DNA of 64,000 bases from NCBI RefSeq assembly GCF_036010485.1, contig NZ_CP108568.1, positions 6,370,001 to 6,434,000 on the forward strand, in the 5' to 3' direction. Position numbers and translations under genes: made by a program. The DNA is from Streptomyces sp. NBC_01198 (GTDB lineage: Bacteria > Actinomycetota > Actinomycetes > Streptomycetales > Streptomycetaceae). Below, in pieces: positions 1 through 64,000 of the stretch. The notes under the pieces are model-generated. The model ran no database searches. It was not told the DNA's origin and saw only the letters and a program-made list of their open reading frames with translations. The stretch's first letter is position 1. Every line of letters begins with the position of its first letter.

Positions 1-1201
<1,201 letters not shown>

Positions 1202-1335
1202 TTTGCTCGCGTCCACTGTTTGGTTCCCGGGTTGCGAACAGTCGCACCGGTGAACAGATCCACTAACTGAAAAGTGTGCTTGTTCGCTTGGACTCTGTCG
1301 AGGTCCCGCCGGCGCGGCGGGGCCGACCCGATAGC

Positions 1336-1454
1336 GTTTCGGTGGTCATAGCGTTAGGGAAACGCCCGGTCACATTCCGAACCCGGAAGCTAAGCCTTTC
1401 AGCGCCGATGGTACTGCAGGGGGGACCCTGTGGGAGAGTAGGACACCGCCGAAC
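1336..1454 (+). rRNA. 5S ribosomal RNA
   Basis: A 5S rRNA of about 119 nt. It shows the conserved interior CATTCCGAACCCGGAAGCTAAG (1373-1394) and the distal TGGGAGAGTAGG. The 5' end starts GTTTCGGTGGTCATAG and can pair with the 3' end CACCGCCGAAC. It lies about 135 nt downstream of the 23S gene, the usual order in an actinobacterial rrn operon. Exact ends are estimated from the pairing of helix I. Confidence 0.97.
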
Positions 1455-1464
1455 AATCTTTCCA

Positions 1465-1507
1465 GACCCCTGGTCCTGGCCTCAGCGCTAGGACCAGGGG
1501 TCTTTTT
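1465..1507 (+). terminator. Rho-independent terminator of the rrn operon
   Basis: A 13-bp perfect inverted repeat (GACCCCTGGTCCT at 1465-1477 paired with AGGACCAGGGGTC at 1490-1502) with a 12-nt loop is followed by TTTTT. It lies just after the 5S rRNA. Confidence 0.95.
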
Positions 1508-1588
1508 GCATGAGCGCTCGCCAAGCGCAGCTTCCCCGTGATCACGGGAGCCTTGTACTACAGCAGCACGATTCGAGGAGTCACGTCG

Positions 1589-3772
1589 ATGTCCAACTCG
1601 CCTGAAGACCGGCCCGAGCGTCCCGAACGCCGGGACTCGCGCCCGAGCGGCGGTGGCGACCGCGGGGGTTACCGCAGTGGTGGCCCGCGCAGGGACGGCG
1701 ACCGCCCCAGCGGTGGCGGCTTCCGCCGCGATGACCGACGTGACGACCGCCCCCGTGACGACCGCCCCCGTGACGACCGGCGTGACGACCGTCCGCGTGG
1801 TCCGCGTCGCGAGGGCGACCGCCCCGGCGGTGGCAGTGGTGGCGGCTTCCGCCGCGACGACCGCCCGACAGGTGGCGGTTTCCGCGGTGGCGACCGCCCC
1901 CGTTACGACCGTCCGGCCGGCGGCGGTGGCTTCCGCCGTGACGACCGTCCCGGCGGCGACCGGCCGCGCTTCAACGGCCCGCGTGATGACCGTCCGGGTG
2001 GTGACCGTCCTCGTTACGACGATCGGCGTGACGATCGTCCGCGTGGTCCGCGTCGTGAGGGTGACCGTCCCGGTGGTGGTGGCGGCTTCCGCCGTGACGA
2101 CCGTCCTGGTGGTGACCGTCCCCGTTTCAACGGTCCGCGTGATGACCGTCCCGGTGGCGACCGGCCGCGTTTCAACGGTCCGCGTGATGACCGTCCCCGC
2201 TACGACCGTCCGCGTGATGACCGTCCGGGTGGTGACCGTCCTCGTTACGACGATCGGCGTGATGACCGGCCGCGTGGTCCGCGTCGTGACGGTGACCGTC
2301 CCGGCGGTGGCGGTGGCGGCTTCCGCCGTGACGACCGGCCTGGTGGCGACCGGCCGCGTTTCAACGGTCCGCGTGACGATCGCCCGCGCTACGACCGTCC
2401 CCGCGACGACCGCCCGAGCCATGACCGGCCGAGGGACGAGCGTCCCCGCTACGACGGTCCGCGCGATGACAGGCCGCGTTACGACCGTCCCCGCGATGAC
2501 CGTCCGGCCCGTGACGACCGACCGCGCTACGACCGCCCCCGTGACGACCGACCGCATGACGACCGCCCCCGTGGGCCGCGCCGCGAGGACGACCGGGGCG
2601 GCTTCCGTCGTGACGACCGGCCCCGCGATGACCGTCCGGCCCGTGACGACAGGCCGCGTTACGACCGTCCCCGTGACGACCGCCGGGACGAGCGTCCGCG
2701 CGGTCCGCGTCGTGAGGACGACCGGTCCCGTGACGACCGCGGTTACGGCCGCAGGCCCGCCGTCGAAGGGCGCGGGCGGTTCGAGAACCGCGGTGGCAGG
2801 GACGACCGCCGCGAGGAGCGGGAGCCGGTGCGCCGGCTGCCCATCCCCGACGAGGTCACCGGCCACGAGATCGACCCGAGCGTGCGCCAGGAGCTGATGA
2901 GCCTGCCCAAGACGCTCGCCGACGACGTGGCGCGCAACCTGGTCATGGTGGCGCGGCTGCTGGACGAGGAGCCCGAGCAGGCGTACGCGTACTCGCGGAT
3001 CGCCCTGCGGCTGGCCTCGCGTGTCGCGGCAGTCAGGGAGGCGGCGGGCTTCGCCTCGTACGCCAGCGAGCGCTACGCCGAGGCGCTGGCCGAGTTCCGG
3101 GCCACCCGGCGGATGACCGGCACGGTCGACCTGTGGCCCGTGATGGCCGACTGCGAGCGCGGCCTCGGCCGGCCCGAGCGCGCGCTGGAGATGGCGGGCG
3201 CGCCCGAGGTGCAGAAGCTCGACAAGGCGGGCCAGGTCGAGATGCGCCTGGTGGCCGCCGGCGCCCGGCAGGACATGGGCCAGGCCGAGGCGGCGGTGGT
3301 GACGCTGCAGAGCTCGGAGCTGGCGTCCAGCGCCGTGCACCCGTGGACCGCGCGGCTGCGGTACGCGTACGCCGACGCACTGCTGGCCGTGGGCCGGGAG
3401 CCCGAGGCGCGCGAGTGGTTCGCGAAGGCGCTGGAGGCCGACCAGAACGGCACCACCGACGCCTCCGACCGCCTCGCGCAGCTCGACGGCGTGGAGTTCG
3501 TCGACGCCTTCGAGGACGCCGACGAGGCCGACGAGGCGGATGACGCGGATGACGCCGGCCAGGCGGAAGCCGCGGACGACGCGGAAGCCGCGGATGACGC
3601 GGACGACGCCGATGAGGCGGACCCCGACGAGCCGGACGAGACCGTCGCCGTCGTCGTCACCGACGACGACAGCACGGCAGGCAAGGACAAGGACGCCGAC
3701 CTGACCGACGAGGCCGACCCGGCCTCGTTCCTGGCCTCGCCCTTCCGCGAGCCCGCGGCGGGCGACGACTAG
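1589..3772 (+). CDS. Arg/Asp-rich repeat protein with C-terminal TPR-like domain and acidic tail
   Basis: A 727-residue protein in three parts. Residues about 1-415 are low complexity and dominated by degenerate repeats such as DDRPRYDRPRDDRP and GPRRDGDRPGGGGGFRRDD. Residues about 417-635 form a helical domain starting LPIPDEVTGHEIDPSVRQEL that reads like tetratricopeptide repeats. From about 637 an acidic Asp/Glu/Ala tail follows. The ATG at 1589 was chosen because GAGGAG sits 8 nt upstream (1575-1580); an in-frame ATG at 1538 has no such site. The family is a conserved streptomycete TPR protein of unknown function. The Arg/Gly-rich, charge-alternating N-terminus suggests RNA binding or condensate formation, and position next to the rrn operon fits that, but this is inference. 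A strong terminator follows at 3789. Confidence 0.9.
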   Translation: MSNSPEDRPERPERRDSRPSGGGDRGGYRSGGPRRDGDRPSGGGFRRDDRRDDRPRDDRPRDDRRDDRPRGPRREGDRPGGGSGGGFRRDDRPTGGGFRGGDRPRYDRPAGGGGFRRDDRPGGDRPRFNGPRDDRPGGDRPRYDDRRDDRPRGPRREGDRPGGGGGFRRDDRPGGDRPRFNGPRDDRPGGDRPRFNGPRDDRPRYDRPRDDRPGGDRPRYDDRRDDRPRGPRRDGDRPGGGGGGFRRDDRPGGDRPRFNGPRDDRPRYDRPRDDRPSHDRPRDERPRYDGPRDDRPRYDRPRDDRPARDDRPRYDRPRDDRPHDDRPRGPRREDDRGGFRRDDRPRDDRPARDDRPRYDRPRDDRRDERPRGPRREDDRSRDDRGYGRRPAVEGRGRFENRGGRDDRREEREPVRRLPIPDEVTGHEIDPSVRQELMSLPKTLADDVARNLVMVARLLDEEPEQAYAYSRIALRLASRVAAVREAAGFASYASERYAEALAEFRATRRMTGTVDLWPVMADCERGLGRPERALEMAGAPEVQKLDKAGQVEMRLVAAGARQDMGQAEAAVVTLQSSELASSAVHPWTARLRYAYADALLAVGREPEAREWFAKALEADQNGTTDASDRLAQLDGVEFVDAFEDADEADEADDADDAGQAEAADDAEAADDADDADEADPDEPDETVAVVVTDDDSTAGKDKDADLTDEADPASFLASPFREPAAGDD
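1700..2760 (+). repeat. Intragenic degenerate repeats encoding DRPR/DDRP units
   Basis: About 1 kb of coding sequence is built from short degenerate units of the type CGTGATGACCGTCC and CGGCTTCCGCCGTGACGA, with several longer blocks duplicated (for example the block around 2035-2130 resembles the one around 2255-2345). The repeats encode the disordered half of the protein. They also create long spurious open frames on the other strand. Expect strain-to-strain length variation and assembly difficulty here. Confidence 0.85.
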
Positions 3773-3788
3773 CCCGTCGATTCACGAG

Positions 3789-3829
3789 AGAGGGAGGCAC
3801 CCGCACACCGCGGGTGCCTCCCTCTTTTT
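3789..3829 (+). terminator. Rho-independent terminator
   Basis: A 15-bp perfect stem (AGAGGGAGGCACCCG at 3789-3803 with CGGGTGCCTCCCTCT at 3811-3825) and a 7-nt loop, followed by TTTTC. It lies between the repeat/TPR gene and the convergent DUF1015 gene and can serve both strands. Confidence 0.93.
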
Positions 3830-3847
3830 CGTGCCGTCGCGCGCGCG

Positions 3848-5161
3848 TCAGTCCAGGTCCAGGCTCCGCATGACCAGCCCGCTGGCCGGTTTCGGTCCGA
3901 AGGATGTCGACTTCCGCGGCATCATTACGCCCTGCCGGGCCAGGTCGCGCACCACGTGTTCGCGTACCGGGTGCATCAGCACCGCCGTGCCGCCGTGCCG
4001 CAGCGCCTGCTCGACGGCGTCGTCGGCCGCGTGGATGTAGCGGATGTCGTCGGGCGAGTCGGGGATCCGCCAGACCTGGTCGAGCAGCAGGGTGTGCAGG
4101 ACGGTCGCGTCCAGGCGTCGCCATTGCGCCGGGCGGTCCGCGGGCACGCAGCGGTCGAGCGCGCCGGGGTCCGGGCGGTCCAGGAGGTATAAGCCGCTGT
4201 CCCCGGCGAGCAGGAAGGCGTTGCCGGCGTCCGCCGCGCCGGCCAGGGCGCCGAGGGCGGTGTCGAGGGGGTGGCCGGGCAGCTCGCGGACCCGGAAGAA
4301 CGGGCGGGCGGCCTTCAGGGCGCGGTCGAGCGGCAGGCGTTGCAGGACGCGGTGGATGGCGCGGACCCGCAGCGGGTGGCGGGAGGTGTCGACCAGCAGC
4401 ACCAGCCCGTAGTCCCACCCGGTGCCCGGCGGGTGCCCGGCCTGGAGCCTGCGGTAGGTGGCCCAGCGGTGGTGTCCGTCGGCGATCAGGGCCTGGCGGC
4501 CGGCCAGGTCGGCGCCGATCGCCGCGACCTCGGTCGGGTCGGTGAGCGACCACAGACGGTGGGCGACGCCGTCCTCGGTCGTCGTGTCGAGCAGCGGCTC
4601 GCGGGTGCCCGCGGTGTGCTCGATGAGGGCGGCGGTCACGTCACCGTCGCGGTAGGCGAGCAGCAGGGGTTCGAGGTTGGCGCGGGTGGCCCGCATCAGC
4701 GCCGCGCGGTCGGCGACCGGGCCCGGCATCACGTCCTCGTGCGGCAGCACGACGCCGTCCTCCGGCGGGGTGAGCCGCAGGGCGCCGATGACGCCGCGCT
4801 GCAGGTGGTCGCCGTCGCGCTGCTCGTAGACGTAGAGCGCGGGGTCCCGGTCGGCGGCGAGCACGCCCTTGTCCCGCCACTCGGCGAGGGTGCGGGCGGC
4901 CTTGCCGTGCCGGGCCTCCGGCGTCTCGGCGTCGGGAAGGATCAGGCGGACGACGTTGTACGGGTCGGCCGTCTCCAGGTGGCGCTGGCCGTCCGGCCGC
5001 ACGACGACGTCGTAGGGCGGCGACGTGACCGCCGCGAGGCTGCCGACGCGCGCGGCGACGTACCGCAGGCCGCGGAAAGGGGTCAGGCGCAAGCCCTGCT
5101 CGTGGTCAGGACCGGGGTGTGGTCCGGAGTCGGGTCCGGGGTGGGGACCGGGAATGCTCAT
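3848..5161 (-). CDS. DUF1015 family protein
   Basis: A 437-residue protein of the DUF1015 family. It has the typical N-terminal segment LTPFRGLRYVAA followed by VTSPPYDVV, and the diagnostic DGHHRWATYRRL near residues 228-239. Family members are cytosolic and sometimes described as SpoOJ/ParA/ParB-associated or kinase-like, but the biochemical function is not established. The start is the ATG at 5161 giving MSIPGPHPGPD; the frame stays open further upstream, but the upstream sequence is not family-like and no better start is seen. The first 25 residues are a Gly/Pro/Asp repeat. The gene is divergent from the HAD phosphatase at 5237 with a 75-bp shared promoter region. Confidence 0.9.
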   Translation of the reverse strand: MSIPGPHPGPDSGPHPGPDHEQGLRLTPFRGLRYVAARVGSLAAVTSPPYDVVVRPDGQRHLETADPYNVVRLILPDAETPEARHGKAARTLAEWRDKGVLAADRDPALYVYEQRDGDHLQRGVIGALRLTPPEDGVVLPHEDVMPGPVADRAALMRATRANLEPLLLAYRDGDVTAALIEHTAGTREPLLDTTTEDGVAHRLWSLTDPTEVAAIGADLAGRQALIADGHHRWATYRRLQAGHPPGTGWDYGLVLLVDTSRHPLRVRAIHRVLQRLPLDRALKAARPFFRVRELPGHPLDTALGALAGAADAGNAFLLAGDSGLYLLDRPDPGALDRCVPADRPAQWRRLDATVLHTLLLDQVWRIPDSPDDIRYIHAADDAVEQALRHGGTAVLMHPVREHVVRDLARQGVMMPRKSTSFGPKPASGLVMRSLDLD

Positions 5162-5236
5162 CAGCGCATGGTACGTCCGGCGGTGCGGATGGGGCATGAT
5201 CGAGGAGACGACGACCTGCGAGGAGCGAGCACGCCC

Positions 5237-6241
5237 ATGACCCACCGGACCAGTCCGAGCGGCAGCGAGAAGCCGCTGGACACCGCGTACGACACGGCGC
5301 TGCTGGACCTGGACGGTGTCGTCTACGCCGGCGGCGACGCCATCGCGCACGCCGCCGACTCGCTCGCCGCCGCGCGCTCCGACGGCATGCGGCTCGCGTA
5401 CGTCACCAACAACGCGGCCCGTACGCCGCAGACGGTGGCGGAACACCTCAGCCGGCTCGGCGTGCCGGCCGGGGCGGAGGATGTCATCACCTCGGCGCAG
5501 GCCGTCGCCCGGCTCATCGCCGACCATGTGCCGGCCGGGTCGAAAGTCCTCGCGGTCGGCGGCGAGGGCCTTTTCGCGGCGCTGCGCGAACGCGGCCTCC
5601 AGCCGGTGGAGTCCGCCGACGACGCGCCCGCGGCGGCCGTGCAGGGCTACGGACCCGAGCTGCGGTGGTCGCAGCTCGCGGAGGTGACCTTCGCGGTGAA
5701 CGCCGGGGTGCCGTGGTTCGCCTCCAACACCGACCGCACGATCCCGACGGCCCGCGGCATCGCGCCGGGGAACGGTGCGGCGGTCGAGGTGGTACGGATC
5801 GCCACCGGCGCCACGCCGCGGGTGGCGGGCAAGCCGCTGCCGCCGATGCACCGGGAGACGGTGCTCAGGACGGGGGCTCAGCGCCCCCTGGTCGTGGGGG
5901 ACCGGCTCGACACGGACATCGAGGGCGCGCACGAAGGCGGGGTCGACTCGCTGCTCGTCCTGACCGGGGTCACGACGGCGTCCCAGCTGCTCGCGGCCGA
6001 GCCGCAGCACCGGCCGACCTACGTCGCCGCCGACCTGCGGGGGCTGCTCACCCCCCACCCGGCCGTCACCTGGGAGGACTCCCGCGCCCGCTGCGGCGGT
6101 TGGACCTGCGGCCCGGCGGGCGACGAGCTCGACCTCGCCGGCTCCGGCGACCCCCTCGACGGCCTCCGCGCCCTCTGCGCCGCAGCCTGGTCCCACCCCG
6201 ACCTCGACCCCACCACCCCCCTCTCCCACCTCAACCTCTAA
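5237..6241 (+). CDS. HAD-IIA family phosphatase (NagD-like)
   Basis: A 334-residue haloacid dehalogenase superfamily hydrolase of subclass IIA, the NagD/4-nitrophenylphosphatase group, which dephosphorylates small phosphorylated metabolites. Motif I is DLDGVVYAGG with nucleophile Asp24 and general acid Asp26. Motif II is the Thr in VTNNAARTP. The metal-binding motif is GDRLDTDIEG with Asp222 and Asp227. The usual IIA cap lies between motifs II and III. The ATG at 5237 follows GAGGAG at about 12 nt. The substrate cannot be read from the sequence. The C-terminal 70 residues (after LTPHPAVTWEDS) are a poorly conserved extension. Confidence 0.92.
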   Translation: MTHRTSPSGSEKPLDTAYDTALLDLDGVVYAGGDAIAHAADSLAAARSDGMRLAYVTNNAARTPQTVAEHLSRLGVPAGAEDVITSAQAVARLIADHVPAGSKVLAVGGEGLFAALRERGLQPVESADDAPAAAVQGYGPELRWSQLAEVTFAVNAGVPWFASNTDRTIPTARGIAPGNGAAVEVVRIATGATPRVAGKPLPPMHRETVLRTGAQRPLVVGDRLDTDIEGAHEGGVDSLLVLTGVTTASQLLAAEPQHRPTYVAADLRGLLTPHPAVTWEDSRARCGGWTCGPAGDELDLAGSGDPLDGLRALCAAAWSHPDLDPTTPLSHLNL

Positions 6242-6327
6242 CCAACCCCGCCCGCACGCCGCACCTGCGCCGCGCGGCCGCTCCCCTGGGGGGGGTGCCC
6301 TCTTCGGCAGAGGGCCCGGGGCGGGGG

Positions 6328-6470
6328 GAACTGCGCGCCAAGCCACGACCCACCGCAACGGGGACGCCCACCGCAAGGGGCAACTCCTCAGGGGCGTGGG
6401 GAACTGCGCGCCAAGCCACGACGCACCGGAACAGGAACGCCCACCGCAGGGGCGCAACCCGGGCGGCCGG
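6328..6470. repeat. Two tandem ~73-bp copies of a dispersed streptomycete intergenic repeat
   Basis: The block starting GAACTGCGCGCCAAGCCACG at 6328 recurs at 6401 in the same orientation, so the unit is about 73 bp; the flanking ACGCCCACCGCA is also duplicated. Related copies with the same GAACTGCGCG core are at 15939-15960 (inverted), 34930-34961 and 34996-35025. No coding potential is visible. The element lies between the convergent HAD phosphatase and siderophore-interacting protein genes. Confidence 0.8.
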
Positions 6471-6478
6471 GGGAAGGA

Positions 6479-7291
6479 TCAGGTCACCGGGAGAAGCGCG
6501 TCCTCGGACGCACCCCGGCGCCAGTAGCCGGCGAAGGTGACGGCACCCGGGGCGAACGCGCGGGCACCGACCAGGTGCCGCCGCACCTCGCGGACGACAC
6601 CGGCCTCCCCGGCCACCCACGCGTACGGCGCCCCCGCCGGGAACAGCGCGGCGGCGACAGCCGCGGGCAAGGCCCCGGGCCGGGTCAGCCAGCTGACCTC
6701 GGCCTGGCACTTCGTGGGGAGCTCGATGCGGTCCTCGGGGGAGCCGACCGAGATCCACGCCTTGACCACCGTGCCGGCCGGCAGCCACTCCAGGATGGCG
6801 GCGACGGCGGGCACCGCCGTCTCGTCGGCGCACAGCAGAACCCAGTCCGTGCCGGCCGGCGGCCGGAAGTCGACTCCGCCGTTGTCGGGCACGACGGGTG
6901 CCAGGAGGGTGAGCCGGTCGCCAGGCACGGCCCGGTTCGCCCACCGGGAGGCGGGCCCGAGGTCGCCGTGCAGGGCGAAGTCGATGTCGAGCTCGGCGGG
7001 TTCGCGGCCGCGTTCCCGCCGCACGTCCCGGATCGTGTACGTGCGCATGATGCCGCGCACCTCGGGATCGAGGGCCCGCCAGCCCGCGTACCAGTCGGCG
7101 TCAAGCACCTCGGGCAGTACCGGCTCGTCCTGCCCTTCCTGCGGCAGGAAGAGCTTGAGCCGCTGGTCCCGGCCGCCGCTGGCGACCGCGTCGAGGCCGG
7201 GGCCGCCGAGCACGACCCGCAGCAGCCCGGCGGACAGCCGGTGCGTGCGCAGCACGGTGGCCCGGAAGAAGTCGTAGGTGGGCGTGGACAT
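6479..7291 (-). CDS. Siderophore-interacting protein (FAD/NAD(P)H ferric-siderophore reductase)
   Basis: A 270-residue SIP-family flavoprotein. It is expected to reduce Fe(III)-siderophore in the cytosol with NAD(P)H and FAD, releasing iron. The N-terminal FAD-binding beta barrel carries the signature RTYTIRDVR at residues 83-91 (Arg-x-Tyr-Thr/Ser-x-Arg) and then HGDLGPASRWA at 108-118. The C-terminal SIP domain includes LLCADETAVPAV and WVAGEAGVVREVRRHLV. The start at 7291 is fixed by an in-frame TGA only 10 nt upstream. A DtxR/DmdR-type iron box lies about 95 nt upstream, so iron repression is very likely. The gene follows a 17-codon ORF by 4 nt. Confidence 0.94.
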   Translation of the reverse strand: MSTPTYDFFRATVLRTHRLSAGLLRVVLGGPGLDAVASGGRDQRLKLFLPQEGQDEPVLPEVLDADWYAGWRALDPEVRGIMRTYTIRDVRRERGREPAELDIDFALHGDLGPASRWANRAVPGDRLTLLAPVVPDNGGVDFRPPAGTDWVLLCADETAVPAVAAILEWLPAGTVVKAWISVGSPEDRIELPTKCQAEVSWLTRPGALPAAVAAALFPAGAPYAWVAGEAGVVREVRRHLVGARAFAPGAVTFAGYWRRGASEDALLPVT

Positions 7292-7295
7292 GGCC

Positions 7296-7349
7296 TCAGC
7301 TCACCTTCTTCGCACGGCCGGCGTACTTGGCGCAGGAGAAGGTCTGCAT
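7296..7349 (-). CDS. 17-codon upstream ORF of the siderophore-interacting protein gene
   Basis: The minus strand holds ATG at 7349 and TGA at 7298-7296, encoding MQTFSCAKYAGRAKKVS. It lies between the iron box and the siderophore-interacting protein gene and ends 4 nt before the start of that gene. The sequence is basic with one Cys and does not belong to a family I can name. The spacing suggests translational coupling or a leader role. No strong ribosome-binding site is seen before the ATG, so the call is tentative. Confidence 0.5.
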   Translation of the reverse strand: MQTFSCAKYAGRAKKVS

Positions 7350-7384
7350 GGTGGAGCGCCGCTCTGCTCGGGGGGTGAGTTACC

Positions 7385-7404
7385 AAGGTTAGGCTAACCT
7401 AACG
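7385..7404. promoter_or_regulatory. Iron box (DmdR1/IdeR/DtxR-type operator)
   Basis: AAGGTTAGGCTAACCTAACG contains the near-perfect palindrome AGGTTAGGCTAACCT and matches the actinobacterial iron-box consensus TTAGGTTAGGCTAACCTAA. It sits upstream of the siderophore-interacting protein gene on the minus strand and of the decayed ABC ATPase on the plus strand. On the minus strand its TAACCT could also serve as a -10 element. Confidence 0.9.
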
Positions 7405-7472
7405 TCCGCCGATCGGCGAGCCGACATCTCCACTCGACGACCTTCCCGGGAGCGCCGGCCTGACCACCCGTA

Positions 7473-7850
7473 ATGCCGACACGTCGACTGGAGGACCGCG
7501 ACTGGGAGCCGACGCGGACACCCTTGGATTCGACCAGCGCGTCGTCACGGAAAAGCCGATGTCGACTTACCGGACCACACCTTCACCGTGGTCGTCGGAC
7601 CCAGCACATGCGGCAAGTCGACATTTCTGTGCGCGTCGGCCCGGCTGGTCAAGCCCGCGCGGGGCAGGAGGCGCTGCTGGACGGCGGGTGACCGGCACGC
7701 GGCCGGCCAAGTCGATGGCCAGGACTCTCGGGCTGCTCCCGGAGAGTTCGGCGGCACCTGACGGCGTCACCGTCGCCGCGCCGGTGGACGAACTGACCAG
7801 CGGGCAGCGGCAACGCGATGGCGCCGGCCCGGCAGACACCGCTACTACCC
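7473..7850 (+). pseudogene. Decayed ferric-siderophore ABC transporter ATP-binding protein (FecE/FepC-like)
   Basis: Three reading frames together spell fragments of a siderophore-transport ATPase. They are LGADADTLGFDQRVV (from 7502), then VDLPDHTFTVVVGPSTCGKS followed by TFLCASARLVKPARG with a complete Walker A (7561-7665), then VTGTRPAKSMARTLGLLP followed by ESSAAPDGVTVA with the Q-loop region (from 7688), then a degenerate signature VDELTSGQRQR (from about 7784) and AMAPARQTPLL. Frameshifts separate the pieces. The stretch between GVTVA and the signature is deleted, and the Walker B region onwards is missing. Intact genes of this type usually lie next to a siderophore-interacting protein gene, as here. 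It is an inactive remnant of an iron-regulated uptake operon. The 95 bp from 7851 to 7945 hold no gene I recognise. Confidence 0.82.
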
Positions 7851-7945
7851 GGTGCGCCGCCGGACCATCGAGGACCCCGAAAGCGGTACGCCGCTGGCGA
7901 TGCCCGCCGCACGGCGGCCCGTCAGGACCGTCCGCACCGGCGGGA

Positions 7946-8293
7946 TCACAGCAGCGAGCGCAGCCGGATCACATCCCGCAGCGACGCCTGCACCTTGACC
8001 CGCCCGCTGCCCCACGCCTTGGCGAAGTTCAGCTCGCCGCCGACCATCGCCACCAGGTCGTCGCCGGACATGGCCAGCCGGATCTGCGCCTTGTCGGGCG
8101 GCGTGCCAGGCACGGTGACGACATCGGTGATCGTGCTGTCGGCGAGCCGCCCCACGAAGGTGACGTCCAGATCGGTGATCCGGCAGCTCAGCGAACGGTC
8201 CAGGGCGGTGGCGGCACGCGTGTCGTCCGCCGCCTTCGCCATGTTCCGCGACAGTTGGTCGAGTGCGGCACGGCACTCTTCGAGGGTGGCCAT
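7946..8293 (-). CDS. SCP2 sterol-binding-like small protein
   Basis: A 115-residue protein resembling the SCP2 sterol-transfer fold. The pattern DKAQIRLAMSGDDLVAMVGG followed by ELNFAKAWGSGRVKVQASLR is the typical C-terminal half, where a hydrophobic pocket can bind lipid. There is no signal peptide, so it is likely cytosolic. The function is not known in this group; lipid binding is inference from the fold. ATG at 8293. It is divergent from the H1-like protein gene at 8455, with a 161-bp region between them. Confidence 0.8.
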   Translation of the reverse strand: MATLEECRAALDQLSRNMAKAADDTRAATALDRSLSCRITDLDVTFVGRLADSTITDVVTVPGTPPDKAQIRLAMSGDDLVAMVGGELNFAKAWGSGRVKVQASLRDVIRLRSLL

Positions 8294-8454
8294 CGGCGCG
8301 GTGTCTTCCGGTCGAGCGGTACGTCCGGACGACGGTACCGCAGGCTCCGTCAACGGGCCGCAGCGGCGGAAGGCGGTAGCGTCATGACCACGGGGGTCCG
8401 CGCGCGGTCCACCGGGTGAACGATGTGTCAACGGCGAGGCGAGGAGTGAGAGCG

Positions 8455-9801
8455 ATGCGGGACGCGCTGCGTACCTGTCTGCAGATCGCGGGCGGCCTGA
8501 CCGAGGCCACCCGCCGCCGTACGGTCGATGCGGCCAGGGAACTGCTGGACCAGACCGGTATCGACGTCGATGCCGTCCAGCGGAAGATCGAGTCCGCCAT
8601 CCCCGCGGAGGTGCAGACCCTCGCCGACGAGATGATGGCCACCGGACGGGCCAACCGCGACCTGCTGGTCGGGCTGATCCGCGAGGAGGTCGACAAGGGG
8701 CTGAACCGGGTGGGCCGGCTCGCCGACGAGGTGACGAAGGTCGGCGTCGTGCTGGAGACGCTCGAACGCCGCATCCGCAACCTGGAGTCGACCGACACCG
8801 AGGAGGAAGGCGCGGGGGCTGCGGGTGCGGCGGCCGGGGCCGGCGCCGCTGCCGCGAAGCCCAAGGCGGCGCCGTCCGAGCCGCCGCCGGTTCAGCACGT
8901 ACGGGTCGAGGCCGACCCCGCCGCGCCGCCGCGCAAGGCGTCCGCCAAGAAGACGGCGCCGCCGGCGAAGAAGGCCCCGCCTGCCAAGAAGTCCGCCGCC
9001 CCTGCGGGGAAGAAGGCGGCGCCCGCGGCCCGTAAGACCGCGGCCGTGAAGAAGGCCACCACGACGAAGTCGGCGGCCGCGCACAAGACCACGGCGACGA
9101 AGAAGACCGCGGCCAGGAAGGCCGCGGCGACCCCGGCCCCCGACCGGACCCCGGCGACGCCGACCGCGAACCCCACGCGGACCACCACGGCGGGCGCGCC
9201 GAAGAAGGCCGCGGCGAAGAAGACGACCGCCACACCGGCCGCGGCGAAGAAGACCGCGGACACGCCGGACACGGCCGCTGCCGCGAGCGCTGCGGCCACC
9301 GCAGGTGCGGCAGGCGCCGCGGGCGCCACCAAGAAGACCGCGGCGAAGAAGTCGGCGGCCACTCCGGACGCGGCGAAGAAGACGACCGCCACGCCCGCGG
9401 CGGTGAAGAAGGCGGCCGCGAAGAAGGCCGCCAACACGCCCGGCACGGCGAAGAAGACGGCTCCCGCGCCAGACGCGGCCAAGAAGACCGCCCCCGCCGC
9501 GAACGGCGCGGCCAAGAAGACCGCCCCCGCACCTGACGCGGCCAAGAAGACAGCTCCCGCGACCAATAGCGCGGCGAAGAAGACCGCCGCCACGCCCGAC
9601 GCCGCCAAGAAGACGGCCCCCGCCGCGAACGGCACGGCGAAGAAGACCGCCCCCGCACCTGACGCGGCCAGGAAGACGGCCGCCACGCCCGACACCGCGA
9701 AGAAGACCGCCGCCAACGGCCCGGCCAGGAAGACCGCCGCCGCGGCGAAGAAGGCGGCCGCGAAGAAGACCGCCTCCCCGGGCGGGACCGGGGATGAGTG
9801 A
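8455..9801 (+). CDS. Lys/Ala-rich protein with histone H1-like tail
   Basis: A 448-residue protein. Residues 1-about 120 are predicted helical (starting MRDALRTCLQIAGGLTEATR). From about 160 to the end the protein is almost entirely AAKKTA, PAKK and ATPDAAKKT units, like the C-terminal tails of eukaryotic H1 and of actinobacterial HupS/HupB. Such tails bind DNA non-specifically. The N-terminal part does not look like an HU fold, so this is not a simple HupS. GAGGAG at 8441-8446 sits 8 nt before the ATG at 8455, which decides the start over a GTG upstream. The stop overlaps the start of the next gene by 8 nt, so it belongs to the tlyA operon. A nucleoid or RNA-associated role is inferred. Confidence 0.88.
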   Translation: MRDALRTCLQIAGGLTEATRRRTVDAARELLDQTGIDVDAVQRKIESAIPAEVQTLADEMMATGRANRDLLVGLIREEVDKGLNRVGRLADEVTKVGVVLETLERRIRNLESTDTEEEGAGAAGAAAGAGAAAAKPKAAPSEPPPVQHVRVEADPAAPPRKASAKKTAPPAKKAPPAKKSAAPAGKKAAPAARKTAAVKKATTTKSAAAHKTTATKKTAARKAAATPAPDRTPATPTANPTRTTTAGAPKKAAAKKTTATPAAAKKTADTPDTAAAASAAATAGAAGAAGATKKTAAKKSAATPDAAKKTTATPAAVKKAAAKKAANTPGTAKKTAPAPDAAKKTAPAANGAAKKTAPAPDAAKKTAPATNSAAKKTAATPDAAKKTAPAANGTAKKTAPAPDAARKTAATPDTAKKTAANGPARKTAAAAKKAAAKKTASPGGTGDE

Positions 9802-10039
9802 GACCACCGCGGAAGCGGCCGGCTACGGGGCCGCGCCCGCGCACCCCTCGGACGCGCCCGCGCGCCCCGAGCCGCTGGGGGTGACGGTCGCGCCGACGGG
9901 GAATGCTGACGTCGACACGGCGACGAGCCGCCTCGCCGACGCCGACGACCTGCCGACGCAGTCGCACATCGAGGTGTACGAGGATGTGCACCGCGGGCTG
10001 CGGGACGCGCTCGCCGCGCTGGACGAGAACAGGAGCTGA
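9794..10039 (+). CDS. Small conserved protein upstream of tlyA
   Basis: An 81-residue acidic protein starting MSETTAEAAGYGAAPAHPSD and ending with the helical segment DVHRGLRDALAALDENRS. It overlaps the end of the H1-like gene by 8 nt and ends 7 nt before tlyA, so all are co-translated. I do not recognise a domain. The first half is Ala/Pro-rich and probably disordered; the second is a short amphipathic helix. The tight overlap on both sides and typical codon use support a real gene. Confidence 0.8.
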   Translation: MSETTAEAAGYGAAPAHPSDAPARPEPLGVTVAPTGNADVDTATSRLADADDLPTQSHIEVYEDVHRGLRDALAALDENRS

Positions 10040-10046
10040 ACCGTAC

Positions 10047-10862
10047 GTGGCAGTGGCACGACGCCGACTCGACGCCGAGCTGGTGCGCCGGAAACTCGCG
10101 CGCTCGCGCGAGCACGCAAGCCAGTTGATCGCCGCCGGCCGGGTCACCGTGGGCGGCGCGACCGCCAGCAAGCCGGCGACGCAGGTGGAGACCTCGGCCG
10201 CCCTGGTGGTGGCCGAGGGCGGGGACGGCCCGGACTACGTGTCGCGCGGCGGCCACAAGCTGGCCGGGGCGCTGGCCGCCTTCCAGCCGCTGGGCCTGGA
10301 CGTCGAAGGCCGCAGGGCACTGGACGCGGGCGCGTCCACCGGCGGCTTCACCGACGTGCTGCTGCGGGCCGGCGTCGCGCAGGTGGTCGCGGTGGACGTC
10401 GGCTACGGCCAGCTCGCCTGGTCGCTGCAGAGCGACCCCCGGGTCGTGGTCGAGGACCGCACGAACGTGCGGGAGCTGACCCTCGACCACATCGACGGCG
10501 ATCCGGTCGGCCTGGTCGTCGGCGACCTGTCGTTCATCCCGCTCGGCCTGGTGCTGCCCGCCCTGGTGCGGTGCGCCACGCCCGACGCGGACCTGGTGCT
10601 GATGGTCAAGCCGCAGTTCGAGGTCGGCAGGGAGCGGCTCGGCAGCGGTGGGGTGGTCCGCAGCGCGCAGTTGCGGGCCGAATGCGTGACGAAGGTCGCC
10701 GGGCAGGCGGCGGAGCTCGGCCTCGGGGTGCTCGGGGTCACCGCGAGCCCGCTGCCCGGGCCTTCGGGGAACGTGGAGTATTTTCTGTGGCTGCGCGCCG
10801 GTGCGCCCGCGCTGGACCCGGCCGATGTCGACCGTGCTGTGGCGGAGGGGCCGAACCGGTGA
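10047..10862 (+). CDS. tlyA: TlyA family rRNA (cytidine-2'-O)-methyltransferase
   Basis: A 271-residue TlyA homologue. In mycobacteria this enzyme 2'-O-methylates C1409 of 16S and C1920 of 23S rRNA, and its loss gives capreomycin resistance. An N-terminal S4 RNA-binding domain (residues 1-60, RRRLDAELVRRKLARSREHA) is followed by SRGGHK at 66-71 and a Rossmann methyltransferase domain with the SAM motif LDAGASTGGFTD at 92-103, then MVKPQFEVG. The start is GTG 10047, with AGGAG 11 nt upstream; another GTG two codons later is less well placed. The stop overlaps nadK by 4 nt (GTGA). Family length is about 270, so it is complete. Confidence 0.95.
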   Translation: MAVARRRLDAELVRRKLARSREHASQLIAAGRVTVGGATASKPATQVETSAALVVAEGGDGPDYVSRGGHKLAGALAAFQPLGLDVEGRRALDAGASTGGFTDVLLRAGVAQVVAVDVGYGQLAWSLQSDPRVVVEDRTNVRELTLDHIDGDPVGLVVGDLSFIPLGLVLPALVRCATPDADLVLMVKPQFEVGRERLGSGGVVRSAQLRAECVTKVAGQAAELGLGVLGVTASPLPGPSGNVEYFLWLRAGAPALDPADVDRAVAEGPNR

Positions 10863-11773
10863 CCATCAAGAGCGACCTGCAGGACCGTACCGTCTTCCTG
10901 CTCACCCACACCGGCAGGGCTGCCGCGATCCGCAGCGCCGAGCGGGTCGTGCAGGGCCTGCTGCGCTGCGGTATCGGTGTGCGGCTGCTCGCCGACGAGG
11001 CCGTCGACCTGCCGCTGCCCGCGGAGGTGGAGCAGGTCACCGAGGCCGGCCCCGAGGCGGTCGAGGGCTGCGAGCTGATCATCGTGCTGGGCGGCGACGG
11101 GACGCTGCTGCGCGGCGCGGAGTTCGCCCGCGCGTCGGGTGTGCCGCTGCTGGGCGTCAACCTCGGCCGGGTCGGCTTCCTCGCCGAGGCCGAGCGCGAC
11201 GACCTGGACAAGGTCGTGGACCGGGTCGTCACCAGGGAGTACGAAGTCGAGGAGCGGATGACCCTCGACGTGCTGGTGCGCAACGACGGCCGGATCGTGC
11301 ACACCGACTGGGCGCTCAACGAGGCCTCGGTCGAGAAGGCGTCCAGGGAACGGCTGCTCGAAGTCGTCACCGAGGTCGACGGCCGCCCCGTCTCCCGCTT
11401 CGGCGGCGACGGCGTGGTCTGCGCCACCCCGACCGGCTCCACCGCCTACGCCTTCTCCGCCGGCGGGCCCGTCGTCTGGCCGGAGGTCGAGGCGCTGCTG
11501 ATGGTCCCGATCAGCGCGCACGCGCTGTTCGCCAAGCCGCTGGTGACCTCGCCGCGCTCGGTGCTGGCCGTCGAGGTGCAGCCGGAGACGCCCAACGGTG
11601 TGCTGTGGTGCGACGGCCGCCGCACGGTCGAACTGCCCGCGGGCGCCAGGGTCGAGGTCAGGCGCGGCGCCGTCCCGGTCCGGCTGGCCCGGCTCCACCA
11701 CGCCTCCTTCACCGACCGACTGGTGGCGAAGTTCGCCCTCCCGGTGGCCGGCTGGCGCGGCGCCCCGGCGTGA
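10859..11773 (+). CDS. nadK: NAD kinase
   Basis: A 304-residue ATP/polyphosphate-dependent NAD kinase that makes NADP in the cytosol. The diagnostic motif LGGDGTLLRGAEFA has GGDGT at residues 78-82 with the catalytic Asp. NLGRVGFLAE follows at 101-110. WALNEASV is the conserved NE/D motif, and TPTGSTAYAFSAGGP is the glycine/threonine-rich NAD-binding segment. It starts at a GTG that overlaps the tlyA stop by 4 nt, giving translational coupling. The tlyA-nadK-recN order is the same as in mycobacteria. Confidence 0.97.
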   Translation: MTIKSDLQDRTVFLLTHTGRAAAIRSAERVVQGLLRCGIGVRLLADEAVDLPLPAEVEQVTEAGPEAVEGCELIIVLGGDGTLLRGAEFARASGVPLLGVNLGRVGFLAEAERDDLDKVVDRVVTREYEVEERMTLDVLVRNDGRIVHTDWALNEASVEKASRERLLEVVTEVDGRPVSRFGGDGVVCATPTGSTAYAFSAGGPVVWPEVEALLMVPISAHALFAKPLVTSPRSVLAVEVQPETPNGVLWCDGRRTVELPAGARVEVRRGAVPVRLARLHHASFTDRLVAKFALPVAGWRGAPA

Positions 11774-11849
11774 CCCGCCGCTGAGCGAAAGACCATTGCC
11801 GGGGGGCGGGCGTCGCGCCGGGGCCGGGAAACCTCGTATGGTCGTATCC

Positions 11850-13589
11850 GTGCTGGAGGAAATGCGGATCAGGTCGCTGGGAGTCATCGAGGACGCCGTG
11901 GTGGAGCTGTCACCCGGCTTCACGGCGGTGACCGGTGAGACCGGTGCGGGCAAGACCATGGTGGTGACCAGCCTCGGCCTGCTGCTCGGCGGCCGGGCCG
12001 ACCCCGCCCTGGTGCGGATCGGCGCCGGCTCCGCGGTCGTGGAAGGCCGGATAACGATGGCGCCTGACGCGCGCGCCGCGATCCGCGCCCAGGAGGCGGG
12101 CGCCGAACTCGACGACGGTGCGCTGCTCATCAGCCGTACGGTGTCGGCCGAGGGCCGCTCCCGGGCGCACCTCGGCGGGCGTACCGTCCCGATCGGGCTG
12201 CTCGGCGAGCTCGCCGACGACCTGGTCGCCGTGCACGGCCAGACCGACCAGCAGGGCCTGCTGCGGCCTGCCAGGCAGCGCGACGCCCTGGACCGCTACG
12301 CCGGATTCACCGTCGTCGCGGCGCTGGAGAAGTACGGTGCCGCCTACCGCAGGCTGCGCGAGATCAGCACCGAGCTGTCCGAGCTGACCACCCGGGCCAG
12401 GGAACGCGCCCAGGAGGCCGACCTGCTGCGCTTCGGCGTCGAGGAGGTCGCCGCCGCCGAGCCGCTGCCGGGGGAGGACGCCGAACTCGCGGCCGAGGCC
12501 GAGCGCCTCGGGCACGCGGAAGCGCTCGCCTCCGCGGCGACCCTGGCGCACGCGGCGCTCGCCGGCAACCCCGAGGACCCCGAGGCGGTGGAGGCCGGCA
12601 CGCTGGTCGCCGGCGCCCAGCGGGCCCTGGACTCGGTCGCGGCGCACGACCCCGACCTGGCCGCGCTCGCCGCCCGGCTGGGCGAGATCGGCATCCTGCT
12701 CGGCGACGTGGCCGGCGAGCTCGCCGGTTACGCCGACAACCTGGACGCCGACCCGCGGCGGCTCGCCGCCGTCGAGGAGCGCCGGGCGGTGCTCGCCCAC
12801 CTCGTACGCAAGTACGGCACCGACATCGACGCGGTGCTCGCCTGGGCCGGGCAGAGCGGTGCCCGGCTGGCCGAGCTGGAGGGCGACGACGACCGCATCG
12901 CCGAACTCACCGCGGAGCGGGACGCGCTGCGTGCCGAGCTGAGCGCCCTCGGGCAGGACCTCACCGACCTCAGGACCGAGGCGGCCGAGCGCTTCGCCAC
13001 CGCCGTCACCACGGAGCTGGCCGAACTGGCGATGCCGCACGCGCGGGTCACCGTCGCCATCCGGCAGACCGAGGTCGCCGACGCCGGGTCCGGCATCGAG
13101 ATCGACGGCCGGGCCGTCGCGTACGGCCCGGCCGGTGCGGACGAGGTCGAGCTGCTGCTCGCCCCGCACCCCGGCAGTCCTGCCCGGCCCATCGCCAAGG
13201 GTGCCTCCGGCGGTGAGCTGTCCCGGGTGATGCTGGCCGTCGAGGTGGTCTTCGCCGGGTCCGATCCGGTGCCCACGTATCTCTTCGACGAGGTCGACGC
13301 GGGCGTCGGCGGCAAGGCCGCGGTCGAGGTCGGCCGCCGCCTGGCGCGACTGGCGCGCACCGCGCAGGTCGTCGTGGTCACCCACCTCCCGCAGGTCGCG
13401 GCCTTCGCCGACCGCCAGCTCCTGGTCGAGAAGACGAACGACGGCTCGGTCACCCGCAGCGGTGTCACCGTCCTGGAGGGCGAGGCCCGCGTCCGCGAGC
13501 TGTCCCGCATGCTCGCGGGCCAGGAGGACTCCGAACTGGCCCGCGCCCACGCGGAAGAACTCCTCGCGACGGCCCGCGCCAGCCGCTGA
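11850..13589 (+). CDS. recN: DNA repair protein RecN
   Basis: A 579-residue SMC-like ATPase acting early in double-strand break repair. The N-terminal half holds Walker A GETGAGKT at residues 29-36. A long, Glu/Arg/Leu-rich coiled-coil middle runs from about 150 to 370. The C-terminal half holds the signature KGASGGELSRVMLAVEVV and Walker B TYLFDEVDAGVGGKAA, then VTHLPQVAAFAD. The start is uncertain: GTG 11850 gives LEEMRIRSLGVI, as is usual for the family; ATG 11838 adds four residues; ATG 11862 lies right after a GGAGGA that is too close. No SOS box is evident in the 76-bp gap upstream. Confidence 0.95.
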   Translation: MLEEMRIRSLGVIEDAVVELSPGFTAVTGETGAGKTMVVTSLGLLLGGRADPALVRIGAGSAVVEGRITMAPDARAAIRAQEAGAELDDGALLISRTVSAEGRSRAHLGGRTVPIGLLGELADDLVAVHGQTDQQGLLRPARQRDALDRYAGFTVVAALEKYGAAYRRLREISTELSELTTRARERAQEADLLRFGVEEVAAAEPLPGEDAELAAEAERLGHAEALASAATLAHAALAGNPEDPEAVEAGTLVAGAQRALDSVAAHDPDLAALAARLGEIGILLGDVAGELAGYADNLDADPRRLAAVEERRAVLAHLVRKYGTDIDAVLAWAGQSGARLAELEGDDDRIAELTAERDALRAELSALGQDLTDLRTEAAERFATAVTTELAELAMPHARVTVAIRQTEVADAGSGIEIDGRAVAYGPAGADEVELLLAPHPGSPARPIAKGASGGELSRVMLAVEVVFAGSDPVPTYLFDEVDAGVGGKAAVEVGRRLARLARTAQVVVVTHLPQVAAFADRQLLVEKTNDGSVTRSGVTVLEGEARVRELSRMLAGQEDSELARAHAEELLATARASR

Positions 13590-13789
13590 GGCCCCGCCTC
13601 AGCCCGGTCACGGTGGTGCGCCCCCGGGTGCGCGGCCACCGGCCGGCGGTCGGGTTTCCGCTTTCGGGCGCGGGCCGTACGCGGCTTCTGCGCGGTCAGT
13701 ACCCGCGCCCCGGTGGGGCGGCTCCGCGCGGTTGGGACGGGGCGGGGTTGGGCAGGTGTGAGCGGTTGGGTGAGCGGGGGAGTGGACAC

Positions 13790-14620
13790 GTGAAGGCACA
13801 GAGCGGGCGGCTGTCCGTCGGGCTGGCGGCGGCCGGGGCCACCCGGGTCGCCTACGGGCAGTTGCGGCGCAGGCCGCCGGTCGAGGCGCGGATGTGGCGC
13901 CGGACGAACTACGCCGGGCGCGGGGTCGAGCTCTACGGCGGGCTCGCCGCGGCGGCCGGGGCGGCCACGGCGGTGGCCGCGGCCCGCGGGGTGGCGCTGC
14001 GTACCCGCTTCGCCGCGGTCGGCGCTGCACTGGCGGCCGGCGCCTGCGGGGCCTACGACGACCAGCACGGCTCGCCGGCCGAACGCGGCTTCGGCGCGCA
14101 CCTCAAGGCGCTGCGGGAACGCCGTTTCACCTCGGGCGTGGTGAAGTTGCTCGGCATCGGCGCCGCCGGGCTCGCCGCCGGCGCCCTGCTCAAGGCGGAC
14201 CCCGCCGACCAGGTGCTGACCGCCGTGGTCATCGCGGGCACGGCCCACGCCGTGAACCTCGTGGACATGCGGCCCGGCCGCGCGGCCAAGGCGGTGATCG
14301 CGGTCGGCGCCCCCTGGCTGCTGCGCCGCGGCCCGGCCGCCCTGCTGGCCGCCGCGCCCGTCGGAGCGGCGGCCGCGGTGCTGCGCGACGACGTGAGCGA
14401 GCGCACGATGCTCGGCGACGCCGGCGCCCACGCGCTCGGTGCGGCACTCGGCTCCGCGATCGCCGTGGCCAACGGCAGGACCGGGCTGGTGCTGCACGCT
14501 GCGGCGCTGGTCGCGATGACCGTGGCGGGCGACCGGATCTCCGCCGGCAAGCGGCTGTGGGGTGCCCCCGGGGTAAGGCATGTCGACTCCTGGGGGCGGC
14601 TGGCACACCCGTATGGGTGA
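13790..14620 (+). CDS. MraY/WecA-like integral membrane protein (GT4 phosphotransferase family, divergent)
   Basis: A 276-residue Ala/Gly/Val-rich membrane protein with several predicted transmembrane helices. Three spaced motifs match the polyprenyl-phosphate N-acetylhexosamine-1-phosphate transferase superfamily: YDD at residues 89-91, NLVDMRPGRAAK with Asn156 and Asp159, and LGDAGAHALGAALG with Asp210. Superfamily members transfer sugar-1-phosphate to undecaprenyl phosphate at the inner membrane face. The protein is shorter than MraY (about 360), so the activity is uncertain. Start GTG 13790 follows GGGGGAG; GTG 13757 is an alternative. A glycosyltransferase follows 121 bp downstream, suggesting a lipid-linked glycan step. 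Confidence 0.75.
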   Translation: MKAQSGRLSVGLAAAGATRVAYGQLRRRPPVEARMWRRTNYAGRGVELYGGLAAAAGAATAVAAARGVALRTRFAAVGAALAAGACGAYDDQHGSPAERGFGAHLKALRERRFTSGVVKLLGIGAAGLAAGALLKADPADQVLTAVVIAGTAHAVNLVDMRPGRAAKAVIAVGAPWLLRRGPAALLAAAPVGAAAAVLRDDVSERTMLGDAGAHALGAALGSAIAVANGRTGLVLHAAALVAMTVAGDRISAGKRLWGAPGVRHVDSWGRLAHPYG

Positions 14621-14741
14621 TCCCGGAGGCGGGTGAGCCGGGCGGACCGCGCCCGCGGCGGCCCCGCCGCTCGCGCGGCCTGGCATCCTGGACAGGCCGC
14701 ATCCGCCGCAGCACAGGCCCGAGTCAGGAGCAGTACCCCGC

Positions 14742-15872
14742 GTGAGCAGCACCCCCGACCCCTTCGCAGGGCAGCTGCACGCCGTGCACGTCCTGGGCAC
14801 GGCGGCGGGAGCGCATGTCAGTTCGCTGGTCGGCGGGCTGGTGGCGCGGGGTGTCGAGGTGACCGTCTGCGGTCCGGTCGCCGCCGAGGCGGACTACGCC
14901 TTCGGGGCGACCGGCGCCCGCTACGTGCCTATCGACGTGGGCCGCCGCCGGGCCACCGCGGCCGACGCGCCGGTGGTCGGGGCGCTGCGGGCCGCCTTCA
15001 ACGGGGCGGGCGTGGTGCATGCGCACGGGCTGTGGGCGGGTTTCCTCGCGGCCGTCGCGCTCGGCGGCCGCGGCATCCCACTGGTCGTCACCTGGCACGG
15101 CGGCGCGCCCGTCGAAGGCGGGCGCGGCCTGCTGCTGCGCTGGCTGGAACGCCGGGCGGTGCGCGCCGCCACCGTCGTGCTCGGGGTGTCCTCCGAACTG
15201 GTCGACCGGGCGCGCGGCCTGGGCGGCAGGGACGTGCGGCTCGCGCCTGCCGCCGTGCCGCGGCCGCCGGGCCGGCCGCCCAGGCCCCCGGAGGAGGGCG
15301 AGCGCTACCGGCAGAAGACCAGGGCCGACCACGGGGCCATCGACCGCCCGCTGCTGCTCGCGGTCGGCAGGCTGGAACCGCGGCAGGGCTACGACCTGTT
15401 GCTGGACGCCGCGGAACTGTGGTCGGGGCTTGACCCGGCACCGCTGGTGGCTGTCGCCGGCGAGGGCGGGGAGCGGGCGGCGCTCGAACGCCGCATCGAG
15501 GCCGGGCGGTTGCCGGTCCTGCTGCTCGGCAGCCGCGACGACGTACCCGAACTGCTGGCCGCGGCCGACCTGGTGGTGCTGCCCAGCCGCTGGGAGGCGC
15601 GTGCGCTGATCGCCCAGGAAGCGCTGCACGCGGGTGTACCGCTGGTCGCCACGGATGTCGGCGGCATGCGGGAGCTGGTCGGGGACGCGGCCGTCCTGGT
15701 CCCCTACGGCGACCCCCGGGCCCTCGCGACCGCGGTCACCACCCTGCTCTCCGACCCGGACCGCCGCGCCGCCCTCTCCATCGCCGGCCGCGCCCAGGCG
15801 GCCACGTGGCCCTCGGAGGACGACACGGTGGCCCAAGTCCTCGCCGTCTACGACGAACTGACCCAGCCCTAG
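14742..15872 (+). CDS. Glycosyltransferase family 4 protein
   Basis: A 376-residue GT-B fold glycosyltransferase. The N-terminal acceptor domain starts HAVHVLGTAAGAHVSSLVGG, and the C-terminal nucleotide-sugar domain includes LLAVGRLEPRQGYDLLLDA, PSRWEARALIAQEALHAGVP and LVATDVGGMRELV, the E-x7-E region typical of GT4. There are no membrane segments, so it is cytosolic or peripheral. The GTG at 14742 has CAGGAG about 11 nt upstream. The acceptor is unknown; the MraY-like gene just upstream makes a polyprenyl-linked sugar plausible. A hairpin follows at 15939. Confidence 0.9.
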   Translation: MSSTPDPFAGQLHAVHVLGTAAGAHVSSLVGGLVARGVEVTVCGPVAAEADYAFGATGARYVPIDVGRRRATAADAPVVGALRAAFNGAGVVHAHGLWAGFLAAVALGGRGIPLVVTWHGGAPVEGGRGLLLRWLERRAVRAATVVLGVSSELVDRARGLGGRDVRLAPAAVPRPPGRPPRPPEEGERYRQKTRADHGAIDRPLLLAVGRLEPRQGYDLLLDAAELWSGLDPAPLVAVAGEGGERAALERRIEAGRLPVLLLGSRDDVPELLAAADLVVLPSRWEARALIAQEALHAGVPLVATDVGGMRELVGDAAVLVPYGDPRALATAVTTLLSDPDRRAALSIAGRAQAATWPSEDDTVAQVLAVYDELTQP

Positions 15873-15938
15873 CCACTCGCTGGCCGCGGTGGCTTCTGAG
15901 GGCCCCTCCGCCCCGGTGGCACCCCGCGCGCCGGTGGT

Positions 15939-16005
15939 GGGCTGGTCGCGCAGTTCCCCGCGCCCCTGGGGTGGTGGCGGTCCATCGCCACACTGCGACC
16001 AGCCC
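15939..16005. terminator. Hairpin between convergent genes, containing a dispersed-repeat copy
   Basis: GGGCTGGTCGCGCAGT at 15939-15954 can pair with ACTGCGACCAGCCC at 15992-16005, apart from a 2-nt bulge, and GTGGCG/CGCCAC pairs inside the loop. The left arm is an inverted copy of the intergenic repeat seen at 6328 and 34930. It lies between the convergent glycosyltransferase and GH15 genes and may end transcription from both sides, but no U-run is present. Confidence 0.55.
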
Positions 16006-16080
16006 CAGGGGCCGGTGGTCCGGCCTCGGCAGCATGTGAACCTTCGGGCCGGTGACCACCCGCGCGCCGGGAGGGGCTGG

Positions 16081-17895
16081 TCAGCCGCGGAAAGCCCCCG
16101 CGGCCGTGAGCCGCAGCGCCGTGTCGATCAGCGGGACGTGGCTGAAGGCCTGCGGGAAGTTGCCGACCTGGCGCTGGCGGCGCGGGTCCCACTCCTCGGC
16201 GAGCAGCCCCAGGTCGTTGCGCAGCGCGAGCAGCTTCTCGAAGAGGCGCCGGGCCTCCTCCACCCGACCGATCATGGCCAGGTCGTCGGCGAGCCAGAAG
16301 GAGCAGGCCAGGAAGGCGCCCTCGTCGCCGGGCAGGCCGTCGAGGTTGTCGTCGCCGCTGGTGTCGGTGCTTGAGGTCGGGTAGCGCAGCACGAAGCCGT
16401 CCTCGGTGGACAGCTCCCGCTGGATCGCCTCGATCGTGCCGATGACCCGCTTGTCGTCGGGCGGCAGGAAGCCCATCTGCGGGATGAGCAGCAGCGAGGC
16501 GTCCAGCTCGCGCGAGCCGTACGACTGCGTGAAGGTGTTGCGCTCCCGGTCGTAGCCCTTCTCGCACACGTCGTAGTGGATCTCGTCGCGCAGGTCCTTG
16601 AGCCGATCGAGCGGCCCGTCGACCTCGCCGGACTCGATGAGCTTGACCGTGCGGTCGACCGCGACCCAGGCCATCACCTTGGAGTGCACGAAGTGCCGGC
16701 GCGGGCCGCGTACCTCCCAGATGCCCTCGTCGGGCTCGTTCCAGTGCTTCTCCAGGTAGCGGATCAGCTTGAGCTGCAGCAGGCTGGCGTAGTCGTTGCG
16801 GGCCAGGCCCGTCATGTGGCCCAGGTGCAGCGCCTCGGTGACCTCGCCGTAGACGTCCAGCTGGAGCTGGTGCGCGGCCCCGTTGCCGATCCGTACCGGG
16901 GTGGAGCCCTCGTAGCCGGGCAGCCAGTGCAGCTCGTTCTCGCCGAGCTCGCGCTCGCCGGCGATGCCGTACATGATCTGCAGGTTCTCCGGGTCGCCGG
17001 CCACCGCCCGCAGCAGCCACTCGCGCCAGGCCTGCGCCTCCTCGCGGTAGCCGGTGCGCAGCAGCGAGGACAGGGTGATGGCGGCGTCGCGCAGCCAGGT
17101 GAAGCGGTAGTCCCAGTTGCGGACCCCGCCGATGTCCTCGGGCAACGATGTCGTGGGTGCCGCCACGATGCCGCCGGTGGGCCCGTAGGTGAGCGCCTTG
17201 AGGGTGATCAGGGAGCGGACCACCGCCTCGCGGTAGGGCCCGGTGTAGGTGCACTGGGCCACCCACGCCCGCCAGAAGTCCTCGGTCGCGGTCAGTGACC
17301 CCTCCGGGTCGGGCAGCGAGGGCTGCGGCTTGTGCGAGGGCTCCCAGCTGATGGTGAAGGCCATCCGGTCGCCGGGCGCGACGGTGAACTCGGAGTAGGT
17401 CGTCAGGTCCTTGCCGTACGTGTCGACCTCGGTGTCCAGCCAGACCGAGTCGGGCCCGGCCACCGCCACGACGCGGTCGCCGACCTTGTGCACCCACGGG
17501 ACCACCTGGCCGTAGGCGAACCGCATCCGCAGCGCGGAGCTCATCGGCACCCGGCCGCTGACCCCCTCCACGATCCGGATCACCTGCGGCGCGCCGTCGC
17601 GCGGCGGCATGAAGTCGATGACCCGGACGGTGCCGCGCGGGGTGTCCCATTCGGACTCCAGCACCAGCGAGTCGCCGCGGTAGCGGCGGCGTGTCGCCGC
17701 CGGCGGCCCCTCGCTGCCGCGGTGGGCGGGGCCCAGCCGCCAGAAACCGTGCTGCTCGGTCCCCAGCAGTCCGGCGAAGACCGCGGGCGAGTCGAACCGG
17801 GGCAGGCACAGCCAGTCGACCGTGCCGTCCCGGCAGACCAGTGCGGCGGTCTGCATATCACCGATGAGTGCGTAGTCCTCGATACGCCCGGCCAC
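16081..17895 (-). CDS. Glycoside hydrolase family 15 protein (glucoamylase/trehalase-like)
   Basis: A 604-residue cytosolic GH15 enzyme. The N-terminal domain begins AGRIEDYALIGDMQTAALVC and DWLCLPRFDSPAVFAGLLG. The (alpha/alpha)6 barrel holds RNWDYRFTWLRDAAITLSSL, the likely catalytic-acid region DEGIWEVRGPRRHFVHSKV, and LLAEEWDPRRQRQVGNFPQA with the second carboxylate. In actinobacteria such proteins include trehalases and glucoamylases, so the substrate is uncertain. The GTG at 17895 with GGAG 6 nt upstream is the usual family start; an ATG at 17973 would add 26 residues, with no ribosome-binding site. It is divergent from pyrG. Confidence 0.92.
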   Translation of the reverse strand: MAGRIEDYALIGDMQTAALVCRDGTVDWLCLPRFDSPAVFAGLLGTEQHGFWRLGPAHRGSEGPPAATRRRYRGDSLVLESEWDTPRGTVRVIDFMPPRDGAPQVIRIVEGVSGRVPMSSALRMRFAYGQVVPWVHKVGDRVVAVAGPDSVWLDTEVDTYGKDLTTYSEFTVAPGDRMAFTISWEPSHKPQPSLPDPEGSLTATEDFWRAWVAQCTYTGPYREAVVRSLITLKALTYGPTGGIVAAPTTSLPEDIGGVRNWDYRFTWLRDAAITLSSLLRTGYREEAQAWREWLLRAVAGDPENLQIMYGIAGERELGENELHWLPGYEGSTPVRIGNGAAHQLQLDVYGEVTEALHLGHMTGLARNDYASLLQLKLIRYLEKHWNEPDEGIWEVRGPRRHFVHSKVMAWVAVDRTVKLIESGEVDGPLDRLKDLRDEIHYDVCEKGYDRERNTFTQSYGSRELDASLLLIPQMGFLPPDDKRVIGTIEAIQRELSTEDGFVLRYPTSSTDTSGDDNLDGLPGDEGAFLACSFWLADDLAMIGRVEEARRLFEKLLALRNDLGLLAEEWDPRRQRQVGNFPQAFSHVPLIDTALRLTAAGAFRG

Positions 17896-18347
17896 GTGCG
17901 ACTCCAGTCGAATGACGGCGCCGCCCCAGCAACTGGGACGGTCTTGCGGTCTGGGGATATTCGACGAGCTCATGATCCGGGAGCGGGCGGGATGGTGCCG
18001 TGCCGGCCGGCTCGCATCAATGCGTCCGTGCAGGATACGTCGTCCGGGTGGGCCGGTGTGCGCGTCTCTGCGATCTTCGCTGAGCCGGGCGGGTGCACTC
18101 CCGGCACACCGGACGTACCCGTACGGGACGACGGGCGTATCCGCCGCCGACACCTGGCGTACCTGCCGGGACCGGACGGCGGAGGGTGAAACGCGGCCCG
18201 GCCGCCATGCCGCCTGCCGATGCGGCCCGGCACCGCTGATACCCTGGTAGCCCGTGGGCCGGTGGGCTGAACCACTGAACCGCCGCGACGGCGCTCCCCC
18301 GACGAGCACCGTCCCGACCCTCACCTCGCGACCACGGGAGCCCCCTC
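17896..18347. other. Divergent intergenic region, GH15 / pyrG
   Basis: A 452-bp gap between the divergent GH15 and pyrG genes. It presumably holds both promoters. I see no conserved RNA fold, no convincing small gene and no clear operator. Short frames exist on both strands, but their amino-acid composition looks like shadow coding. GGGAG at 18336-18340 is the pyrG ribosome-binding site. Confidence 0.6.
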
Positions 18348-20000
<1,653 letters not shown>

Positions 20001-20038
20001 CACCCGTATCCGCACGCCCAAGTCCCGGAAGGCGCAGC

Positions 20039-20662
20039 ATGCTCAAGGACACCCCGCAGGAGTGGCGCGTCACGGCCACCGCCACGCCCTTCACCGGCAA
20101 GAAGACCAGCGTCCGTACGGACGAGGTGGTCATGCCTGACGGCTCCACGGCGACCCGCGACTACCAGGTCCACCCCGGCTCGGTCGCCGTCCTCGCCCTC
20201 GACGACGAGGACCGGGTGCTGGTGCTGCGGCAGTACCGGCACCCGGTGCGGCACAAGCTCTGGGAGATCCCGGCCGGGCTGCTCGACGTCCCCGGTGAGA
20301 ATCCGCTGGACGCCGCGCAGCGCGAGCTGTACGAGGAGGCGCACGTCAAGGCGGAGGACTGGCGGGTCCTCACCGACGTCTACACCACGCCCGGCGGCAG
20401 CGACGAGGCCGTGCGGATCTTCCTGGCCCGCGGCATCTCCGAGGCGGAGGGCGAGCGCTTCGCGGTCTCCGAGGAGGAGGCCGACATGGAGGTCGCCCGG
20501 GTCCCGCTCGCCGACCTGGTCGTCGGCGCCCTGGCCGGCGACCTGCACAACAACTGCCTGGTCGTCGGCGCGCTGGCGCTGCGGGCGGCACTCACCGGCG
20601 ACGGCCTCGACGCGCTGCGCCCGGCCGAGTCGCCGTGGCCCGCCCGGCCGTTCACGGCGTGA
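20039..20662 (+). CDS. Nudix hydrolase, ADP-ribose pyrophosphatase type
   Basis: A 207-residue Nudix enzyme expected to hydrolyse ADP-ribose to AMP and ribose 5-phosphate. The Nudix box is GLLDVPGENPLDAAQRELYE followed by EAHV (near residues 79-102), with the metal-binding REL-x-EE core intact. The box has one extra residue after the first Gly and Ala-His in place of the usual Gly, as in many actinobacterial members. LLRQYRHPVRHKLWEIPA, directly before the box, is typical of the ADP-ribose subgroup. ATG 20039 with GGAAGG upstream. It is probably co-transcribed with pyrG. Confidence 0.92.
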   Translation: MLKDTPQEWRVTATATPFTGKKTSVRTDEVVMPDGSTATRDYQVHPGSVAVLALDDEDRVLVLRQYRHPVRHKLWEIPAGLLDVPGENPLDAAQRELYEEAHVKAEDWRVLTDVYTTPGGSDEAVRIFLARGISEAEGERFAVSEEEADMEVARVPLADLVVGALAGDLHNNCLVVGALALRAALTGDGLDALRPAESPWPARPFTA

Positions 20663-20861
20663 CGGGGACGGCCCGCTGACCCGGCGGACCGCGGGGGAGC
20701 GGTCCGCCCGGGCCTGACCGGCGCGGGGAGGTCCGCTGTCGCGGACGTCGGATGCCCCGGGGTCCGGCGGCGCGCGCGTCAACTACGCTCGTCGCCGTAG
20801 CGGCGACGGCGCCGCCGTGCGGACGCGGCGACCAGGACCGACGAAGCCGGGAGCGTGGCCC

Positions 20862-22949
20862 GTGACCGACCAGTCCCTCCACTCGGACCCGCCTGCCCCG
20901 CGCTCCGGCCCGGGTACGGGCAACGCGCAGGTGGCGGGCCCGGACGGCGAGGGGCCGCGGCCCGGGGACGGCGGGGTGATCGTGCTGCCCGCGGTGCCGG
21001 CCGGCTTCGTCGGGCGGGAGCGGGAGCTGGCCGAACTGCTCGCGGAGATCGACACGCCCGGGTTGGGCGCCGGTACGCGGACGGCCGCGCGGGTGCTGCT
21101 GGTGGCCGGCCGCCCCGGCACCGGCCGGACCGCGCTGGCGCTGCGGGTGGCCGCGGAGGTGGCGCCGCGCTACCCCGACGGCGGCGTCTTCGTCCGCCTG
21201 ACCAGTGCCGAGGGCACGCCGGTCCCGGTCGAGCAGGTGGCCCGCGGGCTGCTGCGGGCGCTCGGCCCCGGGGCGGCCGACCTGCCGGGCGCGACGGCCG
21301 GGCGGCGGCTGCTGCTGGTCCTGGACGACGTGGTGCAGGCCGGGCAACTCGCGGCGCTGCTGCCCGAGGCCACGGACAGCCTGGTCGTGGCCACCTCGGA
21401 CGGCCCGCTGTCGGGCGTCACCGACGTGCGGCCGTGCACGCTCGGCGGCCTGGACACCCCGGCCGCCGTGCGGCTGCTGTCCGCCGCGGTCGGCGAGACC
21501 CGCGTCAGCTGCGACCCGCGCGGCGCGGAGTCCCTGGTCCACGAACTCGCCGGCCACCCCACCGCCCTGCACCTGGCCGCCGGCTGGCTCGCCGCCCGCC
21601 CCGGCCTGTCCTTCGCCGACGCCACCACCCGCCTGCGCGAGATCCCGCCGGCCCCGCTCGTCCCCCCGCCGCCCGCGGGCACCGCTGCCGCGGTGCCGCC
21701 GCCGCGCAACCCGCCGCCCGCCGGCGAGCTCGTGCGGGCCTTCCGGCTGGTGTACGACTCGCTGCCGGCCGCCGCGGCCCGGATGCTGCGCCTGCTGGTG
21801 CTGGCGCCCGCCGGGGCGGTGGACGCGCAGGGGGCCTCCGCGCTGGCCGGCTGCGCGCTGGAGGCCGCGCAGGGGACGCTGGACGACTTCGTCCGCGACG
21901 GGCTGCTGGCCGGCGGGGCGCCGCAGTACCGGGTGCCGGGCTGCCTGGAACCGATGCTCGCCGCGCTGCTCGCGGGCGCCGAGCGCCCCGAGGACGTACG
22001 GCTGGCGCGGGCCAGGATGCTGGAGCGGACCGTACGGCTGCTGCTGTCGTGCCGTGCGGCACTGGCCCGCGAGCCGGTCGAGGAGGGCATGCCGCGCGCC
22101 CTGCGGTTCGACACCGCGCAGGCGGCGGCCGACTGGCTGGAGTCGCGGCTGCCCGCGCTGCTGGCCGCCGTGCGCTCCGCGGTCGCCGACGGCGAGCTGG
22201 ACACGCTCGCCCGGCGCCTGGTGGCGGCCCTGGTCCGCGCGCTGGCCGCCTTCCCCGGCGGCGACGCGATGGCCGCGGAGCGCTACGAGCTGCACTCGCT
22301 GGTGCTTGACGTCGCCGAGCGCCGCGGGCTGCAGCGCGAGCAGGCCGCCGCGCTGATCAACCTCGGCGACCTGGACGCCGCCGCCGGCCGCACCGACCGG
22401 GCCGTGGAGCGTTACCGCGTGGCCCTGGGCGCCGCCCGTGCCTGCGACGACCGGCAGGCCGAGGGCCGCGTCCTGGAAGCGCTCGGCGGGACGTACCTGG
22501 AGCGCCACGACCCGGGACGCGCCTTCGACTGGTACGGCCGCGCGCTGTCCCTGCGCCAGGCCGGCGGCGAGCTCGCCGACCAGGCCAGGCTGCACGGCAG
22601 GATCGGCACCCTGCTGACCTACACCGGCCAGTACGGTCCGGCGCTGCGGGCCTGGCGGACGGCCGCCGGGATCAGCAGGCGGCTCGGCGACCTGCCGGCC
22701 CAGGCCCGCGCGCTGGCCGAGGCGGCCCGGGTGCAGGACTTCGCCGGCCGCCCCGAGGACGCCGTCCGCAGCTGCCGCGACGCGCTGTACTGGGCGCGGC
22801 AGGCGGCCGACCGCCGACTGGAGGCGGCGCTGCTGCTGCGGCTCGCGGACCTGCTCGACCGGCTCGGCGACCCGGAGGGCGCCAGGCTGCAGCGCGAGGC
22901 CGCGAACGGCCTGTCCAGCCCTGGTGCGCAGGCGGCGGAATTGCCCTGA
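20862..22949 (+). CDS. NTPase/TPR protein related to AfsR-type regulators, without a DNA-binding domain
   Basis: A 695-residue STAND-like protein. The N-terminal 45 residues are Pro/Gly-rich. Then VPAGFVGRERELAELLAEID leads into a P-loop LLVAGRPGTGRTALALR (residues 79-95), where Arg89 takes the place of the canonical Lys. Walker B is LLLVLDDV. The NB-ARC-like domain extends to about 330, and helical repeats run to the end with TPR-like units such as GRTDRAVERYRVALGAARAC and RVLEALGGTYLERHDPGRAF. AfsR/SARP proteins share this core but carry an N-terminal winged helix, which is absent here. Start GTG 20862 with GGGAG 8 nt upstream. Signal and partner are unknown. Confidence 0.85.
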   Translation: MTDQSLHSDPPAPRSGPGTGNAQVAGPDGEGPRPGDGGVIVLPAVPAGFVGRERELAELLAEIDTPGLGAGTRTAARVLLVAGRPGTGRTALALRVAAEVAPRYPDGGVFVRLTSAEGTPVPVEQVARGLLRALGPGAADLPGATAGRRLLLVLDDVVQAGQLAALLPEATDSLVVATSDGPLSGVTDVRPCTLGGLDTPAAVRLLSAAVGETRVSCDPRGAESLVHELAGHPTALHLAAGWLAARPGLSFADATTRLREIPPAPLVPPPPAGTAAAVPPPRNPPPAGELVRAFRLVYDSLPAAAARMLRLLVLAPAGAVDAQGASALAGCALEAAQGTLDDFVRDGLLAGGAPQYRVPGCLEPMLAALLAGAERPEDVRLARARMLERTVRLLLSCRAALAREPVEEGMPRALRFDTAQAAADWLESRLPALLAAVRSAVADGELDTLARRLVAALVRALAAFPGGDAMAAERYELHSLVLDVAERRGLQREQAAALINLGDLDAAAGRTDRAVERYRVALGAARACDDRQAEGRVLEALGGTYLERHDPGRAFDWYGRALSLRQAGGELADQARLHGRIGTLLTYTGQYGPALRAWRTAAGISRRLGDLPAQARALAEAARVQDFAGRPEDAVRSCRDALYWARQAADRRLEAALLLRLADLLDRLGDPEGARLQREAANGLSSPGAQAAELP

Positions 22950-23056
22950 CCGTGACATCGGGGCAATGCCCCGGTGACCGGCCCATGCTCGGCGGAACCC
23001 CTCACCAGCCTACGAAACTGCCAATCCTTCGCGCAGAACCAGCCATTTTGTAAGGC

Positions 23057-23084
23057 TGGACAGCAGCTCCTCCTTCACTAGACT
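23057..23084 (+). promoter_or_regulatory. Candidate vegetative promoter of ald
   Basis: TGGACA (23057-23062) and TAGACT (23079-23084) are separated by 16 bp, close to the HrdB-type consensus TTGACA/TAGACT. The predicted transcript would have a leader of nearly 100 nt before the ald start. This is a pattern match only. Confidence 0.5.
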
Positions 23085-23187
23085 GGGCATGGCCGCACAC
23101 GACGCGGTCAGGTCCGACGTGTCGTGCCAACCCGCGCGATGTCAGGACGTTCCTGCCGGTTTCCCTCAGTCAAGGACCGTGATCGAC

Positions 23188-24303
23188 GTGAAGGTGGGCA
23201 TCCCCCGCGAGGTCAAGAACAACGAGTTCCGCGTGGCCATCACCCCGGCCGGCGTGCACGAGCTCGTACGAGGCGGACACCAGGTCGTCGTCGAGGAGGG
23301 CGCGGGCCACGGCTCGTCCATCCCCGACGCCGAGTACGTGGCGGCGGGCGCCGCCATCCTCGGCACCGCCGACGAGGTGTGGGCCGCCGCCGACCTGCTG
23401 CTCAAGGTCAAGGAGCCGGTCGCCGAGGAGTACCACCGGCTGCGCAAGGACCAGACCCTCTTCACCTACCTGCACCTGGCGGCCTCCCGCGCGTGCACCG
23501 ACGCGCTGCTGGAGTCCGGCACCACCGCGATCGCCTACGAGACGGTCGAGACCGCCGACCGCAGGCTGCCGCTGCTCGCCCCGATGTCCGAGGTGGCCGG
23601 GCGGCTCGCCCCGCAGGTCGGCGCCTACCACCTGATGCGCTCGGCCGGCGGCCGCGGGGTGCTGCCCGGCGGGGTGCCCGGTGTGCGGTCGGGGCGGGCC
23701 GTGGTCATCGGCGCCGGCGTCTCCGGCTGGCACGCCACCACCATCGCGCTCGGCCTCGGCTTCCACGTCACCCTGCTGGACAAGGACGTCAACAAGCTGC
23801 GCGAGGCCGACAAGGTCTTCGGCAACCGGGTGCAGACCATCGCGTCCAACGCCCTCGCGCTCGAACAGGCCGTGCTGGACGCCGACCTGGTGATCGGCGC
23901 GGTGCTGATACCGGGCGCCAAGGCGCCCAAGCTGGTGACCAACGAGCTGGTCTCGCGCATGAAGCCGGGCGCCGTACTGGTCGACATCGCGATCGACCAA
24001 GGCGGCTGCTTCGAGGACTCCCGGCCCACCACGCACGCGGAGCCGACCTTCACCGTGCACGAGTCGGTCTTCTACTGCGTCGCCAACATGCCCGGCGCGG
24101 TGCCCAACACCTCGACCTACGCACTGACCAACGCCACCCTGCCCTACGTCGTCGAACTGGCCGACCGCGGCTGGCGCGAGGCGCTGCGCCGCGACCCGGC
24201 GCTGGCACTCGGCCTCAACACCCATGAGGGACAGGTCGTTTACGGTCCGGTCGCCGACGCGCACGGACTCGACCCGGTCGAACTGCGCACGCTGCTGGGC
24301 TGA
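23188..24303 (+). CDS. ald: Alanine dehydrogenase
   Basis: A 371-residue NAD-dependent L-alanine dehydrogenase interconverting alanine and pyruvate plus ammonia in the cytosol. The start gives MKVGIPREVKNNEFRVAITP. Residues known to be catalytic in the mycobacterial enzyme are in the same positions: Lys75 in LLKVKEP and His96 in FTYLHLA. The later conserved Asp is in VDIAIDQGGCFEDSRP. The NAD site is VVIGAGVSGWHATTIALGLG. Start GTG 23188, with AAGGA about 10 nt upstream, gives the usual family length; GTG 23179 adds three residues. A candidate promoter lies about 100 bp upstream and a terminator follows. Confidence 0.96.
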   Translation: MKVGIPREVKNNEFRVAITPAGVHELVRGGHQVVVEEGAGHGSSIPDAEYVAAGAAILGTADEVWAAADLLLKVKEPVAEEYHRLRKDQTLFTYLHLAASRACTDALLESGTTAIAYETVETADRRLPLLAPMSEVAGRLAPQVGAYHLMRSAGGRGVLPGGVPGVRSGRAVVIGAGVSGWHATTIALGLGFHVTLLDKDVNKLREADKVFGNRVQTIASNALALEQAVLDADLVIGAVLIPGAKAPKLVTNELVSRMKPGAVLVDIAIDQGGCFEDSRPTTHAEPTFTVHESVFYCVANMPGAVPNTSTYALTNATLPYVVELADRGWREALRRDPALALGLNTHEGQVVYGPVADAHGLDPVELRTLLG

Positions 24304-24344
24304 TAGCGGCACGCGGTGTCACCTCGGTGTCAACACCGCACCTC

Positions 24345-24379
24345 CGGCCGGGTCTTGCGCTGTCAGGACCCGGCCGTTC
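24345..24379 (+). terminator. Stem-loop downstream of ald
   Basis: CGGCCGGGTC (24345-24354) pairs perfectly with GACCCGGCCG (24367-24376), with a 12-nt loop followed by TTC. It lies about 40 nt after the ald stop and probably ends its transcript. Confidence 0.75.
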
Positions 24380-24447
24380 ATGTGCTTACGCCCTTGACAG
24401 CCGGGTGTTCGGTTGCCGACACATCGTGCCGTGTCCGGCGGATTGTG

Positions 24448-24477
24448 TTGCTGTGAACCACCGACACGCCATAGAGT
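24448..24477 (+). promoter_or_regulatory. Candidate promoter of the parA-scpAB operon
   Basis: TTGCTG (24448-24453) and TAGAGT (24472-24477) with 18-bp spacing resemble a vegetative promoter, about 70 nt upstream of the parA-like start. The gene has a perfect AAGGAGGT ribosome-binding site at 24531-24538. Confidence 0.42.
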
Positions 24478-24548
24478 CGCGAATCGTCGGCTGTAGTCAC
24501 GCTGACCTGTCTAGAAGTTTCCTGGTCACCAAGGAGGTAAGACGACTT

Positions 24549-25637
24549 GTGAATGAGTCGACATTTGCTCCCGGGGGTGGTCAACCAGGAATGACCGTCG
24601 GTTCCGTTGCGGTCCGCACCTTCGAGTCGCGCAGAGCCGAGACGACAACAGAGACGCAACCTGTTTACGCCATGGCGCCTTACAACGACGACAACGACCT
24701 GCAGGACGGCCAGTTCTACGACCCCGACGCGGAGTACGAACCCGATCCGGAGTACGCCGCGACCCTCGCACCTGACGCGGCCCGCCAGCGCCGCGAACGC
24801 GTCGGCCCCACCGGCCGGCCGCTGCCCTACTTCCCGATCCCCAATCCGCTCACCGACCACGGCCCGGCGAAGATCGTCGCGATGTGCAACCAGAAGGGCG
24901 GGGTCGGCAAGACCACCTCGACCATCAACCTGGGTGCCGCGCTGGCCGAATACGGCCGCCGGGTGCTGCTTGTCGACTTCGATCCGCAGGGGGCGCTGTC
25001 CGTCGGACTCGGCGTCAACCCGATGGAACTCGACATCACCGTCTACAACCTGCTGATGGAACGCGGGCTCGCGGCGGACGAGGTGCTGCTCAAGACCGCG
25101 GTGCCCGGCATGGACCTGCTGCCCAGCAACATCGACCTGTCGGCCGCCGAGGTGCAGCTGGTCAGCGAGGTGGCCAGGGAGTCGACCCTGCAGCGCGCGC
25201 TCAAGCCGCTGATGGCCGACTACGACTACATCGTGATCGACTGCCAGCCCTCGCTCGGCCTGCTCACCGTCAACGCGCTCACCGCGGCGCACTCGGTGAT
25301 CGTGCCGCTGGAGTGCGAGTTCTTCGCGCTGCGCGGGGTCGCGCTGCTCACCGAGACCATCGAGAAGGTCCGCGAGCGGCTCAACCCGGAACTCGAACTC
25401 GACGGCATCCTCGCCACCATGTACGACTCGCGGACCGTGCATAGCCGCGAGGTGCTCGCCCGGGTGGTCGAGGCCTTCGACGAGCACGTCTTCCACACCG
25501 TGATCGGCAGAACCGTGCGGTTCCCGGAGACCACCGTGGCCGGCGAGCCGATCACCACCTACGCCTCCAACTCCGTGGGCGCAGCCGCCTATCGCCAACT
25601 CGCCAGGGAGGTGCTCGCCCGGTGCCACGCCGAGTGA
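24549..25637 (+). CDS. ParA family ATPase (orphan, next to scpAB)
   Basis: A 362-residue ParA/Soj-type ATPase. An N-terminal extension of about 105 residues (VNESTFAPGGGQPGMTVGSV, then an acidic segment with DPDAEYEPDPEYAATLAPDA) precedes the deviant Walker A CNQKGGVGKTTST (KGGVGKTT at residues 116-123). LLVDFDPQGALSVGLGVNP and IVIDCQPSLGLLTVNAL complete the ATPase. Start GTG 24549 lies 8 nt after the very strong AAGGAGGTAA. It is not the chromosomal parA that sits next to parB near oriC; here the partner gene is 25622, and scpA/scpB follow. A role in chromosome organisation with SMC-ScpAB is inferred from the operon, which is conserved in actinobacteria. Confidence 0.93.
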   Translation: MNESTFAPGGGQPGMTVGSVAVRTFESRRAETTTETQPVYAMAPYNDDNDLQDGQFYDPDAEYEPDPEYAATLAPDAARQRRERVGPTGRPLPYFPIPNPLTDHGPAKIVAMCNQKGGVGKTTSTINLGAALAEYGRRVLLVDFDPQGALSVGLGVNPMELDITVYNLLMERGLAADEVLLKTAVPGMDLLPSNIDLSAAEVQLVSEVARESTLQRALKPLMADYDYIVIDCQPSLGLLTVNALTAAHSVIVPLECEFFALRGVALLTETIEKVRERLNPELELDGILATMYDSRTVHSREVLARVVEAFDEHVFHTVIGRTVRFPETTVAGEPITTYASNSVGAAAYRQLAREVLARCHAE

Positions 25638-26317
25638 CCCTGCCGGGCGCCGACGAGCTGTTCCGGACCACCGGGGGTGCCGCGCTCCAGGCGCCGCAGC
25701 CCCGGCAGCAGCACGCCGGCAGCGAGCCGCAGGGCGACACGCGGCTGCGGCCCGGCCAGGACCCCGGCCAGGGCGGCGGGGCGGCGCAGGGCGACCCGGA
25801 CACGGCCGACGACGGCCAGGACCGCGGCGGCAGGGACCAGGGCGGCGGCACGGAACACGGCGGCCGGGACGTCCCGCAGGGCCGCAGGCCGCAGGGTGCC
25901 GCCGCCGCCAACGGCAGCGGCACGGTCAACGGCAGCGCCTCCGCCGCTCCGGCGCAGCAGCACGTGCCGGCCCAGCAGCCGTACGCGCCCGCCACGGCGG
26001 CGCAGCACCCCGTACCACCCCCGGTCACCGCGCAGCCGCCACAGGGCCAGCCAGGGCCGCAGCAGGGGGCCCGCCGCAAGGCGCCCCGGCAGAACCGGCG
26101 CCCCAGCGGGCGCGAACGGCACGACGAGAAGATCACCGTCTACGTCTCGGCCGAGGAGCTGATGGACCTGGAGCACGCCCGGCTGGTGCTGCGCGGCGAA
26201 CACGGCCTGGCCATCGACCGCGGCCGGATCGTGCGCGAGGCGGTGGCCGTGGTGCTCGCCGACCTGGAGTCGCGCGGCGACGCCAGCATCCTCGTCCGCC
26301 GGCTGCGCGGCCGCTGA
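25622..26317 (+). CDS. Uncharacterised ParA-partner protein with disordered N-terminus and RHH-like C-terminus
   Basis: A 231-residue protein overlapping the parA stop by 16 nt. Residues 1-about 160 are Gln/Gly/Pro/Arg-rich and probably disordered. The last 65 residues are ordered and conserved-looking: RHDEKITVYVSAEELMDLEH, then ARLVLRGEHGLAIDRGRIVR and EAVAVVLADLESRGDASILV. A short beta strand followed by two helices resembles ribbon-helix-helix DNA-binding proteins such as those that partner plasmid ParA ATPases, so a centromere or DNA-binding partner is my inference. Start GTG 25622 follows AGGGAGGTG at 8 nt; GTG 25634, overlapping the stop as GTGA, is an alternative. Confidence 0.78.
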   Translation: MPRRVTLPGADELFRTTGGAALQAPQPRQQHAGSEPQGDTRLRPGQDPGQGGGAAQGDPDTADDGQDRGGRDQGGGTEHGGRDVPQGRRPQGAAAANGSGTVNGSASAAPAQQHVPAQQPYAPATAAQHPVPPPVTAQPPQGQPGPQQGARRKAPRQNRRPSGRERHDEKITVYVSAEELMDLEHARLVLRGEHGLAIDRGRIVREAVAVVLADLESRGDASILVRRLRGR

Positions 26318-26382
26318 GCCCCCGCGGAAGCCGGGGCGGGGGGAGATAGCCTGCCGTTCCCGCCCCCGCACCCTGGACCGCG

Positions 26383-27537
26383 ATGCCGACCACCACGACC
26401 GACGACTCCGACCGCCCGCGCCGCGCCCTCGGCCGCGGCGCCGCCGCCTGGCAGGAACCGCCGTCCGGCGACACCGCGGCGGAGCCGGAGCCCGTTCCGG
26501 CGGCCGAAGGACCGGGGCACGTAACGGAACCGGCCGAAGGACCGGGGCACGTAACGGAACCGGCCGAAGGACCGGAGCTCGTAACGGAACCGGCCGAAGG
26601 ACCGGAGCTCGTACCGGAACCGGACGCCGGACCTGCGGGCGTCCCCCCGGCCGCGCCGCCCGCCGCGGCCGTGGGCCGGCAGGACGGGGCGCCGGCCGAG
26701 GAGGAGGCAGGCGACGGGCGGTTCACCGTACGGCTGGCGAACTTCGAGGGCCCCTTCGACCTGCTGCTGCAGCTGATCTCCAAGCACAAGCTGGACGTCA
26801 CCGAGGTCGCGCTGTCCAAGGTCACCAACGAGTTCATGGCCCACCTGCGGGCCATGGGGCCGGACTGGGACCTCGACCAGACCACCGAGTTCCTGGTGGT
26901 CGCCGCCACCCTGCTCGACCTCAAGGCCGCCCGGCTGCTGCCCGCCGCCGAGGTCGAGGACGAGGCGGACCTCGCGCTGCTCGAAGCCCGCGACCTGCTC
27001 TTCGCCCGGCTGCTGCAGTACCGCGCCTACAAGCAGATCGCGGCGATCTTCGCCGACCGGCTGGAGCAGGAGGCGCTGCGCCACCCCCGTACGGTGGGCC
27101 TGGAACCGCAGCACGCGGAACTGCTGCCCGAGGTCGTGCTGAGCATCGGCCCCGAGCGCTTCGCGCAGCTCGCGGTCAAGGCGATGCAGCCCAGGCCGCG
27201 GCCCCAGGTGTACGTGGACCACATCCACGCCCCCCTGGTCAGCGTGCGCGAGCAGGCTGAGCACGTGATCGCGCTGCTGCGGGAGCGGGGCGCGGCCAGC
27301 TTCGGCGACCTCACCGCGGACGCGCCCGACACGCTCACGGTGGTGGCACGCTTCCTGGCGCTGCTCGAGCTGTACCGGGAGAAGGCGGTCGCACTGGACC
27401 AGGAGGAGGCGCTGGGCGAGCTCCAGGTCCGCTGGACCGGCGGCGAGCAGCCGGTGGACGCCCCGCTGGTGACCGACGAATTCGACCAGGAGGCCGCGGC
27501 CAAGCCCGCCCAGGGCCGGAACGGAGAACAACGATGA
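26383..27537 (+). CDS. scpA: Segregation and condensation protein A (kleisin)
   Basis: A 384-residue ScpA, the kleisin subunit that bridges the SMC dimer. The conserved domain starts at about residue 112 with FTVRLANFEGPFDLLLQLIS and KHKLDVTEVALSKVTNEFMA, the SMC neck-binding helices. It ends with the winged-helix part FGDLTADAPDTLTVVARFLA and LLELYREKAVALDQEE. The first 110 residues are an Ala/Pro/Glu-rich extension containing four 10-residue repeats (see the repeat entry). ATG 26383 has no strong ribosome-binding site. The stop overlaps the scpB start by 4 nt (ATGA). Confidence 0.94.
   Translation: MPTTTTDDSDRPRRALGRGAAAWQEPPSGDTAAEPEPVPAAEGPGHVTEPAEGPGHVTEPAEGPELVTEPAEGPELVPEPDAGPAGVPPAAPPAAAVGRQDGAPAEEEAGDGRFTVRLANFEGPFDLLLQLISKHKLDVTEVALSKVTNEFMAHLRAMGPDWDLDQTTEFLVVAATLLDLKAARLLPAAEVEDEADLALLEARDLLFARLLQYRAYKQIAAIFADRLEQEALRHPRTVGLEPQHAELLPEVVLSIGPERFAQLAVKAMQPRPRPQVYVDHIHAPLVSVREQAEHVIALLRERGAASFGDLTADAPDTLTVVARFLALLELYREKAVALDQEEALGELQVRWTGGEQPVDAPLVTDEFDQEAAAKPAQGRNGEQR
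26501..26620 (+). repeat. Four 30-bp tandem repeats in the scpA N-terminal extension
   Basis: The unit CGGCCGAAGGACCGG plus the next 15 bp recurs at 26501, 26531, 26561 and 26591. Copies 1-2 carry GGGGCAC and copies 3-4 GGAGCTC in the variable part; the last copy has a GTACC variant. It encodes PAEGPGHVTE / PAEGPELVTE units and stays in frame, so copy-number change would only alter linker length. Confidence 0.92.
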
Positions 27538-28226
27538 CCGACGTGGCGGATCTCACCGCCGGACTCGAACTGCCCGAACAGCAGTCCCCGCCGACCGGCC
27601 TGCTCGACGCGGCCACCGCCGGGCTGGAGCTGAAGCCGGCACTCGAAGCGGTGCTGATGGTGGTGGACGAACCCGCCACCGAGGAGCAGCTCGCGAAGGT
27701 GCTCGAACGCCCCCGGCGGGCCGTGGGCAAGGCGCTGCGCGAGCTGTCCGACGACTACACCCGCGAGGGCAGGGGCTTCGACCTGCGGCTCGTGGCCGGC
27801 GGCTGGCGTTTCTACACCCGGCCCGACCTCGCGCCCGCGGTGGAGAAGTTCGTCCTGGACGGCCAGCACGCGCGCCTGACCCAGGCCGCGCTGGAGACGC
27901 TCGCGGTGGTCGCCTACCGGCAGCCGGTCAGCCGCTCGCGCGTCTCGGCGGTGCGCGGGGTCAACTGCGACGGCGTCATGCGGACGCTGCTGCAACGGGG
28001 TCTGGTGGTCGAAGGTGGGACGGAACCCGAGACAGGTGCGATCCTGTACAGGACGACGAACTACTTCCTGGAACGCATGGGCCTGCGCAGCCTCGACGAG
28101 CTGCCCGAGCTCGCCCCGTTCCTGCCGGAGGCGGACGCGGTCGAGGCGGAGTCCCAGGAGGGACTGCCGTCGTTCGATCCGGATGCGCCGGACGAGCCAT
28201 CGACCATTGCGAATACGGAAACTTGA
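27534..28226 (+). CDS. scpB: Segregation and condensation protein B
   Basis: A 230-residue ScpB with two winged-helix domains that binds the ScpA linker in the SMC condensin complex. Characteristic stretches are LKPALEAVLMVVDEPATEEQ, GRGFDLRLVAGGWRFYTRPD, LDGQHARLTQAALETLAVVA and YRQPVSRSRVSAVRGVNCDG, followed by MRTLLQRGLVVE. It is translationally coupled to scpA by an ATGA overlap, and its TGA overlaps the next ATG by 1 nt. Confidence 0.96.
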   Translation: MTDVADLTAGLELPEQQSPPTGLLDAATAGLELKPALEAVLMVVDEPATEEQLAKVLERPRRAVGKALRELSDDYTREGRGFDLRLVAGGWRFYTRPDLAPAVEKFVLDGQHARLTQAALETLAVVAYRQPVSRSRVSAVRGVNCDGVMRTLLQRGLVVEGGTEPETGAILYRTTNYFLERMGLRSLDELPELAPFLPEADAVEAESQEGLPSFDPDAPDEPSTIANTET

Positions 28227-29401
28227 TGCGAAGCAGCGACAGGAACAGCGGCGGCGACCGTAACTCCAGGGGCGACGGGGGCACCCCCCGGCGTGGCTCC
28301 GGGGGAGACCGGCGCGGGAGCGGCGCCCCGGACCGCAGAGGCGCGGGCTCCGGCCGTGGCGCCGGGTCCGGCGGGCGCGGCGGCGACGCGCCCCGGCGCG
28401 GGGACGCGCCAGGGCGGGCCGACGGCCCCCCGCAGCGCCCCGCCAAGCCGCGCCCCGAGGAGCGCCGCTACGACGTCGGCAGCACCGGCCAGTCCGGCGC
28501 CAACAAGCCCGGCGGCATGCCCCGCACCAAGCCCGGCAGCAACAAGCCGACCGGCAACCGCGGCCGCGGCCCGGCCCCGGCCAGGCCGCGCGAGCTGGAC
28601 GCGCAGATCGAGGAGCGCAACCGGGAGCGGCACAGCAAGCCCAAGCTGAACCTGCCCAAGACCTTCCCCGGCGCCGAGCAGGAGGGCGAGCGGCTGCAGA
28701 AGGTTCTCGCGCGGGCCGGCATGGGCTCCCGGCGGGCCTGCGAGGAACTGATCGAGCAGCACCGCGTGGAGGTCAACGGGCGGATCGTCACCGAGCAGGG
28801 GCTGCGGGTCGACACCGAGCACGACGAGGTGAAGGTCGACGGGCTGACCGTGGCCACCCAGTCGTATCTGTTCTTCGCCCTGAACAAACCCGCCGGGGTC
28901 GTCTCCACCATGGAGGACCCCGACGGGCGGCAGTGCCTCGGCGACTACGTCACCAACCGGGAGACCCGGCTCTTCCACGTCGGCCGGCTCGACACCGAGA
29001 CCGAGGGCCTGATCCTGCTCACCAACCACGGCGAGCTGGCCCACCGGCTGACCCACCCGCGCTACGGCGTGCAGAAGACCTACCTCGCCGCGATCCAGGG
29101 CCCGCTGCCCCGCGACCTGGGCAAGCAGCTCAAGAGCGGCATCGAGCTGGAGGACGGCTGGGCGCGCGCCGACCACTTCAGGATCGTGCAGAACACCGGG
29201 AAGAACTACCTGGTCGAGGTCACCCTGCACGAGGGCCGCAAGCACATCGTGCGGCGGATGCTCGCCGAGGCGGGCTTCCCGGTCGACAAGCTGGTCCGCA
29301 CCAGCTTCGGCCCGATCCCGCTGGGCGACCAGAAGTCCGGGTGGCTGCGCCGGCTGACCAACACCGAGGTCGGCATGCTGATGCACGAGGTCGATCTGTA
29401 G
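28226..29401 (+). CDS. rRNA pseudouridine synthase (RsuA/RluB/RluE/RluF family)
   Basis: A 391-residue pseudouridine synthase. The first about 150 residues are an Arg/Gly/Ser-rich disordered extension (MRSSDRNSGGDRNSRGDGG). The S4 domain follows, LQKVLARAGMGSRRACEELI near 155-175, and then the catalytic domain with GRLDTETEGLILLTNHGEL, where the Asp of RLD is the nucleophile, and GRKHIVRRMLAEAGFPVDKL. RluB modifies 23S rRNA helix 80/89 uridines in other bacteria, but the exact target here is not certain. The ATG overlaps the scpB stop (TGATG). The RGG-like extension probably adds RNA affinity. Confidence 0.93.
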   Translation: MRSSDRNSGGDRNSRGDGGTPRRGSGGDRRGSGAPDRRGAGSGRGAGSGGRGGDAPRRGDAPGRADGPPQRPAKPRPEERRYDVGSTGQSGANKPGGMPRTKPGSNKPTGNRGRGPAPARPRELDAQIEERNRERHSKPKLNLPKTFPGAEQEGERLQKVLARAGMGSRRACEELIEQHRVEVNGRIVTEQGLRVDTEHDEVKVDGLTVATQSYLFFALNKPAGVVSTMEDPDGRQCLGDYVTNRETRLFHVGRLDTETEGLILLTNHGELAHRLTHPRYGVQKTYLAAIQGPLPRDLGKQLKSGIELEDGWARADHFRIVQNTGKNYLVEVTLHEGRKHIVRRMLAEAGFPVDKLVRTSFGPIPLGDQKSGWLRRLTNTEVGMLMHEVDL

Positions 29402-29442
29402 GCCGGCCCCGCGGGAGCCGGGGCGCCGGGGAGGCCGGGAGG

Positions 29443-30171
29443 TCAGCCAGGTAAGCCGCCGCCGGCGGACGCCGGGAGCGCGGCGGCCGCCGACGCCCGG
29501 CGGACGCGGACCAGGAAGTCCTCCACCCTGGCCCGGTCCGGCTCCGCGGGCAGCGGGGTCGCCGCCGCGGCCGCGTCTGCCTCGTCGTACAAGGCGCGCA
29601 TCCGGCCGCGCACCTCCTCCCAGCCCAGCTCACCCCGCCGCACCGCGAGCAGCGTCTCCCGCTGGTCGCCGACGTCGATGGTGAGGGTGCCGGTACGCAG
29701 CAGGTCGCGGCAGCTGGCCAGCAGCCGCAGCAGGTGCATGGCGTGCTTCCAGCGCGGCTCGCCCTGGGTGCGGATGTCCGCCTCCAGGCGGCCCAGCTGC
29801 TGCTGGGCGTAGCCGCGGAAGCTCGCCTCGACCCGGCGGGACAGGAAGGCGTCCCGCAGGTCGAGCAGCTCGCGCCCGGTGGCGTCCAGCCGCTCGACCA
29901 GCGGGGAGTGCAGGCACTCGAGCACGTTGGGGTTGCCGCGCAGCGCCAGCGCGCAGAAGCGCTCGATCTCCCAGGAGAACTCCTCGTCGCGCGGTCCGCT
30001 GACATGCGTCGGGGGCTTGTCGAACCGCCAGAACAGCGGTGCCGGAGCCACGAACACCCCGCGCCGGTCGATGTCGCTCTTCCCGGTGGCGAGACCGAAC
30101 GCGCGCGAGCCCATGACACACGCGTAGACCGTGTGCTCGCGGACCAGAACGTGCCCCAGAGATTCACGCAT
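29443..30171 (-). CDS. Nucleotidyltransferase domain protein (DNA polymerase beta superfamily)
   Basis: A 242-residue predicted nucleotidyltransferase. The minimal active site is GSRAFGLATGKSDIDRRGVF, with Gly21-Ser22 and the metal-binding pair Asp33/Asp35. It then continues through a helical C-terminal half (HAMHLLRLLASCRDLLRTGT). Related proteins are annotated as YcgL-like predicted nucleotidyltransferases of unknown substrate. ATG 30171 was chosen; the frame continues upstream but loses family-like sequence. It is divergent from tyrA with a 216-bp gap, where I see no clear operator. Confidence 0.85.
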   Translation of the reverse strand: MRESLGHVLVREHTVYACVMGSRAFGLATGKSDIDRRGVFVAPAPLFWRFDKPPTHVSGPRDEEFSWEIERFCALALRGNPNVLECLHSPLVERLDATGRELLDLRDAFLSRRVEASFRGYAQQQLGRLEADIRTQGEPRWKHAMHLLRLLASCRDLLRTGTLTIDVGDQRETLLAVRRGELGWEEVRGRMRALYDEADAAAAATPLPAEPDRARVEDFLVRVRRASAAAALPASAGGGLPG

Positions 30172-30387
30172 GGTGGCGATTATCGCCACGGTGTCCGCCC
30201 GCCCGCCGGAGATTTGCTGCTTCGGACGGTGACCAGGGGGTTTACGGTGAGTACGGGACACCTGGGACCGGCCGGCGCCCGGCCCGTCTCGCGGTACGGT
30301 CCCGGCTCTCACCCCGGGCCGCCGCTGGCTACGCTCGTCGGCGAGGCCTCGGCCGTACGCACCCCCCTCCGGCAAGGACACCGCCAC

Positions 30388-31473
30388 GTGAGAACCGCAC
30401 TCGTCATCGGCGCAGGACTCGTCGGTACGTCGGCCGCGCTCGCGCTGACCGCCAGCGGGGTCGACGTCCGGCTCAGCGACCGTGACGACTCCGCCGCCAG
30501 GACCGCGGCCGCGCTCGGCGCGGGCAGCGCGGCCCCGCCGGACGACACCGTCGACCTGGTGATCGTCGCCGTGCCCCCGGCGCATGTCGCGGCCACCCTC
30601 GCCGACGCGATGACCCGCGGCCTGGGCCGCGGCTACCTGGACGTGGCCAGCGTCAAGGGCGGTCCGCGCCGCGAGCTCGAAGCCCTCGGCTGCGACCTGT
30701 CGGCGTACATCGGCACGCACCCGATGGCGGGCCGCGAGCGCTCGGGGCCGCTGGCCGCCACCGAGGACCTCTTCGACGGCCGCCCCTGGGTGCTCACCCC
30801 CAGCCCCGCCACCGACACCGACGTGCTCAACCTCGCGCTGGAGCTGGTCGCGCTGTGCGGGGCCGTCCCGGTCGTCATGGACACCGACGCCCACGACCGG
30901 GCCGTCGCCCTGGTCTCCCACACCCCGCAGCTGATCTCCAGCATGGTCGCCGCCCGGCTCGAACACGCCGACGACAGCGCGGTGCGCCTGTGCGGGCAGG
31001 GCATCCTCGACGTGACCCGGATCGCCGGGTCCGAGCCCGCGATGTGGATGGACATCCTCGCCGCGAACCCGGGACCGGTCGCCGACGTCCTGGCCGACCT
31101 CGCCGCCGACCTCGGCAGCACCGTCGAGGCGCTGCGGGCCCTGCAGAGCGCCGACGACGCGAAGCGGCGCGGGGGCGCCGCCGCGGTCGAGGACGTCCTG
31201 GTCCGCGGCAGGGCCGGGCGCGCCAAGGTCCCCGGCAAGCACGGGGCCGCCCCCAAGGCGTACGAGGTCGTCGCGGTGCTCATCGGCGACCAGCCCGGCG
31301 AGCTGGCCAGGCTCTTCGCCGACGCGGGCGCCGCCGGGGTGAACATCGAGGACGTGCGGATCGAGCACAGCACCGCCCAGCAGGCGGGTCTGGTCCATCT
31401 CTTCGTCGAGCCGCGCTCGGCCCACACGCTTGCTGCCGCACTGCGCGACCGCGCGTGGTCCCTGCGGCCCTGA
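30388..31473 (+). CDS. tyrA: Prephenate dehydrogenase (with ACT domain)
   Basis: A 361-residue TyrA that converts prephenate to 4-hydroxyphenylpyruvate with NAD(P)+, the tyrosine branch of aromatic synthesis. The Rossmann start is RTALVIGAGLVGTSAALAL. The active-site region is YIGTHPMAGRERSGP, with the catalytic His in THPMAG, and SHTPQLISSMVAARLEH is the helical dimerisation part. A C-terminal ACT domain (YEVVAVLIGDQPGELARLFA then GVNIEDVRIEHS) suggests feedback control by tyrosine. Start GTG 30388 with AAGGA 9 nt upstream. It heads a tyrA-cmk-plsC-der run. Confidence 0.95.
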   Translation: MRTALVIGAGLVGTSAALALTASGVDVRLSDRDDSAARTAAALGAGSAAPPDDTVDLVIVAVPPAHVAATLADAMTRGLGRGYLDVASVKGGPRRELEALGCDLSAYIGTHPMAGRERSGPLAATEDLFDGRPWVLTPSPATDTDVLNLALELVALCGAVPVVMDTDAHDRAVALVSHTPQLISSMVAARLEHADDSAVRLCGQGILDVTRIAGSEPAMWMDILAANPGPVADVLADLAADLGSTVEALRALQSADDAKRRGGAAAVEDVLVRGRAGRAKVPGKHGAAPKAYEVVAVLIGDQPGELARLFADAGAAGVNIEDVRIEHSTAQQAGLVHLFVEPRSAHTLAAALRDRAWSLRP

Positions 31474-31589
31474 CCCCCGGGAGCCGGGCGGGGGTCGGAG
31501 GGCGGGGGGACCGGGGGGACCCGATTGGCCGGTAATCTAGGTGGAATGGCCCGGCGCCCAGCCGGGTGGCACGAGGAAGGCCTTCCGCT

Positions 31590-32270
31590 GTGGACAACCC
31601 GGTGATCGTCGCCATCGACGGCCCCTCCGGCACAGGCAAGTCCAGCACTTCCAAGGCGGTCGCCGCCAAGCTCGGGCTCAGCTATCTGGACACCGGAGCC
31701 CAGTACCGGGCCATCACCTGGTGGATGCTGACCAACGGCATCGACGTCGACGACCCGGTCGCCGTCGCGGACACCGCCGGCAAGCCGGCCGTCGTCTCCG
31801 GCACCGACCCCCTCGACCCGCAGATCAGCGTCGACGGTGTCGACGTGACCGCCCCGATCCGCTCCCAGCAGGTCACCGCGGCCGTCAGCGCGGTCAGCGC
31901 GGTGCCCGAGGTGCGGGCCCGGATGGTGGAGTTCCAGCGTGCCGCGGCCGCCTCCGCGACGGCCGGCATAGTGGTCGAGGGCCGCGACATCGGCACCACC
32001 GTGCTGCCCGACGCGACAGTGAAGATCTTCCTCACCGCCTCCGCCGAGGTCCGCGCCGCCCGCCGCAGCACCGAGCTCAAGGGCGCGGTGAGCCTGGCCG
32101 CCACCCAGGAGGCGCTGACCAGGCGGGACGCCGCCGACGCCGGCCGCAAGACCTCGCCGCTCGCCAAGGCCGCCGACGCCATCGAGGTCGACACCTCGGA
32201 CCTGACCCTCGACCAGGTGGTGGACCGTGTCGTCGCCCTGGTCGAGGAGAAGCGGGCGACCGTCAGGTGA
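31590..32270 (+). CDS. cmk: Cytidylate kinase
   Basis: A 226-residue (d)CMP kinase. The P-loop is AIDGPSGTGKSSTSKAVA, with GPSGTGKSS at residues 11-19. YLDTGAQYRAITW is the NMP-binding segment, and VVEGRDIGTTVLPDATVKIF plus RRSTELKG complete the fold. Start GTG 31590 follows GAGGAAGG at 9 nt. The stop overlaps the acyltransferase start by 4 nt (GTGA). The cmk-der neighbourhood is a conserved actinobacterial arrangement. Confidence 0.96.
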   Translation: MDNPVIVAIDGPSGTGKSSTSKAVAAKLGLSYLDTGAQYRAITWWMLTNGIDVDDPVAVADTAGKPAVVSGTDPLDPQISVDGVDVTAPIRSQQVTAAVSAVSAVPEVRARMVEFQRAAAASATAGIVVEGRDIGTTVLPDATVKIFLTASAEVRAARRSTELKGAVSLAATQEALTRRDAADAGRKTSPLAKAADAIEVDTSDLTLDQVVDRVVALVEEKRATVR

Positions 32271-32935
32271 CCACCCAGCACCACCAGGACACCGCCGCAC
32301 TGCCCAGCCCGCGCGGCGCCGCCGTGGCCCGCGGCATCGGCATCGGCCTGATGAACGGCCTGTGGCGCCCCCGGGTGCTCGGCGCCTGGCGGATCCCGGC
32401 GCAGGGCCCGCTGATCCTGGCCGGCAACCACGCGCACAACATCGACGGTCCGATGCTGATCGGCACCTCGCCCCGCCCCCTGCACTTCCTGGTGAAGAAG
32501 GAGGCCTTCGTCGGGCCGCTCGACCCGTTCCTGCGGGCGATCGGGCAGATCGAGGTCGACCGGGCGAGCGCCGACCGCACCGCGATCGCCCGTGCGCTCG
32601 GGGTGCTCGAGCAGGGCGGTGTGCTCGGCATATTCCCCGAGGGCACCCGCGGCGGCGCGGAGTTCGCCGAGCTGCGCGCGGGACTGGCGTACTTCGCGCT
32701 GCGCTCGGGCGCGCCCATCGTGCCGGTCGCGGTGCTGGGCAGCGCACGCAGCGGCCGGATGGTGTCCGCACTGCCGCCGCTGCGCAGCAGGATCGATGTC
32801 GTCTACGGTGAGCCCTTCGCCGCGGGCGACGGCAGCGGGCGGCGCACCCGTACCGCGCTGGACGCCGCGACCCTGCGCATCCAGGACCGGCTGACCGCAC
32901 ACATGGGCGAGGCCCGGCGGACCACCGGCCGCTGA
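32267..32935 (+). CDS. 1-acyl-sn-glycerol-3-phosphate acyltransferase family protein
   Basis: A 222-residue PlsC-type acyltransferase that adds an acyl chain to lysophosphatidic acid or a related acceptor at the membrane. The catalytic NHAHNIDGPM carries the H-x4-D motif. FPEGTRGGAEFAELRAGLAY contains the conserved EGT substrate-binding motif, and GAPIVPVAVLGSARSG the last block. The N-terminal segment GIGLMNGLWRPRVLGAWRIP is the hydrophobic membrane-binding part. It starts with GTG overlapping the cmk stop by 4 nt. The acceptor cannot be told from the sequence. Confidence 0.92.
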   Translation: MTTQHHQDTAALPSPRGAAVARGIGIGLMNGLWRPRVLGAWRIPAQGPLILAGNHAHNIDGPMLIGTSPRPLHFLVKKEAFVGPLDPFLRAIGQIEVDRASADRTAIARALGVLEQGGVLGIFPEGTRGGAEFAELRAGLAYFALRSGAPIVPVAVLGSARSGRMVSALPPLRSRIDVVYGEPFAAGDGSGRRTRTALDAATLRIQDRLTAHMGEARRTTGR

Positions 32936-33009
32936 ACCACCGCCGCGGCACCGCACCGGCTCAGGCCACCCGGTGCCGCGCGCACCACTGTTGACCGACG
33001 GAGAGACCA

Positions 33010-34467
33010 ATGGACCAGCACGACCAGCACGGCGAGACCGGCGCGCTCGGCGACGCCGAATACGCCGAGTTCATGGAGCTCGCCGCCGACGAGGGCTTCG
33101 ACCTCGAAGAGGTGGCCGACGACCTCGCCGAGGCGGGCCACGGCCCGCTGCCGGTGCTGGCCGTCGTCGGCCGCCCGAACGTCGGCAAGTCGACCCTGGT
33201 CAACCGGATCATCGGCCGCCGCGAGGCAGTGGTCGAGGACAAGCCGGGCGTCACCCGCGACCGCGTCACGTACGAGGCGAACTGGAACGGCCGCCGCTTC
33301 AAGATCGTCGACACCGGCGGCTGGGAGCAGGACGTGCTGGGCATCGACGCCTCCGTCGCCGCACAGGCCGAGTTCGCCATCGAGGCGGCGGACGCGGTGG
33401 TCTTCGTGGTCGACTCCACCGTCGGCGCCACCGACACCGACGAGGCCGTCGTCAAGCTGCTGCGCAGGGCCGGCAAGCCGGTCGTGCTGGCCGCCAACAA
33501 GGTCGACGGGCCCTCGGGCGAGGCCGACGCGGCCGCGCTGTGGAACCTGGGCCTCGGCGAGCCCTTCCCGGTCTCCTCGCTGCACGGCCGCGGCACCGGC
33601 GACCTGCTGGACGCGATCCTGGACGTGCTGCCCGAGGCGCCCGCGATGACGTTCGGCGACGTCGTCGGCGGCCCGCGCCGGATCGCGCTGATCGGCCGGC
33701 CCAACGTCGGCAAGTCGTCGATGCTGAACAAGATCGCCGGTGAGGACCGGGTCGTCGTCAACGAGATCGCGGGCACCACCCGCGACCCGGTCGACGAGCT
33801 GATCCAACTCGGCGGCATCACCTGGAAGTTCATCGACACCGCGGGCATCCGCCGCCGGGTCCACCTGACCGAGGGCGCCGACTACTACGCCTCGCTGCGT
33901 ACCGCCGCCGCCCTGGAGAAGGCCGAGGTCGCAGTCATCCTGGTCGACGTCTCCGAGACGCTCGCCGAGCAGGACACCCGGATCATCTCGATGGCCGTCG
34001 AGGCGGGCCGGGCGGTCGTCATCGCCTACAACAAGTGGGACCTGCTGGACGAGGAGCGCCGCTACTACCTGGAACGCGAGATCGAGCGCGACCTCGTCCA
34101 GGTGCAGTGGGCACCCCGGGTCAACGTCTCGGCCCGCACCGGGCGGCACATGGAGAGGCTGGTCCCCGCGATCGAGACCGCCCTGGCCGGCTGGGAGACC
34201 CGGGTGCCGACCGGCAGGCTCAACGCCTTCCTCGGCGAGATCGTCGCCTCCCACCCGCACCCCGTGCGCGGCGGCAAGCAGCCGCGCATCCTGTTCGGCA
34301 CCCAGGCGGGCACCAAGCCGCCGCGCTTCGTCCTCTTCGCCTCGGGCTTCCTGGAGGCGGGCTACCGGCGCTTCATCGAGCGCCGGCTGCGCGAGGAGTT
34401 CGGCTTCGCCGGCACGCCGATCCAGGTGTCGGTCCGGGTCCGCGAGAAGCGCGGCCGCAAGAAGTAG
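33010..34467 (+). CDS. der: Ribosome biogenesis GTPase Der (EngA)
   Basis: A 485-residue double-GTPase needed for 50S assembly. An acidic N-terminal extension of about 45 residues precedes the first G domain (GRPNVGKST at residues 54-62, [13 protein letters not shown]). The second G domain has [28 protein letters not shown] and NKWDLLDEE. The KH-like C-terminal domain ends [13 protein letters not shown] 33010 has GGAGAG 6 nt upstream. It is the last gene of the tyrA-cmk-plsC-der run, 74 bp after plsC. Confidence 0.97.
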
Positions 34468-34492
34468 CCCTGCCGGGCCGGGCGGGCGGGGC

Positions 34493-34816
34493 TCAGAGCT
34501 CGTTCATCCGGTTGTCCGCCCGGCCCGGTGGGAGCGCCGCCGGGCCGTTCCCCCGGTGCCGGCCCGGCGAGGCCGGCGGGAAGTCCGGGTGCCAGGTGGA
34601 GAAACCGACGAACTGCAGCGACTCCTCGCCGGTGCGGTCGCCCGGCAGCGTACGGAAGAGCCGGCGGTACTCGCTGTACAGAGCGTCGTAGATCGGCGTG
34701 GCCGAGCCACCGCCCCCGGACGCGTCCTGCGCGCTGCGCATCGGCGGGATGTACCGCTGGAAGGGGGACCGGGAGGAGGCGTCAAAGGTCTGCACGTATC
34801 TGCCAACGACCGGCAT
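34493..34816 (-). CDS. Small conserved hypothetical protein
   Basis: A 107-residue basic protein convergent with der (25-bp gap). The ordered part is MPVVGRYVQTFDASSRSPFQ, RYIPPMRSAQDA and IYDALYSEYRRLFRTLPGDR followed by TGEESLQFVGF. The C-terminus is Pro/Arg/Gly-rich. No transmembrane helix or known motif is visible. Aromatic-rich coding with normal codon use and its position next to der support a real gene. No function is proposed. Confidence 0.72.
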   Translation of the reverse strand: MPVVGRYVQTFDASSRSPFQRYIPPMRSAQDASGGGGSATPIYDALYSEYRRLFRTLPGDRTGEESLQFVGFSTWHPDFPPASPGRHRGNGPAALPPGRADNRMNEL

Positions 34817-35205
34817 TCCCCCAGGATGCGGGCCGCCCGGCTGAACTTCCCCCCCCCGGTCGGCGCCCCCCTCTGCGCCCGGGCGGCGCCCGACAGGGGC
34901 GCGTGGGGGTGCCCCCAGGCGAAGCGCTGGGGGAGAACTGCGCGCCCAGCCACGACGCGCCGTCGCGTGTGAAGGCTCCGCATGTGGAACTCACCCAGGG
35001 GCGCGGGGAACTGCGCGCCCTGCCCCCCGCCGGGCCGCGGGTCGTCACCGCCCCGAAGGGGCTGTTGCCGTCGTTGCCGGACCACCGGCCGGTGGTGCGC
35101 TGGTCCCTTGCGAAGGGGAGCCGCCCGCCCACCGCGGCCCGCGGAAGCGCGCCCCCTGCGGAAGGGGGAGCGCACGGCCCCCGTGCCCAGGGGAAGGGGT
35201 TCCGG
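34817..35205. repeat. Intergenic region with two copies of the GAACTGCGCG repeat
   Basis: This 389-bp gap carries GGGAGAACTGCGCGCCCAGC (from 34930, continuing CACGACGCGCC) and CAGGGGCGCGGGGAACTGCG (from 34996), both in the plus orientation and both members of the repeat family seen at 6328 and 15939. Other GC-rich direct repeats surround them. No gene with convincing composition is visible. Confidence 0.75.
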
Positions 35206-36033
35206 TCAGGTGCCCGCGAGCGGCATGGTCGCCCCGACCAGTTGCCCCCTGGCACAGGCCTTGGCGAGGGCGTCCCGCATGAGGTCCTCCCGGGGCTGCC
35301 GGCCGATCGAGCCGGCCGGCCCCGCGTAGACGTACACCGCGTTCGTGCGGCTGACCGCGGCCCGCCAGCCGTCGCTGACCTGGAGCGGCTGGTGGGCCTG
35401 CCACCACGCGGTGGGCGGGGCGCCGCCCACCGCCGGCTGCAGCACGGCGTGCAGCTTGCCCATGGCCAGCAGCACGGACCAGCCGGTGAGCGGCGACGGC
35501 GGCGCCTCCAGGTCGAGCTGCGGCATGAATCCCTGCTCGATGAGCAGCGGCAGGAAGTCGTCGCCGCTGCCGGTGGCGCCGACCCGGGCGACCGGTCCGG
35601 TCGGCTCGATCACCAGCGCGGGCCGCAGCGCCTCCTCGACGATGATCAGCCCGCAGGTGATGCCCAGTACCGCCTGCCGCGGCGCCGTCCCGGGCGCGGG
35701 CATGGGAGCGGCGGCGGGGGCGGGCGCCTGCACGGGGAAGGCGGGCGCCGCCTCCTCGTCGGCCGAGATGCTGCGCACAGCGCCCTGCAGGTGCTCCTCG
35801 GAGACCGGCACGACCTGCGAGGGGATGCACGCGGCGTGCGCGAACGCCAGCACCGCGGTCTCGTCCCCGACGAAGAGCACGGTGCTCGTCCGCTCCTGCC
35901 CGGTGTCCCCGGGGGTGCGGCAGGACGTGCAGTCGTACGTGCCCGGCGCGTTCTCGCCCGCGAGGAGCCGCTGCGTCTCCTCCTCGCCGATCTCGGCTCG
36001 TACCTCGTCGCTCACGTCGAGCAGGGGCGCCAC
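35206..36033 (-). CDS. Conserved actinobacterial protein of unknown function
   Basis: A 275-residue protein without membrane segments. The N-terminal part VAPLLDVSDEVRAEIGEEET and NAPGTYDCTSCRTPGD carries a C-x2-C pair. The middle part AVLAFAHAACIPSQVVPVSE holds two more potential ligands (His, Cys) like a degenerate metal site. A Pro/Ala linker (around 105-130) precedes a C-terminal domain with GITCGLIIVEEALRPALVIE, GWSVLLAMGKLHAVLQPAVG and SIGRQPREDLMRDALAKACA. The start is GTG 36033 because AAGGAG lies 7 nt upstream. I do not recognise a named family. Confidence 0.82.
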   Translation of the reverse strand: MAPLLDVSDEVRAEIGEEETQRLLAGENAPGTYDCTSCRTPGDTGQERTSTVLFVGDETAVLAFAHAACIPSQVVPVSEEHLQGAVRSISADEEAAPAFPVQAPAPAAAPMPAPGTAPRQAVLGITCGLIIVEEALRPALVIEPTGPVARVGATGSGDDFLPLLIEQGFMPQLDLEAPPSPLTGWSVLLAMGKLHAVLQPAVGGAPPTAWWQAHQPLQVSDGWRAAVSRTNAVYVYAGPAGSIGRQPREDLMRDALAKACARGQLVGATMPLAGT

Positions 36034-36226
36034 GGGAGTCTCCTTGGTCCGTTCGGCCGGGCCTGCCCCGGCGCACTGTGACAACGGCCGGTCCGTGCCG
36101 GGAGTCACGGTTTGCCGGAACGCGGGTTCGGCCCCGCAGGCCGGCGCGGGAGGGGGTGGGCCGAACGGGTGGGTGCGGTGCGGGGCGGGGCGTGCCGCCC
36201 CGGAAGCCGGGGGAGTGCCTGCTTAG

Positions 36227-36853
<627 letters not shown>

Positions 36854-36872
36854 TCCGGTCCGGCGGACCGGA
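36854..36872 (+). terminator. Short stem-loop after the Rpf-like gene
   Basis: TCCGGTCC and GGACCGGA flank a 3-nt loop immediately after the stop codon. It is short and lacks a U-run. Confidence 0.45.
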
Positions 36873-36991
36873 GCCGTCCGCACCGCGAACCTCGAACGAA
36901 TGTCCGGCGGTTGCTAAGGTCGAGGGTTGACAGTCCGTCAGCCCCCGGCCCGCCGGCCGGGGCGGGACGCTGCCCGGGGGATCTGAAAGCG

Positions 36992-38287
36992 ATGCGCATA
37001 GCCTTCCTGCTGCACAACGCCTACGGCGTCGGCGGCACCATCCGCACCACCTGCAACCTGGCGGGCGCGTTGGCCGCCGAGCACGAGGTGGAGGTGCTCT
37101 CGGTCTTCCGCAGCCGCGAGGTGCCCGCCTTCGCCTACGACCCGCGGGTCCGGCTGCGCCCGCTGGCGGACCTGCGTACGGAGGGCCCGGCCCGGCTGCG
37201 CGACGACCCGCGGGCCGGCCGCCCCGCCCGGGTCTTCCCGCGCGGCGACCGGAAGTACGCCGAGTACAGCGCCCTGACCGACGACCTGATCGGTGCCTGC
37301 CTTGCGGCCCTGGACGCCGACGTGGTGGTCGGCACCCGGCCCGGCCTCAACGTGCACATAGCCCGGCAGGCGCCCCGGCGTATCGTCCGGGTCGCCCAGG
37401 AGCACCTGACGTTCGACACCCACTCCACCCGCCTCACCGCGACCCTGCGGCGCCGCTACCCGGCACTCGACGCCGTCACCACCACCACCGGCGCCGACGC
37501 CGCCGTCTACCGCCGCCGGATGCCCGGCATCCGCGCCACCGGGGTGCCCAACTGCGTGCCGGCGGCGGGTGACGCGGTCTCCGACGGGTCGGCGCGCGTC
37601 GTGGTGGCCGCGGGGCGGCTCGCCGAGGCCAAGCGCTACGAGGACCTGGTCCGCGCCTTCGCCACCGTCGCCGCCGCCCGCCCCGACTGGCGGCTGCGGC
37701 TCTACGGCAAGGGCGAGCGGCGCGCGGCCCTGGCCGCCCTGATCGCGGAGCTCGGTCTGGACCGGCATGTGCGGCTGATGGGCCCCGCGGCGCCGATCGA
37801 GCCCGAACTGGCCAAGGCCTCGGTGCTGGCCGTCACCTCGTCCGTGGAGTCCTTCGGGATGACGATCGTGGAGGGCATGCGGGCGGGGCTTCCGGTGGTC
37901 GCCACCGACTGCCCGCTTGGCCCGCGGGAGATCGTCAGGGACGAGGTGACCGGGCTGCTGGTGCCGCCGCGCGACGTCCCCGCGATCGCCGCCGCGCTGC
38001 TGCGGCTGATCGAGGACGACGAGCGCCGCAAGGAGATGGGCCGCGCGGCGCTGGCCGCCGCGGCGGCGTACGACCCCGCGGTGGTCGCCGAGCGGCATCT
38101 GCGGCTCTACCGCGAGCTGCTCGCCGCCCGCCGCCGCCCCGCGGCCGGTGCGCGCGCGTCGGTGCGGGCGACGGCCACCCGGGTGGCCGGGTCGGTGCTG
38201 ACCGCCCTCGACGCCGGCGGCGCCGCCCGCAGGGCGGCGGTCAGAAAGACCCGCGGCAAGGCCGGGGGCCGGACGGCCGACCGCTGA
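36992..38287 (+). CDS. Glycosyltransferase family 4 protein
   Basis: A 431-residue GT-B glycosyltransferase. The N-terminal start MRIAFLLHNAYGVGGTIRTT is typical of GT4 enzymes that act on cell-surface glycans. The C-terminal donor domain has VVVAAGRLAEAKRYEDLVRA, SSVESFGMTIVEGMRAGLPV with the E-x7-E pair, and VATDCPLGPREIV. The last about 50 residues (ATRVAGSVLTALDAGGAARR) are a basic extension and may bind membrane. ATG 36992 is preceded by CTGAAAG. It stands alone, and the acceptor is unknown. Confidence 0.9.
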   Translation: MRIAFLLHNAYGVGGTIRTTCNLAGALAAEHEVEVLSVFRSREVPAFAYDPRVRLRPLADLRTEGPARLRDDPRAGRPARVFPRGDRKYAEYSALTDDLIGACLAALDADVVVGTRPGLNVHIARQAPRRIVRVAQEHLTFDTHSTRLTATLRRRYPALDAVTTTTGADAAVYRRRMPGIRATGVPNCVPAAGDAVSDGSARVVVAAGRLAEAKRYEDLVRAFATVAAARPDWRLRLYGKGERRAALAALIAELGLDRHVRLMGPAAPIEPELAKASVLAVTSSVESFGMTIVEGMRAGLPVVATDCPLGPREIVRDEVTGLLVPPRDVPAIAAALLRLIEDDERRKEMGRAALAAAAAYDPAVVAERHLRLYRELLAARRRPAAGARASVRATATRVAGSVLTALDAGGAARRAAVRKTRGKAGGRTADR

Positions 38288-38488
38288 CCCACCCGCAGAA
38301 TCACAATCCGTCCGCATATCGGACCGGGTGACGGCGGGCATTGCGGAGAAGTTGTGCACAAGTTGTGCGCACAGCAAATTCATTGGGGCGCGGTATTCGC
38401 ACGTGGGGCCGTGTAAGGAATACACGATCTGTGACGCATACCCCCACCCGGGCGGCGTACACCCGTCCGGCGGCCTACCGTGGCAGGC

Positions 38489-38743
38489 ATGGCGCCCTCA
38501 CCGCACTCAGCCGACCCTGACCCCGACGAGCCGCAGCGGCCCTTCCCGGCCCCCAATCCGCACGACGACCTCGACGCCTACCCGGGCCTGCCGGAGGAGG
38601 AAGCCGTGCGCAGGGCCTACGACCACGGCTGGCAGACGGTGCGCAGCCTGCCGCCGGACGCGGTGGTGACGATGGAGTACGTGGCCGGCCGGCTGAACTT
38701 CACGGTCGCCGACGGCCGGATCCGGCGCTGCTGGCTGGGCTGA
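38489..38743 (+). CDS. Peptidase inhibitor I78-like small protein
   Basis: An 84-residue protein. The C-terminal 50 residues fit the I78 inhibitor pattern: EEEAVRRAYDHGWQTVRSLP, DAVVTMEYVAGRLNFTVADG and IRRCWLG, i.e. the conserved turn with RLN and a C-terminal Ile-Arg-Arg-Cys-x-x-Gly. No signal peptide is visible, so it is probably cytosolic. The N-terminal 35 residues are Pro/Asp-rich. ATG 38489 is preceded by GTG 38480 in frame, and neither has a good ribosome-binding site. A strong bidirectional terminator follows. Confidence 0.8.
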   Translation: MAPSPHSADPDPDEPQRPFPAPNPHDDLDAYPGLPEEEAVRRAYDHGWQTVRSLPPDAVVTMEYVAGRLNFTVADGRIRRCWLG

Positions 38744-38789
38744 CCGCCCCGCAGGCCGGCCGGCACCGCAGGCCGCCCCGGACAGCGGG

Positions 38790-38828
38790 AAGGGCCGGTC
38801 ACCGTATCGCGTACGGTGACCGGCCCTT
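38790..38828. terminator. Bidirectional terminator
   Basis: A 17-bp perfect stem (AAGGGCCGGTCACCGTA at 38790-38806 with TACGGTGACCGGCCCTT at 38812-38828) and a 5-nt loop lie between the convergent I78-like and PAP2 genes. Confidence 0.92.
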
Positions 38829-38845
38829 CTGCCTGCGCGGCGGGA

Positions 38846-39874
38846 TCAGCCGGAGACGCCCCGGCCGCGGGCGGCCTGCTGGTGGACCAGGGGCGGGGCC
38901 GGGCGGGGGCGCTCCACCGGCGGGCGGCGGCTGCCCGCCGGCGTCATCGGGGTGCGTTCGTGGCGCCCGGTGGGCGGCCGGCCCGGCGCGTGCGGGCTGT
39001 TCGCCCCCGGGGCGGTCGCGGTGGTGGCCGCCGATGCCGCCGTGCCGCTCGCGGTGACCGCGTGGCGGGTGGCCTGCGCGGCGCCGGGGTCCTCGTCCTG
39101 CCGGGCGAGCGCGCCCGCGGGCACCGTCTGCCGGGCGAGGCTGTGCGAGCGGTCCCGCCACCGCGTCCAGGCGGTGGTCAGGAAGACCTCGGCCGAGGCC
39201 ATCGCCGGCTCGAACCACGGCAGCGCCAGCAGGATCAGCAGCCCCGCGGCCCAGCCGAGCAGCACGTCGCTCACCCAGTGCGTGCCCAGGTAGACCGTCG
39301 TCGCGCCCACGCCGAGCGCCAGCAACGCGCTGGCCACCGAGCCCCAGCGCCTGGCCCGCGACGTGGTGGCCAGATACGCCAGAACACCCCAGGTCACGAC
39401 CGCGTTGGCAGTGTGACCCGAGGGAAATATATCGCCGCCGGCGAACATCTCGGCCGATCCGACGGTCGTCGCGTAATGCGGTCCGAGCCGTCCCAGGCCG
39501 TATTTCACGGCCCCCACGGTGATGTTCAGCAGGAGGAGCGAGGTGCCCAGCACCAGCAGCGGGTGCAGGGTGCGATGCCGCCACGCCCGCCAGCCCAGCC
39601 AGGCGAGCACCATGACGGCGGTCGGACCGCGCTGACCGAGAACCACGAAATAGTCCAGGAACGCGTGGATCTGCGGCCACTGCTTGTAGGGACGCCAGAG
39701 CATGACCTGCCAGTCCAGCGTCACCAGCTTCGAGGTGGTCAGGACGCCCACGACGATGGCCACGTAGACCGCCAGCGTCGCGCCGAACAGCCATACGCGT
39801 GTTCGACTCATCCGCGGCAGGGCGCGGTTGGCCGGGCGCTCCGCCGCTCGGTGGAGCCTGTCATCGGTACGCAC
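38846..39874 (-). CDS. PAP2 family membrane phosphatase
   Basis: A 342-residue integral membrane phosphatase of the PAP2/undecaprenyl-pyrophosphate or lipid phosphatase type. Five to six transmembrane helices lie between about residues 25 and 230. Motif 1 is VGAVKYGLGRLGPHY (K-x6-R-P variant with Gly), motif 2 is FPSGHTANAVVTWG with the PSGH signature, and motif 3 is TTVYLGTHWVSDVLLGW with the catalytic His. The C-terminal about 110 residues are Ala/Pro/Arg-rich and disordered. Start GTG 39874; an ATG at 39811 directly before the first helix is an alternative. It is divergent from the MFS gene over 316 bp of relatively AT-rich sequence. Confidence 0.9.
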   Translation of the reverse strand: MRTDDRLHRAAERPANRALPRMSRTRVWLFGATLAVYVAIVVGVLTTSKLVTLDWQVMLWRPYKQWPQIHAFLDYFVVLGQRGPTAVMVLAWLGWRAWRHRTLHPLLVLGTSLLLLNITVGAVKYGLGRLGPHYATTVGSAEMFAGGDIFPSGHTANAVVTWGVLAYLATTSRARRWGSVASALLALGVGATTVYLGTHWVSDVLLGWAAGLLILLALPWFEPAMASAEVFLTTAWTRWRDRSHSLARQTVPAGALARQDEDPGAAQATRHAVTASGTAASAATTATAPGANSPHAPGRPPTGRHERTPMTPAGSRRPPVERPRPAPPLVHQQAARGRGVSG

Positions 39875-40190
39875 CCAATCGACGTTACAGCGTGTGACGG
39901 CATTGGTCGGCCGAACGGCCTGCTTTGTAATGACGATGTGATGTGGACTGCGTCTCACCACCCCTTTGGCTGAGGGCGGTTTCGGCAGAATGCGGGAAGG
40001 CCTGGAGTTTATGTTCGGGTGTTGATACTCACATCGTCGTGTTCTTATTTATCGCTTATTTCCCTGCCCTTTCTGCGGAGTTTCCCGTCCGATCGCCGGT
40101 ACGCCGTGTCCGGACGGCCGCCGCGCGGGGCCAGGAGCAGCGGCGGGGCTCGCGTACGCTGGCCGCTCACTCGTTCGTGGAGGTACGCCC

Positions 40191-41774
40191 ATGACGCGAC
40201 CGGTCAGCCGGTGGACCATTCTGGTGGTCCTCTGCGTCAGCCTGCTGATCGTGGCGCTGGACGCGACCGTGCTGCATGTCGCGGTGCCGGCGCTCAGCGA
40301 GGACCTGCACCCCAGCGGGCAGGCCCTGTTGTGGATCGTCGACGCGTATCCGCTGATCGCGGCCTCGCTGCTGATCCTGTTCGGGACGCTCGGCGACCGG
40401 ATCGGCCGCCGCCGGGTGCTGCTCACCGGCTACGCCCTCTTCGGTGCCGCCTCCGCGCTTGCCGCCTTCGCGCCGACCCCGCACATCCTGATCGCCGCCC
40501 GCGCGCTGCTCGGCGCGGGCGGCGCCATGATCATGCCCGCCACCCTGTCGATCCTGCGGCAGGTCTTCCCCGACCGCCGCGAGCGGGCCCTGGCGATCGG
40601 GGTGTGGAGCGCGGTCGCCGCGGTGGGCGCGGCGATCGGCCCGGTGCTGGGCGGCCTGCTGGTCGAGCACTTCTGGTGGGGCTCGGTCTTCCTGGTCAAC
40701 ATCCCGCTGATGGCGGTGATGCTGCCGGCGGGCAGGCTGCTGCTGCCCGAGTCGCGCGGCGCCTGCGACGGGCCGTGGGACGTGCTCGGCGCGGTCACCG
40801 CCGCGCTCGGAGTGCTCGGCACGGTCTTCGGCGTGAAACGGCTCGGCGCGGGCGCGGCCCCGCTCGAACCCTCGGTGTGGCTGCCTCTGCTGGCCGGCGC
40901 CGCCCTGCTGGCGCTGTTCGTACGCCGCCAGCGCCGCCGGGAGCACCCGCTGATCGACATGCGGATGTTCGCCCGGGCGGGCTTCACCACCTCGGTCGGC
41001 TGCATCGTGCTGGCGATGCTCGCGCTGGTGGGCCTGGAGCTGATCGCGGTGCAGTACCTGCAACTCGTGCTCGGCCTGAGCCCGCTGGACACCGGTCTGC
41101 GGCTGCTGCCGCTGACCTTCGCCGCGATGGCCGCGGGCCTGGCGGGACCCCGGCTGCTGCAGCGCTTCGGCCCACGGCGGATGGTCGCCGGCGGCTTCCT
41201 GCTCACCGCGCTCGCCGTGCTGTCGCTGACCGCGATGGGCCAGCACGACCGGCCGCTGCTGCTGACCGCCGCCTTCGTGATGCTCGGGGCGGGCCTTGAG
41301 GCCACCCTCTTCGGCGCCTACGAGTCGATGCTCAGCGAGGCCCCCGCCCACCAGGCGGGCGGCGCGGCGGCGATCGGCGAGACCTCGTACCAACTCGGCG
41401 CCGGGATGGGCATCGCCCTGCTCGGCAGCGTGATGAACGCCGCCTACGCCCCGCACGCCGCAGGCGTCGACGCCGCCGACACCGCCGCGGCGGGCCAGTC
41501 GCTGGGCGGGGCCTACGACGTCGCCGACCGGCTCGGCGGCGGCAGCGGGGCCGCGCTGCGGCACGCGGCTCGCAACTCCTTCGTCTTCGGCATGCACCTG
41601 ACGCTGCTGGTCAGCGCGGTACTGCTGGTCGGCGGCGCGTGCGCGGCGCTGCGGCTGCCGCGCGTGATGGAGTGCGCCCCGCCAGACACCCGGCCCGCGG
41701 TCAGCCGGGACGCGCAACTCCCGGCGCGCCAGGCGGCACCGACGTCCGTACGCTCTGGACGCGCGGCAGACTGA
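40191..41774 (+). CDS. MFS drug transporter, 14-helix (EmrB/QacA) type
   Basis: A 527-residue proton-coupled exporter. It starts SRWTILVVLCVSLLIVALDA. Motif A is GTLGDRIGRRRVLLTGYALF, motif C is AIGPVLGGLLVEHFWW, and FLVNIPLMAVML is typical of the DHA2 group. About 14 transmembrane helices are readable. ATG 40191 has GGAGGT 7 nt upstream. The upstream 229 bp is comparatively AT-rich and likely holds the promoter. No TetR or MarR gene lies next to it, so local regulation is not evident. The substrate is unknown. Confidence 0.93.
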   Translation: MTRPVSRWTILVVLCVSLLIVALDATVLHVAVPALSEDLHPSGQALLWIVDAYPLIAASLLILFGTLGDRIGRRRVLLTGYALFGAASALAAFAPTPHILIAARALLGAGGAMIMPATLSILRQVFPDRRERALAIGVWSAVAAVGAAIGPVLGGLLVEHFWWGSVFLVNIPLMAVMLPAGRLLLPESRGACDGPWDVLGAVTAALGVLGTVFGVKRLGAGAAPLEPSVWLPLLAGAALLALFVRRQRRREHPLIDMRMFARAGFTTSVGCIVLAMLALVGLELIAVQYLQLVLGLSPLDTGLRLLPLTFAAMAAGLAGPRLLQRFGPRRMVAGGFLLTALAVLSLTAMGQHDRPLLLTAAFVMLGAGLEATLFGAYESMLSEAPAHQAGGAAAIGETSYQLGAGMGIALLGSVMNAAYAPHAAGVDAADTAAAGQSLGGAYDVADRLGGGSGAALRHAARNSFVFGMHLTLLVSAVLLVGGACAALRLPRVMECAPPDTRPAVSRDAQLPARQAAPTSVRSGRAAD

Positions 41775-41838
41775 ACCGTAACGTCGGGCCGGAGTCCGTC
41801 GTTACCACTGCTAGTTTTTCTGGCCGGAGGTCCCTGCC

Positions 41839-43047
41839 ATGCCGCCCGCAGCGAAAGCGTCCCCGTCCGGCCTGCCGCCGTTCGACCCCTACGACCCGCT
41901 GGGTCTCGACGACCTGCTCGGCGAGGAGGACCGCGCGGTCCGCGACACCGTACGCAAGTGGGCCGCCGACCGGGTGCTGCCGCATGTGGCCGGCTGGTAC
42001 GAGCGCGGCGAGCTGCCCGTCATCCGCGAACTGGCCCGCGAGCTCGGCGCGCTCGGGGCCCTCGGCATGCCGCTGACCGGCTACGGCTGCGCGGGCGCCA
42101 GCGCCGTGCAGTACGGCCTGGCCTGCCTCGAACTGGAGGCGGCCGACTCCGGCATCCGCTCGCTGGTCTCGGTGCAGGGCTCGCTTGCGATGTACGCGAT
42201 CCACCGCTACGGCTCCGAGGAGCAGAAGCAGCAGTGGCTGCCGCGGATGGCCGCCGGCGAGGTCATCGGCTGCTTCGGGCTCACCGAGCCCGACCACGGC
42301 TCCGACCCCGCAGGGATGCGCACCCGGGCTCGCAGGGACGGCTCCGACTGGGTGCTCGACGGCCGCAAGATGTGGATCACCAACGGATCGGTCGCGGGCG
42401 TCGCCGTGGTGTGGGCGCAGACCGACGACGGCATCCGCGGCTACGCCGTGCCCACCGACACCGCCGGCTTCAGCGCCCCCGAGATCCACCACAAGTGGAG
42501 CCTGCGCGCCTCGGTCACCAGCGAACTGGTCCTGGACGGCGTCCGCCTGCCGGCCGACGCGGTGCTGCCCGGGGTGACCGGGCTGCGCGGCCCGCTGAGC
42601 TGTCTGAGCCACGCCCGCTACGGCATCGTGTGGGGCGCGATGGGCGCGGCCCGCGCCAGCTTCGAGGCGGCGCTCGACTACGCCCGCAGCCGGGAGCAGT
42701 TCGGCCGCGCGATCGGCGGCTTCCAGCTCACCCAGGCCAAACTGGCCGACATGGCCGTGGAGCTGCACAAGGGCATCCTGCTGGCCCACCACCTCGGCCG
42801 CCGGATGGACGCCGGGCGGCTGCGCCCCGAGCAGATCAGCTTCGGCAAGCTCAACAACGTCCGCGAGGCCATCGAGATCTGCCGCACCGCCCGCACCGTG
42901 CTCGGCGCCAACGGCATCTCGCTCGAATACCCCGTCATGCGGCACGCCACCAACCTCGAGTCGGTGCTCACCTACGAGGGCACCGTCGAGATGCACCAGC
43001 TGGTGCTGGGCAAGGCGCTCACCGGTCTCGACGCCTTCCGCGGCTGA
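41839..43047 (+). CDS. Acyl-CoA dehydrogenase, glutaryl-CoA dehydrogenase type
   Basis: A 402-residue FAD enzyme. Signature stretches are CFGLTEPDHGSDPAGMRTRA, KMWITNGSVAGVAVVW, LDYARSREQFGRAIGGFQLT and LGANGISLEYPVMRHATNLE, then TYEGTVEMHQLVLGKALTG, in which the Glu of YEGT is the catalytic base. The early short N-terminus and the EYPVMRHATNLE stretch are typical of glutaryl-CoA dehydrogenase, which oxidises and decarboxylates glutaryl-CoA to crotonyl-CoA in lysine/tryptophan breakdown. ATG 41839 has GGAGG 8 nt upstream. It stands next to the SepF-like gene in convergent orientation. Confidence 0.92.
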   Translation: MPPAAKASPSGLPPFDPYDPLGLDDLLGEEDRAVRDTVRKWAADRVLPHVAGWYERGELPVIRELARELGALGALGMPLTGYGCAGASAVQYGLACLELEAADSGIRSLVSVQGSLAMYAIHRYGSEEQKQQWLPRMAAGEVIGCFGLTEPDHGSDPAGMRTRARRDGSDWVLDGRKMWITNGSVAGVAVVWAQTDDGIRGYAVPTDTAGFSAPEIHHKWSLRASVTSELVLDGVRLPADAVLPGVTGLRGPLSCLSHARYGIVWGAMGAARASFEAALDYARSREQFGRAIGGFQLTQAKLADMAVELHKGILLAHHLGRRMDAGRLRPEQISFGKLNNVREAIEICRTARTVLGANGISLEYPVMRHATNLESVLTYEGTVEMHQLVLGKALTGLDAFRG

Positions 43048-43141
43048 CCGGCGTCATACGGCCGACGGCGGCTCGCGGCCGGCGGCGGTGCGCGGCAGGA
43101 CTCCCACCGGACGCGGGCGCGCGATCCGGTGAGAGCGCTGC

Positions 43142-43585
43142 TCAGTTCTGGTTGAAGAAGCCGTCGCCGCCGCGGCGGCTGTCGGCGTTGAGCACCGAGT
43201 AGTCGGTCGGGGTCAGCAGGAAGACCCGGGTGGCCACCCGCTCGATGGAACCGCGCAGGCCGAAGGTGAGGCCCGCGGCGAAGTCGACCACGCGCTTGGC
43301 GTCCGCCGACTCCATACCGGTGAGGTTGACGATCACCGGCACACCTTCACGGAAGAGCTCGCCGATGCCGCGTGCGTCCCGGAAGCCGTCCGGGGTGACG
43401 GTGGCGATGCGCCGGCCCTGCTCCTGCGCCGTCTCGGTGGCGACCCGCACGCGCGGATCGGTCACCCAGGTCTCGGCACGCTCGGAGCCCTCGCCGTAGT
43501 CGGCGTACTCCTCGTCGTAGTAACCCTCGCCACCGTTGTCGTCGACGAGGCCCAGCCAGGCACTCGCCCGTCGAACCGATCCCAT
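43142..43585 (-). CDS. SepF-like protein
   Basis: A 147-residue SepF-family protein. The start [20 protein letters not shown] with the acidic linker [15 protein letters not shown] is followed by the SepF fold: [40 protein letters not shown] and [20 protein letters not shown], then RVFLLTP. SepF tethers FtsZ to the membrane. Streptomycetes have one SepF in the ftsZ cluster and additional SepF-like proteins (SflA/SflB in S. venezuelae) that restrain Z-ring formation. The isolated position here, away from ftsZ, fits the second type. ATG 43585 has GAGAGGAGG 7 nt upstream. The N-terminal amphipathic helix is short. Confidence 0.9.
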
Positions 43586-43959
43586 GGACGCCTCCTCTCT
43601 CACACGCGGTCAGTACCGTCCGTCCGCAAGTCCTATCGTCGTCCATGATGTCGATGATGCGCCAAGCGGATAGCCGCCACAGAGCCGAGTTGTGACGGTA
43701 CTGGCACACACGATAGTGGCGTACCGTCAGGCCGCCGGAGGTGTAGGGAAGGTGACGATCCGATGGGAACGCATTTCACGTCCGAGTGACGACCAGGGCC
43801 GTACGGCCCTGCGCAGGGCGTCTGCCCCGTCCTGCGGGTACCCATCATGCATTCCCGGACGATGATCCGACAGGCGATAACATGACTGGCTGTCGGTTGA
43901 AGGAGTTTCGGCGTGACCCGCGGGAATTGCGGGGCACGCGGGGTCCGCGGGGGGAATGA
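43586..43959. other. Divergent intergenic region, SepF-like / DUF5685
   Basis: A 374-bp gap. CAGGGCCGTACGGCCCTG at 43794-43811 is a perfect 18-bp palindrome that could be an operator or a weak terminator. CATTTCACGTCC at 43772 resembles half of a parS-type site but lacks the other half. No small gene with convincing composition is visible. Confidence 0.55.
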
Positions 43960-45234
43960 ATGTTCGGCGTCATCAGGCCGTGCCGCCATCGAATGTCCGA
44001 GGGAATGGCCGCCTCCTGGCTCGCGCATCTGTGCGGGCTGTGCCTGGCGTTGCGGGACGGGCACGGGCAGGTCGCGAGAATCGCCACCAATTACGACGGC
44101 CTGATCATCTCGGTCCTGGTCGAGGCGCAGACATCCGCGACGGCTGAGCAGCGCAGGACGGCGGGACCCTGCCCGCTGCGCGGCATGCGCACGGCCCCGG
44201 TCGCCACCGGCGCGGGCGCGCGGCTGGCCGCGGCGGTGTCGCTGGTGCTTGCGTCGGCGAAGATGCGCGACCACGTCGATGACCGGGACGGCGCCTACCG
44301 GCGGCGGCCGGTGGCCGCCGCGGCCCGTGGGGTGGCCCGCCGCTGGGACAGGGCGGGCGCCAGGACCGGCGGGGACCTCGGCTTCGACACCGCGGTGCTG
44401 GTCGACGCGGTCGACCGGCAGGGCGCGATCGAGGCGGCGGCCGGGGCGGGCACACCGCTGCTGACCGTCACCGAGCCGACCGAGACCGCCACGGCCGCGG
44501 CCTTCGCGCACACCGCCGTGCTCGCGGGCCGCCCCGCCAACAGGGCGCCGCTGGCGGAGGCGGGCCGGCTGTTCGGGCGGCTCGCCCATCTGCTCGACGC
44601 GGTCGAGGACCTGGCCGAGGACACCCGCTCCGGCGCCTGGAACCCGCTCACCGGCACCGGCACCGGCCTCGCCGAGGCGCGCCGGCTGTGCGACGACGCG
44701 CTGCACGGCATACGACTGGCCCTGCGCGACGCCGACACCGCCGGCTCGGCCGCGGGCCGGCTGGCCCACGCGCTGCTGGTGCACGAGCTGGGCCGGTCGG
44801 TGGACCGGGTGTTCGGCGGCGGCGGTTGCGCGCACGGGCCGCAGACGGGCGCGGGAGCGGCGGCCGCGGACATCGCGGTCACGGACATCGCGGTCGCGGA
44901 CACGGCCATCCGGGGCAGCGGCAGTCCGTTCGGCGGGGATCCGTACGCGCCGGGCGCTCCCGGCGCTCCGGGCCAGAGCCCTTACGGGCCCGGTGGCCCC
45001 GGTTTCCCCGGCGGCTTCCCGCCGCCGGAACCGCCGCGGCGGCGCGGGCTGCTCGCCGGCTGCCTGGTCTACACCGGGCTGTGCTGCACCTGCCAGTTGT
45101 GCTGCAGCGAGCACGACGACGCGTGGAGCGGACAGCGCAGGGACGCGTGGTGCAACGACTGCGACTGCGATTGCGACTGCTGCAGTTGCTGTGACGGATG
45201 CGACGGTTGCGATTGCTGCGACTGCGGGTGCTGA
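43960..45234 (+). CDS. DUF5685 family protein with Cys/Asp-rich C-terminal tail
   Basis: A 424-residue actinobacterial protein of the DUF5685 family. The N-terminal domain is conserved: MFGVIRPCRHRMSEG, LAHLCGLCLALRDGHGQVAR, GPCPLRGMRTAPVA and FDTAVLVDAVDRQGAIEAAA, with Cys8, the CGLC motif and Cys in GPCP as possible metal ligands. A helical middle part runs to about 280, then a Pro/Gly linker with PGAPGAPGQSPYGPGGPGFP. The last about 55 residues are extraordinary: GCLVYTGLCCTCQLCC, then an alternating Cys/Asp array (CNDCDCDCDCCSCCDG and CDCCDCGC) with more than 20 Cys. Strong metal binding is inferred. ATG 43960 follows a G-rich ribosome-binding site. Function unknown. Confidence 0.88.
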   Translation: MFGVIRPCRHRMSEGMAASWLAHLCGLCLALRDGHGQVARIATNYDGLIISVLVEAQTSATAEQRRTAGPCPLRGMRTAPVATGAGARLAAAVSLVLASAKMRDHVDDRDGAYRRRPVAAAARGVARRWDRAGARTGGDLGFDTAVLVDAVDRQGAIEAAAGAGTPLLTVTEPTETATAAAFAHTAVLAGRPANRAPLAEAGRLFGRLAHLLDAVEDLAEDTRSGAWNPLTGTGTGLAEARRLCDDALHGIRLALRDADTAGSAAGRLAHALLVHELGRSVDRVFGGGGCAHGPQTGAGAAAADIAVTDIAVADTAIRGSGSPFGGDPYAPGAPGAPGQSPYGPGGPGFPGGFPPPEPPRRRGLLAGCLVYTGLCCTCQLCCSEHDDAWSGQRRDAWCNDCDCDCDCCSCCDGCDGCDCCDCGC

Positions 45235-45360
45235 ACCGGCGGTCGGGCCGGCCGGCCCAGCGGGTACCACCGGGGTGTCACACCCGTGCGGGGAGCCCGA
45301 GGGAGGGGCGGGGAAGAGCGAAGCATGCGTGTGTGAAGGCCGGACGTTCCGTCGGGGTGG

Positions 45361-45438
45361 TCAGCGACCACAACACGACGCCGACCACACCCGACCGAAG
45401 TCGATGTGGTCGCGGGTGACGAGCCGGCAGCTGCGCAT
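45361..45438 (-). CDS. Orphan leader peptide of the actinobacterial sulfur-metabolism type
   Basis: The minus strand encodes a 25-residue peptide starting MRSCRLVTRDHIDFGRVW and ending SASCCGR. The pattern LV-x-R-x-H-I/V-D-F/L-x-R-V-x-S-A-x-C matches the short leader peptides found upstream of cysteine and sulfur-assimilation genes in streptomycetes. Unusually, no minus-strand gene follows: the next 3' sequence is the antisense of the DUF5685 gene. The nearest sulfur-type candidates, two luciferase-like monooxygenase genes, point the other way from 45639. No good ribosome-binding site precedes the ATG. Confidence 0.68.
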   Translation of the reverse strand: MRSCRLVTRDHIDFGRVWSASCCGR

Positions 45439-45638
45439 GCCCACAGTGCAGCAGCCGCCGCCGCGATCCGTCAACCGCGGCGAGACGCGGTGTCCACAGG
45501 CTGGACATGCTTGACAGCGGGCGACAGCGGCGGCTTAGCCTTCGACGAAGCCCCTGGCGGGGCCAGCCGCGTTGAGGGACGCGGCGGCTGTGTGAAGGCA
45601 CCACCCGTGCCTCTTCCGCGTGTCGACGGAGCCTTCGC

Positions 45639-46676
45639 ATGCCTGCCCACTCGTCTGCTCACTCATATCCCTCCGCAGCCGTCCCGTTCCCTTCCGCCGC
45701 CCCGCACCGCCTCGGCCGCACCCTGCATCTGGCCGCCGCGATCGGCGGCGGCCCCGCAGAGCACGGGACCGCGTACTTCCGCGACCTCGCCCGGCTCGCC
45801 GAGGGCGGCGGCCTGGACTTCGTCACGCTGGAACTCGGCGCCGCCGACGGCGACCGTCCCGGGGCGCTGGACGCGCTCGCGCTGCTCGCCGGGGTGGCCC
45901 CGGCCACCGGCCGGATCGGCCTCGTGCCCGCCGTGCCGGCCGCCGGCGCCGACCCCTTCGACGTCGCCATGGCCGTCGCGACGCTGGACTGGGTCAGCCG
46001 CGGCCGGGCCGGCTGGGCACCCGGGATACCGGGGCCGCCGCCGGTGCAGAGAGGCCGCGGGCGGCGGCCGGAGCGGCCCGCGGCGGTGTGGCAGGCCGCC
46101 GACGCCGCGGCGGGCGCGGTCACCGGGATGTGGCGCGCCGGCCGCCGGGCGCCCTCGGGCGCCCCGGTCACCGCGCTGGACGCCACCGAATCCGCGGCCC
46201 GCGCCGTCGCCGCCCGGCACGCCGACATCGCCTTCGTCCGCGCCGTACGCGCCGGGGCCGCCGGGCGGATCAGGGCCGACCTGCACCGGCTCGCCGCCGA
46301 GGCGGGCCGCGACCCGGACCGGCTGCTGGTGCTGGCCGAACTGTCGGTCGACCTCGGCGGCGGCGAGGTGGGCGCGGAGCCCGGCGCCGAGATCGCGCTG
46401 CTGGCCGACCCGTCGGGCGGGGTGCTCTTCCGGGGCGGCCCGGTGGACCTGGCGGAACTCATCGCGGACTGGCAGCGGCAGGGCGCGGTCGACGGTTTCC
46501 ACGTCCGCCCGGTGCAACCGGGGCGCGACCTGGAGCGCTTTGTCAACGGCACGGCCGCGCTGCTCCAGCACCGCGGCCTCTTCCGCTCCTTCCACCCGGG
46601 CGCGACGCTGCGCGAACACCTCGGCCTGCACCGCCCGGCCCGCACGTCCGCGCTGAGCCACGGGGCGCTGTCGTGA
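45639..46676 (+). CDS. Luciferase-like (LLM) flavin monooxygenase, NtaA/SnaA/DszA type, shortened
   Basis: A 345-residue protein. The N-terminal part GRTLHLAAAIGGGPAEHGTA, YFRDLARLAEGGGLDFVTLE and APATGRIGLVPAVP followed by DPFDVAMAVATLDWVSRGRAGW is clearly of the NtaA/SnaA/DszA group of FMNH2-dependent monooxygenases. The C-terminal part GAVDGFHVRPVQPGRDLERF and LLQHRGLFRSFHPGATLREH is also typical. Between them the usual central TIM-barrel segment (normally about 100 residues longer) is reduced to a Pro/Arg-rich stretch, so activity is doubtful. ATG 45639 with GGAG 7 nt upstream. It is coupled to the next gene by a 4-nt overlap. Confidence 0.82.
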   Translation: MPAHSSAHSYPSAAVPFPSAAPHRLGRTLHLAAAIGGGPAEHGTAYFRDLARLAEGGGLDFVTLELGAADGDRPGALDALALLAGVAPATGRIGLVPAVPAAGADPFDVAMAVATLDWVSRGRAGWAPGIPGPPPVQRGRGRRPERPAAVWQAADAAAGAVTGMWRAGRRAPSGAPVTALDATESAARAVAARHADIAFVRAVRAGAAGRIRADLHRLAAEAGRDPDRLLVLAELSVDLGGGEVGAEPGAEIALLADPSGGVLFRGGPVDLAELIADWQRQGAVDGFHVRPVQPGRDLERFVNGTAALLQHRGLFRSFHPGATLREHLGLHRPARTSALSHGALS

Positions 46677-47470
46677 CCGCCCGGCAGGCGCCGGCCACCG
46701 CCGTACGGCCACTGCACCTGGCCGTCCAGTTGCCCGCGGACGGCGAAGGGTCAGGGCCGCAGGCGGACTTCGCCGCCTGCGCCGCGCTCGCGCTGGCCGC
46801 AGAGCGCGGCCTCTTCGACTTCCTGCTGCTCACCGGCGGCGCCTCGCCGCCGGCCGCCGGCGCGGCCGCGGCGGGGGAGCCGCCCGGGCCCGGCGGCTGG
46901 GCGGGACCGGGCCCCTGCGGCCCGGAGCCGGTCACCGTGCTGCACGCGCTGGCCGCGCTCACCAGCAGGATCGGGCTGGCCGTCGCGGTCCCGGTGACGG
47001 CCGCCGGCCGCGAACCGTACGACCTGGCCCGCCGGATCGCCGCCCTCGACCGGCTCAGCGGCGGGCGGGCGGGCGGTCCGCCGGGGCGGTTCGGCGATCC
47101 CGCGGGTCCGCAGGGGCGGCCGGTGGTGCTGGACTTCGGCGGTACGGCCGAGGTGCTGATCACCGGCCGCCCGGCGGCTGGACGGCGCGGCGGGCGGCGG
47201 GCACGGGTGCTGTCCCGGTTCGACCTGGCCGCGGGTGCCGCCGGCTCCGCCGCGACCGCGCGCGACCTCGCCGACCGGCTGCACGCGCAGGTGCAGAGCG
47301 CCGCGACGGACGGTTTCGTGCTGCGCCCCGACCCGGCGGCCGCAGGTCGCGGCCTGGACGCCTTCGTCGAGCGGGTGGTGCCGCTGCTCCAGCAGCGCGG
47401 CTCGCTGCGGACCGCGTACACGGGGACGACGCTGCGGGACCACCTGGGTCTGCCCCGGCCGGTCGGATAG
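46673..47470 (+). CDS. Second shortened luciferase-like monooxygenase
   Basis: A 265-residue paralogue of the preceding gene, starting at a GTG that overlaps its stop (GTGA). It retains VRPLHLAVQLPADGEGSGPQ, ACAALALAAERGLFDFLLLT, LHALAALTSRIGLAVAVPVT and PYDLARRIAALDRLSGGRAG at the N-terminus, and FVERVVPLLQQRGSLRTAYT plus GTTLRDHLGLPRP at the C-terminus. It lacks even more of the barrel than the first gene (family length is about 400-450). Either both form a compact heteromeric enzyme or both are decaying duplicates. Reading frames are open with normal codon bias, which argues against simple decay. Confidence 0.78.
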   Translation: MTARQAPATAVRPLHLAVQLPADGEGSGPQADFAACAALALAAERGLFDFLLLTGGASPPAAGAAAAGEPPGPGGWAGPGPCGPEPVTVLHALAALTSRIGLAVAVPVTAAGREPYDLARRIAALDRLSGGRAGGPPGRFGDPAGPQGRPVVLDFGGTAEVLITGRPAAGRRGGRRARVLSRFDLAAGAAGSAATARDLADRLHAQVQSAATDGFVLRPDPAAAGRGLDAFVERVVPLLQQRGSLRTAYTGTTLRDHLGLPRPVG

Positions 47471-47773
47471 CAGGGAGCCGGGGGCGGGCAGGGGCGGAAA
47501 GGCAGGGCGGCCGGGGGCGGCCGGGGGCAGGCCTGGGGGCGGGCCGGGGGCGCGGGCCTGATCCGGTGTCATATGCCGTTCTGCCGGGGCGCACCTGGGT
47601 CCGCCGGGGCGGATGTGTTTCCAGCAAGTTGCCGGTGCCCTGGCCCTCTTGTGTGTTCCCTGTGAGGCCTGAATACTCCCATGAGTGCCCGTCAGGCTGA
47701 CAGCGCGTTCGTTTATCGGTGCGCCTGACAGTACACCGACAAAATTCCCCCTCCACCCCCACAGGAGGAACGA
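47471..47773. other. Intergenic region upstream of the secreted protease
   Basis: 303 bp. The first 100 bp is a G-rich low-complexity stretch (GGGGGC repeats). The rest is lower in GC and presumably holds the protease promoter; ACTCCCATGAGT at 47676-47687 is an imperfect palindrome. AGGAGG at 47763-47768 is the ribosome-binding site of the protease. No gene is seen. Confidence 0.55.
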
Positions 47774-48808
47774 GTGAAGTCCACCCGACGCATACAGCTG
47801 CTGGCCGCCACCACCGGCCTGCTCGCCGCGACCGCGTTCGCCCTTCCGTCCGCCAGCGCCGCCCCGGCCGCCGGCATCGCGAAGGCGACCCCGGAAGCGG
47901 CAGCGTCGCTCGCCGCCCATCTCGGTGCCGACCGCACCGCGGGCTCGTACTACGACAGCTCCGCCAAGACCACCGTCGTCAACGTCACCAGCCAGGCCGC
48001 GGCCGACGCCGTCCGCGCCGCGGGCGCCGTGCCCCGGCTGGTCACCCACAGCGCGGCCCAGCTCGCCAAGGCGGGCGACACCACCAAGGCCGCCGACATC
48101 GCGGGCACCGCCTGGTCGGTCGACCCGCGTACCGACACCCTGGAGATCAGTGCCGACAGCCGGGTGACGGCCGCCCAGCTGGCCGCGCTCACCAAGGCCA
48201 CCGCGGCCTACGGCGACGCCGTCCACATCAGCCGGGTGTCCGGCACGTTCAGCAAGCTGCTGTCCGGCGGCGACCCCATCCTCACCAGCCAGTGGCGCTG
48301 CTCGGTCGGCTTCAACGTCCGCAGCGGCAGCACGTACTACTTCCTGACCGCGGGCCACTGCACCCAGGGCAACCCCGCCTACTACACCAGCTCGGGCACG
48401 TACATCGGCCCGACGGTGGGCAGCAGCTTCCCCGGGAACGACTACGGCATCGTCCGCTACGACAGCACCGTCGCGCATGACGGCACCGTCGGCAGCCAGG
48501 ACATCACCAGCGCCGCGAACGCCTTCGTCGGCGAGGCCGTCAAGCGCCGCGGCTCGACCACCGGCATCCACAGCGGCACGGTCCAGGCGCTCAACGCCAC
48601 GGTCAACTACGGCGCCGACGGCGTCGTGTCCGGTCTGATCAGGACCAACGTCTGCGCCGAACCCGGCGACAGCGGCGGCTCCCTCTACGACGGCGCCAAG
48701 GCCATCGGCCTGACCTCGGGCGGCAGTGGCAACTGCAGCTCCGGCGGTACGACCTACTTCCAGCCGGTCACCGAGGCGCTCAGCGCGTACGGCGTCAGCG
48801 TCTACTGA
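47774..48808 (+). CDS. Streptogrisin-type secreted serine protease (S1E)
   Basis: A 344-residue preproprotease. The signal peptide is [20 protein letters not shown] (residues 3-22, cleaved after about 30-32). A pro-region to about 165 includes an alpha-lytic-protease-type prodomain ([20 protein letters not shown]). The mature trypsin-fold domain starts near [20 protein letters not shown]. The triad is His in [11 protein letters not shown], Asp in [10 protein letters not shown] and Ser in [12 protein letters not shown]. Paired cysteines flank the His and Ser sites as in streptogrisins. Start GTG 47774 with AGGAGG 5 nt upstream. A strong terminator follows. Confidence 0.96.
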
Positions 48809-48834
48809 CCCGTCCGCCCGTCCCGTACGCCCGC

Positions 48835-48864
48835 GCCCCCGCCGTGCCCCTGCACGGCGGGGGC
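48835..48864 (+). terminator. Terminator of the protease gene
   Basis: A 13-bp perfect stem GCCCCCGCCGTGC (48835-48847) with GCACGGCGGGGGC (48852-48864) and a 4-nt loop, 27 nt after the stop. Confidence 0.88.
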
Positions 48865-48963
48865 GTCGTGCACGGGCGGCCTCCGGCGGGACCGCCGTAT
48901 CGCCGTATCGCCGGAAGCTCTTCGCGGTCAGTTCCTGTCCGCGGCCGCTGCCACACTGGCGGC

Positions 48964-49923
48964 ATGCTGGAAACCTCCGCTCGGCTGCTGCGCCTGCTGT
49001 CGCTGCTCCAGTCCCGCCGCGACTGGACCGGGCCGGAACTGGCGGACCGGCTGGACGTCACCGCCCGCACCGTCCGCCGCGACGTCGAACGCCTGCGGGC
49101 GCTCGGCTACCCCGTGCACGCCGCCCCCGGCACCGCAGGCGGCTACCGGCTGGGCGCCGGCGCCGCGCTGCCGCCGCTGCTGCTCGACGACGAGGAGGCG
49201 GTGGCCGTCGCCCTGTGCCTGCGCACCGGCGCGGGCGGCACCGTCGAGGGCATCGAGGAGACCTCGGTGCGCGCCCTGGCCAAGCTCGAACAGGTGCTGC
49301 CCTCCCGGCTGCGGCACCGCGTCCAGTCGATGCAGGCCGTCACCGTCCAGCCGCGCAGCCACGGCCCGATCGTCAACCAGCAGCTGCTCACCCTGGTCGG
49401 CGCGGCCTGCCGGGACCGCGAGCAACTGCGCTTCGACTACCTCGACCACGGCGGCAGCGCCAGCCGCCGTACGGTCGAGCCGTACCGCCTGGTGCACCAC
49501 GGCCACCGCTGGTACCTGCTCGCCTACGACGTCGACCGCACCGACTGGCGCACCTTCCGGGTCGACCGGATCGAGCCCAAGCCGCCGACCGGGCCGCGCT
49601 TCACCCCCCGCGAACTGCCCGACGACGCGGCCGCCTACGTCGCCAAGGGCGTCACCTCGCGGGCCTACCGCTACCAGGCGGTGATCCTCCTGCACACCTC
49701 GGCGGCCACGCTCGCGGAGTACGACTGGACCGGCTTCGGCACCGTCACCGTGCACGACGACCTCAGCTGCGAGCTGCGCACCGGCTTCGAGTCGCTGGAA
49801 GCGCTCGCGATGTACGTCGGCATGCTCGGCGTGGAGTTCGAGGTCAAGGAGCCGCCCGAACTCGCCGACCACCTGCGGACGGTGGCCGCCCGGCTGGCCC
49901 GGGCGGCCGACGCCGCCGGATGA
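48964..49923 (+). CDS. HTH/WYL-domain transcriptional regulator
   Basis: A 319-residue regulator. The N-terminal HTH_11 domain is MLETSARLLRLLSLLQSRRD followed by WTGPELADRLDVTARTVRRD and VERLRALGYPVHAAPGTAGG. The WYL sensor domain is CRDREQLRFDYLDHGGS to EPYRLVHHGHRWYLLAYDVD, with RWYLLAYD as the WYL motif, and a C-terminal WCX-like extension. Ligands of such domains include nucleic acids and nucleotides, but that is family knowledge only. ATG 48964. No target is evident; the next gene is convergent, 10 bp away. Confidence 0.92.
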   Translation: MLETSARLLRLLSLLQSRRDWTGPELADRLDVTARTVRRDVERLRALGYPVHAAPGTAGGYRLGAGAALPPLLLDDEEAVAVALCLRTGAGGTVEGIEETSVRALAKLEQVLPSRLRHRVQSMQAVTVQPRSHGPIVNQQLLTLVGAACRDREQLRFDYLDHGGSASRRTVEPYRLVHHGHRWYLLAYDVDRTDWRTFRVDRIEPKPPTGPRFTPRELPDDAAAYVAKGVTSRAYRYQAVILLHTSAATLAEYDWTGFGTVTVHDDLSCELRTGFESLEALAMYVGMLGVEFEVKEPPELADHLRTVAARLARAADAAG

Positions 49924-49933
49924 CACCCGCGGG

Positions 49934-50395
49934 TCAGTCCAGCGGGCCGCTGACCGGACCGTGCGTACCCGCTCCGTAGAGCCGGTCCGCGCGCAGGCTG
50001 ATCACCAGCCGCTTGTCGGCGACCATCGCGGCACGGTACTCGTCCCAGTCCGGGTGCTCGCCCGCGATCGCCCGGTAGACCGAGATCAACTCCTCGACGG
50101 TCGCGTCCTGCGGGTCGGCGGCCGCCGGGGTCAGTACCGCGTCGCCCTCGGCGACCAGATACGTCCGCATGTCGGGGGCACTGACATAGAAGCTCGCCCG
50201 CGGGTCGCGGCGCAGATTGCGGGTCTTGGCCCGGTCGTCGGTCGCCGAGATGCGGATGGTCCTGCTGGCGTCGTCGTAGGTGAACGACACGTTGGACAGC
50301 TGCGGCCTGCCGTCCCTCTTGAGGGTGACGAGCACTCCGGTGCGCTGCTCGCGCAGCAGGCCGAGCAGCGCCTCGGTGGCGGGGTCCTGGCTCAA
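49934..50395 (-). CDS. PPOX-class F420/FMN-dependent oxidoreductase
   Basis: A 153-residue split-barrel flavin/F420 enzyme like Rv1155. The start TTG 50395 has AGGAG 5 nt upstream and overlaps the ArsR stop by 4 nt (TTGA). It reads LSQDPATEALLGLLREQRTG and VLVTLKRDGRPQLSNVSFTY, then RTIRISATDDRAKTRNLRRD and PRASFYVSAPDMRTYLVAEG. The RxxNLRRDPRAS stretch is the cofactor phosphate site. The family reduces unsaturated or heme-breakdown substrates with F420H2; the substrate here is unknown. It is the second gene of an arsR-ppox operon. Confidence 0.9.
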   Translation of the reverse strand: MSQDPATEALLGLLREQRTGVLVTLKRDGRPQLSNVSFTYDDASRTIRISATDDRAKTRNLRRDPRASFYVSAPDMRTYLVAEGDAVLTPAAADPQDATVEELISVYRAIAGEHPDWDEYRAAMVADKRLVISLRADRLYGAGTHGPVSGPLD

Positions 50396-50979
50396 GGTCG
50401 CTCCTGGGGTTCGTGCGGCCCACCGGTGTCCGGTACGCGGGTGTCCGGTGCGGGGGCCGCGGGTTGTGTGCCGTCGGGTTCCGCGAGGGGGAACACCATC
50501 ACCGTCGCGCCGATTCCGACCGTGCCCGGGGCGTGCGGGGCGCGGGCGGCGTCGTGCAACTCGCCGAAGAGCGCGGCCAGCCGGTGCCTGAAGTCCGTCC
50601 AGACCTCGGGCGCCACCCACAGCTCCGCGTCCGAGGTGACCCCCTCGGCACCGGGCAGCCGGCGGGCCGCCCGCTCCCGCAGGTTGTGGGCCATCGCCTC
50701 GGCGATCAGCCGGACCCCCTCGTGGCGCTGGTCGGACAGCGGGGAGCCGTGCACCGCCCGGTAGCGGCGTTCCCGGCCGCCCCGGTTGGCCCGCACCTCG
50801 GCCAGCTCCACCAGGCCGACCGCGTCGAGGCGGCGCAGGTGCTGGCTGGCCAGCGCGTGCGAGATGCCCAGCTCGCGGGACAGCTCGGCGGCGGACAGCG
50901 GGACGTTCCAGACCAGGGACACGATACGCAGCCTCACCGGGTGGGCGAGGGCGCGCAACAGGGGATCGGTGGCGCTCAT
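50392..50979 (-). CDS. ArsR-type winged-helix regulator
   Basis: A 195-residue HTH protein. The DNA-binding part is MSATDPLLRALAHPVRLRIV and LSAAELSRELGISHALASQH followed by LRRLDAVGLVEL, clearly ArsR-like. The about 110-residue C-terminal extension contains YRAVHGSPLSDQ, like aromatic-residue ligand-binding domains of related regulators. No Cys cluster for metal is present, so it is probably not a metal sensor. ATG 50979. It is divergent from the MFS gene at 51054 (74-bp gap) and drives the PPOX gene by overlap; control of both neighbours is likely. Confidence 0.88.
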   Translation of the reverse strand: MSATDPLLRALAHPVRLRIVSLVWNVPLSAAELSRELGISHALASQHLRRLDAVGLVELAEVRANRGGRERRYRAVHGSPLSDQRHEGVRLIAEAMAHNLRERAARRLPGAEGVTSDAELWVAPEVWTDFRHRLAALFGELHDAARAPHAPGTVGIGATVMVFPLAEPDGTQPAAPAPDTRVPDTGGPHEPQERP

Positions 50980-51053
50980 ACGCCCATTACACCGCTCCTG
51001 GCCGCCGGTTGCGGGGATTGTCCGGCCCACCCCCAAGCATTAGGTTGGGAGTC

Positions 51054-52301
51054 ATGACGGTACGGGAGGTGCTGCGGGACCGCGGCGCGGCGACCTATCT
51101 GGGCGGGATCCTGGTCTCCGGGTTCGGCGACTCGGCGATGCTGCTGGTCGCCGGAGTGTGGGTGAAGACGCTGACCGGATCGAGCAGCCTGGCCGCCGCG
51201 GTGACCTGCTGCGTCTGGCTGCCGACCCTGCTGGGGCCGCTGCTGGGGACCGTCGCCGACCGGGTCCGCCGCCGGCGGCTGCTGATCGGGGTCGACGCAG
51301 CCCTCGCCCTGCTGCTCCCGGTGCTGCTCGCGGTCCGCTCCGGGCGGGACGTCTGGCTGCTCCTGCTGGTCCTCACCGCGGTCGGCGCGGGTTCCGTGCT
51401 GTGCGACGCCGCCGAGGCCGCCCTGGTCGTCACCGCCGTCCCCGCCAGGCTGCGCGGCGACTTCAACGGGCTGCGGATGACGGTGAACGAGGCCATGAAA
51501 CTGCTCGCCCCGCTGGCCGGCGCGGGCCTCTTCCTGCGCTGGGGCGGCGGCGCCGTCGCCCTGCTCGACGCGGCCACCTTCGTGCTGGCCGCACTCGCCT
51601 TCACCGCCCTGCCCCTCCGCGAGGAGCCGCCCGCGCCGGCCACCGGCGGCTGGCGCGAGCAGACCGCGCAGGGCGTACGCGCGCTGCGCGGCGACCCGCT
51701 GCTGCTGCGGCTGGTGGGCGCCGGAGCCGTCGCCATGCTGCTGTCCGGGATCAGCAGCGCCGCGGTCTACGCGCTGGCCGACACCGGCCTGCACCGCCCG
51801 CCCGCCTTCGTCGGCGTGCTCTACGCGGTCCAGGGCGCCGGCTCGATCGTGGCGGGGATCCTGGCGGGCGCCGTCATGCGCCGGGTGCCGGAGCGCGCGT
51901 TCGCCGCCGGGGGCCTGCTGCTGTTCACCGCGGGCGCGGCCGTGCGCGCGGTGCCGTCGCTGCCGGTGGTGCTCGCCGGGACGCTGGCGGTCGGCGTCGG
52001 GCTGCCCTGGGTGATCGTCGCAGCCTTCACCGCCGTGCAGCAGCGCACCGAGCCGGCACTGGTGGGCCGGGTGGCCGCCGCGGCGGGCACGGTGGTCTTC
52101 GCGCCCACCGCGGTGGCCGCGGCCCTCGGGGCGGTGCTGGTGGCGCTGGTCGACTACCGGCTGCAGCTCGTGGCGGTCGGGGCGGGCGGCGCGGCGGCGG
52201 CCTGGTTCCTGCTGCTGCGGCGCCCTTCCGCCCCGCCGGAACCCGCGCCGGCCGCCGGGGACGCGGCCCGTACGGCTGCGGCGCCCGGCCGTACGGGCTG
52301 A
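51054..52301 (+). CDS. MFS transporter
   Basis: A 415-residue 12-helix transporter of the DHA3 (macrolide/enterobactin exporter-like) group. It starts TVREVLRDRGAATYLGGILV and has the motif A LGTVADRVRRRRLLIGVDAA and the long GFGDSAMLLVAGVWVKTLTG first helix. TAGGTT lies 8 bp before the ATG, so a leaderless transcript is likely. It is divergent from the ArsR-type regulator, which probably controls it. Confidence 0.9.
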   Translation: MTVREVLRDRGAATYLGGILVSGFGDSAMLLVAGVWVKTLTGSSSLAAAVTCCVWLPTLLGPLLGTVADRVRRRRLLIGVDAALALLLPVLLAVRSGRDVWLLLLVLTAVGAGSVLCDAAEAALVVTAVPARLRGDFNGLRMTVNEAMKLLAPLAGAGLFLRWGGGAVALLDAATFVLAALAFTALPLREEPPAPATGGWREQTAQGVRALRGDPLLLRLVGAGAVAMLLSGISSAAVYALADTGLHRPPAFVGVLYAVQGAGSIVAGILAGAVMRRVPERAFAAGGLLLFTAGAAVRAVPSLPVVLAGTLAVGVGLPWVIVAAFTAVQQRTEPALVGRVAAAAGTVVFAPTAVAAALGAVLVALVDYRLQLVAVGAGGAAAAWFLLLRRPSAPPEPAPAAGDAARTAAAPGRTG

Positions 52302-52363
52302 CGCCCCGCGGGCGCCCGCCCGGCGTCCCACGGGGCATCTCCGGATCCGGCATATAGGGTCAT

Positions 52364-52933
52364 ATGGTGCCGACAGGAACGTATCAGAGCCTCTTCGCCG
52401 CGGTCGCCGCGTCGGCCGCCGGGCTGACCGGCCTGCTGTTCGTCGCCATGTCCGTCGCGCCGCGCTCGGGCACGCCCGACCGTCCCGTCGTGATCCAGCA
52501 GGTCCGCGCCGCCGCGTCGCTCTCGGCCTTCACCAACGCGCTGGCGGTCTCGCTGCTGGGTCTCGTACCGGGGAACAACGTCGGCTATCCCGCCATCGTG
52601 CTGGCCGTCATCGGCATCCTCTTCACCGCCGCGGGCGCGCGGTCCACGCTGTCCGGCAGTGGGGCGCTGCGGCCGCACGTACGCCGGCAGGCCGGTCTCG
52701 TCGTCCTGCTGCTGGCCGTCTTCGGCCTGGAACTCGCCAGCGGGATCGAGCTCGTCGTGAACCCGCGCAGCGTCGGCGCCGCCGAGCGCGTCGGCAACCT
52801 GCTGGTCGTGCTGCTGCTGATCGGGATCGCCCGGGCGTGGGAGCTGATCGGCGACCGCGAGACCGGCATGTTCGCCTCGATCGCGGTGCTGGCCGGCCGC
52901 GAAGGGAAGCGCTCCGCCGGCCCGGAGGGCTGA
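52364..52933 (+). CDS. Hypothetical four-to-five-helix membrane protein
   Basis: A 189-residue membrane protein. Helices are visible at YQSLFAAVAASAAGLTGLLF, ALAVSLLGLVPGNNVGYPAI and VLAVIGILFTAAGA, VRRQAGLVVLLLAVFGLELA and VGNLLVVLLLIGIARAWELI. The cytosolic C-terminus ends in a basic tail. I do not recognise the family. TATAGGGT ending 2 bp before the ATG suggests leaderless transcription. Start ATG 52364. Confidence 0.78.
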   Translation: MVPTGTYQSLFAAVAASAAGLTGLLFVAMSVAPRSGTPDRPVVIQQVRAAASLSAFTNALAVSLLGLVPGNNVGYPAIVLAVIGILFTAAGARSTLSGSGALRPHVRRQAGLVVLLLAVFGLELASGIELVVNPRSVGAAERVGNLLVVLLLIGIARAWELIGDRETGMFASIAVLAGREGKRSAGPEG

Positions 52934-53130
52934 GCGGGCGGCCGGCGCCCGGCGCGGGAGCCGTGAGAAACGTCATGGCGTCCGGCGGCGCCGCGTCCCG
53001 CGGCTCCAAGTCCGCCGCCCCGCCGCCGAGATGGCGCGCAGCCGTGCGATCCGGCCACCGTTTCCGGCGGCCGGATCGTTCGGCGCGGGCGTGTTCGAGT
53101 CGCTGACCTGGGATGACCGCGCTAAGCTAA

Positions 53131-53146
53131 TCGAACGAACGTACGA
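53131..53146. promoter_or_regulatory. LexA (SOS) box upstream of dnaE2
   Basis: TCGAACGAACGTACGA matches the actinobacterial LexA consensus TCGAAC-N4-GTTCGA with one mismatch. It lies 51 bp before the dnaE2 start, inside the 264-bp gap after the membrane-protein gene. Confidence 0.85.
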
Positions 53147-53197
53147 GGAACGTTTCGGGCGGATGGCTGAAAAGGGGTGGAGTGATGGAGGTGCGGC

Positions 53198-56100
53198 ATG
53201 GCGGGCTTCGCCCATCTGCATGTCGCGTCCGGTTACTCCGAGCGGTACGGCGCCGCGCACCCCGAGCAGCTCGCCCTGCGGGCGGCCGAGCGGGGGATGA
53301 CGGCGCTGGCACTGACCGACCGGGACACCGTCACCGGGGCGGTGCGGTTCGCGCAGGCGTGCGCGGAGACCGGTGTCACGCCGGTCTTCGGGATCGACCT
53401 GGCCGTGGCGGCGCTCGCCCCACCGCCACCGGCCCGGCAGCGCACCCCGGTGCGCGGCGGCGCCCATGTGGTCGAGCCGCCGCTGCGCTTCGTCCTGCTC
53501 GCCCAGGACGAGCAGGGCTGGGCCCGGCTGTGCCGGATCACCAGCGCCGCCCACGTGGGCACCGCGAGCCGGGCCGCCCCCGTCCAGGTGTCCTGGGACG
53601 CGCTGCGCGAGCACGGCGGGCCGGGGCTGACCGCGCTGCTCGGACCGCTCTCGGAGCCGGCCCGGGCGCTGGCGGCCGGCCGGGAGGACGTCGCGGTGAG
53701 CCTGCTGCGGCCGTGGTGGGAGATCTTCGGCGAGGACCTGCGCCTTGAGGCGGTCGTCCACGGCCGCTCCGGCACCGGTCCGGGATCGCTGCGGCTGGCC
53801 GCCAGGACGCTGGCGCTCGCCGACCGGACCCGTACGCCCGCGGTGCTGACCAACGCCGTCCGCTACGCCGACCCCGCCCAGCACCGGCTCGCCGACGTCC
53901 TGGACGCCGCGCGGCTGCTGCGGCCCATCGACCGGCGCCGGGTGGACGGCGGGCAGCGCTGGCTCAAGGGCGAGGCGGAGATGGCCAGGGCCGCGCAGGA
54001 CATCGCCGAGTGCGCGGGGATGGGGCCGCGCCGGGCCGGCCGGCTGCTCGCCGACACCGCCGCCACCGCGGCCGCCTGCCGGCTGTCACCCGGGCAGATC
54101 GGCCTGGGCGCCCGGCACTTCCCCGAGCCCGAGGTCGTCGGAGCCGGCCCGGGCGGCGCCGCGGAACTGCTGCGGGAGAAGGCCGCCGCGGGTCTGGCCC
54201 GGCGCGGCCTTGACCGCGACCCGGCCGCCCGCGAGCGGATGGCGAGCGAGCTGGAGATCATCACCGGACTGGGTTTCGACGCCTACTTCCTGGCCGTCGG
54301 CCAGGTGGTCGCCGACATCCGCGAGCTGGGCATCCGGGTCGCGGCCCGCGGTTCTGGCGCGGGGTCGATGGTCTGCCACGCGCTGGGCATCGCCACGGCC
54401 AACCCGCTCGACCACCGCCTGCTGTTCGAGCGGTTCCTCAGCCCGCTGCGCAAGGGCCTGCCGGACATCGACATCGACGTGGAGTCGGCCCGCAGGCTGG
54501 AGTGCTACGACACGATCTTCCGCCGGTTCGGCCATGAGCGGGTCGCGGTCACCGCGATGCCCGAGACGTACCGGGCCCGCCGGGCGCTGCGCGACACCGG
54601 CCTCGCCCTGGGGATCGCCCCCGGCGAGGTGGACCGGATCGCCAAGAGCTTCCCGCACCTGCGGGCCTGCGACATCACCGGCGCACTGGCCGAACTGCCC
54701 GAACTGCGCGGGCTCGCCGCCGAGGCCGGGCGGTACGGGCCGCTGTGGGAGCTCGCCGAAGGACTCGACTCCCTCGTCCACGGCATGGCCATGCACCCGT
54801 GCGGAGTGATCATCAGCGACGCGACCCTGCTTGACCGCCTCCCGGTGCAGCCCACCCCGCAGGGCGACTACCCGATGGCGATGGCGGCCAAGGAGGAGGT
54901 CGAGGCGCTGGGCAACATCAAGCTCGACGTGCTGGCGGTGCGGATGCAGTCCGCGATGGCGCACGCCGTCACCGAGATCGAACGGGCCACCGGCGACCAC
55001 ATCGACCTGGACGACGGGCAGCAGGTGCCACTGGACGACGTCTTCGCCTTCAAGCTCATCCAGGAGAGCCGGACCATCGGCATGTTCCAGCTGGAATCGC
55101 CCGGCCAGCAGGACCTGCTCTCCCGGATGCAGCCGCGGGACGTGCAGGACGTCATCGCCGACATCAGCCTCTTCCGCCCCGGCCCGGTGGCCGGCGGCAT
55201 GCCCGAGCGGTACATCGCCGCCCGGCACGGCGGCGACCCGCACTACGCCCACCCCGACCTGGAACAGGTGCTCGCGGACACCTACGGCGTGACGATCTGG
55301 CACGAGCAGATCATCGAGACGCTGCACGTGATGACCGGCTGCGGCAGGGACCGGGCCGAGGTCGGCCGGCGGCTGCTCGGCGACAAGGACAAGCTGCCGC
55401 AGATCAGGGACTGGTTCCACCGGACGACCGCCGCCCGCGGCTACGGCCCCCAGGTCCGCGACGAGGTGTGGGCGACGGTGGAGTCCTTCGGCGCCTACGG
55501 CTTCTGCCGCGCCCACGCGGTCGCCTTCGCCGTCCCCGCCCTGCAGTCGGCCTGGCTGAAGGCGCACTACCCGGCGTTCCTGCTGGCCGGACTGCTGGAG
55601 CACGACCCCGGCATGTGGCCCAAGCGGGTGATCGTCGCCGACGCCCGCCGCCACGGGGTGCCCGTGCTGCCGGTGGACGTCAACCGCTCCCGGGTGGAGC
55701 ACACCGTCGAGCGCACGGACGGCGACCGGTGGGCGGTACGGCTCGCGCTGTCCGGGGTGCGCGGGATCAACGAGGAGGAGTGCGCCCGGATCGCCGCCGG
55801 ACAGCCGTACGGATCCCTGTCCGACCTCTGGCAGCGGGCACGGCCCAGCCGGCCGGTGGCCGAACAGCTGGCGGAGACGGGGGCGCTGGACGCGCTGCAC
55901 GACGGACGGCTGAACCGGCGCGACCTGCTGCTGCAGATCGCCGAACTGCACCGGCAGTCCCGTCCGCGCGGCGCGGCCGAGGGGCAGCTGCCCCTCACCG
56001 CCGACGCGATCGGGGGCGCCGAGCCCGGCGGGCTGCCCGAGATGACGGGGCGTGAGGTGCTCGGCGCGGAACTGCACACGTTCGGCATCGACGTCTCCCG

Positions 56101-56641
56101 GCATCTGATGGAGTACCACCACCGGCTGCTGCGGGAGGTCGGCGCGACGGACGCCGCCCACCTGGCCGGCCTGCGGGCAGGACAGCAGGTGCTGGTCGCC
56201 GGGGTGCGCGCCTCGACCCAGACCCCGCCGATCGCCAGCGGCAAGCGCGTCATCTTCGTCACGCTGGAGGACGGCTCCGGCATGGTCGACCTGGCCTTCT
56301 TCGAGGACTCCCACGAGGCGTGCGCCCACACCGTCTTCCACTCAGGGCTGCTGCTGGTCCGCGGCACCGTACAGGTCCGCGGCACCCGGCGGACCGTCGT
56401 CGGCAGCATGGCCTGGGACCTGGAGAAGGTCGCCGCCGCCCGCCGCGACGACGGTCCCGAGGCGGCCCTCGCGCTGCTCGGGGCGAGCGGCCCGCAGCCC
56501 ACCCCCGCGCAGCCGCGGCGCACCCTCCCGGACGGAACGGCCGGCGCCCGGCTGCATCCCTACGCCGACCTGCAGCCCGCCGGCAGCCGCTCGGCCGACC
56601 TGCGCAAGCTCGGGCACCGCAGCTCCGGGAGCGCCGGATGA
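53198..56641 (+). CDS. dnaE2: Error-prone DNA polymerase DnaE2
   Basis: A 1147-residue C-family polymerase for SOS-induced translesion synthesis. The PHP domain starts FAHLHVASGYSERYGAAHPE, with metal-ligand positions differing from a fully active PHP (HVASGYS in place of H-x-H-T-x-Y-S). The catalytic palm has KGLPDIDIDVESARR, with the aspartates near residues 421-427, and RGSGAGSMVCHALGIAT. Then come FQLESPGQQDLLSRMQPRDV, VTIWHEQIIETLHVMTGC and an OB-fold FVTLEDGSGMVDLAFFEDSH. ATG 53198 with GGAGGTG upstream; a LexA box lies 51 bp before it. The stop overlaps imuB by 4 nt. Confidence 0.96.
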   Translation: MAGFAHLHVASGYSERYGAAHPEQLALRAAERGMTALALTDRDTVTGAVRFAQACAETGVTPVFGIDLAVAALAPPPPARQRTPVRGGAHVVEPPLRFVLLAQDEQGWARLCRITSAAHVGTASRAAPVQVSWDALREHGGPGLTALLGPLSEPARALAAGREDVAVSLLRPWWEIFGEDLRLEAVVHGRSGTGPGSLRLAARTLALADRTRTPAVLTNAVRYADPAQHRLADVLDAARLLRPIDRRRVDGGQRWLKGEAEMARAAQDIAECAGMGPRRAGRLLADTAATAAACRLSPGQIGLGARHFPEPEVVGAGPGGAAELLREKAAAGLARRGLDRDPAARERMASELEIITGLGFDAYFLAVGQVVADIRELGIRVAARGSGAGSMVCHALGIATANPLDHRLLFERFLSPLRKGLPDIDIDVESARRLECYDTIFRRFGHERVAVTAMPETYRARRALRDTGLALGIAPGEVDRIAKSFPHLRACDITGALAELPELRGLAAEAGRYGPLWELAEGLDSLVHGMAMHPCGVIISDATLLDRLPVQPTPQGDYPMAMAAKEEVEALGNIKLDVLAVRMQSAMAHAVTEIERATGDHIDLDDGQQVPLDDVFAFKLIQESRTIGMFQLESPGQQDLLSRMQPRDVQDVIADISLFRPGPVAGGMPERYIAARHGGDPHYAHPDLEQVLADTYGVTIWHEQIIETLHVMTGCGRDRAEVGRRLLGDKDKLPQIRDWFHRTTAARGYGPQVRDEVWATVESFGAYGFCRAHAVAFAVPALQSAWLKAHYPAFLLAGLLEHDPGMWPKRVIVADARRHGVPVLPVDVNRSRVEHTVERTDGDRWAVRLALSGVRGINEEECARIAAGQPYGSLSDLWQRARPSRPVAEQLAETGALDALHDGRLNRRDLLLQIAELHRQSRPRGAAEGQLPLTADAIGGAEPGGLPEMTGREVLGAELHTFGIDVSRHLMEYHHRLLREVGATDAAHLAGLRAGQQVLVAGVRASTQTPPIASGKRVIFVTLEDGSGMVDLAFFEDSHEACAHTVFHSGLLLVRGTVQVRGTRRTVVGSMAWDLEKVAAARRDDGPEAALALLGASGPQPTPAQPRRTLPDGTAGARLHPYADLQPAGSRSADLRKLGHRSSGSAG

Positions 56642-57645
56642 GGGCGCGCCACATCGCCCACCTGCACCTGCACGGCGACCCCGGCGAGGAGCGGTACGCG
56701 CAGGTGCTCGACCTGCTGGGCGGGATCACCCCGCACCTCCAGGCCTTCCCGCCCGACGCGGTGCAGCTCGACCTGACCTCGGCCCTGCGCTACTTCGACC
56801 GGGGTCCCCTCGGGGTGGTGCAGATGGCGCGGATGCGGGTCGCGGCGCTGTACGGCATCGAGACCAGTGCGGGGCTGGCGGCCAACCCCATGCTGGCCGC
56901 CATGGCCGCGGCCGCCTCGCCTCCCGGGCACACCACGCGCATCCCGGGCGACCGGGCGGCGGTGGAGGCCTGGCTGGGGCCGCTGCCGGTGACCGCGCTG
57001 CCCGGGGTCGGCCGGACCACCGCAGCCGCACTCGGCGGCTACGGGCTGCGCACCATCGGCCAGGTCGCGGACACCCCCGCCGTCACCCTCCAGCGGATCC
57101 TGGGCGCCGCCCCCGCCCGGCTGCTGGCCGAACGGGTCCGCGGCCACGACCCCCGCCCGGTCACCCCGCAGGCGCCCGCGGCCCGCATGACCGCCGACCT
57201 GGTGCTCGACCGCGACTGCCTCGATCCCGCCCAGCACCACCGCACCGTGCTCGGACTGGCCGGCGAACTCGGCCGCAGGCTGCGGAACGAGGCCCAGGTC
57301 ACCGGCCGGCTCACGCTCACCCTCCGCTACGCCGACCAGAGCGCCACCACCCGCACCCGCACGCTGCCCGAACCCACCGCCCACTCACCGCTGCTGACCG
57401 TCACCGCCCTGGGCGTCCTGGCCTCGCTCGGCCTGCAACGCGCGCGGGTGCGCGGCTACGCCCTCACCGCCGACCGCCTGCGGCCCGTCGCCGACACCAC
57501 CCGCCAGCTCAGCCTGGACTCCGCCGACGTCCGCGCCCGCGCCGTGGAGGCCGCCGCCGACCGCGCCCGCCACCGCTTCGGCCCCACCGCCGTCCACCCG
57601 GCCACCCTGGCCGGCGACCCGGTGCCCGCACCCCCCGTCAGGTGA
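56638..57645 (+). CDS. imuB: ImuB-like Y-family polymerase homologue lacking catalytic residues
   Basis: A 335-residue protein coupled to dnaE2 by an ATGA overlap. Y-family polymerase folds are recognised in the fingers/thumb part (PVTALPGVGRTTAAALGGYG, then LRTIGQVADTPAVTLQRILG) and the little finger. The palm is truncated: the usual DMDAFFASVE is replaced by IAHLHLHGDPGEERYAQ, and the SIDE motif by VQLDLTSALRYF, so no catalytic Asp/Glu triad remains. QLSLD at residues 290-294 resembles a beta-clamp-binding motif. In mycobacteria ImuB is the non-catalytic clamp adaptor for DnaE2, and that role is expected here. No imuA-like gene is adjacent. Confidence 0.92.
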   Translation: MRARHIAHLHLHGDPGEERYAQVLDLLGGITPHLQAFPPDAVQLDLTSALRYFDRGPLGVVQMARMRVAALYGIETSAGLAANPMLAAMAAAASPPGHTTRIPGDRAAVEAWLGPLPVTALPGVGRTTAAALGGYGLRTIGQVADTPAVTLQRILGAAPARLLAERVRGHDPRPVTPQAPAARMTADLVLDRDCLDPAQHHRTVLGLAGELGRRLRNEAQVTGRLTLTLRYADQSATTRTRTLPEPTAHSPLLTVTALGVLASLGLQRARVRGYALTADRLRPVADTTRQLSLDSADVRARAVEAAADRARHRFGPTAVHPATLAGDPVPAPPVR

Positions 57646-58726
57646 GCGACACGCCGTCCCTCGCGCTGATCCGGAGGATCTCCTCCAGCGGATACGGGGT
57701 CAGCCTGCTCTCCTGCCGGAGCCTGCGGTTGAACTCCTTGAGTACGGCGGCGAGCGGGGCGTAACGGCTCAGGATCGCCGCGGCCGCGGCGGGTATCCCC
57801 GTGGGCCCCTCACCCCGTGCGTACGCGCGCAGCAGCGCGTCGGCGTCCTCGCCGCCGGAGCCGTTCAAGGCGCTGGCCAGCCAGATCACCAGGGACGTCA
57901 GCGTGTAGCAGCGGTCGTAGACCTGGTGCCGGTCGAAGAAGCCGGCCTCTTCCTCGGACAGTTCGAAGCGGGAGGAGAGGGCCAGGCCGTAGTCGGCGAA
58001 GTACAGGCGCCGACCGTCGGTGAGGATGTTCTCGAAGTGGGCGTCGAAGTGCAGCAGTCCGCGGGTGTTCATGAACGACGTGCCCGCGTGCAGCGCCTGC
58101 TCCACCCGCAGACACGTCTCGGTCACCTCCTCGTCGCCGGCCTTCACCTGCTCGCCGAGCCATTCCCGCAGGTTCTGCGGGATGTACTCCAGGAACAGCG
58201 TCACGCTCGCCGAGGACTCCCGGAGTTCGTCGATCCGGCGGCGCACCTGCGACCCGCCGTCCCAGTAGGCGACCACCCGGTCGACGTCGGCCAGCTCCTC
58301 GGGCAAGGGCGCCGAGTCCGGCAGCACCCGCCAGTGGTACGTCAGCGGGAAGCCGGGGTTCTCCCCGGTGAGCACCCAGTTCGTCGTCATGATGTGCACG
58401 GCGAGCTCCCGCCAGACCCCGGAGCTCGGCCCGCCGAGGCCGTACTGGCAGAAGGCCGGCAGCCCGAAGAGGTTCGCGGTCGACCGCGCGTGCTCCGGCA
58501 GCCTCTCCAGGTCGGTCAGCGGCACCCGTTTGACGAAGACCGGGGTCCCGTCGACCTCCAGAAGCGAGGAACGCCCGCCGATCCCGGAGCCCAACGGTGT
58601 CGCCGCGTCCACCAGGTCGGCCAGTTGCTCGTCACTGCACAGGGCCAGAGCCGTGGAGACGGTGCCGTACGCGGCCAGACGTTCACGATCGGTCGTGCCA
58701 AGCTGCTCCACCACTGACTCCCACAC
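57638..58726 (-). CDS. Protein-kinase-like/aminoglycoside-phosphotransferase-like protein
   Basis: A 362-residue protein with all landmarks of a kinase fold. The Gly-rich loop is GSGIGGRSSLLEVDG followed by TPVFVKRVPL, with the Lys. The catalytic loop is LLHFDAHFENILTDGRRLYF, with His-x-Asp and Asn, and the metal-binding ADYGLALSSRFELS is the DFG equivalent. It is not a typical Hanks Ser/Thr kinase; its closest look is to small-molecule kinases and HipA/APH types. GTG 58726; GTG 58711, further in, is an alternative. It overlaps imuB by 8 nt in convergent orientation. Confidence 0.8.
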   Translation of the reverse strand: MWESVVEQLGTTDRERLAAYGTVSTALALCSDEQLADLVDAATPLGSGIGGRSSLLEVDGTPVFVKRVPLTDLERLPEHARSTANLFGLPAFCQYGLGGPSSGVWRELAVHIMTTNWVLTGENPGFPLTYHWRVLPDSAPLPEELADVDRVVAYWDGGSQVRRRIDELRESSASVTLFLEYIPQNLREWLGEQVKAGDEEVTETCLRVEQALHAGTSFMNTRGLLHFDAHFENILTDGRRLYFADYGLALSSRFELSEEEAGFFDRHQVYDRCYTLTSLVIWLASALNGSGGEDADALLRAYARGEGPTGIPAAAAAILSRYAPLAAVLKEFNRRLRQESRLTPYPLEEILRISARDGVSLT

Positions 58727-58810
58727 CGGGGCGACGCGGTGCCAGGCCGCACCACACCGTGATCCGACAATCTACGGCCAGGCCGTCATCCCACGACGTG
58801 AGCGCCGTAC

Positions 58811-59185
58811 TCAACTGGCCCACGGCGGCGATATCCGCGAACCGTCGGGCAGCGTGGCTGTCAGCCCGGTGCTCGTGGTCACCCACATCCCGGCCGGTTC
58901 CCGCGTCGGATTGGCGACATTGAGCGTGCAGCCGGCCGGGGCGATGGCCACGTCCCCCGCGCCGAGCAGTCGGGCGTCGCCGTCGATGGTGAGTTCCAGC
59001 GAGCCCGACAGGACGAGGAAGACCTCCTCCCGGCTGATCGTGTGGGCCTGGCCGCCGCTCCCGGCGGGCACCTCCCCGCGCCAGGCGCACAACTCCTCGC
59101 TGCCCAGCGCGGATGCCGCATAGGACACGAAGCGCACTCCGTGCATGTCGTGGACAACGGCCTTGTCCGCGGTGACGAACGGCAT
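58811..59185 (-). CDS. Cupin-domain protein
   Basis: A 124-residue single-cupin protein. The two cupin motifs are GQAHTISREEVFLVLSGSLE, with His and Glu ligands, and DVAIAPAGCTLNVANPTREP, lacking the last His, so metal binding is weak or altered. It starts MPFVTADKAVVHDMHGVRF. ATG 59185. It is divergent from a MarR regulator with a multi-site operator between them, so it is probably the regulated target. Substrate unknown. Confidence 0.88.
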   Translation of the reverse strand: MPFVTADKAVVHDMHGVRFVSYAASALGSEELCAWRGEVPAGSGGQAHTISREEVFLVLSGSLELTIDGDARLLGAGDVAIAPAGCTLNVANPTREPAGMWVTTSTGLTATLPDGSRISPPWAS

Positions 59186-59248
59186 GACGACCCCCAAGGG
59201 ACAGATCGGGGCGTGCCGCACCGCGGTCCGCCCGACAGGCAAGAGACT

Positions 59249-59299
59249 TACTCAAGCAACTTGCTCAAGCTGCTTTCTCATATACTCAAGCAGCTTGCC
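59249..59299. promoter_or_regulatory. MarR operator region between the cupin and marR genes
   Basis: TACTCAAGCA occurs at 59249-59258 and again at 59283-59292, 34 bp apart. Three palindromic units CAAGCAACTTG, CAAGCTGCTT and CAAGCAGCTTG lie at 59253-59263, 59267-59276 and 59287-59297. TATACT at 59281-59286 is a likely -10 element for marR, embedded between the sites, so repressor binding would occlude it. Confidence 0.82.
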
Positions 59300-59319
59300 C
59301 ACTGTGTCAAGCTGACCCG

Positions 59320-59766
59320 ATGAAGTACTCCGATGCGATGAGCCTGACCGCCGCGCTGCTCAGCGCGACGGGCTCCCTCGTCCAGGACATCCACACCGGC
59401 GTGGTGGCCCACGGCTTCGACGATCTGCGCCCCACGCACGGCTTCGTCTTCACCCGGCTCGCCCCGGACGGCGCGACCGTCACCGAGATCGCCGCGCACC
59501 TCGGGTTCACCCGGCAGGCGGCGAGCCAGATCGTCGACGAGCTGGAACAGAAGGGGTACGTGGAGCGCCGGCCGCACCCCGACGACGCGCGGGCCCGGCT
59601 GGTCCTGCTCACCGACCGCGGATGGCGCTGCGCCCGCGCGGCCGAGGCGTCCGCCGCCGAAGCGATCAGGCCCTGGGCGGAGATGGTGGGCGAACGCCGG
59701 CTGCTGGCGCTGCGCGACGAGTTGATCAGGCTCGCCCCCGCAGGGCCGATTCGCCCCAGCTGGTGA
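59320..59766 (+). CDS. MarR family transcriptional regulator
   Basis: A 148-residue winged-helix regulator. The core is TVTEIAAHLGFTRQAASQIV followed by DELEQKGYVERRPHPDDARA and RLVLLTDRGWRC, the typical MarR wing. ATG 59320. The upstream region has three CAAG-N3-CTT type sites and a TATACT -10, so autoregulation and control of the divergent cupin gene are expected. Inducer unknown. Confidence 0.93.
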   Translation: MKYSDAMSLTAALLSATGSLVQDIHTGVVAHGFDDLRPTHGFVFTRLAPDGATVTEIAAHLGFTRQAASQIVDELEQKGYVERRPHPDDARARLVLLTDRGWRCARAAEASAAEAIRPWAEMVGERRLLALRDELIRLAPAGPIRPSW

Positions 59767-59867
59767 ACCGCCCATGAACCCGCCCCGGCCGGTGAGCGGC
59801 CGTCGCGGGACCGGCAGGGCCCGCGGTGACCGGCCGCTCTGTCAGTGCCGGATGGCAGGCTGATCGC

Positions 59868-60998
59868 ATGACCACCGACACCGCGGGACGGCAGTTCTGG
59901 GACGCCGAAGCCGACCGATTCGACGACGAGCCCGACCACGGCCTGCGCGACCCGCAGGTCAGGGACGCCTGGGCGATACGGCTGCGGTCCTGGCTGCCCG
60001 CGGCGCCCTCGGACGTGCTCGACCTCGGCTGCGGCACCGGCAGTCTCGCGCTGCTCGCGGCGCGGGACGGCCACCGGGTCACCGCCGTCGACCTGTCGGA
60101 ACGGATGATCGCGCGGGCGCGCGTGAAGCTGGCCGGCACCGGCGCGCAGGCGGTCGTCGGCGAGGCGACCCGGCCGCCGGTCGGCCCCCGCCGCTTCGAT
60201 GTGGTGCTGGTCCGCCACGTGTTGTGGACGCTGCCCGACCCGGCCGCCGTGCTCCGGGGGTGGACGCGGCTGCTGCGGCCGGGCGGCAGGCTCGTGCTGA
60301 TCGAGGGCCGCTGGGGCACCGTCAGCCCGGCCGGCATCACCGCGGACACCCTCGCCCGGCTGACCGCGGGCCTCGGCGGGTCCACCACCATCCACCAGCT
60401 CGGGTCCGACCCGTCGCTGTGGGGACGCGAGGTCGAGGACGAGCGGTATGCCGCGCTGGTCAGGCCCGCCCCGCCGCAGCGCCACACCGAGATCGTCGAC
60501 GTCCACCTGATCCTGCTGCGCGGCCAGGAGGTGCTGCTCAGCCGCCGGGCAGGCACCGGATACGCCGACGGGCTGCTGCACGCGCCGTCCGGCCACCTGG
60601 AGGACGGCGAGGACGTCAGGGCCGGGATGATCCGCGAGGCCGCGGAGGAGATCGGCATCGACCTGGCACCGCACGAGGTCGAGGCGGCGGTGGTGATGCA
60701 GCACCGCAGCCCCTACGGCAGGCCCAGGATCGGCTGGTTCTTCACCGCCCGGCTCCCCGCGGGCACCGAGCCGGTCAACCGCGAGCCGGACAAGTGCTCG
60801 GGCCTGGGCTGGTATCCGCTGGACGACCTGCCGCACGACATGGTCGCCTACTGCCGCGCGGGCCTGGACGCCTATCGCGCGGGGGTGCCCTTCCTGACGC
60901 ATCTGCACGAGAGCGGCGACACGATCGCCTACGACCCCGCCGGGGCGGACCGGGCCGTGCCACTGGCGGCACCCGTTGTGCCAGGATCCCCGACATGA
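59868..60998 (+). CDS. Class I SAM methyltransferase fused to Nudix hydrolase
   Basis: A 376-residue two-domain protein. Residues 1-about 200 are a class I methyltransferase with the SAM motif VLDLGCGTGSLALLAARDGH and the motif II region VVLVRHVLWTLPDPAAVLRG. Residues about 208-350 form a Nudix domain: VDVHLILLRGQEVLLSRRAG, then the box GHLEDGEDVRAGMIREAAEE followed by IGIDL with the intact RE-x2-EE. ATG 59868. The linker is short, so both domains are meant to work together. The substrate pair is unknown. The stop overlaps the GntR gene by 4 nt (ATGA). Confidence 0.92.
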   Translation: MTTDTAGRQFWDAEADRFDDEPDHGLRDPQVRDAWAIRLRSWLPAAPSDVLDLGCGTGSLALLAARDGHRVTAVDLSERMIARARVKLAGTGAQAVVGEATRPPVGPRRFDVVLVRHVLWTLPDPAAVLRGWTRLLRPGGRLVLIEGRWGTVSPAGITADTLARLTAGLGGSTTIHQLGSDPSLWGREVEDERYAALVRPAPPQRHTEIVDVHLILLRGQEVLLSRRAGTGYADGLLHAPSGHLEDGEDVRAGMIREAAEEIGIDLAPHEVEAAVVMQHRSPYGRPRIGWFFTARLPAGTEPVNREPDKCSGLGWYPLDDLPHDMVAYCRAGLDAYRAGVPFLTHLHESGDTIAYDPAGADRAVPLAAPVVPGSPT

Positions 60999-61366
60999 CG
61001 CTGGAGATCACCATCGACGCGGACTCGGCCGTGCCGCCGTACGAGCAGTTGCGCGGGCAGATCGCCGAGGAGGCCCGCGCGGGACGGCTGCCGGTCGGCT
61101 ACAAACTGCCCACCGTCCGGGGCCTCGCCGAGCAGTCGGGGCTCGCGGCCAACACCGTCGCCAAGGCCTACCGGGCCCTGGAGGCGGACGGTGTGATCGA
61201 GACCCGCGGCCGGCACGGCACCTTCGTGGCCGCCGCCGACGCCCGCGCCCGCGAGGTGGCCGCGGCCGCGACGGCGTATGTGGAACGCACTCGCCGCCTC
61301 GGCCTGGACCGAGCGGCGGCCCGCGCCGCCGTCGAGGAGGCGCTGCGCGCCGCCTACGGCGACTAG
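60995..61366 (+). CDS. GntR family transcriptional regulator (YtrA-like, short)
   Basis: A 123-residue GntR protein. The HTH part is PPYEQLRGQIAEEARAGRLP followed by YKLPTVRGLAEQSGLAANTV and AKAYRALEADGVIETRGRHG. The short helical C-terminus has no large ligand domain, which is typical of the YtrA group. ATG 60995 overlaps the stop of the methyltransferase-Nudix gene, so the two are co-translated. A regulatory link is implied by the coupling but not proven. Confidence 0.92.
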   Translation: MTLEITIDADSAVPPYEQLRGQIAEEARAGRLPVGYKLPTVRGLAEQSGLAANTVAKAYRALEADGVIETRGRHGTFVAAADARAREVAAAATAYVERTRRLGLDRAAARAAVEEALRAAYGD

Positions 61367-61403
61367 CGATCAGAGGACGCCGGGGGCCGGCGGGGCCGCC
61401 GGG

Positions 61404-62564
61404 TCACAGATACAGGCCGTCAGCGGCCTGGGCGGGGACCGGCAGTGCCGAGGTGGTGCCGCGGCGCAGGGCGTACAGCTCGGCGAGCGTCGCGCCGTCC
61501 CGGCCGACGCCCTCCGGGGTGCCGAGCCAGTTCACCGCCTCGTCGCGGCTGAGCGGGCCGACCTCGATCCTGGCCAGGCAGCGGCCCGGGCGGACCACCG
61601 CGGGGTGCAGGCGCTCCAGGTCCTCGTTGGTGGTGATGCCCACCAGCACGTTGCGGCCCTGGCCGAGCAGGCCGTCGGTGAGATTGAGCAGCCGGGACAG
61701 CGCCTGGCCGGTCTGGTGCTTGGCCTGACCGCGGATCAGCTCGTCGCAGTCCTCAAGCAGCAGCAGCCGCCAGCGCCCGCCCGCGGTGCCGTCGTCCTCG
61801 CCGATGGCGATGTCCATCAGGTAGCCGACGTCGTTGAACAGCCGCTCCGGGTCCAGGACGCAGTCGACCTGGCACCATTCCCGCCAGGAACGCGCCAGGG
61901 TGCGCAGCGCCGACGTCTTGCCGGTGCCGGGCGGGCCGTGGAGCAGCAGGAGCCGCCCGGTGATGTCGTCCACGCTGAGCTTCATCAGGCCGTCCATCGC
62001 GTCGGCGACCTGCGCGGTGTAGTTGCCGCGCAGCTCCTCCCAGGTGGCCGCGGAGATCTGCCGGGTGGTGCGGTGCGGTCCGCGGCGCGGCGAGACGTAC
62101 CAGAAGCCCATGGTGACGCTCTCCGGCTCCGGCTCCGGCTCGTCCTCCGCGTCGTCCACCGACGACTTGAGCACCTGCTCGGCGAGTTCGTCGGTGGCCG
62201 CCGCCACCGTGACGTCGGCGCCGCGGTTCCAGCGCGAGATGAGGATCGTCCAGCCGTCGCCCTCGGCGAGGGTGGCGCTGCGGTCCTTGTCGCGCGCCTG
62301 TCGCAGCACGGTGGCGTCCGGCGGCAGCAGTGTCAGCCCGGACTTGACGCTCTCCAGCGACGCGCCCCGGGCGAACGGGTGCTCACCGGAGGTGAACCGG
62401 CCGAGGAAGAGCGCGTCGACCACGTCCGACGGCGAGTCGCTGTCGTCGAGACGCAGATGGATGGGAAGGGCGCGGTGCGGCGCGGTCGGCTCGGCGGCCC
62501 GGCCCGATCCTGGTCCGGTGGTGGGCGGCACTTGCCTCCTCGGTTCACGGGGTGTCGCGGACAT
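61404..62564 (-). CDS. AAA+ ATPase with DUF5925-like N-terminal domain
   Basis: A 386-residue cytosolic ATPase. The N-terminal part (residues 25-155) includes DVVDALFLGRFTSGEHPFAR and DGWTILISRWNRGADVTVAA. The AAA+ core has Walker A LLLLHGPPGTGKTSALRTLA, Walker B RLLLLEDCDELIRG, sensor 1 NVLVGITTNEDLERLHPAVV and the arginine-containing RPGRCLARIEVGPLSRDEA. No protease or peptidase motif is present. ATG 62564 gives MSATPREPRRQVPPTT; GTG 62582 would add six residues. Client unknown. Confidence 0.85.
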   Translation of the reverse strand: MSATPREPRRQVPPTTGPGSGRAAEPTAPHRALPIHLRLDDSDSPSDVVDALFLGRFTSGEHPFARGASLESVKSGLTLLPPDATVLRQARDKDRSATLAEGDGWTILISRWNRGADVTVAAATDELAEQVLKSSVDDAEDEPEPEPESVTMGFWYVSPRRGPHRTTRQISAATWEELRGNYTAQVADAMDGLMKLSVDDITGRLLLLHGPPGTGKTSALRTLARSWREWCQVDCVLDPERLFNDVGYLMDIAIGEDDGTAGGRWRLLLLEDCDELIRGQAKHQTGQALSRLLNLTDGLLGQGRNVLVGITTNEDLERLHPAVVRPGRCLARIEVGPLSRDEAVNWLGTPEGVGRDGATLAELYALRRGTTSALPVPAQAADGLYL

Positions 62565-62838
62565 GTGTCCATGATCGGGCACCCGCGCCCTTTTGGCCCA
62601 GTGTTTTTCCGCCCGGCCGCGGACGCCGCCCGCGCCGGACGTCCGCTGGTCACCGAGGGTGGCGGAACAGGTGTACGGTTCCGTTCACTGTTCGACTGCG
62701 GAGCCCCCGATGGTGTCAACACCCTTGAGAAGTAGGTGAATCGGGCATCCGGGTCGGACGTGGGATGCGCACGTGACGCGGCGGGGCGATAGGGTTAGCC
62801 TGCCCGGGCCGGGTGCCCTCGTCAGGGTGGGGAGAGTC

Positions 62839-63102
62839 ATGGAACAGATAGCGATGCACGGCAGGCCGCGAGTGCCTGCCATCAGTGCGGGAACGGGTGC
62901 GTCCAGTGCGCGTCTCGACCGGCACCTGGCGATACTGGCCGGGCCGGCCCTGCCGCAGCGCGAGACCGAGGAGGCGACCGTGCTGATGCGCGAGCTCACC
63001 TCGCGCAACACCGTGCACACCACGGCCAATCGTGGTGCCAGGGTCTCGCTCTTCGCCCCGCTCCGACGGCTGCGCAGATCGCTCTTCGGCAACCGCCGCT
63101 GA
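62839..63102 (+). CDS. Small basic conserved hypothetical protein
   Basis: An 87-residue basic protein. It starts MEQIAMHGRPRVPAISAGTG, with GASSARLDRHLAILAGPALP in the middle and the C-terminal amphipathic ARVSLFAPLRRLRRSLFGNR. No domain is recognised. GGGGAGAG 5-12 nt before the ATG at 62839 supports the start. TAGGGT at 62790-62795 is a possible -10. The basic amphipathic tail might bind membrane or nucleic acid. Confidence 0.75.
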   Translation: MEQIAMHGRPRVPAISAGTGASSARLDRHLAILAGPALPQRETEEATVLMRELTSRNTVHTTANRGARVSLFAPLRRLRRSLFGNRR

Positions 63103-63230
63103 ACGGTTTCCGCTGTTCGCGCGCTCTTCCGTAGTGCTCCGGTGCGCCCTCGTCCCACTCCCGCGTCAGCCGCGCCCGCCTCTCCCCGCCGGCCGGCCAC
63201 GCGGATGCGGACTTCCGTGCCCCGCGGCCC

Positions 63231-64000
63231 TCACACCAGCGCGAACTGCCCGTCAGGTCCCTCTTCACGATGGTCGAGTACGGACGCCGGCCTGCGCCTG
63301 GCCGCCGGCACCGGCAGGACGCCCGCGTCGCGCAGTGCCCTCGCGGTGATCGTGCGGCCGGGCCGGTCCGCCAGGCTGCGGGCCAGCGCGTCCCGCGCGC
63401 CGTCCGACTCGGCGAGCAGGGTCAGGACGCTGATCACTTCCAGCAGGTCCGAGGTGCAGTGCCGGGTCCAGCGCGGCGGTCGCAGCGCTTCGAGCGAACC
63501 AGGCGCGCCCGGCGCCGTACGCCGCTCCCACCACGCCTCCAGGACCCGCACCCCGCCGACCCTACGATCCCAGGCGGCAGGCGCGACCGGGGAGATCCGG
63601 CCCGCACCGATCCGCAGTTCGCGCTGCTCCCGGTCGTACTCCAGCTCCTCCTGGCCCGGTGCCGCGGGCAGCGGCGCCCGGACGTAGGGACGGCTGCCGC
63701 CGGGCAGCCGGGGCGCCGCCGGGTCGCGCCCCTCGGCCGGGTCGGCGAGCCGGGCGCCGCGGGTGTGCAGCCACAGCAGGCGGCCGCCCAGTGCGACGCC
63801 GCTGCGCCAGTCGCCGGGGTCGGCGGGGAAGGGCACCTCGCAGCCGCCGGGCGCCGGGCGGGCCGCGGCGGCCACCCAGGCCAGGACGTCCCGCGCGGTG
63901 ACCTCGGCGGCCAGCCGCGCCGAGAGCAGGCCGAGCAGGCCGGGGGCGAGGTTGGGGTCCCTGCCGCCCGGCTGCCGGAAGAGCGGGCGTATCCGGCCCG
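63231..64000 (-). CDS. Type ISP restriction/modification-like protein, C-terminal part (5' end beyond window)
   Basis: The minus-strand frame runs open to the window edge, and 256 codons are visible. The visible C-terminal part matches the type ISP C-terminal domain: VALGGRLLWLHTRGARLADP, RPYVRAPLPAAPGQEELEYD, then REQRELRIGAGRISPVAPAA and WDRRVGGVRVLEAWWERR. In full proteins this domain lies after an N6-adenine methyltransferase domain, here outside the window. In streptomycetes such proteins are often solitary DNA methyltransferase-like proteins without helicase/nuclease parts; I cannot decide from this piece. No start can be assigned. Confidence 0.75.
   Translation of the reverse strand, partial: GRIRPLFRQPGGRDPNLAPGLLGLLSARLAAEVTARDVLAWVAAAARPAPGGCEVPFPADPGDWRSGVALGGRLLWLHTRGARLADPAEGRDPAAPRLPGGSRPYVRAPLPAAPGQEELEYDREQRELRIGAGRISPVAPAAWDRRVGGVRVLEAWWERRTAPGAPGSLEALRPPRWTRHCTSDLLEVISVLTLLAESDGARDALARSLADRPGRTITARALRDAGVLPVPAARRRPASVLDHREEGPDGQFALV

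Follow-up and report, generated by a model that had tools for sequence, protein, structure and literature searches.

The DUF5685 gene and its cysteine-rich end

The window, i.e., the whole stretch of 64,000 nucleotides that was analysed, contains a complete gene for a DUF5685 protein. The DUF5685/PF18937 profile matches residues 1-233 of this protein with 73.4 bits against a cut-off of 26.7, which places it in the family; in a Pfam scan at E up to 1, DUF5685 was the sole entry, with PF00348 absent and no match to the Cys tail. Its features are given below, the conserved residues being taken from two alignments: A2, with 61 Clostridial/Coriobacterial and 7 actinomycete rows, and A3, with 67 rows in all, including 60 actinomycete ones.

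43960..45234, + strand: DUF5685 gene, 424 aa plus stop, complete in the window
43960..44814, + strand: catalytic-like domain, residues 1-285, predicted isoprenoid-synthase (trans-isoprenyl diphosphate synthase) fold (AlphaFold2, Foldseek, VIA-align)
44032..44043, + strand: C25-G-L-C28 motif, with C25 and C28 in 68/68 rows of A2 and 67/67 rows of A3
44170..44172, + strand: C71, third invariant Cys of the domain (A2, A3)
44269..44283, + strand: D104-H-V-D-D108, first Asp-rich (FARM-like) motif (A2, A3)
44596..44622, + strand: D213xxxD217xxxD221, second Asp-rich (SARM-like) motif, then N228-P229 (A2, A3)
44842..45009, + strand: Pro/Gly-rich linker, residues 295-350, predicted disordered (pLDDT <50)
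45040..45159, + strand: residues 361-400, the ordered part of the tail (pLDDT 81-88 in ten-residue blocks; alignment)
45151..45231, + strand: drifting Cys/Asp/Gly tail, residues 398-424, of which 402-424 are predicted disordered (composition; AlphaFold2)
45223..45231, + strand: terminal C-G-C, a C-X-C end (sequence)

The last 55 residues contain 19 Cys and the last 62 contain 20, somewhat fewer than the more than 20 in about 55 residues given in a preliminary description, whose quoted tail string, CNDCDCDCDCCSCCDG, is present in the translation. The last 27 residues (398-424, nt 45151-45231) read CNDCDCDCDCCSCCDGCDGCDCCDCGC and consist of 14 Cys, 8 Asp, 3 Gly, 1 Asn, and 1 Ser; as far as composition goes, they fit the Cys-rich, low-aromatic metallothionein type. 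Among the 510 stop-to-stop frames of at least 60 aa in the window, the densest 47-residue stretch (17 Cys) is that of the DUF5685 frame, with a runner-up at 12. The stretch upstream of the drifting end has the consensus RRGxxxGCxxxxGxxCTCQxCCxxxxxPWSGxRR in the actinomycete alignment, and residues 361-400 of the window protein form a hydrophobic Cys-containing helix (364-376) followed by GLCCTCQLCC..AWSGQRRDAWC; this segment, ordered in the AlphaFold2 model, may dock on the DUF5685 domain. The last 23 residues of the protein have a pLDDT <50.

Such an unusual end could have been the product of a frameshift or of a sequencing artefact. This was rejected, as the matches in 22 genomes are free of internal stops, with no frameshift seen in them at about 45050, where a shift had been considered in the preliminary description, and as the 77 actinomycete proteins described below are all Cys-rich at their end; moreover, the tail DNA in its other frames would encode mostly A/T/V/I, or R/L interrupted by a stop. 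A DNA-level repeat expansion as the sole cause is unlikely, since the codon mix differs between lineages yet Cys is kept: the last 50 codons of the actinomycete tails contain 1132 TGC and 146 TGT, and the last 30 codons of the DnaJ tails presented below contain 514 TGC and 216 TGT. Read at the level of their sequences, the actinomycete tails are under protein-level constraint.

A SepF-family cell-division protein (PF04472, E 8.3e-23; window 43142-43603, - strand) is encoded next to the DUF5685 gene, in divergent orientation. Of the 77 actinomycete DUF5685 loci, 34 have a SepF-like motif divergently upstream, and in two annotated actinomycete records the DUF5685 neighbours are other than SepF; the gene neighbourhood in actinomycetes was dropped as a clue to function. 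On the other side lie a Luciferase-like monooxygenase (PF00296, 45639-46676, + strand), an apparent second, similar monooxygenase copy in another frame, ending at 47470 (judged by eye), and a serine protease with an alpha-lytic-type prodomain (PF00089 and PF02983, 47774-48808, + strand).

Predicted fold and conserved residues of the domain

With the AlphaFold2 model of the window protein, Foldseek gave MoeN5 as the top match (E 3.9e-4) and 13 matches at 0.001 or better. VIA-align, which re-examines Foldseek's own matches only, gave a Z of 21.6 and an rmsd of 2.7 over 243 residues against the polyprenyl synthase 4jxy. Going by their titles, the 50 listed entries are isoprenoid synthases, if we take 9a4c (ACP-HEPS2) to be one from its name. 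An Eggerthella homologue was modelled from 68 sequences (pLDDT 94.8, pTM 0.91), and its 50 listed VIA-align entries are again isoprenyl/isoprenoid synthases, with Z up to 17.8. For this second model, Foldseek returned nothing at E 0.001 or better (best E 2.3e-3), and most of the 50 rows shown were MoeN5 or farnesyl/polyprenyl synthases, the others including some terpene synthases and a single UbiA homologue. Both models stand above a Z of 14, the best value that VIA-align typically gives to a mostly helical model when nothing clearly matches it. From these models, we consider it nearly certain that the DUF5685 domain has the isoprenoid-synthase (trans-prenyltransferase) fold, the predicted window protein falling within this all-alpha class.

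At the sequence level, homology to the polyprenyl synthases is insignificant: the PF00348 profile does not take in the protein and no significant PDB relative was found by sequence. A sequence search gave polyprenyl synthetase at E 0.37 and a PDB profile search gave trans-hexaprenyltranstransferase as the best match at E 0.075, both over the second Asp motif region. When compared with 18 polyprenyl synthases by hhalign, the second-motif helix was the only part aligned (29 columns, P 0.0087, probability 4.6%), the helix of D213-D221 being weakly set on the SARM helix of these enzymes. A relationship with squalene/phytoene synthase was dropped, as the profile gave no useful match. A shared fold proves no function, and inactive members of the isoprenoid-synthase fold exist.

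The conserved residues of DUF5685 fit an enzyme, as far as alignments can tell. C25, C28, C71, D46, D104, E158, D213, D217, D221, and N228 are identical in all rows of A2 and A3, and D108 is Asp in all rows but a single Glu in each of the two. All 60 actinomycete rows of A3 have both Asp-rich, putative metal/diphosphate motifs, apart from a single Glu at D108. The CGLC motif that had been noticed near the N-terminus corresponds to residues 25-28, and both its Cys are invariant in the rows examined. As for C71, it is found in a C-x2-H context in 58/61 Clostridial/Coriobacterial rows (A2) and in a C-x2-R context in 60/60 actinomycete rows (A3); by analogy with known enzymes, C25, C28, and C71 may be Zn ligands. 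The Gln of the FQxxDD signature of synthases, invariant in a further alignment (A4), is replaced in the DUF5685 rows of A2 by Tyr (61/61 Clostridial/Coriobacterial) or His (7/7 actinomycete), and DUF5685 differs in this from the ComQ type, if the Gln before the SARM in the ComQ-type family is taken as the FQxxDD-signature position.

Cysteine tails in cis and in trans

A whole-protein search of 41 genomes found DUF5685 in 22, every one from the window's genus. The PF18937 profile matched in 30/35 genomes of the window's genus (5/35 being without a match), 47/246 of the class, and 18/296 of the phylum, the phylum sample partly overlapping with the class sample; among 14 named control genomes, DUF5685 was seen in Thermotoga maritima only. 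We then considered 77 distinct actinomycete proteins, picked by the N-terminal motif and translated to the first stop. All 77 have a Cys-rich tail, with a mean of 16.6 Cys in the last 50 residues (sd 2.7, range 8-22), on average 4.5 CC and 5.4 CxC in the same stretch, a total of 7 His across their last 35 residues, and F/W/Y in the last 27 residues of 12/77 tails; the expectation that the number of Cys would be kept while their order drifts is borne out across this set. Fragments G246 and G280:C45 were left out of the actinomycete class set, and the complete L068 and L079, whose start is cut, fall outside the 77 because of the pattern, both with Cys tails. Three actinomycete records from a plasmid collection (L201-L203) have 15, 7, and 8 Cys in their last 50 residues, a further plasmid-collection match, H3, being left out.

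Some genomes carry two copies. In three actinomycete genomes, DUF5685 occurs as a pair of paralogues (L032/L077 in G190, L033/L075 in G094, and L039/L076 in G254), of which one has a long Cys tail and the other combines a short tail with a CGMWRPRW segment; G221 likewise has two copies (L035 and L078). L091, a homologue from another class of the phylum, has an apparently broken frame, due to an assembly error or a decaying gene, and no Cys tail was found at this locus.

Homologues without a cysteine tail, which had been named at the outset as evidence against the preliminary description, do exist as far as the tail in cis is concerned: this is the case for the Clostridial and Coriobacterial DUF5685 proteins examined. 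Six Coriobacterial-type homologues (L080-L085, with Eggerthella and Collinsella among their nearest named relatives) match the full DUF5685 profile and have no tail; in four of the six, the next gene codes for a DnaJ-domain protein with its own terminal cysteine string, and a DnaK-like frame comes after the DnaJ gene in all four. DUF5685 is also over the cut-off in 110/196 genomes sampled from one Clostridial class. We compiled 132 Clostridial/Coriobacterial loci: 80 named ones, including Eggerthellaceae, Collinsella, and Clostridia (the 80 of 480 most similar to an Eggerthella query), 50 from 49 genomes of the class sample (the 30 best-scoring and 20 mostly low-scoring places), and 2 more, with L254, L255, and L256 repeating L185, L194, and L139, respectively.

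A J-domain protein with at least 4 Cys in its last 45 residues lies directly downstream in 114/132 loci (111/129 without the repeats); as a background, the first 80 loci contain 963 other frames of at least 200 residues, of which 50 have 4 or more Cys in their last 45. The two genes mostly overlap: relative to the DUF5685 stop, the DnaJ start, as chosen by a script, falls between -60 and +30 nt in 102/110 cases (median -8), and the four partners that were scanned match PF00226 (E 2.9e-19, 1.3e-23, 1.2e-20, and 1.2e-19), with both J domain and cysteine string present. The other loci comprise five in which the Cys tail is there but the J motif is unrecognisable or the frame broken (L193, L289, L291, L295, and L300, by eye), three cut by contig ends, and ten without an adjacent partner; two further calls of a Cys tail without J motif, L278 and L282, turned out by eye to be wrong-frame artefacts.

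A profile built from 27 partners was searched in seven partnerless genomes, those of L149, L162, and L301 being left out. Four of them (G713, G757, G736, and G689) encode elsewhere a separate TPR-like protein that is devoid of a J domain and whose last 45 residues include 14-18 Cys, for example with the tail CCCCCGDDCCGTCCQLYVCDSCCECMGGDLIPCC, strikingly similar to the actinomycete one; the gene is 13-20 kb from DUF5685 on the same contig in three of the four, and the one protein scanned matched TPR_2 weakly (21.2 bits, the cut-off being 27). In G591, a cysteine-tail protein of 164 residues is encoded near DUF5685, and the search of G632 and G618 gave no cysteine-tail protein. In 18 DUF5685-negative genomes, chosen from the 85 of the class sample (seven weaker matches being left out), the best matches to the partner profile have no cysteine tail, one of them (G571) being cut by its contig. 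The window's own genome gave four matches, none of which has any Cys among its last 50 residues, and so no cysteine-tail DnaJ. The J-less TPR-like Cys-tail proteins (L336 1258-1659 on the - strand, L337, L338, and L341) form a separate family in DUF5685-positive Clostridia.

Given this gene order, co-occurrence, and conservation, DUF5685 works, very probably, with a cysteine-rich tail as its functional partner, fused to it in actinomycetes (in cis) and carried by a separate protein elsewhere (in trans). The pairing could also mean that a degenerate, non-catalytic isoprenoid-synthase fold acts as a scaffold for Hsp70/Hsp40 assembly or for metal-cluster delivery, as DnaJ is the usual neighbour and 35/80 loci have a DnaK motif no more than 2.5 kb downstream; we find this very improbable, since the Asp residues of both motifs are kept from Clostridia to actinomycetes (bar D108 to Glu in one row per alignment), which disfavours a dead enzyme.

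The partner tails differ in character. We chose 110 DnaJ proteins for at least 4 Cys in their last 45 residues; their last 30 residues hold 4-10 Cys, and the Coriobacterial tails, like many Clostridial ones, are hydrophobic, e.g., PGLICCGIWCCGPTLCRFIGF, with a hydropathy of 1.35. Their very ends are biased too: 52/110 DnaJ tails terminate in CC, when 7.8 are expected from shuffles, and 49/77 actinomycete tails terminate in C-X-C, when shuffling the last 20 residues predicts 9.8, CC being found in 1/77 against 18.0 expected. The bias persists in thinned sets (27/61 DnaJ tails for CC, 9/22 actinomycete tails for C-X-C), thinning being the sole correction for phylogeny applied to these end-motif counts.

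These data bear on metal binding by the tail, the main rival to the function that we propose below. The tail would be a metallothionein-like site for Zn, Cu, or another soft metal that it stores, senses, or delivers, the metal going to the DUF5685 active site or to DnaJ, with prenyl chemistry, if any, on another substrate. With their abundance of Cys, acidic residues, and Gly, their CC and CxC spacing, and their scarcity of aromatics, the actinomycete tails look the part, and so do the J-less Clostridial tails (CCCCCGDDCC...). We nevertheless hold this reading to be unlikely: the partner tails of Coriobacteria, and many of those of Clostridia, are hydrophobic, with F/W/Y within the last 30 residues of 102/110 DnaJ tails, selection for C-X-C or CC at the exact terminus is unexpected for a sponge, and a prenyltransferase fold is predicted for the partner enzyme. 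The metallothionein-like sponge of the preliminary description keeps the composition of the actinomycete tail in its favour, and it sits poorly with an isoprenoid-synthase fold predicted with both Asp-rich motifs, with the confidently ordered residues 361-400, and with the many trans partners that end in a hydrophobic stretch with aromatics. The predicted fold and the two motifs suggest prenyl chemistry rather than metal storage.

A possible S-prenylation system and its known counterparts

DUF5685 is nearly absent from the open-licence literature that we searched: it appeared only within a domain list, in PMC9403866, and PF18937 was unmentioned. The open-licence papers on metallothioneins contained nothing specific to such tails, and no precedent was met in the open-licence literature searched for a prenyltransferase-fold protein associated with cysteine-string tails and a chaperone. 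A bacterial precedent is ComQ, described in PMC5331326 as having some homology to farnesyl diphosphate synthases and as prenylating ComX, the product of the next gene. According to PMC13290415, the trans-IDS-like enzymes known so far act on Trp. It adds that they share a Gln before the second motif, that PalQ needs a terminal acceptor residue, and that Zn activates the acceptor thiol in eukaryotic protein prenyltransferases. A farnesylated Hsp40 is on record (PMC8262983), and cysteine isoprenylation had gone undetected in prokaryotes according to a 2017 review.

The same fold and gene logic, the replaced Gln, the three invariant Cys, and the poly-Cys partners lead us to propose S-prenylation of the tail. 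DUF5685 would be a ComQ-like prenyltransferase that S-prenylates its cysteine-tail partner and so anchors proteins to membranes, a tentative reading to which we give not quite an even chance; for the chemical step itself, the S-prenylation of tail cysteines by DUF5685, argued by analogy, our confidence stays somewhat under even. In such a scheme, an allylic diphosphate would be held by Mg2+ on the two Asp-rich motifs, C25, C28, and C71 would hold a Zn2+ activating the acceptor thiol, and the prenyl group would be moved from the diphosphate to the thiols of the tail Cys, modification probably starting at the C-terminal dicysteine and moving inwards. In actinomycetes, the tail, on its flexible linker in cis, would anchor the enzyme itself to the membrane once prenylated; in Clostridia and Coriobacteria, it would anchor the DnaJ co-chaperone, in the manner of the lipid-anchored eukaryotic cysteine-string DnaJ, and the anchored DnaJ would there have a chaperone role.

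Several observations run against S-prenylation. The end of the actinomycete tail is acidic and aromatic-poor, nearer to a metal sponge than to a membrane anchor, a C-X-C end is without the final residue of the CXCX form that GGTase II modifies, and no partner was found for 5/132 loci (two genomes searched, three left out). Besides, every characterised trans-IDS-like peptide prenyltransferase modifies Trp (PMC13290415), and 69/77 actinomycete tails have at least one Trp in their last 70 residues. These last two facts would suit a ComQ/PalQ-like Trp prenyltransferase acting on a Trp of the ordered segment (..AWSGQRRDAWC), with the Cys serving for metal or redox purposes. We judge this highly improbable, as 64/110 DnaJ tails are Trp-free in their last 30 residues and yet have 4-10 Cys there (Cys being the selection criterion), and as DUF5685 has Tyr or His at the position of the Gln that precedes the SARM and is linked to Trp recognition.

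The tail Cys could also be lipidated otherwise, by S-acylation, or be part of a mere hydrophobic anchor, with DUF5685 making or using a free isoprenoid at the membrane. Eukaryotic CSP/DNAJC5 is indeed a DnaJ protein with a palmitoylated Cys-rich domain (PMC10903463), and the fold of DUF5685 is shared with enzymes making free prenyl diphosphates. However, the FQxxDD Gln of chain-elongating synthases is Tyr or His in DUF5685, and it would be left unexplained why tail and DUF5685 go so closely together, so that we see this as quite improbable.

If S-prenylation by DUF5685 is true, it represents an unrecognised bacterial route for attaching lipid groups to cysteines, and the system would be widespread, with DUF5685 in 110/196 genomes of the Clostridial class and 30/35 of the window's genus. 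Eukaryotic protein prenyltransferases (FTase, GGTase II) have a fold different from that predicted for DUF5685. A rather speculative joint reading, which we hold to be doubtful, is that of a native bacterial Cys prenylation on the isoprenoid-synthase fold instead of the eukaryotic protein-prenyltransferase fold, giving membrane-anchored Hsp40/Hsp70 machines that would be an independent counterpart of Rab-type double prenylation and of the eukaryotic cysteine-string protein. With the right predicted fold, catalytic-type residues, and a poly-Cys partner, bacterial Cys prenylation becomes directly testable in common laboratory organisms; should the chemistry prove to be metal binding, the pairing of prenyltransferase fold, cysteine string, and chaperone would still be without precedent in the literature searched.

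Among known systems, metallothioneins resemble the actinomycete tail end in being Cys-dense, low-aromatic, and marked by CC/CxC, but the DUF5685 tail is fused to an enzyme-like domain and the partner tail of other lineages is often hydrophobic. The trans-isoprenyl diphosphate synthases (PF00348) and MoeN5 share with DUF5685 the fold and two Asp-rich motifs in the same order; unlike them, DUF5685 has no GGKRxRP-type motif in its consensus (by eye), and its Eggerthella model has a beta-hairpin bearing an invariant Cys. Such a Cys-bearing hairpin is not known from trans-isoprenyl diphosphate synthases. ComQ, PalQ, and the ChrPC P domain (PMC5331326, PMC13290415) belong, as DUF5685 is predicted to, to the isoprenoid-synthase superfamily and have a FARM, and the peptide modified by ComQ is the product of the adjacent gene. 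Their target is Trp and a Gln precedes their SARM, which is altered, whereas DUF5685 has three SARM-region Asp and a Tyr/His; DUF5685 further differs from the ComQ type, as described, by its three invariant Cys and Cys-rich partner, the absence of ComQ, PalQ, and Ord1 from the structure lists being no evidence either way. With FTase and GGTase II/Rab (PMC13290415), the likeness would lie in the Zn-thiolate chemistry that we propose by analogy and in the ends: GGTase II modifies CXCX, CCXX, and XXCC ends, which the CC ends of the DUF5685 system match and its C-X-C ends resemble, short of the last residue of CXCX. Finally, the Clostridial/Coriobacterial partner is comparable to CSP/DNAJC5 and to the farnesylated Hsp40s of the Ydj1 type, as it combines a J domain with a C-terminal cysteine string; the actinomycete DUF5685 form, without a J domain, is unlike CSP/DNAJC5, and it is in the J domain and the string that the likeness of the partner resides.
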